Below, piece after piece: positions 1 through 31,468 of a stretch of DNA of 31,468 nucleotides. Source of the stretch: a virus. The notes below the pieces were generated by a model that searched no databases, was not told the origin of the DNA, and saw only the letters and a program-made list of their open reading frames with translations. Both the position numbers and the translations under genes were made by a program. Each line of letters opens with the position of its first letter. Within the stretch, counting starts at the first letter, position 1. The DNA lies in IMG/VR virus record IMGVR_UViG_3300032265_001769, positions 1 to 31,468 of that record; one strand, given 5' to 3'.

Positions 1-803
1 GCCGCCTGTTCTGGAGCTTCAACAGGAACAGTGGTTCCAAGAGGAGCATTAAAACCGTAAGCCGGTGTAGCACGAGGAACAAACTTCTGAATTTGCTCTG
101 GAGAAATGTTTAGCTGTTTTGATGCAGCAATATCGGCAGCCGCAGCGTCTGAAAGCTGTTTTGAAGCAACTCCAGCACGAGCAAGAAAGCCTTTTGCAAG
201 AGCAGTTTCAGTGACAGAACTAACACCAGAGGTATCTTGTGGTTCATTTGACGAAACAAACTCACCCGGAACAGTCGTCTTAACTTCGCCAGTCGTTGAC
301 GTGGTCGTTGTCAGTTGACCAACCGCTTGCTGAATGTCCACCAAAGCCTTCTGTTGACGCTGCTGTTCCTGAATACCCTTAAGCTGCTCGTTCAGGTACT
401 CGTTCTGCAAACGCTGATGCTGCTGCGCTCCGTAGGTTTCCAGCGAGTTTGCAATCGCCAGCTTCTGCATTCGGTTAGCCTTTCCACCGACAAAAGCGTC
501 CAGGTTCTTCTGGCCAATGATTCCAGCAAGATGATCCGTGCCAGCAGGAGTTCCATCAGCAGTGGGCGGTCCCTGAGTCGAACCAGCGTACTGAGCCAGC
601 ATGGACTCAATTTTGGAAGTCGCATACTCGTCCTCTCGCTTGTTTTTGATGTACTCCTTAACCAGTCCGGTGACGTTTTCGCCAAACTTGGAAATTCCGG
701 CGGCAATATTTCGGCCCGGTGCCGTAGCTGCCTCCATGTAGCCAGTCGGAAGCGGGGCAACTTGCTGGCCCTGATAAGGAGTGACGTAGCTGTATGAAGG
801 CAT
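1..803 (-). CDS. Q/A-rich phage protein, 3' end outside window
   Basis: A reading frame opens at an ATG (801-803) and stays open to the left edge, giving at least 267 residues with the C-terminus missing. The N-terminus begins MPSYSYVTPYQGQQV. The middle is rich in Gln, Ala and charged residues with a likely coiled coil, including a QQ-rich stretch about residues 130-150 and a Thr/Ser-rich linker after it. It is the last gene visible in the late operon and starts two bases after the previous stop. Low-complexity Gln/Ala proteins at this place in short-tailed phages are often internal virion or ejection proteins, but no family is recognised, so that role is inference from position and composition only. 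Confidence 0.75.
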   Translation of the reverse strand, partial: MPSYSYVTPYQGQQVAPLPTGYMEAATAPGRNIAAGISKFGENVTGLVKEYIKNKREDEYATSKIESMLAQYAGSTQGPPTADGTPAGTDHLAGIIGQKNLDAFVGGKANRMQKLAIANSLETYGAQQHQRLQNEYLNEQLKGIQEQQRQQKALVDIQQAVGQLTTTTSTTGEVKTTVPGEFVSSNEPQDTSGVSSVTETALAKGFLARAGVASKQLSDAAAADIAASKQLNISPEQIQKFVPRATPAYGFNAPLGTTVPVEAPEQA

Positions 804-805
804 AA

Positions 806-1228
806 TTATTTGTGTTGAGAGTGGTAGGCGGCTTCCCTCAAGTCGAGGGAGATTGATCGCATGTGCTTGTATCCGCCAACAATCCAAGCAACCGCAAGAA
901 TTATGTCATTTCCGCACTGTCGGATGACATCGGCAATGTTCTGCTTCCAGCTTTCTCCGTCTTTTTCCCAAGCCACAGAGTCGGCGTAAGTGTTTGTGGT
1001 CAGCGCGATTAAAGGCTGAAGCCGGTTTGAGTTTTCAAGATAGAACTGCGTTGAGTATAGCTGGTTCGCAAGCATCAAGATTTCCAGCAACACTTCTGGA
1101 GTTCTTGGAAGCTCACCATCAATCAAGTCGTCAACCGCATGGCAGTAATTGTGGAAACAGGAAACAAACAAAATGGCGTTTGCATTCCCTCCACATGCGT
1201 TGAAATAAAGTGTTCCAATGTCCTTCAT
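806..1228 (-). CDS. Hypothetical phage protein with a DDxxD-like motif
   Basis: The protein has 140 residues and starts at an ATG whose first bases overlap the upstream stop (ATGA), so it is probably translationally coupled to the cupin-like gene. It looks mostly helical. Residues 21-37 hold a Cys/His-rich helix followed by D33-D34-L-I-D37, the spacing of the metal-binding DDxxD motif of class I prenyl synthases. The rest of the protein does not otherwise resemble that family, so this may be chance. Cysteines occur at 12, 24, 29 and about 109. No function can be assigned. Its position among late structural genes suggests a virion-associated or morphogenesis role. Confidence 0.7.
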   Translation of the reverse strand: MKDIGTLYFNACGGNANAILFVSCFHNYCHAVDDLIDGELPRTPEVLLEILMLANQLYSTQFYLENSNRLQPLIALTTNTYADSVAWEKDGESWKQNIADVIRQCGNDIILAVAWIVGGYKHMRSISLDLREAAYHSQHK

Positions 1229-1551
1229 TCAAAGAAGTCAACCGCCGCAGATGTTGGCGAGGAACTCCACTTTTCCAAGTTAGCAAATACGCAAAAAGTC
1301 AAAGCCGTTGCTCCGTGAATTGATCCAGCAGGAACTATTTTGCTCCATCCAAAATCACTAAATCCGACAGCTTTTTCACGTTCACCAAGACGCCAAATCA
1401 TCCTACCAAACAAATGGAAGATTCTGCTTTTGATGGACTTGTGAAAGTGAAGCGGGATTGTTTCTCCTGTCGGACAAGACCAGACTTCCAGTTGCCAGTT
1501 AAACAGCCGGAAGACTTTGATTCCAACGCAATGCTGGAAGCGAACAATCAC
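1225..1551 (-). CDS. Cupin-like small phage protein
   Basis: This 108-residue protein starts at a GTG that overlaps the upstream TGA (GTGA) and ends in an ATGA overlap with the next gene. Two short segments match the shape of the two cupin metal motifs. ETIPLHFHK at residues 30-38 carries histidines 35 and 37, and VPAGSIHG at 73-80 resembles the second-motif pattern P-x-G-x-x-H with His79. The length fits a single small beta-barrel. Cupins bind a metal or a small ligand. What this one binds is unknown, and an enzymatic or receptor-related role in the particle is speculation. The frame is kept open exactly between its two overlapped neighbours, which supports it being a real gene. Confidence 0.65.
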   Translation of the reverse strand: MIVRFQHCVGIKVFRLFNWQLEVWSCPTGETIPLHFHKSIKSRIFHLFGRMIWRLGEREKAVGFSDFGWSKIVPAGSIHGATALTFCVFANLEKWSSSPTSAAVDFFE

Positions 1552-1886
1552 AGGCTTGAAAAAATTCCAGCCACTTTTCCGCCAGCACCAGACAAAAGGC
1601 CATCCACCTTTTCACCGGAGGAGTTTTCTCCTCCAATGATTTGAGAGCTAAGATCAGTCTTTGCGTCGTCTCGCATTTGAAGCAGTCCCTGTTTTGCGCC
1701 CAAAAGGTTGTCAATCGCGCTGTCGTCGAGGCCCATGTATTTAAGCCTCTCGCGTTGCTGTTCAACAGATTGGACAGACTGGGGAGCAAACTGCATTGGT
1801 CCCGGTTGCATTCCTTGGTTAAAACCTTGGAATTGCCCCATTTGGGATCCATACGGCTGAAATTGATTTGGAGGTCCGTAGTTCAT
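1548..1886 (-). CDS. Q/G/P-rich small structural-type protein
   Basis: The protein has 112 residues. The first 40 are dominated by Gln, Gly, Pro, Phe and Met (starts MNYGPPNQFQPYGSQMG) and are probably disordered. Residues 45-70 form a charged amphipathic helix, and the tail is Gly/Ser-rich (IIGGENSSGEKVDG near 84-97). The ATG overlaps the stop of the upstream gene as ATGA. No family is recognised. Composition and location resemble small virion proteins found next to tail and internal proteins in metagenomic podoviruses. Confidence 0.7.
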   Translation of the reverse strand: MNYGPPNQFQPYGSQMGQFQGFNQGMQPGPMQFAPQSVQSVEQQRERLKYMGLDDSAIDNLLGAKQGLLQMRDDAKTDLSSQIIGGENSSGEKVDGLLSGAGGKVAGIFSSL

Positions 1887-2662
1887 AGCGATGAAATACC
1901 GGCACCTGCAAGAGCAGTCATGTTGGCCGCTGAAGAAGTGCTTGCTGCAAGATTCTGTTGCTGATTTGCGCCAATCAGGTTTGCAGCATATTGCGACTCA
2001 GGATTGAACAACTGTCCAGGATTGAATCCTTGTGCTTGCCCGGTCATTGCGCCAGTCGCACCAAACGCTTGCGAGGGCCTTCCAAGAATCTGCTGGAACA
2101 CGTCACCGTACATTCCCTGAGACGCTCCAATAGCCTGCATTGCCTGCTGGGAACGCTGCTGCTGAAGTCCAGCACCCATCATCTGAGAGCGAACAGATTC
2201 CTGCATTGCGCCAGACGGCTGATTTGCAAGACCGCGTGCAGCCGATCCAGAGCGCAACTGCTGAGTGACCATGTTCTGCTGTTCAGGAGTCAGATTGGAT
2301 CCAGCAGCCAGACCAGAATTGGCCTGAGCAGTCATCCGGTCAATCATCGCAGCCTGATCCGGGTTAGACGCCCGAATGGCAGCGCGAGCTTGTGGTCCTA
2401 GGCTTGCAATGTCGGCAATGTCGCCAGCACGGCTTGCAGAACGAGCAGCGGACTCAATCTGGCCAAGACGAGGGGCAGCCTGACCATAAATGTCCAGAAG
2501 CTGCGGCATTGCGCTCTTGAGCATTCCAAGCTGGAGAGCCTGGTACTGAGGAGCGTATTGGGCCTCGGCAGCATACTTCTGCGGTGCAAGATCAAGCTGA
2601 GCCTGAAGCGTGTCCCGAGTTTCCTGGGCGTAGTTACGTGGTGCTGGAGCGTCTACCGTCAT
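1883..2662 (-). CDS. Ala/Gln-rich structural protein, possible internal virion protein
   Basis: The protein has 259 residues, is very rich in Ala, Gln and Met, and is predicted mostly alpha-helical, with repeated small-residue helices (for example AIRASNPDQAAMIDRMTAQA near 92-111). The C-terminal 30 residues are Ala/Ser-rich and hydrophobic. The ATG is at 2660-2662. Its start lies inside the end of the upstream gene by about 30 bases and its stop forms an ATGA overlap with the next. Proteins of this composition downstream of tail genes in short-tailed phages are often ejected internal proteins that help DNA cross the cell envelope. No named domain is visible, so that role is inference. Confidence 0.75.
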   Translation of the reverse strand: MTVDAPAPRNYAQETRDTLQAQLDLAPQKYAAEAQYAPQYQALQLGMLKSAMPQLLDIYGQAAPRLGQIESAARSASRAGDIADIASLGPQARAAIRASNPDQAAMIDRMTAQANSGLAAGSNLTPEQQNMVTQQLRSGSAARGLANQPSGAMQESVRSQMMGAGLQQQRSQQAMQAIGASQGMYGDVFQQILGRPSQAFGATGAMTGQAQGFNPGQLFNPESQYAANLIGANQQQNLAASTSSAANMTALAGAGISSL

Positions 2663-3062
2663 AAAGAGTGTTCCCTTTCTTGTAGAGACCTAGGATTCCA
2701 AACTTGTATCGTCTCCACTTTCCATTCCGAAATCCAACAGAAGGAAGAAGCGCGGACTGCGGTCTTTCAAGTACAAAAGAGGCCGCTACAGACATGGCGT
2801 CTTCTGGACCGTTGGCAGCGAATTGATACCAATACCAATGATCACCATTCGGATCACTTTCCTGCCAAGCAAACGGTATGCGATCTGGTCCAACCTGCTG
2901 CCAACCGCAAATAACAGCGACTACTTGCCCTGACCTAGTGAGAACTTTGAGTGTCCCGCGCTTTAGGTGGAATTCGATAAAGTCTTCCAACTCCTCATCA
3001 GACCACTTGTCAAAAGCGTCTGAGAGTTTTGCTCTAAAGTACGCTAGAACCTTTGAGATCAA
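2634..3062 (-). CDS. Small alpha/beta phage protein, possible acyltransferase fold
   Basis: About 142 residues. There is no ATG near the beginning. A TTG at 3060-3062 overlaps the upstream TGA as TTGA, matching the coupled starts elsewhere in this operon; another TTG lies two codons further up. The N-terminal half has charged helices (KWSDEELEDFIEFHLKRGTL near 20-39), followed by a strand and turn (VVAVICGWQQVG) and a conserved-looking aromatic stretch (HWYWYQFAANG near 81-91). The C-terminus is basic. The layout is loosely like GNAT or toxin-activating acyltransferase domains seen in some phages, but no catalytic signature is convincing. It is best treated as a conserved-type hypothetical late protein. 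Confidence 0.65.
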   Translation of the reverse strand: MISKVLAYFRAKLSDAFDKWSDEELEDFIEFHLKRGTLKVLTRSGQVVAVICGWQQVGPDRIPFAWQESDPNGDHWYWYQFAANGPEDAMSVAASFVLERPQSALLPSVGFRNGKWRRYKFGILGLYKKGNTLYDGRRSSTT

Positions 3063-3937
3063 GACCAAGTGGTGTCATGTAGAAGGTAGGCTTTCACCTT
3101 CCAGTTTGAACGAGTCAACGTCAAATACGTTCCGTCAGTGTTCTTAAGAGTTACAAGCTTGCTTGGAATTGTTGAGGCACCTGTATATCCAGGGCTATTG
3201 GGTTGTGTTGCTGAAAAAACAACATTCAAAAATAGGCTGGTTCCACTTATAACTCCGCAAGAAACATTAATCGGATACGAAAAAACCGGAAAAGCACTAC
3301 TATATGCCTGCATAACGCAGGAGCTTACAGGAATCTCATTTCCGACAGCAAACGGACTGTCGACGGTACCTTGGCAAACAAGAACAACACTAATCATCTG
3401 AGGCGTGTAAGCTACAGCAGGAAGCTCAGCAGGGGAAAGCCACTGCACCAACTGCGTTGCGTTTCCATCAGTCGGAAGCGCCTTTGCTGTAGTCGTGTAC
3501 TTTGAAAGACTAATGGAAGACAACACGCCACCGACAGACAAAGCCAAACCAGTTCCGACACTAATCTCAGATACGTTAGCAGCCGATGCCGTTGGATTTC
3601 CAAGTATCCTGCTGGCAGCGACCTGCTTGATGTTGGTGTACTGAACTCCATTCGTCTTGATGCGAAGTGAAGTCGCGTCAAGAGTCATTGTTGTCGAATC
3701 AACAGGAACATCAGTCGGCGAGTTTGACCCGGTCGTGGCATTGGCCTTGATCGTTGTTGCGACCATCACTGCCATGCTCGCGTTGGTAACCGATCCAGCA
3801 GCAAGCGTAAGCGAACCGCCATCAACGCTTCCTGTGATGTCAACAGAAGGCGTCCCAAGCAGGTTAAGAGTGGCTGCGTCCAGCGTAGTACTGGAAGTCA
3901 CAGTTGTTCCCGGAGTAACAGTTACAAAGAGAGGCAT
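3059..3937 (-). CDS. Tail fibre-like protein
   Basis: The protein has 292 residues, is rich in Thr, Ser, Val, Ala and Gly, and has almost no long helices, as in beta-structured phage fibres. Residues 60-140 contain fibre-type repeats of the style SVTNASMAVMVATTIKANA and QVAASRILGNPTASAANV, which resemble the repeat region of phage tail fibre and collar proteins. The C-terminal 100 residues look like a compact globular head. It starts three bases after the stop of the tail tube B-like gene, which suits an adsorption fibre or tail appendage attached to the tail tip. Receptor specificity cannot be read from the sequence. Confidence 0.75.
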   Translation of the reverse strand: MPLFVTVTPGTTVTSSTTLDAATLNLLGTPSVDITGSVDGGSLTLAAGSVTNASMAVMVATTIKANATTGSNSPTDVPVDSTTMTLDATSLRIKTNGVQYTNIKQVAASRILGNPTASAANVSEISVGTGLALSVGGVLSSISLSKYTTTAKALPTDGNATQLVQWLSPAELPAVAYTPQMISVVLVCQGTVDSPFAVGNEIPVSSCVMQAYSSAFPVFSYPINVSCGVISGTSLFLNVVFSATQPNSPGYTGASTIPSKLVTLKNTDGTYLTLTRSNWKVKAYLLHDTTWS

Positions 3938-3940
3938 AGG

Positions 3941-6900
3941 TCAAACGTCGGTTCGTCCAAACATTCGGAAAGGAATCGCGTACAACATGATTGATGAGAC
4001 TTCCACATTTCCCATATCGGAAGTAAAAACTGGTTGGATCGTGTTGCCGTGTCTGCGAAGTCGGTACTTGGAAACAATCACCTGCCGCTGGTTAACGCGA
4101 ACACCATTGTTTCCACACAGAAGTCCAGGCTGCCAAGAGTAGTCTTTGCGGTATGGCGACCAGAAATCGTCATTCACGTTCGTTGTGACGTAGTCTGGAA
4201 CACCGTAATTGAAGTAGGTCGTGCGAGACTGAGTCTGGTTGCTTGCGAGCGTCAGCACCTCGTTCACGCCATCCAGATTCACAACAAACGAGTACCTCGG
4301 ATTGCTGTAATTCAGTTGGATCTCAATTCCTGTGTATTGCTTGTGGACTGGAGTTCCAAAGGTGTATCCTCGGAATTCGATGCGCGTTGAGATCTGCAAT
4401 TCAGTTCCGTCAACTTTTTTGTCAGCCCAAGCCTGCTTGTCAAAGTAATGAACGAATCCACTCTCATCAGACCAAGCGAGATAGTCAGATCCGTACAAAC
4501 TGACGCGAGAAAAGTAGCGAGGAAGAAGCATACTTCCTTCCCAGTAACCTTCCCAAGCCTGATTTAAGAAGTTGAAAACCAACGTGCGCTGGTTTGTTCC
4601 ATTCCCTTCGTTCAAAGGAACAGAAAGCAAGTAGCGGTTGTCGAAGTACGTTCCAATGGCCTTGTACGCTAGTGCCTTGTCGATGTCGTCAATCTCAGGC
4701 TGGATTGGGTTGGAAATCGGAACGACAACAGACTGGCTGATTCCATATTCCGTTTGCTTAAGCGAAGCGACTCCACGTTGAGTCAGAAAAACAACGTCAG
4801 ACCCAGTGCCAGCAATAGAAAGAGGAGCAATACAACCAAACTCGCGGGTAACTTCAGAAAGTCGGACAGACGACAGATCGCCGTAAAGATTTTCAATTGC
4901 GAGAATTGAGTTCGTTTTGAAGACGATAAGCGTCGTTTGATTGAACGGGTATACTGCGACGACTTTGTCATTTGAACCTGAGTTCAGCTTAAACTCGTTG
5001 ATGATTGGAGAGTAGTGAAGCGGGTCCAGAACATCAGACACAGCCAGCATGTCAAAGCCATAGACCATCAACAATCTGTTTTGGAAATAGCAACCTTCAC
5101 GTCCTGCTGGAATCGGCATTCCACTGGCCTCAAACTTGGAAATCGTCCCAGTGAACGAAGCGTAGACGTTTACAGCAGTGGACGGGAAATCAATCGAGAC
5201 ATCAACGTCTGAGGAAGACGCAATGTAACCTGGGCTTGATACCGCAATGCTGCTGACAGAATCACTTTCGTTTCCAGTTCCAATCGAAACAGTAAGAGCA
5301 CTTCCTGTGACAGTTGAGCAAGTGGCAGCAGGCGTGACGTTGTACCCAGCACCGTTTGCAGTTACCGTGACAGCCGTGATCCCGTACTGCGCTGGATCCG
5401 AAAGCGTGATCGTGTTGCTAGTATATCCAGATCCTGAAGCGGTTACCGTAAACGAAACAACTTTCCCGCCCGACACAGTAACTGTAGCGGCAGCACTAGA
5501 TCCTCCTAATCCAAACGTCACTGTAGGAGCGGCATCGTATCCAGCACCGAAATTTGAAACCGTATAGGTTCCTAGCGGGTAGCCACCGCCTGAAAGCGGC
5601 TGCGTTGTGATTGTCGCAGTAACCTTTGCAACAGTAGCCCTTGCCGTTGCGCGGGTAGCATTGACAAGAGAATCCGTTTCAGCCGTAGCTCCGTAAAACA
5701 ACTTCAGCGTGTTGGCATCAACCGGATAAACGTAGTAGGTGTTGTTGAAGTCTGAAATGCTTGCAGAAGAGATTACAATCTTGTCTCCAGGAACAAACCC
5801 ATGGTTATAAACCGTGATCGTGTTCGCAACCGAATCTGCGCTTGAAATGAACAGACTGCTTGCAACACGGTTGAATCCAGCAACGATTGCAATCTTGGAA
5901 GTCCCATTCGACTGCATCAACAGCGGATAGGAGCCATTCTCAAAGTCCAGTTCCGGCTGAACAATGTTGTTACCAGTCGTGTTGTTCTGTCGCTGGATGT
6001 AGTAACGGTAAGATGACGACGAGGAAGAAAGGTCAACCTTGCCCGTAGATCCTCCGCTGCGAGCATTGGACTCAGACGTGTAGAACGACACCTTGGTTCC
6101 GTTTACGTTGACCCACAGTCCAAATCCTTGACCACTGGAAAACGATGCAGCCGTGTAGATTGGAGGAGCTGGATAAACCTGCCCGATGATGACGCGATTT
6201 CCAGTCGCCAGATCAGTAATGACGTTCAGCGTGACGTAATCACTGCCAGAATTAATCGCGCTACCGTTGAAGTAGTAACGATCCGAGAATGGCCGCAACA
6301 TTGCGATTGCGTTGTCGCACTGGATCATTTTGACGGGACCGTAGATGTCCCACCCGTTCAGCGGGATTTCCAAGTGCGACGAGTTGGGCCGGACTAGATA
6401 GACCCTTCCTTGTCCACCGTCGGACGTTCTGACCTCGTTGGTTGCGACGATCAGCGCACTGTTTCCTGTCTGAGGATCTCGGTACTGCATCATCCCGAGA
6501 ATGTCCGTGAACTTGGTCGTCCCGGTGTAGTATGTCAGGCCCCAGGTGCTTGGGCTGGATCCGGTCCAAGAATACGTCGCAGTGTTGAGCGTGCAGTTCG
6601 TGTTGTCGTCACTGACCACTCGCGCACCGTTCTTGACGATCAGCGTGTTGTAAGAGGGATCAGGATCAGAACAAACAACAGTACCAGCCGGAATCTGTGC
6701 GCCTGGAGAAGCGCGAGTCCACAACGTGCCGCCTTTGGCAACGCTGAACGATTGCCGGTTGGTATTCCACTTCCCCCCCCACTTAGGTTGAATGATTCCC
6801 CAGCGGTTGCTAATCAGCTTTGCCTCAAATTTTCGATTAACCGCTTGGCTGACATAGTTCGGGTCAACCATCTGCAGATCAAGGCGCGAGACAACTCCAA

Positions 6901-6943
6901 TGAATTTCTCGTCTCTGTCAGTAAGCTGTTGAATGTCAGGCAT
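3941..6943 (-). CDS. Tail tube protein B-like (T7 gp12-type nozzle)
   Basis: The protein has 1000 residues against about 800 for T7 gp12. The N-terminal 360 residues and residues 600-960 carry the layout of podovirus tail tube B proteins: a beta-propeller-like body with a GREGCYFQNRLLMVYGFDML segment at 614-633, then a DPLHYSP motif and strands ending in LTQRGVASLK. Between about 370 and 600 there is an extra beta-rich block with GxGY turns (GAGYD near 467, GSGYT near 504, GAGYN near 531), probably a decoration domain. It starts with TGATG overlapping the tail tube A-like gene. The inferred role is the distal tail nozzle through which DNA leaves the particle. Confidence 0.85.
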   Translation of the reverse strand: MPDIQQLTDRDEKFIGVVSRLDLQMVDPNYVSQAVNRKFEAKLISNRWGIIQPKWGGKWNTNRQSFSVAKGGTLWTRASPGAQIPAGTVVCSDPDPSYNTLIVKNGARVVSDDNTNCTLNTATYSWTGSSPSTWGLTYYTGTTKFTDILGMMQYRDPQTGNSALIVATNEVRTSDGGQGRVYLVRPNSSHLEIPLNGWDIYGPVKMIQCDNAIAMLRPFSDRYYFNGSAINSGSDYVTLNVITDLATGNRVIIGQVYPAPPIYTAASFSSGQGFGLWVNVNGTKVSFYTSESNARSGGSTGKVDLSSSSSSYRYYIQRQNNTTGNNIVQPELDFENGSYPLLMQSNGTSKIAIVAGFNRVASSLFISSADSVANTITVYNHGFVPGDKIVISSASISDFNNTYYVYPVDANTLKLFYGATAETDSLVNATRATARATVAKVTATITTQPLSGGGYPLGTYTVSNFGAGYDAAPTVTFGLGGSSAAATVTVSGGKVVSFTVTASGSGYTSNTITLSDPAQYGITAVTVTANGAGYNVTPAATCSTVTGSALTVSIGTGNESDSVSSIAVSSPGYIASSSDVDVSIDFPSTAVNVYASFTGTISKFEASGMPIPAGREGCYFQNRLLMVYGFDMLAVSDVLDPLHYSPIINEFKLNSGSNDKVVAVYPFNQTTLIVFKTNSILAIENLYGDLSSVRLSEVTREFGCIAPLSIAGTGSDVVFLTQRGVASLKQTEYGISQSVVVPISNPIQPEIDDIDKALAYKAIGTYFDNRYLLSVPLNEGNGTNQRTLVFNFLNQAWEGYWEGSMLLPRYFSRVSLYGSDYLAWSDESGFVHYFDKQAWADKKVDGTELQISTRIEFRGYTFGTPVHKQYTGIEIQLNYSNPRYSFVVNLDGVNEVLTLASNQTQSRTTYFNYGVPDYVTTNVNDDFWSPYRKDYSWQPGLLCGNNGVRVNQRQVIVSKYRLRRHGNTIQPVFTSDMGNVEVSSIMLYAIPFRMFGRTDV

Positions 6944-7860
6944 CAGCGTCCTTGATATACAACTTGCCGAGTTTGCATTTCCTGACGTGCAACCTTGTCG
7001 ATCTCGTCGGTCAAAGCTGATTCACCAAGCAACATCAGCTCGTTGCCAAGGTCGTTCTTGCCGTCAACCTTCAGCATCATTCCAGCCGAGCGAAGAGCGA
7101 CAATGTTCTGGAATCGGTACTGGATAGAAGTCGGATTTCCTTGCGAAAAATCAGTCGGAGCAACTCGGTATTCCACCCAGACAAATGGAAGCTGATCTCC
7201 GATAACGATTCCGCCCTCATCAAACGAAAACCCAAGCAAGCGTTGCTTCCAAGCCACTTCAGGATTCACCGAGTATACAGCCAAAACCTCACCAATGATG
7301 TTGGAACGCAGTCCGTCGTTGTTGGTGGACGTTTCGCTGATCTTGCGAATGAACGGGTCAAGCCGTCCCCAGACAGTCGAGACGCTTGGAGGAACGCTTC
7401 CTGACGTGTAATCAATGCACTGGTAGTAGTTCTGATCTTCAGCCCACAAGACAATTTGACCAAGCGTATAGCTGGTTGACTCGCTCCAAGTGCCTGCGGA
7501 AACGCCAGCGTAATCAGGCAATGCCTCGGACCAATTCAGCGTGTAAACCTGACCGTTTGGACCGTTTTGAGTCGGCGTGATGTTGGTCGTGTTGTCCTTG
7601 ACACACTGGTAATACTTTTGCTCAGTCGGATAGTAGCAAACAATTCCAACGTTGTACTGCTGCGCTGAATCGTAATCCTTGGCAAAGAATTCCTGGCTAA
7701 CCAGCTTGAAATCGCCCCAGTCGTAAGCTTCCCAAGCCTGACGTAAAGCCATCCCGATGTACGTCGAGAACGCGGACGCTTCCTCGGTCGTCGGAGGATA
7801 CACGCGCCCGGTAAGTTCGCAGGCTTGGCGAACAACGTAATCGTAGGCTACAACTTTCAT
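6943..7860 (-). CDS. Tail tube protein A-like with two inserted carbohydrate-binding-like repeats
   Basis: The protein has 305 residues. The N-terminal 60 and C-terminal 110 residues form the helical and beta layout of short-tail gatekeeper/tail tube A proteins (T7 gp11-like); the C-terminus ends in helices like those of its relatives (ALRSAGMMLKVDGKNDLGNE). Inserted at about 64-110 and 124-165 are two related segments with the pattern Y-x-x-G-x-I/V-V-x(5-9)-Y-Y-Q-C, resembling small chitin-binding (CBM5/12-like) modules. It lies directly upstream of the tail tube B-like gene with a one-base overlap, as in T7-type phages. It probably joins the portal to the nozzle, and the inserts may project outward. 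Confidence 0.8.
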   Translation of the reverse strand: MKVVAYDYVVRQACELTGRVYPPTTEEASAFSTYIGMALRQAWEAYDWGDFKLVSQEFFAKDYDSAQQYNVGIVCYYPTEQKYYQCVKDNTTNITPTQNGPNGQVYTLNWSEALPDYAGVSAGTWSESTSYTLGQIVLWAEDQNYYQCIDYTSGSVPPSVSTVWGRLDPFIRKISETSTNNDGLRSNIIGEVLAVYSVNPEVAWKQRLLGFSFDEGGIVIGDQLPFVWVEYRVAPTDFSQGNPTSIQYRFQNIVALRSAGMMLKVDGKNDLGNELMLLGESALTDEIDKVARQEMQTRQVVYQGR

Positions 7861-8075
7861 TTTGGCAGCGTATACCAGCCTTCAGGAATTGTTACCTTGT
7901 TGTTGGACCGGACAAGCTTCCCGCTGTCGTCCTTGACCCACACCCGAGACTTGACCGAATCAGCTAGGCGCATTGGTTCGCCCGCTGGTACGTAAACCAC
8001 CCTTGTCGTCCCGCATCCCGTCATCAGGCAAGCGAGCGCGAAGCTGATCAGCAAGCTCAGGATCTCGTTTCGCAT
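7857..8075 (-). CDS. Small phage lipoprotein, outer-membrane spanin candidate
   Basis: The protein has 72 residues from the ATG at 8073-8075 (a TTG lies one codon upstream). The N-terminus is a lipoprotein signal: MRNE, a hydrophobic stretch, then LMTGC, where the Cys would be lipidated. The mature part (about 50 residues) begins GTTRVVYVPAGEP and ends EGWYTLPK, a pattern I associate with small late phage proteins. It shares about 116 bases with the preceding gene in another reading frame, the nested arrangement typical of inner and outer spanin pairs. Next to two holin-like genes, the best inference is an outer-membrane lysis lipoprotein for a diderm host. The tail tube A-like gene next to it shares an ATGA with its stop. 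Confidence 0.75.
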   Translation of the reverse strand: MRNEILSLLISFALACLMTGCGTTRVVYVPAGEPMRLADSVKSRVWVKDDSGKLVRSNNKVTIPEGWYTLPK

Positions 8076-8154
8076 CAATGGAAGTAATGTCTTGTCTGGC
8101 CAGACCAGTCAGCCATTCAAGGATCGCTTTGACGAGTGGACCGATCCATGTCAC
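7960..8154 (-). CDS. Small protein overlapping the lipoprotein gene, possible spanin partner
   Basis: The protein has 64 residues and starts at a GTG that shares GTGA with the stop of the upstream membrane protein. Residues 1-19 (WIGPLVKAILEWLTGLA) form an amphipathic or weakly membrane-seeking helix, and the rest is charged and Arg/Asp-rich. More than half of the gene is read through in another frame by the lipoprotein gene. In position it sits where an inner-membrane spanin would, but it lacks a clear transmembrane helix and a long coiled coil, so this is only a suggestion. The exact GTGA coupling favours a real gene. Confidence 0.5.
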   Translation of the reverse strand: MTWIGPLVKAILEWLTGLARQDITSIDAKRDPELADQLRARLPDDGMRDDKGGLRTSGRTNAPS

Positions 8155-8336
8155 TTGGATTCGGGGGTGCTGGCGTCCTTGGCGGCAATCAAACCAATTC
8201 CGATAGTGATCGCGGCAATGGTTGCGCCAATGTCAATGTTGGTCGTCGGATCGCCGTCAAACTGGGCCTTGAGAGCGGCACCAATAGCGACAAGGATGGC
8301 TCCGATTCCGGCAATGGTAGTCTTGTAGTTTTTCAT
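8151..8336 (-). CDS. Two-helix small membrane protein, holin candidate
   Basis: The protein has 61 residues from the ATG at 8334-8336; a longer version from further upstream would overlap the previous gene and is unlikely. It has two hydrophobic helices, TIAGIGAILVAIGAALKA near 6-23 and ATIAAITIGIGLIAAK near 38-53, separated by a short polar loop with Asp residues. Two-helix proteins of this size in a late lysis cluster are commonly class II holins, which make holes in the inner membrane to time lysis. A second holin-like protein is encoded just upstream, so one may be an antiholin. Assignment rests on topology and context. Confidence 0.7.
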   Translation of the reverse strand: MKNYKTTIAGIGAILVAIGAALKAQFDGDPTTNIDIGATIAAITIGIGLIAAKDASTPESK

Positions 8337-8340
8337 AAAT

Positions 8341-8529
8341 TCATTGTTTGCGGAACATCCGATAGAGCGTGACAAGCCCGATGATCAGACCAACGAAAAG
8401 AGAAGCGAGACGAATCCACTCCTCGATTTGTGGGATCATGGAGACGACAGCACCGGAAAGCGAGAACATCGCCCCAGCCGCTGCCTCGGCGTGATTGTGT
8501 TGAGGGTTCATCTCGCTTTGACCGTTCAT
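8341..8529 (-). CDS. Small membrane protein, holin or antiholin candidate
   Basis: The protein has 62 residues. The first 18 are polar (MNGQSEMNPQHNHAEAAA). A first hydrophobic stretch lies near 19-33 and a stronger transmembrane helix near 40-57 (RLASLFVGLIIGLVTLYR). It ends in the basic tail MFRKQ. This is the profile of small holins with a positively charged cytoplasmic C-terminus. It sits between a 54-residue soluble protein and the other holin-like gene, with gaps of 2 and 4 bases. Function is inferred from topology, size and location. Confidence 0.7.
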   Translation of the reverse strand: MNGQSEMNPQHNHAEAAAGAMFSLSGAVVSMIPQIEEWIRLASLFVGLIIGLVTLYRMFRKQ

Positions 8530-8531
8530 GG

Positions 8532-8696
8532 TTACTCGGATTTCTTGGACTGCTCGTTGATCTGTTTGGTGAGATCAGTGACAAGCGGAAGTGCTTTTTC
8601 AGCGACATTCAAACCGCCTGCCTTGACCGCGAGATCAATGATTGCAACAAGATTTCCAGCCTGCTCTTTGGTGAGCGTCCAGGTGTATTGTTCCAT
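8532..8696 (-). CDS. 54-residue hypothetical late protein
   Basis: This short gene has an ATG at 8694-8696 and a TAA at 8532-8534. The protein starts MEQYTWTLTKEQAGNLVAII and ends in charged residues (QINEQSKKSE). It looks like a helical, soluble protein with no membrane segment. It fits exactly between two neighbouring genes with 2-base gaps on each side, which is the main reason to accept it. Small proteins of this style (strand, then TKEQA helix) are common in phage genomes near lysis genes, with no known function. Confidence 0.65.
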   Translation of the reverse strand: MEQYTWTLTKEQAGNLVAIIDLAVKAGGLNVAEKALPLVTDLTKQINEQSKKSE

Positions 8697-8698
8697 GT

Positions 8699-8974
8699 TT
8701 ATTCGTTTCCAGTAGGATAGTTCGGATCAAACCCAAGTTCAGCGTCAATGGCTTCCTTGAGCGCAGGATCGGCGTTCGTGTATATGATCAATCCGTACTG
8801 AATACGAACGGCAGAACGCTGGGAAGCATACGAATTGAGCGCAGCAACAAGCGCACTGGTGGCGTACTGTTCTGGCGTAATCTTGTCAGCGTCATCCTTT
8901 CTTTTGTTGGCCAGATTGGTGACGTATTCCAAGCCCTTCTGCTGGGCGTCAGTAAGAGTTAGCGAGATGTCCAT
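8699..8974 (-). CDS. 91-residue hypothetical late protein
   Basis: The protein has 91 residues, starts MDISLTLTDAQQKGLEYVTN and ends in FDPNYPTGNE. It is mainly helical and soluble. The N-terminal pattern (strand, then T-D-A-Q-Q helix) parallels that of the next, 54-residue protein (TLTKEQAGNL), so the two may be distantly related. It begins nine bases after the stop of the fibre-like gene and ends two bases before the next start. No function is recognised. Confidence 0.7.
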   Translation of the reverse strand: MDISLTLTDAQQKGLEYVTNLANKRKDDADKITPEQYATSALVAALNSYASQRSAVRIQYGLIIYTNADPALKEAIDAELGFDPNYPTGNE

Positions 8975-8983
8975 AAATCAAAA

Positions 8984-10036
8984 TCAGTTCAACACAACAA
9001 AGTTCACGCGAGTTTCAGCCGTAGCCGCAGCATTTGCATTCAACGTAAACGAGCCAGCGGCAGCCACTGCGTTAACAATTTTCATGGTGGTGTCGTTGGT
9101 TCCAACCGTAGCAACAATGATGCTGTTTGCGGTAACAAACGAATTAGTGACAACCAGAGAAGTAGCAGCAGCAGCGAAGTTAACAGTTCCAGACTGCTTG
9201 TTGATTGTTTGTGCTCCGGTGGTGCCTGCGGCAGTGACTGTTTTTGGAATCTGAACATCGGCAGCAGTACCGATAGTCATTGCAACAACGCCTCCCGCAA
9301 TGAAGTTAACCGAACGGGCAATACCAGTACCAGCCGCCTTTGATCCAATCGTCAGCGCGTTTGCGGTTGTCGCCCAATCAAACACTCCGCGCTCATAATT
9401 GCTTGCGTCGGTATATGTGTTGTAAACGCGAAAGGATTGAGCCGTTGTTCCGTTTCTTTGGGCAAGCGTAGCCGCCGCATCACGCAGCAAAATCAGATCC
9501 TTGGTGCCGCTTGACGCAGTCGTCGATGACCACTGGTAACCGCCGCCACTAGCGACAGAAAAAAGTCCTGCATTATCCACTCGGGCAAGTTCAGTTCCTC
9601 CGACAGCCCATGTAAGACTGTTTCCTCCGTTGTTGAGAATTCCAGTTCCATATCCAAACTGAGATCCAACGGAATTGTCTAGAAACAGATAAGGGTTGGC
9701 TCCGTTTCCAAGGATCTTGCCTGTCTTGACGATGGACAGCTTGCTTGATCCGCCAACCTGCCAGTCTTGAAGAAGCGACGCAGCGTTGCTTGCCGTGTCC
9801 GTGATACTAATCAGTTTTCCAGTGAACGTGATAGCAGCGTTGTTCCACGTCTGGCTAATCGTCGCTGGACTGGATGCCGTGATGGTTCCAAACGTGTTTC
9901 CAGCAGTCACCAAGTCTGCAATCGTCACTTTCTTGGTCGTGGAAGCAGATCCCTGCCAAACAGGGGCGACATCAGTGCCTGGAACAACCGATGCGGCCGC
10001 CAACGCCGTCAGACCATTAATCGTTGAATCAGCCAT
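8984..10036 (-). CDS. Tail fibre or appendage-like protein
   Basis: The protein has 350 residues. The N-terminus has the pattern STINGLTALAAASVVPGTDV followed by a TKKVTIADL segment, seen in many phage appendage proteins as the particle-anchoring region. The rest is rich in Thr, Ala, Gly, Ser and Asn with short beta repeats. Residues 100-240 contain segments such as NPYLFLDNSVGSQFGYGTG, typical of trimeric fibres; the last 100 residues are small-residue beta strands. It lies between the head-completion genes and the lysis genes. A side fibre or head/tail appendage is most likely. It shares fold style but no evident sequence with the 3059-3937 protein. Confidence 0.75.
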   Translation of the reverse strand: MADSTINGLTALAAASVVPGTDVAPVWQGSASTTKKVTIADLVTAGNTFGTITASSPATISQTWNNAAITFTGKLISITDTASNAASLLQDWQVGGSSKLSIVKTGKILGNGANPYLFLDNSVGSQFGYGTGILNNGGNSLTWAVGGTELARVDNAGLFSVASGGGYQWSSTTASSGTKDLILLRDAAATLAQRNGTTAQSFRVYNTYTDASNYERGVFDWATTANALTIGSKAAGTGIARSVNFIAGGVVAMTIGTAADVQIPKTVTAAGTTGAQTINKQSGTVNFAAAATSLVVTNSFVTANSIIVATVGTNDTTMKIVNAVAAAGSFTLNANAAATAETRVNFVVLN

Positions 10037-10039
10037 AGC

Positions 10040-10207
10040 TTAAGAGAGTTTGATCCTTCCAGAACCAGTTCCAATGTCGGTAGTCGAAATCACAAGAAAG
10101 TCTACGGAAGTACTTCCCCACAAAAGGTACGAAAACGCTGAAACCGCACTGGTAACAACTCGGTCCAAACCAAATGCCAACGTGTACGTTACAGCAAGCG
10201 GGCCCAT
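10040..10207 (-). CDS. 55-residue hypothetical late protein
   Basis: This is a short gene with an ATG at 10205-10207 and a TAA at 10040-10042. The protein starts MGPLAVTYTLAFGLDRVVTS and ends in GSGRIKLS. It is beta-rich and small-residue-rich, like the protein just upstream, and fits between neighbours with gaps of 5 and 3 bases. A different frame across this stretch would overlap both neighbours and has an implausible Cys/Trp-rich composition. Its composition and location suggest a minor head or connector protein, but nothing proves it. Confidence 0.6.
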   Translation of the reverse strand: MGPLAVTYTLAFGLDRVVTSAVSAFSYLLWGSTSVDFLVISTTDIGTGSGRIKLS

Positions 10208-10212
10208 AAACC

Positions 10213-10470
10213 TTAGACCTGAGAAGAACGTCGGTAGTACGTAATGAATGATCCGCTGGACGCTGCAACGCTTGCAAACGCTCCAGGAATATATGTTCCA
10301 GCTTTGTAAGTGGCAGAGGTGCTGAAGTTTGTGATGTTGCTGGTAACCGCGCTGAACACGCAGTCAGTCACACACAACACCCCTTGGAATGCACCAGTTA
10401 CGGCCGCAGTGCTGGTATTCATTACGCCTCCGTATTCGCCGCTAGATCCGCGTACAGCTCCAACATTCAT
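10213..10470 (-). CDS. 85-residue small structural-type protein
   Basis: The protein has 85 residues and is rich in Ser, Thr, Gly, Val and Ala with two cysteines (near 33 and 37), probably beta-structured. It starts at an ATG three bases after the previous stop, with the context TGACCTATG that is also used at the start of the fibre gene at 3937. The composition and position (after the capsid and connector genes) suit a small decoration or stopper protein. No family is recognised. Confidence 0.65.
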   Translation of the reverse strand: MNVGAVRGSSGEYGGVMNTSTAAVTGAFQGVLCVTDCVFSAVTSNITNFSTSATYKAGTYIPGAFASVAASSGSFITYYRRSSQV

Positions 10471-10473
10471 AGG

Positions 10474-10854
10474 TCAAATTGCTCCGTAATTCTTGCTGAA
10501 CTTTGTGGGGCTGGAATACCCAATTTGCAAGCGAGTTCCACCGCATTTCACTCGAACTTCGGGGTTGTCTCGCTCCACTTCCTTCAGAAAACCATTGTCT
10601 CGCCAGCAGCCATATCCGTATTTCGCTCCCCAGTGATGATAGAGCGTCGGGTCAACACGCATTCGCAACCGGCCAATTCCATCAATCGACTTGTGATCAC
10701 GACTGTGCGTGTCTTGCGCGATCCGCTTGTGATGTATTCCAGACTTAACCAGTTCCCGCTGGTACCCGTTTTTCAGCTCCTCAAGTACCGCCTTCTTCAA
10801 ATGCGAAGGAATAGCTTCAGCAATGCTGGCAATGATTTGGCTGTGTTGAGACAT
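10474..10854 (-). CDS. Conserved-type phage protein downstream of the capsid gene
   Basis: The protein has 126 residues. The N-terminal half is helical, with a charged segment (HLKKAVLEELKNGYQRELVK near 18-37) and a His/Asp/Arg-rich loop. The C-terminal half has a distinctive pattern: LYHHWGAKYGYGCWRD, then ERDNPEVRVKCGGTRLQIGY, then a basic tail. This C-terminal signature recurs in head-region proteins of environmental phages as far as I remember, without a proven role. It starts shortly after the strong terminator that follows the capsid gene, so it is probably expressed at a lower level than capsid. A head-completion role is plausible. Confidence 0.7.
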   Translation of the reverse strand: MSQHSQIIASIAEAIPSHLKKAVLEELKNGYQRELVKSGIHHKRIAQDTHSRDHKSIDGIGRLRMRVDPTLYHHWGAKYGYGCWRDNGFLKEVERDNPEVRVKCGGTRLQIGYSSPTKFSKNYGAI

Positions 10855-10857
10855 ATC

Positions 10858-10892
10858 AAAAAGGCGGGTTCAGCCTGTAAGCCAAACCCGCC
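10858..10892 (-). terminator. Intrinsic terminator after the major capsid gene
   Basis: A perfect 8-bp stem GGCGGGTT/AACCCGCC (10863-10870 with 10885-10892) encloses a 14-base loop. On the minus strand it is followed directly by five T's (10858-10862). It lies between the capsid stop (10908) and the next start (10854). In T7-type phages a leaky terminator after the capsid gene keeps capsid expression above downstream genes, and the same role is likely here. Confidence 0.85.
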
Positions 10893-10907
10893 CTTGCAAG
10901 TACAAAC

Positions 10908-11930
10908 TTACGACGTGGCGTTGAACATGCCAAAGCCGTTAGGATTCTTCACAACCAGACCAGCAATAGCCTGAACAAGGCGAGCAGGGCCGCCACCAGC
11001 GTCAGGCAGTTCCTTGACCTCAGGAAGCTTGGAATAGCGGATTTCAGCCATATCCATGGGAATGACGTAACCCTTGTAAGCCTGAGCCGAAAGAGCACCG
11101 GCGTTGTTGCCACCAATGAACACATCCGGGTGGAGAACAAGGCGGCCAAAGTCACCCTCGAAAATGTCGATGGAAGACTTGTAGGTATCGGACGCCAGTT
11201 CCTTGTTGAACGTGCGAACAGAGGTCGCTGCAATAGTGTTAGTGTTGCCGGTGGTGGTGGTAGCGGACGCACTCAGGTTGGAGAACGCACGCTTAAGGGT
11301 CGTGCCGCAAATCACGTCGTAATCGCGGAACACGCCAGTCGCTCCATAGATGGCAGTCAACACGGCCTGCACAGTGGTCTCAGTCAGAGACGCAGTGGCA
11401 GTGGTATCAACAGCACCGGAAGCGGGAGCAAACGTGCTGGTAGGCTGACCAACAGACGAGCCAGTGGTCGTGAGCCAGTTTCCAAGCGAACCAGTCAGGT
11501 AAGCGTTGGTACCGTTGTCAACCACAGCAGCCTGGTTCGTGCAAAGGAAGGTGGCTTCCATGTCACGCTTGAGCTGGATCAGGTTCTTGCTGATACCGTT
11601 GGCAACTTCATCAGTGACGCCGGCGACATTCTGGGTCTGAGCGATGAAGCCGATGCGGAGGGTACGGCGGAACGCCTGAGCGTAGTTAGAGAACCGCGCA
11701 CGATTGGCAACCGGGTTGGTAGCCGAGGCGACAGTCACGTCGGTGCCGTCAACAACGCCAGTGAGCTGGGGCGCGGCGTAGTTATCAACCTGCCAAGAGA
11801 ACGTCATGTTCCCGAGATCCTTGCCCTTGGGGGCCATGGACACAAACGGTGTAGACTTCTGGTCAACGATTGCGATGTAGTCGGCAAGTTCCTCACGGAT
11901 ACCCACCTGGGAGGGCTGGAGCAGTGGCAT
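10908..11930 (-). CDS. Major capsid protein (DUF5309/SU10-type)
   Basis: The protein has 340 residues. The N-terminus (GIREELADYIAIVDQKSTPF near 9-28), the WQVDNY segment near 46, the DGTDVTVASA segment near 61 and the helix NLIQLKRDMEATFLCTNQAA near 134-153 match the pattern of the DUF5309/SU10-type major capsid family, an HK97-fold protein that builds the icosahedral shell. Length is normal for the family. It follows the scaffold gene by 14 bases and precedes a strong terminator, the usual arrangement for the most abundant virion protein. The leader is A/T-rich with no Shine-Dalgarno sequence. Confidence 0.9.
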   Translation of the reverse strand: MPLLQPSQVGIREELADYIAIVDQKSTPFVSMAPKGKDLGNMTFSWQVDNYAAPQLTGVVDGTDVTVASATNPVANRARFSNYAQAFRRTLRIGFIAQTQNVAGVTDEVANGISKNLIQLKRDMEATFLCTNQAAVVDNGTNAYLTGSLGNWLTTTGSSVGQPTSTFAPASGAVDTTATASLTETTVQAVLTAIYGATGVFRDYDVICGTTLKRAFSNLSASATTTTGNTNTIAATSVRTFNKELASDTYKSSIDIFEGDFGRLVLHPDVFIGGNNAGALSAQAYKGYVIPMDMAEIRYSKLPEVKELPDAGGGPARLVQAIAGLVVKNPNGFGMFNATS

Positions 11931-11944
11931 ATTAGTATTTCAGT

Positions 11945-12976
11945 TTATAAAAGACTACGCTTCAGGAGTTCGGCTAATTCAGATTGTCCACCAGTTTTGA
12001 AAAAGCGAGATTTCGCAACAGCAGTGTCTTGCTCTGACTTTTCAACCCGTCGTGGCGAGGTGGTTGTTATTCCGGGCTGCTTTTGGGCAAGTTTCGGCAA
12101 TGGCTTGGAAGTCTTTGACTTTTTGGATTCAGATTCCTTGGCCAACCGCAGCTTGCGCCCTTCAACGAAGTCACCAATCAGCACTTGGTACTCAGGCATG
12201 TTGGCAATCTGAGGCATGGACCTCAAAACCTCCTGCGCCTGCGTATATTCGACAGCAGCACGATCTTTCCACCAAGGGTAGATCTGTTCTGCAATCGGCT
12301 TGAGCTGTTTGTACTGGTTCAAGAACTGAGCACGTCGCGGGATTTGGACTTCCAGTGCATCTTCAACCTTGCGGCGAATAGACTTAATGTCTTCCCGTGA
12401 ATACTCCTGTCCATTGAGTTCAGTGCCGTCTTGGTTGTCTTCGCACCAACGCTTGAGTTCCCTGGCCTTCTGCCATTCCTCGGTCAGTTTCGATTCTTCC
12501 CACACTTCACTAAACGGATTTGCCGGGTCAGCCTGTACAACCTGCTTGGGCTGTTTCGACAACTCCTCCAGCTTGGCCTTTGCTTCGTTGAGTTCACGTT
12601 CAAGCGTTTCAGCACGTTCAGACGCCTCTTTCCGAGCACGTGTCAACTTGTCGATTCGCTTTTGAACGCCTTTAGGCTCTTCGTCAGCATCGTCCTGCTT
12701 TTGCGTTTCTGCTTCTTCATCCTGTGAATGAACATCCTCAGAAGACTCGTCCTGAGATTCAGCTTGTTGATCGGGCTGATCCGATTCGACACTTTCAGGA
12801 GCTTCCGCAACAGCGGCTTCCTCAGTTGTATCGGACTGCTTTTCGGTTTCCTGTGACTTCTGAAGCATTTTTGAGATTGCATCAGACAACTCTGCCTCAC
12901 CGAAATTGACAGAATTGATGGTCGGTTCCGTGTTTTGAGAGGGTGACGCTTCCCCGGTACTAATAGATGTAGCCAT
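11945..12976 (-). CDS. Capsid scaffolding protein
   Basis: The protein has 343 residues. Residues 30-105 are extremely acidic and Gln/Ser-rich (EEAAVAEAPESVESDQPDQQ style), residues 107-145 form a strong coiled coil (KEASERAETLERELNEAKAK), and the C-terminal 60 residues are basic and include a KSRFFKTGG segment. Acidic, helical, coiled-coil proteins directly upstream of the capsid gene act as scaffolds that template procapsid assembly and are then lost; the basic C-terminus is usually the capsid-binding part. It is separated from the upstream gene by 69 bases that contain a 7-bp inverted repeat. Confidence rests on composition and synteny. Confidence 0.85.
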   Translation of the reverse strand: MATSISTGEASPSQNTEPTINSVNFGEAELSDAISKMLQKSQETEKQSDTTEEAAVAEAPESVESDQPDQQAESQDESSEDVHSQDEEAETQKQDDADEEPKGVQKRIDKLTRARKEASERAETLERELNEAKAKLEELSKQPKQVVQADPANPFSEVWEESKLTEEWQKARELKRWCEDNQDGTELNGQEYSREDIKSIRRKVEDALEVQIPRRAQFLNQYKQLKPIAEQIYPWWKDRAAVEYTQAQEVLRSMPQIANMPEYQVLIGDFVEGRKLRLAKESESKKSKTSKPLPKLAQKQPGITTTSPRRVEKSEQDTAVAKSRFFKTGGQSELAELLKRSLL

Positions 12977-13045
12977 GCAGTTTTAACCCAGCAAGACGGG
13001 TATATGAGCCATAGTTTGAAGTCCAAACTAAGAAAGACTTTGATC
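12977..13045. other. Intergenic hairpin upstream of the scaffold gene
   Basis: This is one of the few gaps in the late operon. It contains a perfect inverted repeat TAGTTTG/CAAACTA (13012-13018 with 13024-13030) with a 5-base loop, and no T-run follows on either strand, so it is not a standard terminator. On the minus strand a TTGGAC-N16-TATACC arrangement overlaps the repeat and could be a weak promoter for scaffold and capsid. This is a low-confidence reading. Confidence 0.3.
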
Positions 13046-13300
13046 TTAGGTGGGTTCCTCGCCCGCTTCTGTCAAATTATTTTTTGCATCATAGGATTCT
13101 ATGGCAAACAAAAGGTCTTCCAAAGAAGCGCATCGTCCGCAGTTGTAAGCACGGTCTTCAGCACTCAAATTTGGAGAAAAAGCAGCCTGCTTGTTGATCT
13201 CCAAATGATGAAGAGCAACCTGCATGAAAGCCTTGTATACAGGTTCCATCCCATTGGATGACGTAAACGCTTCCTTCAGCTTTTCTTCGTTAAGTTTCAT
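13046..13300 (-). CDS. 84-residue hypothetical protein between portal and scaffold
   Basis: The ATG (13298-13300) overlaps the portal stop by one base (TGATG); a GTG one codon upstream also overlaps it. The protein is helical and soluble, starting MKLNEEKLKEAFTS, with two cysteines in the middle (YNCGRCASLEDLL near 52-64) that form a CxxC pair. It looks like a small accessory protein. Small genes at this place between portal and scaffold are common in phage genomes, often without known function. Confidence 0.7.
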   Translation of the reverse strand: MKLNEEKLKEAFTSSNGMEPVYKAFMQVALHHLEINKQAAFSPNLSAEDRAYNCGRCASLEDLLFAIESYDAKNNLTEAGEEPT

Positions 13301-15438
13301 CACTTGTTGGGGTCAACACCGAGTCTTCCAGTCACTGCATTCTGTTGTTGCTGGACGCTGAATTGCAGGTTTTGGACGTATTTCTGCATGTTCTGCTGGA
13401 ACGTCTGGTCCTGCTGCGCCTGCTGAATGTACTTCGGATTGCTCTGCAAAATCTGCTGAGTGAACTGCAATCGAGTGGCAGCAGCCGGATCGTTCTCTCG
13501 CAACTTGGGCGGATTACCCAATGCAATCAGGGCCATGTCATTGTTTGTCTCATCAAACATTTTCTGACTTGCAGGGCCAGAAGGCATCACAAGCTCCTGG
13601 GCAAGCGTCGGATCAATGGCCCGCATGAGCATTGCCACCAACTTCGCATGGTCCACAACACCAGCCGAATCCAGAGGCAACACCAACTGAGCAATGCTCT
13701 TCAACTTCTCAGTCACCAGATCCGTACTCAGCTCGCGCACGTCAAACCTGAGAGTCACATCAAACTCAGTGTCATCCCCCACGACGCTAAGCTGTCCACG
13801 GGTGATCCGGGTGATCTCTTCCGGTCCCATGTACTGCAAAGTGATCGACATGACCTGACGGAACGCCTCAGTCCAGCCATGAAGCCAGTTGTTTACGTTG
13901 CGCTGTTGGCGGGCTTGTGTAAGCGCAGGAGGAACCTTTTCAGTCGGTCTTCCAAAGTACCTATCCGTTTGGGCTTCAATCTCTTTGATAAGTGTAAATG
14001 CCACATTCGGATCGCGAGCAGGAGGCTGCATCCAGCTAATCTCGCCGGGTCGCAGCACAGGAATCTGAACAGCCGGACCCAACTTCAAGTTTCCACCGCG
14101 AGTCTTCGGAACCTGCAACGGTGGCAGAGTGGAAATCGACGTGTAGTCCTGGATCGAATCCCGCTGCGCCTTGACCTCGTTCTGCCAAGTCGAGCAAATG
14201 TCAGGAACACCACGGCTTTCCGTAATCTTCCGGTGAATCATCTCAGCCCGCCAAACTACAAACGGGTATTGCCCGTGATTGTATTCCAACAGCTCAAACT
14301 TGCCCCACTTGTCGCCAACCTGAGGGCTGAATACCGTGCAATACACACCCGGAACACCATCCTCATCAATGGCCTTCTGGTAGGCGTAGCAAACCTCAAT
14401 CAGGTGCTGACGGTTGAGCAAAGCATTATTGGTCAAGCCAATCGTGTACGTGTAGTCTGAGTAGTTGGAAAACCGGCCCATCGCATTGATGGCTTCCTGC
14501 GCCCATTCCTCGTCCCACTCTTCCGTTGCAACCTTCTGACGGACCTCAATCTCGGTCATGTATACACGCCGGAAAACTACTCGCGCACTCTGCACATCCG
14601 TTGTTTCAGGCGGAAACGCCAGCTCGTCCCAAGGACACAACGCAGCAATCTGGGGCGTATTTTTGCTCACATACGGCACCGGAAACTCACATTCCCCTTC
14701 GCGCCGCAAATCCTTCACAGCCCTCAGCGCACGTCGCTTCTTCAAGTGAGGAAACGATCCAATCAACAACTCCGCAACCTGATCGTCTGCATCCGGGTTC
14801 TGAATCAGGTTTGGCAGGTCCGCCAAAATGCTTCCAGGATGACTCTGCTGGGCCATCTGGATGATCTGGTTCATTGAGACATGCTGCTCCTTTTGGGAAA
14901 TCTCCTGCTGCCAAGTCACATGGCATCCGGCCCAGCCATACGTCCAGAGATACTGGGAAATCAGCTCCACCTCACGCGTCAGACCATAGTACATCTTCTG
15001 CGACATCACGAAGTCCATCAGGCTGTGCATCGTGACTGCATTGTCCATCGTCCCCACGTTTACTGGAGCAACGTGAATCATGGACCGCCAGAACGCCGTC
15101 GTGGACAGGTCCACCATGTTGTTGATCACTTCGTCCGCCAACGGGATCCGAGTGTCACTGGCTCCATCCCAAGGGAACGCAGGCTTGTTCGGCCCGTTCT
15201 CATTCCACTTCTTTCCGTCCTCACTCTGGCCAGTCCACCGGCAGTACCTCGTATTCTCAACACGCTGGACCCGTGATCCAATTCCGTAATCAGTCGCTGC
15301 ACGTCGCAATTCCTCAATCAACGCGCCAATCTCAGGTTCCGGTCCAACACGCGACATCGCATCGTTCGCATGGTCAAGATCACGCCGCTGAAACGACGCA
15401 ACGCTCTTGAAATTCTGCATGTCAGGCATCTCTTCCAT
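13300..15438 (-). CDS. Portal protein
   Basis: The protein has 712 residues, near the size of the large podovirus portals (P22 about 725). The N-terminal 130 residues contain the segment FPWDGASDTRIPLADEVINN near 89-108, typical of large portals. The centre has the helix and beta layout of the clip and stem region (KLGPAVQIPVLRPGEISWMQ near 452-471), and the C-terminal 130 residues are Gln-rich helices (QQAQQDQTFQQNMQKYVQNL) like a barrel extension. It forms the dodecameric ring at the packaging vertex that binds the terminase and the tail. Its start has a good Shine-Dalgarno sequence (AAGGA five bases before ATG), unlike most genes here. It lies 11 bases after the large terminase gene. Confidence 0.9.
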   Translation of the reverse strand: MEEMPDMQNFKSVASFQRRDLDHANDAMSRVGPEPEIGALIEELRRAATDYGIGSRVQRVENTRYCRWTGQSEDGKKWNENGPNKPAFPWDGASDTRIPLADEVINNMVDLSTTAFWRSMIHVAPVNVGTMDNAVTMHSLMDFVMSQKMYYGLTREVELISQYLWTYGWAGCHVTWQQEISQKEQHVSMNQIIQMAQQSHPGSILADLPNLIQNPDADDQVAELLIGSFPHLKKRRALRAVKDLRREGECEFPVPYVSKNTPQIAALCPWDELAFPPETTDVQSARVVFRRVYMTEIEVRQKVATEEWDEEWAQEAINAMGRFSNYSDYTYTIGLTNNALLNRQHLIEVCYAYQKAIDEDGVPGVYCTVFSPQVGDKWGKFELLEYNHGQYPFVVWRAEMIHRKITESRGVPDICSTWQNEVKAQRDSIQDYTSISTLPPLQVPKTRGGNLKLGPAVQIPVLRPGEISWMQPPARDPNVAFTLIKEIEAQTDRYFGRPTEKVPPALTQARQQRNVNNWLHGWTEAFRQVMSITLQYMGPEEITRITRGQLSVVGDDTEFDVTLRFDVRELSTDLVTEKLKSIAQLVLPLDSAGVVDHAKLVAMLMRAIDPTLAQELVMPSGPASQKMFDETNNDMALIALGNPPKLRENDPAAATRLQFTQQILQSNPKYIQQAQQDQTFQQNMQKYVQNLQFSVQQQQNAVTGRLGVDPNK

Positions 15439-15449
15439 GTTGATCCTTC

Positions 15450-17237
15450 TTAATAAGTACCGCCGCCAATGGTATCAAAGCCACCAGCTCCGATATGCTC
15501 CAGCTTGGACGCCAACAACATGCCAAGACAATCAATGGCATCCTTTGTCGCACCCTTTTGGCCATCCTTTCCGGTATGCTCAGAAAGGCAATAAATTAGG
15601 TTGTGGCAGTCCTTAGAAATATACAGCTTAGGCTCGTTCAACATGCTCACAGGCTTCGTTGAGTCATAGCTTAATTCTGAATTAATCGTCGCTGTCCTCT
15701 GGTCTACTGGAACTCCAGGCGCAGGCACAAACGCCATTCCTTCATCTTCATCCGTTGAAATAGCCAACAGATCAATCAACGTCGTCCCTCCCTCTGCACT
15801 AATCGTAGGACTTCCACCTGCCCGGGGATCAATCAGCCGCATGATCGGTTCACAACGCCCAATCTCAGTCTCAATCTGTCGGAACAGCTCCCGATACTCA
15901 GAAATCGAACGCCCTGCACTCAATGTCTGCGCTGGACCAGGTTTGCCATCCGCTTTTTCACTCGGCAAAGCCCACTCTCCATACCCCGCAAAATCAGGAA
16001 ATTCCCTGACCACAACCTTCTTCCCATCCTCGTACACCACCATCCACAAACAATACCAGTTACGCGCACCAGCCGGGTCACACACCATGTAAAGTGTTCC
16101 ACCATCAGCCATCTTGCTCACGTCCACACAGTGAGTCTCAGGCCGAAATCTCGCAAACGCCTTTCCCACATTGTCCGTCGCCCAGCCATACGCCCGAGTC
16201 AAAACCTGCCCCATCGGAGCACCCACCAACTTCGACTTCATCTCGTCCCAAGGATTGTACGGATTGTCCTCTGAAAAAAAGAACACCGTCTTCCTGCCCA
16301 ATTCCTTGCGCTCCATAACCCTCGGAGCTTTTCCAGTCGGCCACCCAACCACCCCTGACTTGCCTTCCAACAACTGCCCTGGCGCCCACTCCAATACAGC
16401 CGCGCCAGCTACAAATTCCTTGTATATCGACGCCACTCCTTCCAATGGAGTCTGAGTCACCAAAAACTTGCCTCTTCGTGTAACCAAACGGTACCTCAAC
16501 GTGTCCACCCAGCTCTGAGGTACCAACTCGTCACACCAAATCAAGTCAGCTTCACGCCCTTCAATCGTGTTTTCACTCTGCGTGTAATTGAGAAAGTCAC
16601 ACCGTGAACCATTCGGCAAAATGAACGACCCGTCCGTAAACCCGTTCTTCCGAGAATAGTTCAGGTAGTGAATCTTGCCCTTCTTCGTCGCCCTCAACGC
16701 CACAGGCAAGTAGTTGTAAATCGCTGGCTGCTGCACAGTTACGCTAGTCGCATTGCTCGTATGGCAGCACAACACGTTCTTGTTCTCACCACTTAAGAGC
16801 GTCTCAACAACCTTCCTGGCCGCATATAACGTCTTGCCCGCACGATTTCCACCAGACACCAACATCTCAGACGTGTCCGGCAAATACTTGTTTGCCACCT
16901 CCCAGTGATCCGGGATGTACCCAAAACTGTACGGATCTCCCTTCTCCAACAAACACAACCGGATCCGCTTTTCCCTCAAAGCAGCCGCGTTCGGCAACTT
17001 GTGGTCAACCCGAGGTATAACCGGATGCTCAGGCTGATCCGACCACCACTTCAGCTGACACGGAGCACCGCAAAAAACACCACGCTCACGCTGCGCTTCA
17101 AACGACTTGCAACAAGTTGGACAAACCCTTGAATACAAGTCATTTATGGAAATTTTTTGGTTTAGGGAACTCATCGCCCCTTGGCCGCCATCCAGCTTGC
17201 CAACCCCCTCCCCCCCTGCCGCAGTGTCTAGTGTCAT
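15450..17237 (-). CDS. terL: Terminase large subunit
   Basis: About 595 residues from the ATG at 17237; a TTG at 17276 and an ATG at 17174 are alternatives. ATPase motifs are clear: Walker A SGGNRAGKT near 128-136, Walker B LIWCDE near 232-237, and coupling motif VTQTPLEG near 260-267. The nuclease half has acidic residues in MVCDPAG (near 387) and RLIDPRAGG (near 470), as expected for the RNase H-like headful or cohesive-end nuclease. Unusually, the N-terminus carries a Cys cluster (C-P-T-C-C near 39-43 and C-G-A-P-C near 56-60) resembling a zinc-binding finger. It packages DNA into the procapsid through the portal. Confidence 0.92.
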   Translation of the reverse strand: MTLDTAAGGEGVGKLDGGQGAMSSLNQKISINDLYSRVCPTCCKSFEAQRERGVFCGAPCQLKWWSDQPEHPVIPRVDHKLPNAAALREKRIRLCLLEKGDPYSFGYIPDHWEVANKYLPDTSEMLVSGGNRAGKTLYAARKVVETLLSGENKNVLCCHTSNATSVTVQQPAIYNYLPVALRATKKGKIHYLNYSRKNGFTDGSFILPNGSRCDFLNYTQSENTIEGREADLIWCDELVPQSWVDTLRYRLVTRRGKFLVTQTPLEGVASIYKEFVAGAAVLEWAPGQLLEGKSGVVGWPTGKAPRVMERKELGRKTVFFFSEDNPYNPWDEMKSKLVGAPMGQVLTRAYGWATDNVGKAFARFRPETHCVDVSKMADGGTLYMVCDPAGARNWYCLWMVVYEDGKKVVVREFPDFAGYGEWALPSEKADGKPGPAQTLSAGRSISEYRELFRQIETEIGRCEPIMRLIDPRAGGSPTISAEGGTTLIDLLAISTDEDEGMAFVPAPGVPVDQRTATINSELSYDSTKPVSMLNEPKLYISKDCHNLIYCLSEHTGKDGQKGATKDAIDCLGMLLASKLEHIGAGGFDTIGGGTY

Positions 17238-17285
17238 AGTGTCATAGGACAGTTGGCCGCGATTGAATATAACCAATGTTGTGCG

Positions 17286-17894
17286 TCACGCTTCCGAGCC
17301 GTCCGCGTCCACAACCTGGGCCTGCTTTGCGCCTTTCAGCTCGTCCAGGAACTCCCTGTGATTGATAGTCTGATGAACGTTAACGCTAAAGCTGGTTGGC
17401 TGACCCTTCATGAGAGAAAGTTTATCCGAAGTTATCGCGAGGCTCAATGGAAGTTGATGCGGTGCAATCTCATCTATTGCGCTTGTAGCCAGCCGTTTAG
17501 TGCCTTTCCATAGGGCAATTTCAAAAAAACTAATGACTTGCGTTCGCCACTGCTCTTCTGTTTCCGGGTAATCTAGCGGAACAGATACGCCGTGAATGTA
17601 TTTGAGTGCAGCTTCCCTTTTAATTCCTGCTTGTTCCGCGATCTTTTCTAGCGGCTCGCATAGGAGAACCCCTTCGACAACAGAGTCAGCTTTTTCCTGC
17701 GTTAGAAGAGAATTGTGATGTTGTCCAGCTATGGGCCGTCGATAGCCCATTTCGTTAGCTTTAGCCTGGATCTTTTCGCACTCGTCTTTTGTTAGCCTGG
17801 CGTCGTTAGTGAGTCCCCAAGCCGCCCGGTTCCGATCAATGTCCAGGGCTTTCGCGATTGCATTAATCGACACCGCACGTTTTGGCGCGCCCAT
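17286..17894 (-). CDS. Terminase small subunit-like protein with LacI-type HTH
   Basis: The protein has 202 residues. Residues 8-52 read as a helix-turn-helix of the LacI style (SINAIAKALDIDRNRAAWGL then a helix ending NEMGYRR), including the hinge-like GYRRP. A second helical domain (residues 60-105, with AGIKREAALKYIHG) also looks like a DNA-binding or oligomerisation segment. The C-terminus is polar and Gln/Asp-rich. Position directly upstream of the large terminase (9 bases to a TTG start, 48 to the ATG) makes small terminase the best call: it would recognise the packaging site. A late gene regulator is the alternative. Confidence 0.7.
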   Translation of the reverse strand: MGAPKRAVSINAIAKALDIDRNRAAWGLTNDARLTKDECEKIQAKANEMGYRRPIAGQHHNSLLTQEKADSVVEGVLLCEPLEKIAEQAGIKREAALKYIHGVSVPLDYPETEEQWRTQVISFFEIALWKGTKRLATSAIDEIAPHQLPLSLAITSDKLSLMKGQPTSFSVNVHQTINHREFLDELKGAKQAQVVDADGSEA

Positions 17895-17898
17895 ACGC

Positions 17899-18639
17899 CT
17901 AATTCTTTATCTCCACGCCTGCGAGCTGGAACGGAAAGTCTCCCCAATGTTTCAATGGAGTCCGAGGCTCAAAAGCAAGTTGTTCCGCGCCACAAGCAGC
18001 TAGTCGGTAAGAAGCTGCGTAGTCCTCCGACAGGTATTCCAGTCGATCACGCACTTCCGCAGCAAACGGCATCCAGAGAGTGGGAATCTGTCCGCCCGTG
18101 AGCGTGTCCTCGCACCATTGCACGCCAACCGGCAGGGCAGTCTCTTCTTTACTCAACTCCTCGAGACAGTCTTCCAACAGTCCCCGTGGGATTGCGACGC
18201 AACCGGAAGCAAACAGTGTAATTGGCGTTAGCCTAGGATCATCCTCTAGCGGCTTCGCGCCTACCTTCACGCGCAGGGCAGGTTTTGGCGGAAGTGACCG
18301 ACAACTGTATGGAATGCAAACGACTGCCTGGCGAGCATGAGCTATCCTAGCCAGTTCCAAAATGTCATCCGGCTGAAACTCGATGTCATGATCAATCTGG
18401 ATCCACACGTCCGCGCCCGAGTCTAGGAACCATTTTGTGGCCCGGCATCGCGAGCGTGAGATAAGCGCATCTTCGCGCACAAGCCGCATGTCCCCTTTCC
18501 AGTCCGTGTTTTTCGCCAGCTCCGTCGTTAGCCCTACCCAAGACATCAGCGACAACGGATGCACGTCCCCGTACCCGTACAAGGTAAGGTGAAGCGTTGG
18601 GTTTGACCGCTGAGCTGGCAAGTGTTCCACGTGGAACAA
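17899..18639 (-). CDS. Glycosyltransferase (GT-A type)
   Basis: About 246 residues. Nucleotide-sugar-binding features are visible: LVREDALISRSR near 53-64, the DxD-type motif IDHDIEF near 82-88, and a later GCVAIPRGLLEDCLEEL segment. These indicate a cytoplasmic GT-A glycosyltransferase, used by phages to modify cell surface glycans, virion proteins or DNA; the acceptor is unknown. It is the first gene of the late operon and ends five bases before the small terminase. The start is uncertain: the codon at 18637-18639 is TTG and an in-frame GTG lies at 18628-18630. Both lie in or touching the parS palindrome, so the first residues read FHVEH. Confidence 0.8.
   Translation of the reverse strand: MFHVEHLPAQRSNPTLHLTLYGYGDVHPLSLMSWVGLTTELAKNTDWKGDMRLVREDALISRSRCRATKWFLDSGADVWIQIDHDIEFQPDDILELARIAHARQAVVCIPYSCRSLPPKPALRVKVGAKPLEDDPRLTPITLFASGCVAIPRGLLEDCLEELSKEETALPVGVQWCEDTLTGGQIPTLWMPFAAEVRDRLEYLSEDYAASYRLAACGAEQLAFEPRTPLKHWGDFPFQLAGVEIKN
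18623..18638. other. parS-type centromere site
   Basis: The sequence TGTTCCACGTGGAACA is a perfect 16-bp palindrome identical in form to chromosomal parS sites (consensus TGTTnCACGTGnAACA) that are bound by ParB. A perfect match is extremely unlikely by chance in a 31-kb window. It overlaps the start region of the first late gene, at the edge of the divergent intergenic region. No parA or parB gene is seen here, so host ParB would be the binding protein. A half-site GTGGAACA lies at 18721-18728. Confidence 0.85.
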
Positions 18640-18674
18640 TCACTCGGAACTCTTCCAGAATCGCAAGCAAAAAA

Positions 18675-18697
18675 TGCTAATTCTCCAACTGCTAATT
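18675..18697. repeat. Direct repeat pair, possible operator
   Basis: The 8-base sequence TGCTAATT occurs at 18675-18682 and again at 18690-18697, 15 bases apart, just upstream of the late operon and downstream of the half parS site. Paired direct repeats in a divergent promoter region may be regulator binding sites. There is no known regulator match. Confidence 0.4.
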
Positions 18698-18733
18698 TCA
18701 TCCAGACTAGTGACAACAGGGTGGAACACTAAC

Positions 18734-19108
18734 GTGCACTTCCTTGTGCTCTAGCCCCATTGCCCGCACGCGCAGCAGCCGGTCGCCTCCCCGAAAAGCG
18801 ATCCGGCAGGGCCTTAGCCCGTGCGGGGGGAGATAACATCTCCCGCGAACGCAGTGAGCCTGGGGGGACCCCTGTCCCAAGGAGCGTAGCGACTCGGAAA
18901 CAAGCGTAGTAAGTGGCTGGTTGTAAACACAATCCACCTTTGTTCCCCGGTGGACCCGCAGGGGCTAGATAGTATCTCTCTTTTTTACTGACTCGGCTCG
19001 CTTTGGGGGCGGCCTTTTGTAAAACGAGTTGACTTCCACTGCTTACGCTCTCCGAGCTAACGTGCCGCTAGTCGCAGCACTAGCAGTTCCGCGCTGTGCG
19101 CGGATTTT
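18734..19108 (+). ncRNA. Candidate structured non-coding RNA
   Basis: A GC-rich block unlike its surroundings has many potential helices. An 8-bp stem CCCGCACG/CGTGCGGG (18763-18770 with 18820-18827) encloses a 9-bp bulged stem (GCCGGTCGC with GCGATCCGGC). GGGAGAT/ATCTCCC (18828-18844) follows, then a GGGAC/GTCCC hairpin near 18868 and a bulged GTGG...CCAC helix near 18913-18937. GCTAGT/ACTAGC (19067-19084) precedes the final intrinsic terminator. Short GCGTAG-type motifs repeat (near 18850, 18883, 18903) and one can pair with 19035-19047. No plausible protein frame fits the whole block. The plus orientation is chosen because the terminator T-run is on that strand. No known RNA class is recognised. 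Confidence 0.35.
19088..19108 (+). terminator. Intrinsic terminator in the divergent region
   Basis: A perfect 7-bp G/C-rich stem TCCGCGC/GCGCGGA with a 3-base TGT loop (19088-19104) is followed by TTTT (19105-19108) on the plus strand; the minus strand has no T-run after the stem. No plus-strand protein gene ends here, which implies a non-coding transcript from the 18.7-19.0 kb region. Confidence 0.7.
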
Positions 19109-19376
19109 AAGCCAACGAACTTCAAAAAAGCAAGCCCTTTCTTCCGACAATCTTCAGCCATTCTCGCGTTCATACATCCACACCCAGGAGATTGACTGGA
19201 AGTCCCTCACCAGTTTCCCCCCGCGCACAAACAATCTTTCGCTCGCAACCGGTTCATTCCCAGCAAGTTGCTTGTTGTGTCTCCACTGTTTGATAAAAAA
19301 TGATATACACCCGTTCGCAGGCGTGGCAAATTTTCCCTGTCGAAAGCGAAACACCTAACACAAATCCCATAAACCC
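19109..19376 (+). other. Untranslated leader of the plus-strand operon
   Basis: No convincing gene is seen on either strand. An A/T-rich patch at 19290-19309 (TTGATAAAAAATGATATACA) may hold the promoter of the rightward operon, but no good -35 element can be paired with it. The last 40 bases before the ATG at 19377 are A/C-rich, like the leaders of other rightward genes. Confidence 0.3.
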
Positions 19377-19751
19377 ATGAAAAACCTAATCGCAATCCAG
19401 ATTCAATCACCCACAACCGTTGCCAGCCATTTGGGCGAAGGTCTGGAAAAGTATCACCCGTTTGAGTGCCAATGGTGGGTTGGAACACCCACCGAGCTTT
19501 ATCCCGCCCGGTTTCGCCCGAATACGCACAAATTGATAACGGCTCCCGTGCGGTTTTGTGGCAGTGGTGGGTGGATCCACCACTCCAAGCGACCAACAGC
19601 GCCGACCGTTCGCGAGCGGGCTGGTTGGAGTGAAGCCAGCGAGGTTTCCGGCTACTTCGTCGCCACCTACCGCAGAGGAAACCCTGCATGGGCCAAGATG
19701 GCCTACAAGCAGTTTAGGTTTTCGTGGATGCGTCCCCTTCCCCTCCCTTGA
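19377..19751 (+). CDS. Hypothetical protein over hairpin-rich sequence
   Basis: A 124-residue frame begins MKNLIAIQIQSPTTVASHLG after an A/C-rich leader like those of the next genes, which is the main support for translation. The N-terminal 60 residues look protein-like. The second half (HHSKRPTAPTVRERAGW style) is odd, and the DNA under it is packed with hairpins (19474-19493 and 19563-19584). A short real protein followed by structured RNA, or a non-coding transcript, are alternatives. No family is recognised. Confidence 0.45.
   Translation: MKNLIAIQIQSPTTVASHLGEGLEKYHPFECQWWVGTPTELYPARFRPNTHKLITAPVRFCGSGGWIHHSKRPTAPTVRERAGWSEASEVSGYFVATYRRGNPAWAKMAYKQFRFSWMRPLPLP
19474..19493 (+). repeat. 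Perfect hairpin, 7-bp stem
   Basis: GGTGGGT (19474-19480) and ACCCACC (19487-19493) are perfect reverse complements around the 6-base loop TGGAAC. No T-run follows. It forms a pair with the similar hairpin at 19563-19584, which has the same loop length and a related stem. Confidence 0.6.
19563..19584 (+). repeat. Perfect hairpin, 8-bp stem
   Basis: AGTGGTGG (19563-19570) and CCACCACT (19577-19584) are perfect reverse complements around the 6-base loop GTGGAT. Further stems follow nearby: CCGTTCGCGAGCGG near 19607 and CTGG/CCAG near 19620-19640. The cluster inside one reading frame suggests RNA-level structure. Confidence 0.6.
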
Positions 19752-19816
19752 CCCACGCCCTGTCGCAGCGGGGCGAATTCAGGAGAGAAACCAAACCAAT
19801 CAACAAACAACAACCT

Positions 19817-20089
19817 ATGCAAGCTATCCAAACCAAGTATTTGCCCGCCTCGCGATACATGCGCTCCCGCATCAAAGCCGTATGCGACCGTGGAAGCATC
19901 ACGATTTCCTATCCCCACGAGCTGTCCGGTGATGAGGTTCACCGCCAAGCTGTCCGCGCTCTCGTGGCCAAATTCATTTCCGAGGATGAGAAAGAGCACA
20001 GCACGCCCGCTTCCCGAAACCTTTGGGGAAGCGCATTTGTGTCAGGCGCGCTTGCGGATGGATCGATGGCTCACGTTTTCGTTTCCTGA
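19817..20089 (+). CDS. Conserved-type small phage protein (MQAIQTK family)
   Basis: The protein has 90 residues from the ATG at 19817, preceded by the leader CAACAAACAACAACCT. The N-terminus MQAIQTKYLPASRYMRSRIK is a pattern I have seen in many short phage and bacterial hypothetical proteins: a strand, a loop, then an arginine/lysine segment and a short helix (DEVHRQAVRALVAKF near 41-55). It ends in a small beta hairpin (ADGSMAHVFVS). It is probably a DNA- or nucleotide-related accessory protein, but no biochemical role is established. A longer frame from 19724 lacks a plausible start context. Confidence 0.75.
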   Translation: MQAIQTKYLPASRYMRSRIKAVCDRGSITISYPHELSGDEVHRQAVRALVAKFISEDEKEHSTPASRNLWGSAFVSGALADGSMAHVFVS

Positions 20090-20128
20090 TTTCCAATCCA
20101 ACTACAATTCATTCCATTTTCCCCCCTT

Positions 20129-20458
20129 ATGACAAAATCCCAAGAAATCGAAATCCTGAAAGAGACCATTGTGAAGCTAGGAACCGACTCCTATTGCGGA
20201 CCCTGGCTCATTGGCCAACTGGGAGCGATTGAATCGGCCATGAGTTCTGACTATTCACCCGCCTGCTATGCATTGAGCCCAAGTGAAGCGTTGAAGGAGT
20301 CAATGCGGCTCATCCAAGAGGCGAAGGCAGACGCTGCGAAGATTCGCGCCGATTCAGTCGCCGATGGGGATAGGGAGCGAAAGGAAGCCAGGGAATGGCG
20401 CGACGTTGTGCGTGCTCAGGTTCGCGCTTCGTTTGAGTCTATCTTGTCGAAGATTTAA
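20129..20458 (+). CDS. 109-residue hypothetical protein with C-terminal helix
   Basis: The protein has 109 residues and starts MTKSQEIEILKETIVKLG, a charged helix, followed by a G-P-W-L-I-G segment (near 24-29) and a long charged C-terminal coiled coil (about residues 55-105, including AKADAAKIRADSVADGDRER). The leader contains CCCCCC before the ATG rather than a Shine-Dalgarno sequence. It lies 39 bases after the previous gene. The charged helix could mediate oligomer formation. No function is known. Confidence 0.7.
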   Translation: MTKSQEIEILKETIVKLGTDSYCGPWLIGQLGAIESAMSSDYSPACYALSPSEALKESMRLIQEAKADAAKIRADSVADGDRERKEAREWRDVVRAQVRASFESILSKI

Positions 20459-20545
20459 GCCTTTCTCCTTTGACCACTGCCTTCCGGAGCTTCGACTTCG
20501 GGATGCCCTGTCAGCGGAAAAGCAAAAAAAACAACAACCAAACAC

Positions 20546-20794
20546 ATGAACCCATACAGAAAAGAATTCCTGAAAGCTTATTCGGCTGTGCGATATGCCC
20601 AGCGTCAAAACGATTGCCGTAGATTCCGCAGCGGCTTGGAGTCTGTGGCCAACGATTGCCACATTGCCAAGACTTGGGAATCGGGTTGGGATCGTGCCTT
20701 GTCTGGGAAATTCCCGGGATACATGCAGCGTGCAAAAGCCCTTGGGCATATCCGAGTTGGATTTTATCCGCTGGAATTGATTAACCTTCCATGA
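20546..20794 (+). CDS. 82-residue hypothetical protein
   Basis: The protein has 82 residues, is basic and aromatic, and starts MNPYRKEFLKAYSAVRYAQR. It is predicted helical with two cysteines (near 24 and 38) and repeated Arg residues, which fits nucleic-acid contact. The leader is strikingly A/C-rich (AACAACAACCAAACAC before ATG). Its last codons overlap the next gene as ATGA, so the two are coupled. No family is recognised. Confidence 0.7.
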   Translation: MNPYRKEFLKAYSAVRYAQRQNDCRRFRSGLESVANDCHIAKTWESGWDRALSGKFPGYMQRAKALGHIRVGFYPLELINLP

Positions 20795-21138
20795 CCACTG
20801 ACCCCATGAAACCCATCTTGCTCTCCCTAGCCCTATTCGCTTCCGTCCGCTGCATCCAGGCTGCTCTTCCTGCCTCCGAGGCCAATCGAATTGCCGACGC
20901 CATCTTCCGGGTTGAAGGCGGTCACAAGACACGTCACCCATACGGCATCCTTAGCGTTCAGACTTCCAATCCTCGAAAGGTCTGCCTGAACACGATTCAG
21001 CACACCCACAACCGTTGGCTAAAAGCAGGCAAGCCTAGTCCATTCCTCATCTATCTGTCTGATAGGTACTGCCCACCCTCAGCCGATTCCGTTGGAAATC
21101 GGAACTGGCGTCGAAACATCACCCTATTGCTCAAATGA
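20791..21138 (+). CDS. Exported lysozyme-like protein, endolysin candidate
   Basis: The protein has 115 residues. The N-terminus carries a signal-like sequence (MKPILLSLALFASVRCIQA from residue 6), probably cleaved near residue 24. The mature part has the lysozyme/transglycosylase-style motif AIFRVEGGHKTRHPYG near 37-52, with Glu42 as catalytic candidate, then a CLNTI...NRW...GKP...DRYCPP region with two cysteines (65 and 94) that could form a disulfide. It would cut peptidoglycan after export. The late lysis genes (holins, lipoprotein) are on the opposite strand about 12 kb away. The ATG is coupled to the upstream stop (ATGA). Confidence 0.7.
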   Translation: MTTDPMKPILLSLALFASVRCIQAALPASEANRIADAIFRVEGGHKTRHPYGILSVQTSNPRKVCLNTIQHTHNRWLKAGKPSPFLIYLSDRYCPPSADSVGNRNWRRNITLLLK

Positions 21139-21329
21139 AATCACCAAAAAAAACACCCTGTGTCTGTGACCTAGCTTCGTTTTACCAACTGACTGTCGAA
21201 GACTGCCGCCCACCTTGCCATGAGTTTACCACTGCCACTGACAATAAGTGGAGCCCGTTCTGCATGAGGTGCGAGCATGTTGAACAGTGTCACCAACCCA
21301 CTGATTCAAATGACAACGATGAACGCTAA
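21135..21329 (+). CDS. Cys-rich small protein, probable zinc binding
   Basis: The protein has 64 residues with eight Cys/His pairs arranged CVCD near 9-12, CRPPCH near 24-29, CMRC near 43-46 and CHQ near 52-54. The CxxC at 43-46 and the CxxxC at 24-28 suggest a zinc site. Its ATG overlaps the stop of the endolysin candidate (ATGA) and its 3' end overlaps the helicase start. It is probably a small DNA- or protein-binding adapter. No known family is recognised. Confidence 0.65.
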   Translation: MKSPKKTPCVCDLASFYQLTVEDCRPPCHEFTTATDNKWSPFCMRCEHVEQCHQPTDSNDNDER

Positions 21330-23208
21330 CGACTTGCTTCCTCGGCTAGAAACGGGAGTCCGCCGTCTTACTGAAGCCAATCTTGACCAAGCCCAAACCC
21401 TAAACGGTGTCGGCTGGAGCAAGGTTCACCAAGCAATCGGCCAGGATTTGTGCCGTTCAATCGGAACCTGGGGTTCTGCTCAAGTCCTAAAAGCGTGGGA
21501 ATACTGCTCCAGGTATCGGATCACACAGCTCAAGGACCTTGGAATTCCCCATTACAACGATCCCCAGGGAGATATTCTGGAGCGACAGTTGAGGGAGCAG
21601 GAAGCTGCCAAAGTCCAAAACGATCCGAATCTTGGGCTAGATTGGTCTGCTCCGAAGCAAGTCGAAACCCATAGCGGTCCTAAGTCTCTGGAAGTCGCTA
21701 CAGTTCCTGAGGGCCATCCTTTTTGGAGCGTTTACAAGTCACACAAGTCGAAACTTGCCGAAAACGGAATCACAGTCGGAAAGTGTTCCGAGACCTGTCG
21801 CTGGATTGCAAAACGCTGGACTGCTCTGAATCCAACAGATTGCCAAAAGCCAGTTCAAACCGATTCCAATGGCGTTTCAGACCCTGAAATTGATTCAAAA
21901 GGATTGCTCCCTTGGCAAACGCTGTCCACAAGTCGCATCGTTGGCTCAATTCGACGTCACAAAGTCTGCCTGGATGCAAGTGAAGTCGGAACTGGCAAAA
22001 CGTACAAAGCCTGTAAGGCGATTCAGATCCTTGGAATTCCGGCTCTAGTAATTTGTCCACTTGCAGTAATTCCCTCTTGGAGAAAAGCAGCGTCTCATTT
22101 CGGTATCCGGTTGGATTGCATCAACTACGAGCTGGTTAGACGTGGTACAACTCAGTGGGGAAGGTGGATCACTGATTCCCGAGGCAAAAAGCAGTGGGTT
22201 TGGACAATACCAGACGGAACCTTGCTTGTTTTTGACGAAGTCCATCGTTGCAAAGGCAACTCAAGCCAGAATTCCAAGCTATTAATAGAAGCCAAACGAG
22301 CAAACATCCCGCTTTTGTTGCTATCAGCCACTGCGGCGACAAGCCCAGTTGAGATGAAAGCTATCGGTTTTGCCCTTGGGCTGTTCAGAAACCCCTCGGA
22401 ACACTGGCAATGGTCAAAAAATCACGGTTGCAAGGAAGGTCGGTTCGGAGGATTAGAATTCCGAGGCAATCCGGACAACCTAGCTCAGATTTCCAGAGAG
22501 ATCTTCCGCTCAAAAGGCACTCGAATCAGGGTCAAGGAGCTGGGAAGCGCATTTCCTGAGACCCATATCGAGACCAAACTCATCCCAGTCGGCCTGAAAG
22601 CGACCAAGGAAATCAGCCAGGCTTACAAAGAGGCTCAAGAGGTCATTAAACGAGTCAAAGAGAAGGAGAAAACCGACGCTGACAGCCCATTGGTGGCTCT
22701 TTTGAGGGCTAGACAGTTGTCAGAAGCAGCCAAAATTCCTGCAATCGTGGAAATGGTGGATGACGCAGTCGAACAAGGCATGTCAGTCGCTGTTTTTTGC
22801 TGTTTCAGGGAGACAATCCAGGCTTTGAACGACGCTCTGAAAACCACCGTGAGTTGTATCGGAAGAATTGAAGGTGGTCAGACACCGTTTGAACGACAGC
22901 AAGCAATTGAAGAGTTCCAAGCTGACCGTAGTGCGTTGATCCTGTGCAATATTCAAGCAGGTGGAGTCGGTGTTAGCCTTCATTGCGTCAAGGATCGGCC
23001 CAGGCTGGCTCTAGTTTCCCCAAGTTACTCGGCCATTGAGCTTGTCCAAACTTTGGGCCGTGTTCACAGAGCCGGCGGGAAGAACTCCATCCAGAAAATC
23101 CTGTACGCCGACGGCACAATTGAGGCTCAAGTGGCCAATGCGTTAGAGAAAAAGCTAAAAAACTTGCAAGCCTTGAACGATTCAGATCTCTTGTCTCCGC
23201 TGCGATGA
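21310..23208 (+). CDS. SF2/SNF2-type DNA helicase
   Basis: About 632 residues from the ATG at 21310 (ATGs at 21277 and 21319 are alternatives). Motifs in order: GTGKT (Walker A) near 227-231, VFDEVHRC (DEVH box) near 307-314, LLSATAAT near 337-344, the motif V segment NIQAGGVGVSLH near 547-558 and the motif VI segment QTLGRVHRAG near 580-589. These define a two-domain SF2 helicase of SNF2 style. The 200-residue N-terminal region is extra and lacks a known domain. It probably remodels or unwinds DNA during replication or recombination. It overlaps its neighbours at both ends, so it is coupled to the Cys-rich protein and to the small basic protein. Confidence 0.9.
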   Translation: MTTMNANDLLPRLETGVRRLTEANLDQAQTLNGVGWSKVHQAIGQDLCRSIGTWGSAQVLKAWEYCSRYRITQLKDLGIPHYNDPQGDILERQLREQEAAKVQNDPNLGLDWSAPKQVETHSGPKSLEVATVPEGHPFWSVYKSHKSKLAENGITVGKCSETCRWIAKRWTALNPTDCQKPVQTDSNGVSDPEIDSKGLLPWQTLSTSRIVGSIRRHKVCLDASEVGTGKTYKACKAIQILGIPALVICPLAVIPSWRKAASHFGIRLDCINYELVRRGTTQWGRWITDSRGKKQWVWTIPDGTLLVFDEVHRCKGNSSQNSKLLIEAKRANIPLLLLSATAATSPVEMKAIGFALGLFRNPSEHWQWSKNHGCKEGRFGGLEFRGNPDNLAQISREIFRSKGTRIRVKELGSAFPETHIETKLIPVGLKATKEISQAYKEAQEVIKRVKEKEKTDADSPLVALLRARQLSEAAKIPAIVEMVDDAVEQGMSVAVFCCFRETIQALNDALKTTVSCIGRIEGGQTPFERQQAIEEFQADRSALILCNIQAGGVGVSLHCVKDRPRLALVSPSYSAIELVQTLGRVHRAGGKNSIQKILYADGTIEAQVANALEKKLKNLQALNDSDLLSPLR

Positions 23209-23480
23209 AAAAGCCAAATCCAAACTGCCAACGCCCGCCGCGTCGTCGAAGGAAAGGACGTGGAATGAAAATCATGAGACGCTTCATTCGCTGGAGTTGG
23301 TTCCGCTGCTTTTTGTCGGAATTCCGATGGTACCGTCGGATCGCAGGCGGTCGATGGGAGCGTTGGCATGTGGATTTTCCGGTATGTTCTTGCCTATGGA
23401 TGGACGTGCCTATCAACGAACCTATGGATTACCGAGAACCACTTTGGCGTGGAACGTGTCATCGGGAGGTATGGCCGTGA
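23205..23480 (+). CDS. 91-residue basic hypothetical protein
   Basis: The ATG overlaps the helicase stop (ATGA), which argues that this frame is used. The protein is highly basic at the start (NCQRPPRRRRKGRGMKIMRR near 7-26) and very Trp/Arg-rich (WSWFRCFLSEFRWYRR near 31-46). A second frame covers 23297-23533 and also looks protein-like, so the reading in this stretch is uncertain. The composition suits nucleic-acid binding, but no family is recognised. Confidence 0.5.
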   Translation: MKKPNPNCQRPPRRRRKGRGMKIMRRFIRWSWFRCFLSEFRWYRRIAGGRWERWHVDFPVCSCLWMDVPINEPMDYREPLWRGTCHREVWP

Positions 23481-23536
23481 TAACCCCCGACACCATCATC
23501 ACCGTAGCCCTAGCCTCCGTCCCGCTGTCGTGAACT

Positions 23537-23755
23537 ATGAGTGACACACAACACAAACACAAAGGCGTCAGCACAACATTCAAGCATGACGAGACCGCTC
23601 CTGGCTACGACCTAAGAGGGTTTTCCACTGACGAGTTCAACCTGAAGTACAAGCAGTGGCTGCGTCGTCGCGGGTTGCATGAGGAAGCTGACTACATTGA
23701 GCGAAAATCGGCTCAGCAGCTTGCAAAGTACAACAAGCTAAAAGGAAAAGCATGA
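23537..23755 (+). CDS. 72-residue hypothetical protein
   Basis: The protein has 72 residues, is hydrophilic, and starts MSDTQHKHKGVSTTFKHDET. A basic helical C-terminal half (FNLKYKQWLRRRGLHEEADY near 34-53) looks able to bind nucleic acid or protein. Its stop overlaps the next start (ATGA), so the two are coupled. No function is recognised. Confidence 0.65.
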   Translation: MSDTQHKHKGVSTTFKHDETAPGYDLRGFSTDEFNLKYKQWLRRRGLHEEADYIERKSAQQLAKYNKLKGKA

Positions 23756-24072
23756 ACTGCCCATACTTTCCTTCAGTGGAAGACATCAAAGCAGCTTACG
23801 GAGGAACAGTCACACGTCTTGGCAACAAGGTTTTGTGGAGTCCAAACAACCGTTCTTCATTCAAAATACAGCCAACGTGCTTAGGATTTACGCTGACTCC
23901 ATTTTTTACACGCGCAGACGCCGACATTGAACCGTGGAACAAGCCAAAGGCACCTAAACAATGGTGGGAATGTGCAAACTGGGCGTACAAGGACCAAGCA
24001 ATTGCGGACGAGTTTGGACTGGATCGGTCAACAGTTGGTCAAAGGCGCAGGAAAATTAATAAAGGAGAATAA
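23752..24072 (+). CDS. HTH-type small DNA-binding protein
   Basis: The protein has 106 residues. The N-terminal part looks like a small beta-rich domain; the C-terminal 30 residues (KDQAIADEFGLDRSTVGQRR near 81-100) read as a sigma-like or MarR-like helix-turn-helix with a basic recognition helix and tail. It is likely a transcriptional regulator of the early or middle genes. It directly precedes the methyltransferase-like gene with no gap. Confidence 0.65.
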   Translation: MNCPYFPSVEDIKAAYGGTVTRLGNKVLWSPNNRSSFKIQPTCLGFTLTPFFTRADADIEPWNKPKAPKQWWECANWAYKDQAIADEFGLDRSTVGQRRRKINKGE

Positions 24073-24633
24073 ATGAAAGTGCTTGTTGCTTGCGAATTCA
24101 GTGGAGTTGTTCAAAACGCTTTTTCAACGCGAGGTCACGACGCTTGGTCTGCTGATCTTCTTCCAAGTGAATCAAGTGGAAATCATATTCAGGGAGATTT
24201 GCTCAATTCAAATGGACAATGGCAGCTTGGATCCGATTGGGACTTGATAATTGCACACCCTCCTTGCACTCATTTGGCTGTCAGTGGAGCAAGGTGGTTT
24301 AAGCAAAAACAAATCGAGCAACAGTTAGCGATTTCTTTCTTTCTATCATGCTGCAATGCACCTGGAAAACGTGTGGCGGTTGAAAACCCAGTCTGCATCA
24401 TGTCAAGGTTATACAGAAAACCTGATCAAATCATTCAACCTTGGCAATTTGGTCATGGAGAAACGAAGGCAACGTGTCTTTGGCTTAAAAACCTTCCAAA
24501 ATTGACTCCTACAAATGTAGTTGAAGGAAGAGAGGCAAAAATTCACAAAATGCCACCTAGTCCAAATAGGTGGAAAGAGCGAAGTCGCACATACAAAGGA
24601 ATTGCAGATGCCATGGCGTCCCAATGGGGTTAA
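24073..24633 (+). CDS. Short DNA cytosine methyltransferase-like protein
   Basis: The protein has 186 residues, much shorter than typical C5 methyltransferases (about 300 or more). It keeps ACEFSGVVQNAF near 6-17 (AdoMet loop), the catalytic AHPPCTHLAV near 61-70 with Cys65, VENPV near 103-107 and a PWQFGHGETKATCLWL segment near 123-138. These are the core cytosine-C5 motifs, but a target-recognition domain appears to be missing. It may modify phage DNA against host restriction, or be a degenerate member. It is the last gene of the rightward operon and is followed by a terminator. Confidence 0.8.
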   Translation: MKVLVACEFSGVVQNAFSTRGHDAWSADLLPSESSGNHIQGDLLNSNGQWQLGSDWDLIIAHPPCTHLAVSGARWFKQKQIEQQLAISFFLSCCNAPGKRVAVENPVCIMSRLYRKPDQIIQPWQFGHGETKATCLWLKNLPKLTPTNVVEGREAKIHKMPPSPNRWKERSRTYKGIADAMASQWG

Positions 24634-24748
24634 AAAAATTTGACTCCGCAACACACGCTCCAGACAGTTTCACCGCTGTTTGGCGTTTTTGCTGTTTCCG
24701 AGCCATTCATCTCCAGCCAAGTAAAACAGCGTCAACTGGAGAACAGAA

Positions 24749-24785
24749 AACCCGCCCTGGCTGATAACCGGAGCGGGTTGTTTCG
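24749..24785. terminator. Bidirectional terminator between convergent operons
   Basis: AACCCGC (24749-24755) and GCGGGTT (24773-24779) form a 7-bp stem over a 17-base loop. On the plus strand it is followed by GTTTCGTTT; on the minus strand by TTTTCTGTT. It lies about 115 bases after the methyltransferase-like stop (24633) and just before the primase-helicase stop (24798), so it ends both operons. The rest of 24634-24797 shows no gene. Confidence 0.8.
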
Positions 24786-24797
24786 TTTCTTAACTAG

Positions 24798-26822
24798 TCA
24801 CTTTGGACAGTATTTTTTGATTGGACCTGTCTCATCCACAAACAACTTGTGCTTGATCTCGGTAAAGCACTTTTTGGCAATCGTGTCAGTGGGTGCTCCT
24901 GCTTTTCTGATTCCTGAAACGTGTTCTAGGTAGGTCTTCCACTGTCCTCTTACGCTTGCTAGGTACACATCAGGCTCAAACGTGGATGCCTCAGGCTTTT
25001 TGATTCGCACGTTTGACTTTTCACCTTTGTCCACTCCTTCAGGTTCCTCACACGTTTCCCAAGCAAGACCGTTCACCGAGTGCCTGACCCACAGGGCCGT
25101 GGAATTCTGACCGTGATGATCAACAGCTTCAGCTCGTTTTCCACGCTTGAGCATTCGCAGCCTGAACCCGGCCTCGCCAACAGGCTCAAGATACACAACT
25201 GAACGCGACCAGTTCACCAGTTCAGACGAACCTGCGGCTAGGTACTGCAAATCTACAGCAGACTTGGTGGCGTCGTCTCGCCCAGGCTTTCGGACATGAT
25301 GAACGACCATGCAACACACGCCAGTGGACTCGATCACAGGAGCAAGCCAGTTGCGAAGGAAAGTCGAAGCTGCTTTCTGGTCGGAAATGTCGTCACCAAC
25401 AAATCCGAGCAACGGATCAATCCAGACAAGGTCTGGCTTGTGCTCGTCAATCAGACTTTGCATTCGAGAAACAAAATCAATGCCAGTGTGGACCGTATCC
25501 CTGATCCAGATCAGGTTTTCCCGCATTGTTTTTAGTGCCTCAAGATTCTTGAGCGCAGGGTTGGCCGAGATTGCACCTCGAAGTTGCTCTGCAAGGTCTC
25601 CGGCGTCATTCTCGCTTTGGATTATAAGCGATTTGAGAGGCTTGATCGGTTTTAGTCCGAATGGCGCGAGTCCTACGCTCCACCAGACGGCGAGCTGCAT
25701 GGTCAACGTGGATTTCCCAACGCCGCTGGGTCCAATCAGCAAGCAGGAGCCGCCCCTGCAAAGCCAGCGACGACCGATGAGCGCATTGGGGTCGTTCTCG
25801 ACGTCCGTCTCCATCAAATCAGTCAACCGGTAAAGCTGAGTGCCAGTGGAAGACTGAGCGGCTTTCCAAGCACTCCAGCTCTTGTGACCGACATTCAGTG
25901 CAAGAAGATCTTGGCACTTGATCCCACGCTTAATACCAGCAAGTCGGGCAAACCGAGATGGGTTTTTGTTTTTTGTGTCTGCCCCGTAGCTTTCAAAGGT
26001 TGCAAAAAGTTCTTTGACTCGTGTTCCGTATTCCAATCGATCCTTGGCATCAATTTTTACCCAGGCATGAAGCGACTTTCCGCCCGAGTAGACTACAGCG
26101 GTCGCAGGAATCTCGGTCTCTTTGATGATCCCCCACTGCTCTTCAAGCGACAAACCGTCAAACTCAAGCAGCGCGTGCCGGAACGCAGTGACATCGTTGT
26201 CTCCACATCCTCCCGGCTTCATTGGGTTGACCCGAATGAACACACCAGGGGCGTCTGATAGCTTCCAAATGTTGTTCGGATCCCCTCCCTTTTCTTCCAA
26301 CTTATTCAGCCATTCCTCGCGTGATAGCACCAAACCCTGTCCTGCTGGAATCGACTTTTCCTCGTCGTTCAGGAACGCTTCCGAAATTGCAACGCCTTCC
26401 CCTTCTTTGAACGCAGCCTTAAGCAACTGCGCGCATCCGTTCTCGATTGCCGCAGGAACAGACCGTGGATCAATCGGCTTTAGATCAACGACCACCTTGC
26501 TGGATGGGAGGATAAACTTGGTCTCAGGCTGATAGTTCGGATGGAACTCTCGGTTGTCGTCAATCCTCCAGCCTCTGCGCTTGTCATGGATCTCTGGCTT
26601 TGAGAGAACCTCTGACATCTTGTGGTCAAGTTCGCGCTGAGTCCAAGGAGGGCTACAACGTGAATTCCATTCCCTAATCAGTGGATAAGCCTCGTTAATC
26701 TCAAGACCGAATCCCCACAGGATTTCACAGACAACGTACCAAGTATGGTTGTGTCCTCCTGATCCGCTAACTGCTCCCGGCACTGTCTCGATCCACTTTT
26801 GTGCTCTGTCTCGTATGGTCAT
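24798..26822 (-). CDS. Primase-helicase (AEP-like primase plus RecA-fold ATPase)
   Basis: About 674 residues from the ATG at 26822; a TTG lies eight codons upstream. The N-terminal 85 residues resemble the PriCT/primase C-terminal type (WNSRCSPPWTQREL near 52-65). The middle has an archaeo-eukaryotic primase-like pattern: LLEFD near 218-222 and SGGKSLHAWV near 246-255. The C-terminal half is a RecA-fold helicase with Walker A GPSGVGKST near 364-372, Walker B LVWIDP near 465-470 and MVVHHVRKPG further on. The likely role is priming and unwinding for genome replication. It shares about 56 bases with the upstream gene. No DNA polymerase is seen in this window, so host or off-window polymerase is needed. 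Confidence 0.85.
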   Translation of the reverse strand: MTIRDRAQKWIETVPGAVSGSGGHNHTWYVVCEILWGFGLEINEAYPLIREWNSRCSPPWTQRELDHKMSEVLSKPEIHDKRRGWRIDDNREFHPNYQPETKFILPSSKVVVDLKPIDPRSVPAAIENGCAQLLKAAFKEGEGVAISEAFLNDEEKSIPAGQGLVLSREEWLNKLEEKGGDPNNIWKLSDAPGVFIRVNPMKPGGCGDNDVTAFRHALLEFDGLSLEEQWGIIKETEIPATAVVYSGGKSLHAWVKIDAKDRLEYGTRVKELFATFESYGADTKNKNPSRFARLAGIKRGIKCQDLLALNVGHKSWSAWKAAQSSTGTQLYRLTDLMETDVENDPNALIGRRWLCRGGSCLLIGPSGVGKSTLTMQLAVWWSVGLAPFGLKPIKPLKSLIIQSENDAGDLAEQLRGAISANPALKNLEALKTMRENLIWIRDTVHTGIDFVSRMQSLIDEHKPDLVWIDPLLGFVGDDISDQKAASTFLRNWLAPVIESTGVCCMVVHHVRKPGRDDATKSAVDLQYLAAGSSELVNWSRSVVYLEPVGEAGFRLRMLKRGKRAEAVDHHGQNSTALWVRHSVNGLAWETCEEPEGVDKGEKSNVRIKKPEASTFEPDVYLASVRGQWKTYLEHVSGIRKAGAPTDTIAKKCFTEIKHKLFVDETGPIKKYCPK

Positions 26823-27006
26823 TTTGGGGTTTTTTGATTGGTTCAAACTTTGCTAAAAATTCAGACTTCAACCGCACGAATGCCTCCATTTTGTCCGCGT
26901 CGTAGTATAGGATTCCCGGCACATCGCGCATCTCGGCAAGGCGGACTTTGACTTCGCCCATGACTCGGACCTCTTTCTTGTGGTTGAATTTAGAACGGTA
27001 GTTCAT
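26767..27006 (-). CDS. 79-residue hypothetical protein
   Basis: The protein has 79 residues. The ATG overlaps the upstream stop (ATGA); a second ATG at residue 16 is possible. It contains EVKVRLAEMRDVPGILYYDA near 18-37, a strand-helix segment, then basic helices, and a hydrophilic tail. It overlaps the primase-helicase start by about 56 bases in another frame. No family is recognised; the location suggests a small replication accessory. Confidence 0.65.
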   Translation of the reverse strand: MNYRSKFNHKKEVRVMGEVKVRLAEMRDVPGILYYDADKMEAFVRLKSEFLAKFEPIKKPQNDHTRQSTKVDRDSAGSS

Positions 27007-27242
27007 CGTGTGAATAGGACTCCTGAGTTTGATCTGTCGGTGATTTCCACTTGGGTCACATTGTCCAGTTTGAACAGGGTTTCCAGCATTCGAGAATGAT
27101 TCTCAGAATTGCAAACCACGATTCCCAAGATGTCCTTGTCGTCAATCCGCACTTCCAGCTTCTTGCCCTGTTTTCCTTTGGCCCAGACTTTGACGGTGTG
27201 TCCTGAGCACAACGGAATGGACGTGACTGAAGTGGAGTTCAC
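27003..27242 (-). CDS. 79-residue hypothetical protein
   Basis: The protein has 79 residues and starts at a GTG that shares GTGA with the RusA stop. It is mostly beta-strand-like with one helix (HSRMLETLFKLDNVTQVEIT near 49-68), resembling small single-domain accessory proteins. It lies between the RusA gene and the next small gene and is coupled to both. No function is recognised. Confidence 0.65.
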   Translation of the reverse strand: MNSTSVTSIPLCSGHTVKVWAKGKQGKKLEVRIDDKDILGIVVCNSENHSRMLETLFKLDNVTQVEITDRSNSGVLFTR

Positions 27243-27667
27243 ACGCCAGAGATCGTTACCGTGCAGCCCTGCGATTCTGGACCTGCTGCGTAAACCTTTG
27301 ACTTGGTCACATACACAACAAGCGAGTCATCACGCCAAAGTCCAATGTCGGTCAGTGCGTCAAGAACGGCTTTCTCAAGGTTGTCTAGGTCTGGCTTCTT
27401 GGTAACCCACCTTTCAGCATCTGGCTTCAGCAGTCCGTTCTTTTTGTAATGCGATTGAGGACGTGGAAGACTGAAGTGCAATGCCACTGACACAGGCTCG
27501 TCAATAGTCTTTTGGTCCCACACTTTGAGCGCAGCATTACGCACTACAGTCTTCCAATCATTCGCAGTGCCTGGATCGTAAACTCCAGCTCGTCCACCAC
27601 GGGAAAACGCTTTTGCACGCGGTTGAGCCTTTGGAACTCCGAGACACCAGAACGAAATTGGATTCAT
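27239..27667 (-). CDS. rusA: RusA-family Holliday junction resolvase
   Basis: About 142 residues from the ATG at 27667; a GTG 16 codons upstream is less likely. The C-terminal motif KKPDLDNLEKAVLDAL near 91-106 followed by LWRDDSLVV near 110-118 gives the Asp cluster of RusA (Asp93, Asp95, Asp103, Asp113, Asp114). It cuts four-way junctions left by recombination and replication, which fits its place after the DUF669-like, nuclease and RecT-like genes. The start MNPISFWCLG is the usual beginning of this family. Confidence 0.9.
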   Translation of the reverse strand: MNPISFWCLGVPKAQPRAKAFSRGGRAGVYDPGTANDWKTVVRNAALKVWDQKTIDEPVSVALHFSLPRPQSHYKKNGLLKPDAERWVTKKPDLDNLEKAVLDALTDIGLWRDDSLVVYVTKSKVYAAGPESQGCTVTISGV

Positions 27668-27719
27668 GAAAAAATCGCCCGGTCTGTTGTTACGCCGCCG
27701 AGCAGAGCGGTTCACCTAA

Positions 27720-28109
27720 TCAGAATGCGCCAACGCTGTACTTCACGATGTTGTTCACCTTCATGTTCCCGCTTCCGTCACGCTTGGGAATTTCCTTCTG
27801 AACAACAGTCACGTTACACCCCTTGCCAATGACGTTGCGGTCGTCGATCTCGATTGCGTCACCCACCTTTCCTATCTCTGTGGCGACAACAAATTGGTTC
27901 AACTTCCACCCCATCGACTCGTGGAAAATGAGCGCATCCTGAATCAGAGTGCGTCCATCCACGCTCCAAGTCAGCGTGATCTTCTCAGAGCCTGATGTCT
28001 TCCCGTTCTGTTGAATCGACAACTCAGCCTTCACGACGTGCGCCGGGTACTCGCCAGCAGGCAACAGTTCGTTCAGTTCTTTGGGTTCTCCGACAGTCCA
28101 TTTTGCCAT
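27720..28109 (-). CDS. DUF669-like phage protein
   Basis: The protein has 129 residues and starts MAKWTVGEPKELNELLPAGE, with the pattern W-x-V then LLPAGEYPAHV near 15-25 characteristic of the DUF669 phage family. The rest is beta-rich with an OB-fold-like layout (NVTVVQKEIPKRDGSGNMKV near 99-118). The family is found next to recombination genes, and a single-stranded-DNA-binding role has been suggested but is not established. It ends before the RusA gene and lies three bases after the nuclease stop. Confidence 0.8.
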   Translation of the reverse strand: MAKWTVGEPKELNELLPAGEYPAHVVKAELSIQQNGKTSGSEKITLTWSVDGRTLIQDALIFHESMGWKLNQFVVATEIGKVGDAIEIDDRNVIGKGCNVTVVQKEIPKRDGSGNMKVNNIVKYSVGAF

Positions 28110-28112
28110 ATA

Positions 28113-29126
28113 CTATTCTTTTTCTAGGTATGTGATGTTTGGTTTGGTTACGAGGAAATCGCTCAATTTGCTGTTCAATTCGGCTTTCACTTCCTTGGGC
28201 TTCATGCCGCGCCGTTCAGCGTAGACTTTTTCGAGCTTGGAAACCGACAGTTTGCAGCAAGACAGAAAGTCGTCACTGCTTAGGTCCACGGCTTCAAACG
28301 CACTCGAAATGTGTGCAGGATCAACTTCACGTCCTGCTGACTTCGACACAATCCGGTAGCCAGGAATCTCCATTCCAGACTTGGCTAGCTCGTTCGCTTT
28401 GCTCTTAACCGCGTCCGCCCAGATCGACACGGCATTGGCAATGTTCAAAGCGCGGGCGATATCAACAGGAGAAACGACTTCCAACTTCTCCAGCGGGACG
28501 ACCGCGCACTCTTGGCCAACAGCGGTGACGTGACGCCTCAGGATCTCGCAGTACAGTTTCTTGGCGCACCAGTCGCAGTATTTGGATGCTCTGCATTCGG
28601 TGTATTCATCAGCTACTTGGTCCAAAATAAAATACACAATGCGCTCTGCTGATTCCCGAGAGAATTCCAGAACCTCGTAGATCATTCCGTCACCAAACAG
28701 CAGGTGAGCAGTGACACGATCAGATCCACGCTTCTGCATCAAACCAAGCGCGTAAGCTGCCATCTGTGCGCTGTAATTGAACTTGCGCCACTTCAGATCA
28801 AAGATCACGTCACCGCAGACAACGTCAGGAGTACCTTCCAGAACAACTCCGCCACCGCGTTTGATCTCAAGTCGCTGTTCGCTAATTAGATCGTGATCGT
28901 CTAACGGGGCCACTCGCCTGATGTAGTCATAAGCCCAGAAGACCGCGTCGCGTTCGTTGGAAGGCAGAAACTTGGCAAGTGACTCGTCGCCAGTCTTAAG
29001 AAGTGCCTCCAGTGCAGCGTGACGATCTGTGCCTGAAATCGTGGCGTCAGACGGTCCTGCGCTTGTCCACTTGGGAGATAGGCTCTGAGCAGGCAGACTG
29101 CTTGGCCGTGTAATGTATCTGTTCAT
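28113..29126 (-). CDS. Cas4/RecB-like PD-(D/E)XK nuclease
   Basis: The protein has 337 residues. The N-terminal domain has GTDRHAALE near 32-40, EGTPDVV near 97-103, FDLKW near 109-113 and SAQMAAYALG near 119-128, which are the core of a PD-(D/E)XK nuclease. Four cysteines at 178, 184, 187 and 193 (CRASKYCDWCAKKLYC) form a cluster like the iron-sulphur or zinc site of Cas4 and AddB-type enzymes. The C-terminal 140 residues are an extra helical region. It is likely the exonuclease that resects DNA ends for the RecT-like protein. A hairpin terminator or attenuator lies between it and the RecT-like gene. Confidence 0.85.
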   Translation of the reverse strand: MNRYITRPSSLPAQSLSPKWTSAGPSDATISGTDRHAALEALLKTGDESLAKFLPSNERDAVFWAYDYIRRVAPLDDHDLISEQRLEIKRGGGVVLEGTPDVVCGDVIFDLKWRKFNYSAQMAAYALGLMQKRGSDRVTAHLLFGDGMIYEVLEFSRESAERIVYFILDQVADEYTECRASKYCDWCAKKLYCEILRRHVTAVGQECAVVPLEKLEVVSPVDIARALNIANAVSIWADAVKSKANELAKSGMEIPGYRIVSKSAGREVDPAHISSAFEAVDLSSDDFLSCCKLSVSKLEKVYAERRGMKPKEVKAELNSKLSDFLVTKPNITYLEKE

Positions 29127-29133
29127 TTTGATA

Positions 29134-29198
29134 AAAAAATACCGGCGGTTGAAACCCAGTAAATCCAGACCCCTGGACTCACAAAAACAACCGCCGGT
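29134..29198 (-). terminator. Branched intrinsic terminator/attenuator
   Basis: Between the RecT-like stop and the nuclease start, ACCGGCGGTTG (29141-29151) and CAACCGCCGGT (29188-29198) form a perfect 11-bp stem; inside it TCCAG/CTGGA (29164-29168 with 29173-29177) forms a second hairpin. On the minus strand the stem is followed by a run of seven T's (29134-29140 region) and then the nuclease start. It can stop or attenuate transcription so that the RecT-like gene is expressed more than the nuclease. Confidence 0.8.
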
Positions 29199-29222
29199 TC
29201 ACCAACACACGTTGGCTAAAGT

Positions 29223-30053
29223 TTACTGAACTCTGGAGATGTACGACTTCACAGCCGAAACAAACTCAGCAGGCTTGGACAAAATCTTGTCAGTCCGAAT
29301 CGGAGCCAGCGTGCCGTCAGTGATTGACTCCTCAGATCCAATCCACTTCTTGGACCGCAAAAACTTCTCGGCAGAATCGTAGATTCCCTCCTGGACAAGC
29401 AGGTCAGTCAGAAGATCCAACTTGGAAGGAATGCCAGTCTGATCGACAACAACGGCCTCTTGGACTTCCACAGCAGCCGGTGCTGGAGCTACAACGGGTT
29501 CGGTCTTGGAAAGCAACGGAGCAGCCTTTGTGGGAGTATTGAAATCCTCAATCTCCTCCGGCGTGTATTGACCAGTGCAAACTTCAGGAGCCAGCATTCG
29601 GATCGCCTTTGAAATAAGACGAGCACGCAACATGTCAGCCGGGTTCTTGGCCCAACCGCTACCAGGCTTGGCAGGAGGATAGAGCCCAGCCTGCTTGGCG
29701 TCCTCCAGTGTATAGGCAAGTTCAATATCGTTGCCGTCGTAAGTCCAGCGAGCCTTGGCAGCAACAGCGTCAAACTGGAGCCACTTCACTCGTCCACCAC
29801 GTTCACGGTAACCGGCAAGCATGGAGTCAGAGCGACGCGCAAGCTTTCCTCCAATTAGGTGAAAATGTTTCGTCAACTCAAGGGGTGGCATCTTCTCCAC
29901 AATGCACTGAAGAGCAAGAATCTGGCCCTGCTCGGGACGTTCAGCTCCGAACATCACAGACTTGCTGATCCAGTTCCCAAGGATCTCAGCGGCTGCAATC
30001 GGATTCTCCACGCGGTCATAAGTGGATGGAGAAGTGACAGTGAGTGCGTTCAT
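29223..30053 (-). CDS. RecT-like single-strand annealing protein
   Basis: The protein has 276 residues. The N-terminal 130 residues contain the paired helices and beta strands of RecT/Redbeta-type annealing proteins (for example RVKWLQFDAVAAKARWTYDG near 88-107), and residues 133-170 hold the typical W-x-K-x-P-x-x-M-L-x-x-R stretch (GWAKNPADMLRARLISKAIR near 133-152) ending before YTPEEIEDF. It would anneal single strands produced by the neighbouring nuclease. The C-terminal 80 residues are Val/Ala/Pro-rich and acidic, probably a protein-interaction tail. It overlaps the preceding regulator by ATGA. It is presumably the early recombinase of the phage. Confidence 0.8.
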   Translation of the reverse strand: MNALTVTSPSTYDRVENPIAAAEILGNWISKSVMFGAERPEQGQILALQCIVEKMPPLELTKHFHLIGGKLARRSDSMLAGYRERGGRVKWLQFDAVAAKARWTYDGNDIELAYTLEDAKQAGLYPPAKPGSGWAKNPADMLRARLISKAIRMLAPEVCTGQYTPEEIEDFNTPTKAAPLLSKTEPVVAPAPAAVEVQEAVVVDQTGIPSKLDLLTDLLVQEGIYDSAEKFLRSKKWIGSEESITDGTLAPIRTDKILSKPAEFVSAVKSYISRVQ

Positions 30054-30199
30054 TTTTCTAGGTTTTTGGTAACGAGATCCTCCACCCAGAATCCGAGCTT
30101 CATTCCTTTTTGAGCGACGTACTTTCGTGCGCGGGAATGGAGTTCTTCACTAATGTGGACCGTTTTGGTCTTTGGACGCTTGGCAGGATCTCGTTTCAC
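30050..30199 (-). CDS. Ribbon-helix-helix regulator (49 residues)
   Basis: A GTG start at 30197-30199 is preceded by an in-frame stop, and the TGA at 30050-30052 shares ATGA with the RecT-like start. The protein begins MKRDPAKRPKTKTVHISEEL, with a basic N-terminus and a ribbon strand KTVHIS near 12-17. Helix A follows (EELHSRARKYVAQKG near 18-32), then helix B (GFWVEDLVTKNLEK near 36-49). This is the Arc/CopG-type ribbon-helix-helix fold that binds DNA as a dimer. It is the first gene of the leftward replication operon, so it likely autoregulates that operon through the repeats at 30216-30232. Confidence 0.75.
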   Translation of the reverse strand: MKRDPAKRPKTKTVHISEELHSRARKYVAQKGMKLGFWVEDLVTKNLEK

Positions 30200-30215
30200 G
30201 GCCAGACAGAATCAG

Positions 30216-30232
30216 ACCACGCCAAACCACGC
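30216..30232. promoter_or_regulatory. Direct repeats, candidate operator
   Basis: ACCACGC occurs at 30216-30222 and again at 30226-30232, exactly 10 bases (about one helical turn) apart, 17 bases upstream of the regulator's GTG. Phased repeats of this kind are typical binding sites of ribbon-helix-helix dimers, so they are a natural autoregulatory operator. Binding has not been shown. The 30200-30263 gap also has an A-rich tract but no clear promoter. Confidence 0.45.
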
Positions 30233-30263
30233 AACCATTTTTTAGCTTTTTTTACAGCGACCC

Positions 30264-31468
30264 TTAGAACAGGACGAACGACGCCACCCGGTAAGGTTGG
30301 ATAGCCGGTGCCCCACCCGTGATCGTTGTCAGGTCCAAAGCGTTCCCGGTTGCCGGGTCTTTCAGCGTCATTACCTGATCAGCTCCAGACACTTCGATCT
30401 TTGAGCAGATTCCAACAAGCGTGTTGGTTCCGTTGGTCACCTGAATCTCCTCACCGAGCGAGTAAATCGGAGGATAGGTAACCCAAGAATATGCGCCAGC
30501 CTTTTTGAGGGTGCCAGCCGCTGCGGACACAATGGTAAACGTGTCTCCAGCCGGACCAACGTATCCAGGAGTCGTACAGAACCAGTTCTTATGCGGGACA
30601 CCAAGCACTGTCGCAACGTCGCCAATGCAATATTCAACCGCATTAGGTATAGAGCTTTGGGTGGTTGTAAAGAATCGATTGCTGTTGGTCACTGGCCAAC
30701 TGGACGACGCCTGAGTGTCCGCCCCGAAATTGTTTCCAATGAAGTTGACGTTCAGGTTTGCCGGAAGTCGCCCATTGGACGTGTAGGTTCCATTCGACTG
30801 AATGACCTGGGTGAGATTCCTCAGACTGAACGAGCTGCCTCCGTAAACCGTCTTTGCAGTGTTGGAAGTAACTTCCAGATTGAGCCTGTAGTAGGAGTAA
30901 TAGTCAGCGTTCCCAGTGAAGGTCGGATTGCAGTCAATCGACAACGCCTTGATCATGTTGCGGACGTACCCGCTGCAAGCTGTCGTTGCCACATTTGCGC
31001 CCGTGTTGGCGTAGGTGAAGCTGGCAGATCCAGGCGTCACGCTTGTCACTGTTGCGTACTGGGCGTTAAAACCAGAACCAACGCCAGTGATGTTCACAAC
31101 GTCTTCCAGCTTCAGCCCCATTTCGCTGTTCTGCATCGTTACAACGAGTGTGGCTACATTTCCGCTTCTGGAATAGCTAGTAACGGTCAGTGGGTTGGAA
31201 GACAGGGGAGCAACAAGGTTGTTATTCTTGACGTTGACAGTTCCAACAACTTGCAAATGAGCGCATCCACGAATGGACGTGTTGTCGATGAAATTGCAAA
31301 CAGACGATGTCGTCAGCTCGTAAGGAGAAACGCTTCCAATCGTGTTTACAGGAACTTGCTGTTCAATCAGGAATGAAGCGTCTTGAAGGCTGGCACCCTT
31401 GACAGTGAAGTCCCTGTTTGACTGCTGGTAAACACTTGAAGCGAATCCGCCAGTGGCCTTGAATCCCC
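30264..31468 (-). CDS. Structural protein, fibre or spike-like, 5' end outside window
   Basis: An open frame runs from the right edge to a TAA at 30264-30266, giving at least 401 residues with the N-terminus missing. It is rich in Asn, Thr, Ser, Gly and Val, almost all beta, with short repeats. The segment DVVNITGVGSGFNAQYATVT resembles in style the HGFVPGDKIVISSASI segment of the tail tube B-like protein. Pairs of cysteines occur in SIRGCAHLQ and SIDCNPTFTG. A spike, fibre or large decoration protein is the likely role. It ends 64 bases upstream of the regulator gene on the same strand, so a separate promoter is expected for the replication genes. Confidence 0.75.
   Translation of the reverse strand, partial: GFKATGGFASSVYQQSNRDFTVKGASLQDASFLIEQQVPVNTIGSVSPYELTTSSVCNFIDNTSIRGCAHLQVVGTVNVKNNNLVAPLSSNPLTVTSYSRSGNVATLVVTMQNSEMGLKLEDVVNITGVGSGFNAQYATVTSVTPGSASFTYANTGANVATTACSGYVRNMIKALSIDCNPTFTGNADYYSYYRLNLEVTSNTAKTVYGGSSFSLRNLTQVIQSNGTYTSNGRLPANLNVNFIGNNFGADTQASSSWPVTNSNRFFTTTQSSIPNAVEYCIGDVATVLGVPHKNWFCTTPGYVGPAGDTFTIVSAAAGTLKKAGAYSWVTYPPIYSLGEEIQVTNGTNTLVGICSKIEVSGADQVMTLKDPATGNALDLTTITGGAPAIQPYRVASFVLF

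Follow-up and report, generated by a model that had tools for sequence, protein, structure and literature searches.

A 16-bp palindrome in a 31,468-bp linear virus fragment, the whole of which is referred to below as the window, is probably a genuine parS of the chromosomal type and, judged by its sequence, a predicted ParB site. The reading favored here, with a probability of about 0.6, is that it serves as a loading site for the ParB of the host, of the kind known from phage phi29, by which phage DNA would be attached or segregated. The placement of parS on a phage in which no ParB gene is found is a trick already known from phi29 and common in viral sequences, including both viral contigs and cultured phages, and the singularity that an earlier note on this DNA attached to the site was overstated.

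The site is the sole exact match in the window to the parS consensus TGTTNCACGTGNAACA, and its perfect 16-bp symmetry, reported in the earlier note, was confirmed (Table 1). All 16 positions agree with parS2 and parS3 of Pseudomonas aeruginosa, which share this 16-mer and are bound by ParB with the highest affinity in that species (PMC4368675). A first-order Markov model of the window predicts 0.0003 matches to the 14-base parS consensus and 0.00002 occurrences of the exact 16-mer, in agreement with the claim that such a match is unlikely to arise by chance. The second-best parS-like site of the whole window, at 66-81, has two mismatches and was discounted as a second parS; that only a single full site is present counts against the ParB-loading reading. 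An isolated half-site lies 82 bp from the full palindrome.

Table 1. Coordinates of the parS site and of the surrounding features in the window
Feature	Position	Strand	Remarks
parS palindrome TGTTCCACGTGGAACA	18623-18638		exact match, perfect 16-bp palindrome
Half-parS TGTTCCAC, exact 8 bp, isolated	18721-18728	-	in non-coding region; kept in all four relatives
Conserved block AGTGATTGTTCCACGTGGAACACTTGCCAGC (- strand sequence), ~31 bp	18614-18644	-	one variable column in four relatives; flanks variable
P0001, 246 aa, first gene of the leftward (terminase-side) operon	17899-18639	-	likely TTG start overlaps parS
Divergent non-coding region, ~740 bp	18640-19376		between leftward and rightward genes; 81-89% DNA identity to three relatives
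Terminase large subunit (TerL)	15450-17276	-	query for relatives
SU10-type major capsid protein	10908-11930	-	genomic context

The leftward operon comprises head and packaging genes, among them those for the terminase large subunit and the SU10-type capsid protein, and the rightward block includes a helicase. The palindrome is located inside or at the 5' end of the open reading frame of P0001 and shares two bases with the TTG codon (18637-18639) that opens this frame. Since a TGA stands in frame directly upstream of this TTG, in the near relatives as well as here, the TTG is the first possible start; GTG at 18630 or TTG at 18621 may be alternative later starts. The location originally described, within a divergent promoter region and overlapping a start codon, is thus upheld for the likely start codon, whereas the site only borders the divergent region, at one edge, and no promoter was identified beside it. 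The divergent region itself contains extended stretches without variation as well as small hairpins (18828-18844 and 19088-19104) and could be an origin, a packaging site or a regulatory hub. No Rfam RNA element was matched in the window, this region included, and no tRNA was found in the window.

The gene between P0001 and TerL (17286-17894) is 98% identical to its counterpart in one near relative, L123, and 58-60% identical to those in two others, L124 and L125, unlike TerL, for which identity is 95-99% in all near relatives; from these sequences, a mosaic exchange of a possible small terminase may have occurred. Stop codons in the tblastn ranges of TerL from four loci (L166, L174, L182 and L184) fall at the N-terminal end, where conservation is poor, and are ascribed to alignments running on upstream of the start; recoding in these genes was rejected. 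No close relative of TerL was found in GTDB genomes, and the only match of the TerL profile search for a host was a 32% identical TerL on an Opitutae MAG contig, while the relatives of the capsid protein, at ~25% identity, belong to Sulfitobacter and Rhizobium phages. These clues to the host disagree.

Searches of the window and of related records (22.7, 31.2, 32.9, 37.5 and 41.7 kb), all of them fragments, returned no match to the ParB_N (PF02195) and ParA (PF13614, AAA_31) families, and the tyrosine integrase family (PF00589) was not found in seven records of the clade, likewise fragments. The statement that the window holds neither parA nor parB therefore stands, and the available fragments present neither a phage-encoded ParABS of the P1-like or mycobacteriophage type nor the integrase of an integrating temperate phage; the lack of an integrase match may leave room for a carrier state. 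Given a non-random, conserved parS and neither ParB nor ParA found in the fragment, recruitment of the host ParB, as put forward in the earlier note, would be the natural reading.

Conservation of the site was assessed among 80 related viral loci fetched by TerL, four of which are near relatives with 95-99% TerL identity; in three of the four the contig reaches the parS position. Presence of the palindrome at the same position in close relatives had been set in advance as a test, and the outcome was mainly favorable: the site is intact in L124 and L125 (two of the three), and the version in L123, TGTTCTACGTGGAACA, has one C-to-T change in the CACGTG core. A core change of such a kind lowers the affinity of ParB for P. 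aeruginosa parS5 (PMC4368675), so that the L123 variant counts against the ParB-loading reading. In the codon alignment of P0001, 66% of third positions vary and pairwise third-position identity outside the parS block is 53-64%, whereas the first nine codons vary at a single third position and at two sites altogether. Among the 239 nine-codon windows of the gene, the parS block is the least variable, a rank shared with the overlapping window shifted by one codon, and the site is conserved as DNA. Conservation extends to the bases just outside the palindrome (TGAT and CTTGCCAGC), for which parS by itself does not account; a constraint on translation initiation at the gene start could be part of the conservation. 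Across the wider TerL clade the P0001 gene is found at ~48-57% identity, the shared domain beginning in most of these relatives at about residue 12-15, past the residues encoded by parS, and no parS within two mismatches was detected near the P0001 homologue. Since these relatives have the same operon and lack the site, parS is a feature of the subclade and is dispensable for this type of phage.

The wider distribution of parS was surveyed in IMG/VR, in which short and possibly misassigned contigs are included. The consensus TGTTNCACGTGNAACA was matched 145 times in 120 stretches, and 138 of the 145 matches have T or C followed by A or G at the two free positions (TA 82, CG 27, TG 16 and CA 13), with the other 12 combinations accounting for the remaining 7, so that the viral matches are real parS sites rather than chance words. 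At least 120 IMG/VR stretches contain the exact 16-mer; of the control palindromes, the reversed one occurs in none and the core-swapped one in 54 (complete scan). Sites of parS in the loci fetched fall outside called open reading frames in 42% of cases, compared with ~10% for random positions and 0 of 46 for control palindromes (Fisher p = 4e-10). Chance is an unlikely source of parS in viral DNA, and for the site studied here it was ruled out by the expectation under the Markov model, the free-position test and the control palindromes. ParB_N scored above the cut-off in 4 of 96 parS-bearing viral records (2 of 50 and 2 of 46 in two sets), and a terminase or portal family was found in 14 of 35 long parS-bearing records, a lower bound given that two profiles alone were used. 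Clusters of three to five exact parS sites were observed in L033 (2657-3444, five sites inside 800 bp), L089 (10535-11462), L103 (240-961), L016 and L121, and no ParB_N was found in L016, L033 or L089. We lean, by a modest amount, toward the view that orphan parS is a widespread selected cis-element through which unrelated phages, also apparently non-integrating ones, enlist the ParB of their hosts, phi29 being only the first known case and the phage studied here one among many.

ParB is a CTP-dependent clamp that recognizes parS, closes and slides onto neighboring DNA. In the mechanism proposed here, the host ParB would recognize the phage parS, close as a CTP clamp and spread along the phage DNA, which would in this manner become attached to the partition and condensation machinery of the host. 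The outcome might be localization beside the host origins or, under delayed lysis, fair inheritance of unintegrated phage DNA, and the principle would be that of phi29, employed in a host for which sporulation is not known. Should the ParB of the host load onto phage genomes across many lineages, connection of phage DNA to the bacterial segregation and SMC machinery would be routine, and views of carrier states, phage localization and ParB function would change.

Several other explanations have to be weighed against loading of the host ParB. ParB bound at parS might repress or delay the leftward terminase and capsid operon, by blocking transcription or initiation, so that lytic development would be deferred according to the state of the host ParB. 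The overlap with the probable start codon of P0001, which heads the operon, and the conserved additional half-site 82 bp away are consistent with such a role, as are the silencing, by ParB excess, of plasmids with one perfect parS (PMC4368675) and the repression, also by ParB excess, of promoters beside parS3 and parS4 of P. aeruginosa (PMC5521831). However, few genes are silenced at native ParB levels in most species (PMC5521831), no promoter was recognized beside the site in the window, and the sites of the phages KoPa-4 and KPP25 are located at or past the 3' end of a gene. Intergenic viral parS sites, moreover, fall in divergent, tandem and convergent gaps in 16%, 65% and 19% of cases, compared with 19%, 65% and 16% for random intergenic positions; they have no orientation preference and no excess in divergent, promoter-bearing gaps, which speaks against the late-operon repression suggested in the earlier note and lends no support to the coupling to packaging suggested there. 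Because viral parS sites are biased away from coding sequence yet indifferent to promoters, which fits loading independent of position, tethering is favored over promoter control. Repression of the operon is accordingly considered unlikely as the main role, and it is possibly either a local side effect of loading or a rival to it.

The similarity to parS could also be coincidental, the bases being kept as a conserved start region composed of codons, a ribosome-binding site or a palindromic site for a phage regulator. The site does lie in the reading frame beside the start, its flanking bases are conserved as well, and the wider clade lacks both the N-terminal residues and the site. Against this, a perfect 16-bp match has the very low expectation given above, the great majority of viral parS matches are genuine sites, and third codon positions are kept here while synonymous change is common elsewhere in P0001, which makes coincidence improbable. 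Still less probable is a phage-plasmid whose own ParA and ParB are encoded in a missing part of the genome and for which parS is the cognate centromere: the window, as a 31.5-kb linear fragment, leaves space for such genes, but the related records of 22.7-41.7 kb contain neither family, and a chromosomal parS is atypical for plasmid-type ParBs, which usually bind other sites. Least credible of all is a decoy that titrates the host ParB and disturbs host segregation; many replicated phage genomes, each with one site, might together act in this way, although one site per genome makes a weak sponge.

In comparison with known systems, the centromere site on phage DNA is shared with the P1-type and mycobacteriophage extrachromosomal prophages, which encode their own ParA and ParB, unlike this fragment, where neither was found. 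Closer parallels are offered by cultured phages with exact parS sites and, over the full record, no ParB_N, namely Roseobacter phage DSS3P8 (three sites) and the Pseudomonas phages phiPsa374 (two), vB_PpuM-KoPa-4 (two) and KPP25 (one), which are unrelated to the phage studied here and in which, unlike here, the sites lie in a terminal repeat (phiPsa374) or in other between-gene gaps. In phiPsa374 (KJ409772) one site (389-404) falls in the direct terminal repeat annotated at 1-526, and the second (98150-98165) is near the opposite end, so that both genome ends appear to carry parS, and related Pseudomonas phages have matches at these positions too. A short-query BLAST search against cultured phages returned hundreds more records, the perfect site not being present in all of them, and a search of one literature library yielded nothing on orphan phage parS beyond phi29 and no published function for the sites of DSS3P8, phiPsa374, KPP25 and KoPa-4. 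The parS2 and parS3 sites of P. aeruginosa have the identical 16-mer but lie near oriC on a chromosome that also carries parAB (PMC4368675). The nearest counterpart is phi29 (NC_011048), which has four exact parS sites and no ParB_N match and reportedly makes use of Spo0J, the host ParB, in spore entrapment (Meijer et al. 2005, as cited in PMC9437464). Both phages possess chromosomal-type parS, ParB_N was matched neither in the phi29 record nor in the fragments available here, and the host ParB would be the reader here as is reported for phi29. They differ in that phi29, which is unrelated to this SU10-capsid phage, carries four sites of the TGTTTCACGTGGAACA type and infects a sporulating host, whereas the phage described here has a single, perfectly symmetric site at the start of its terminase operon.
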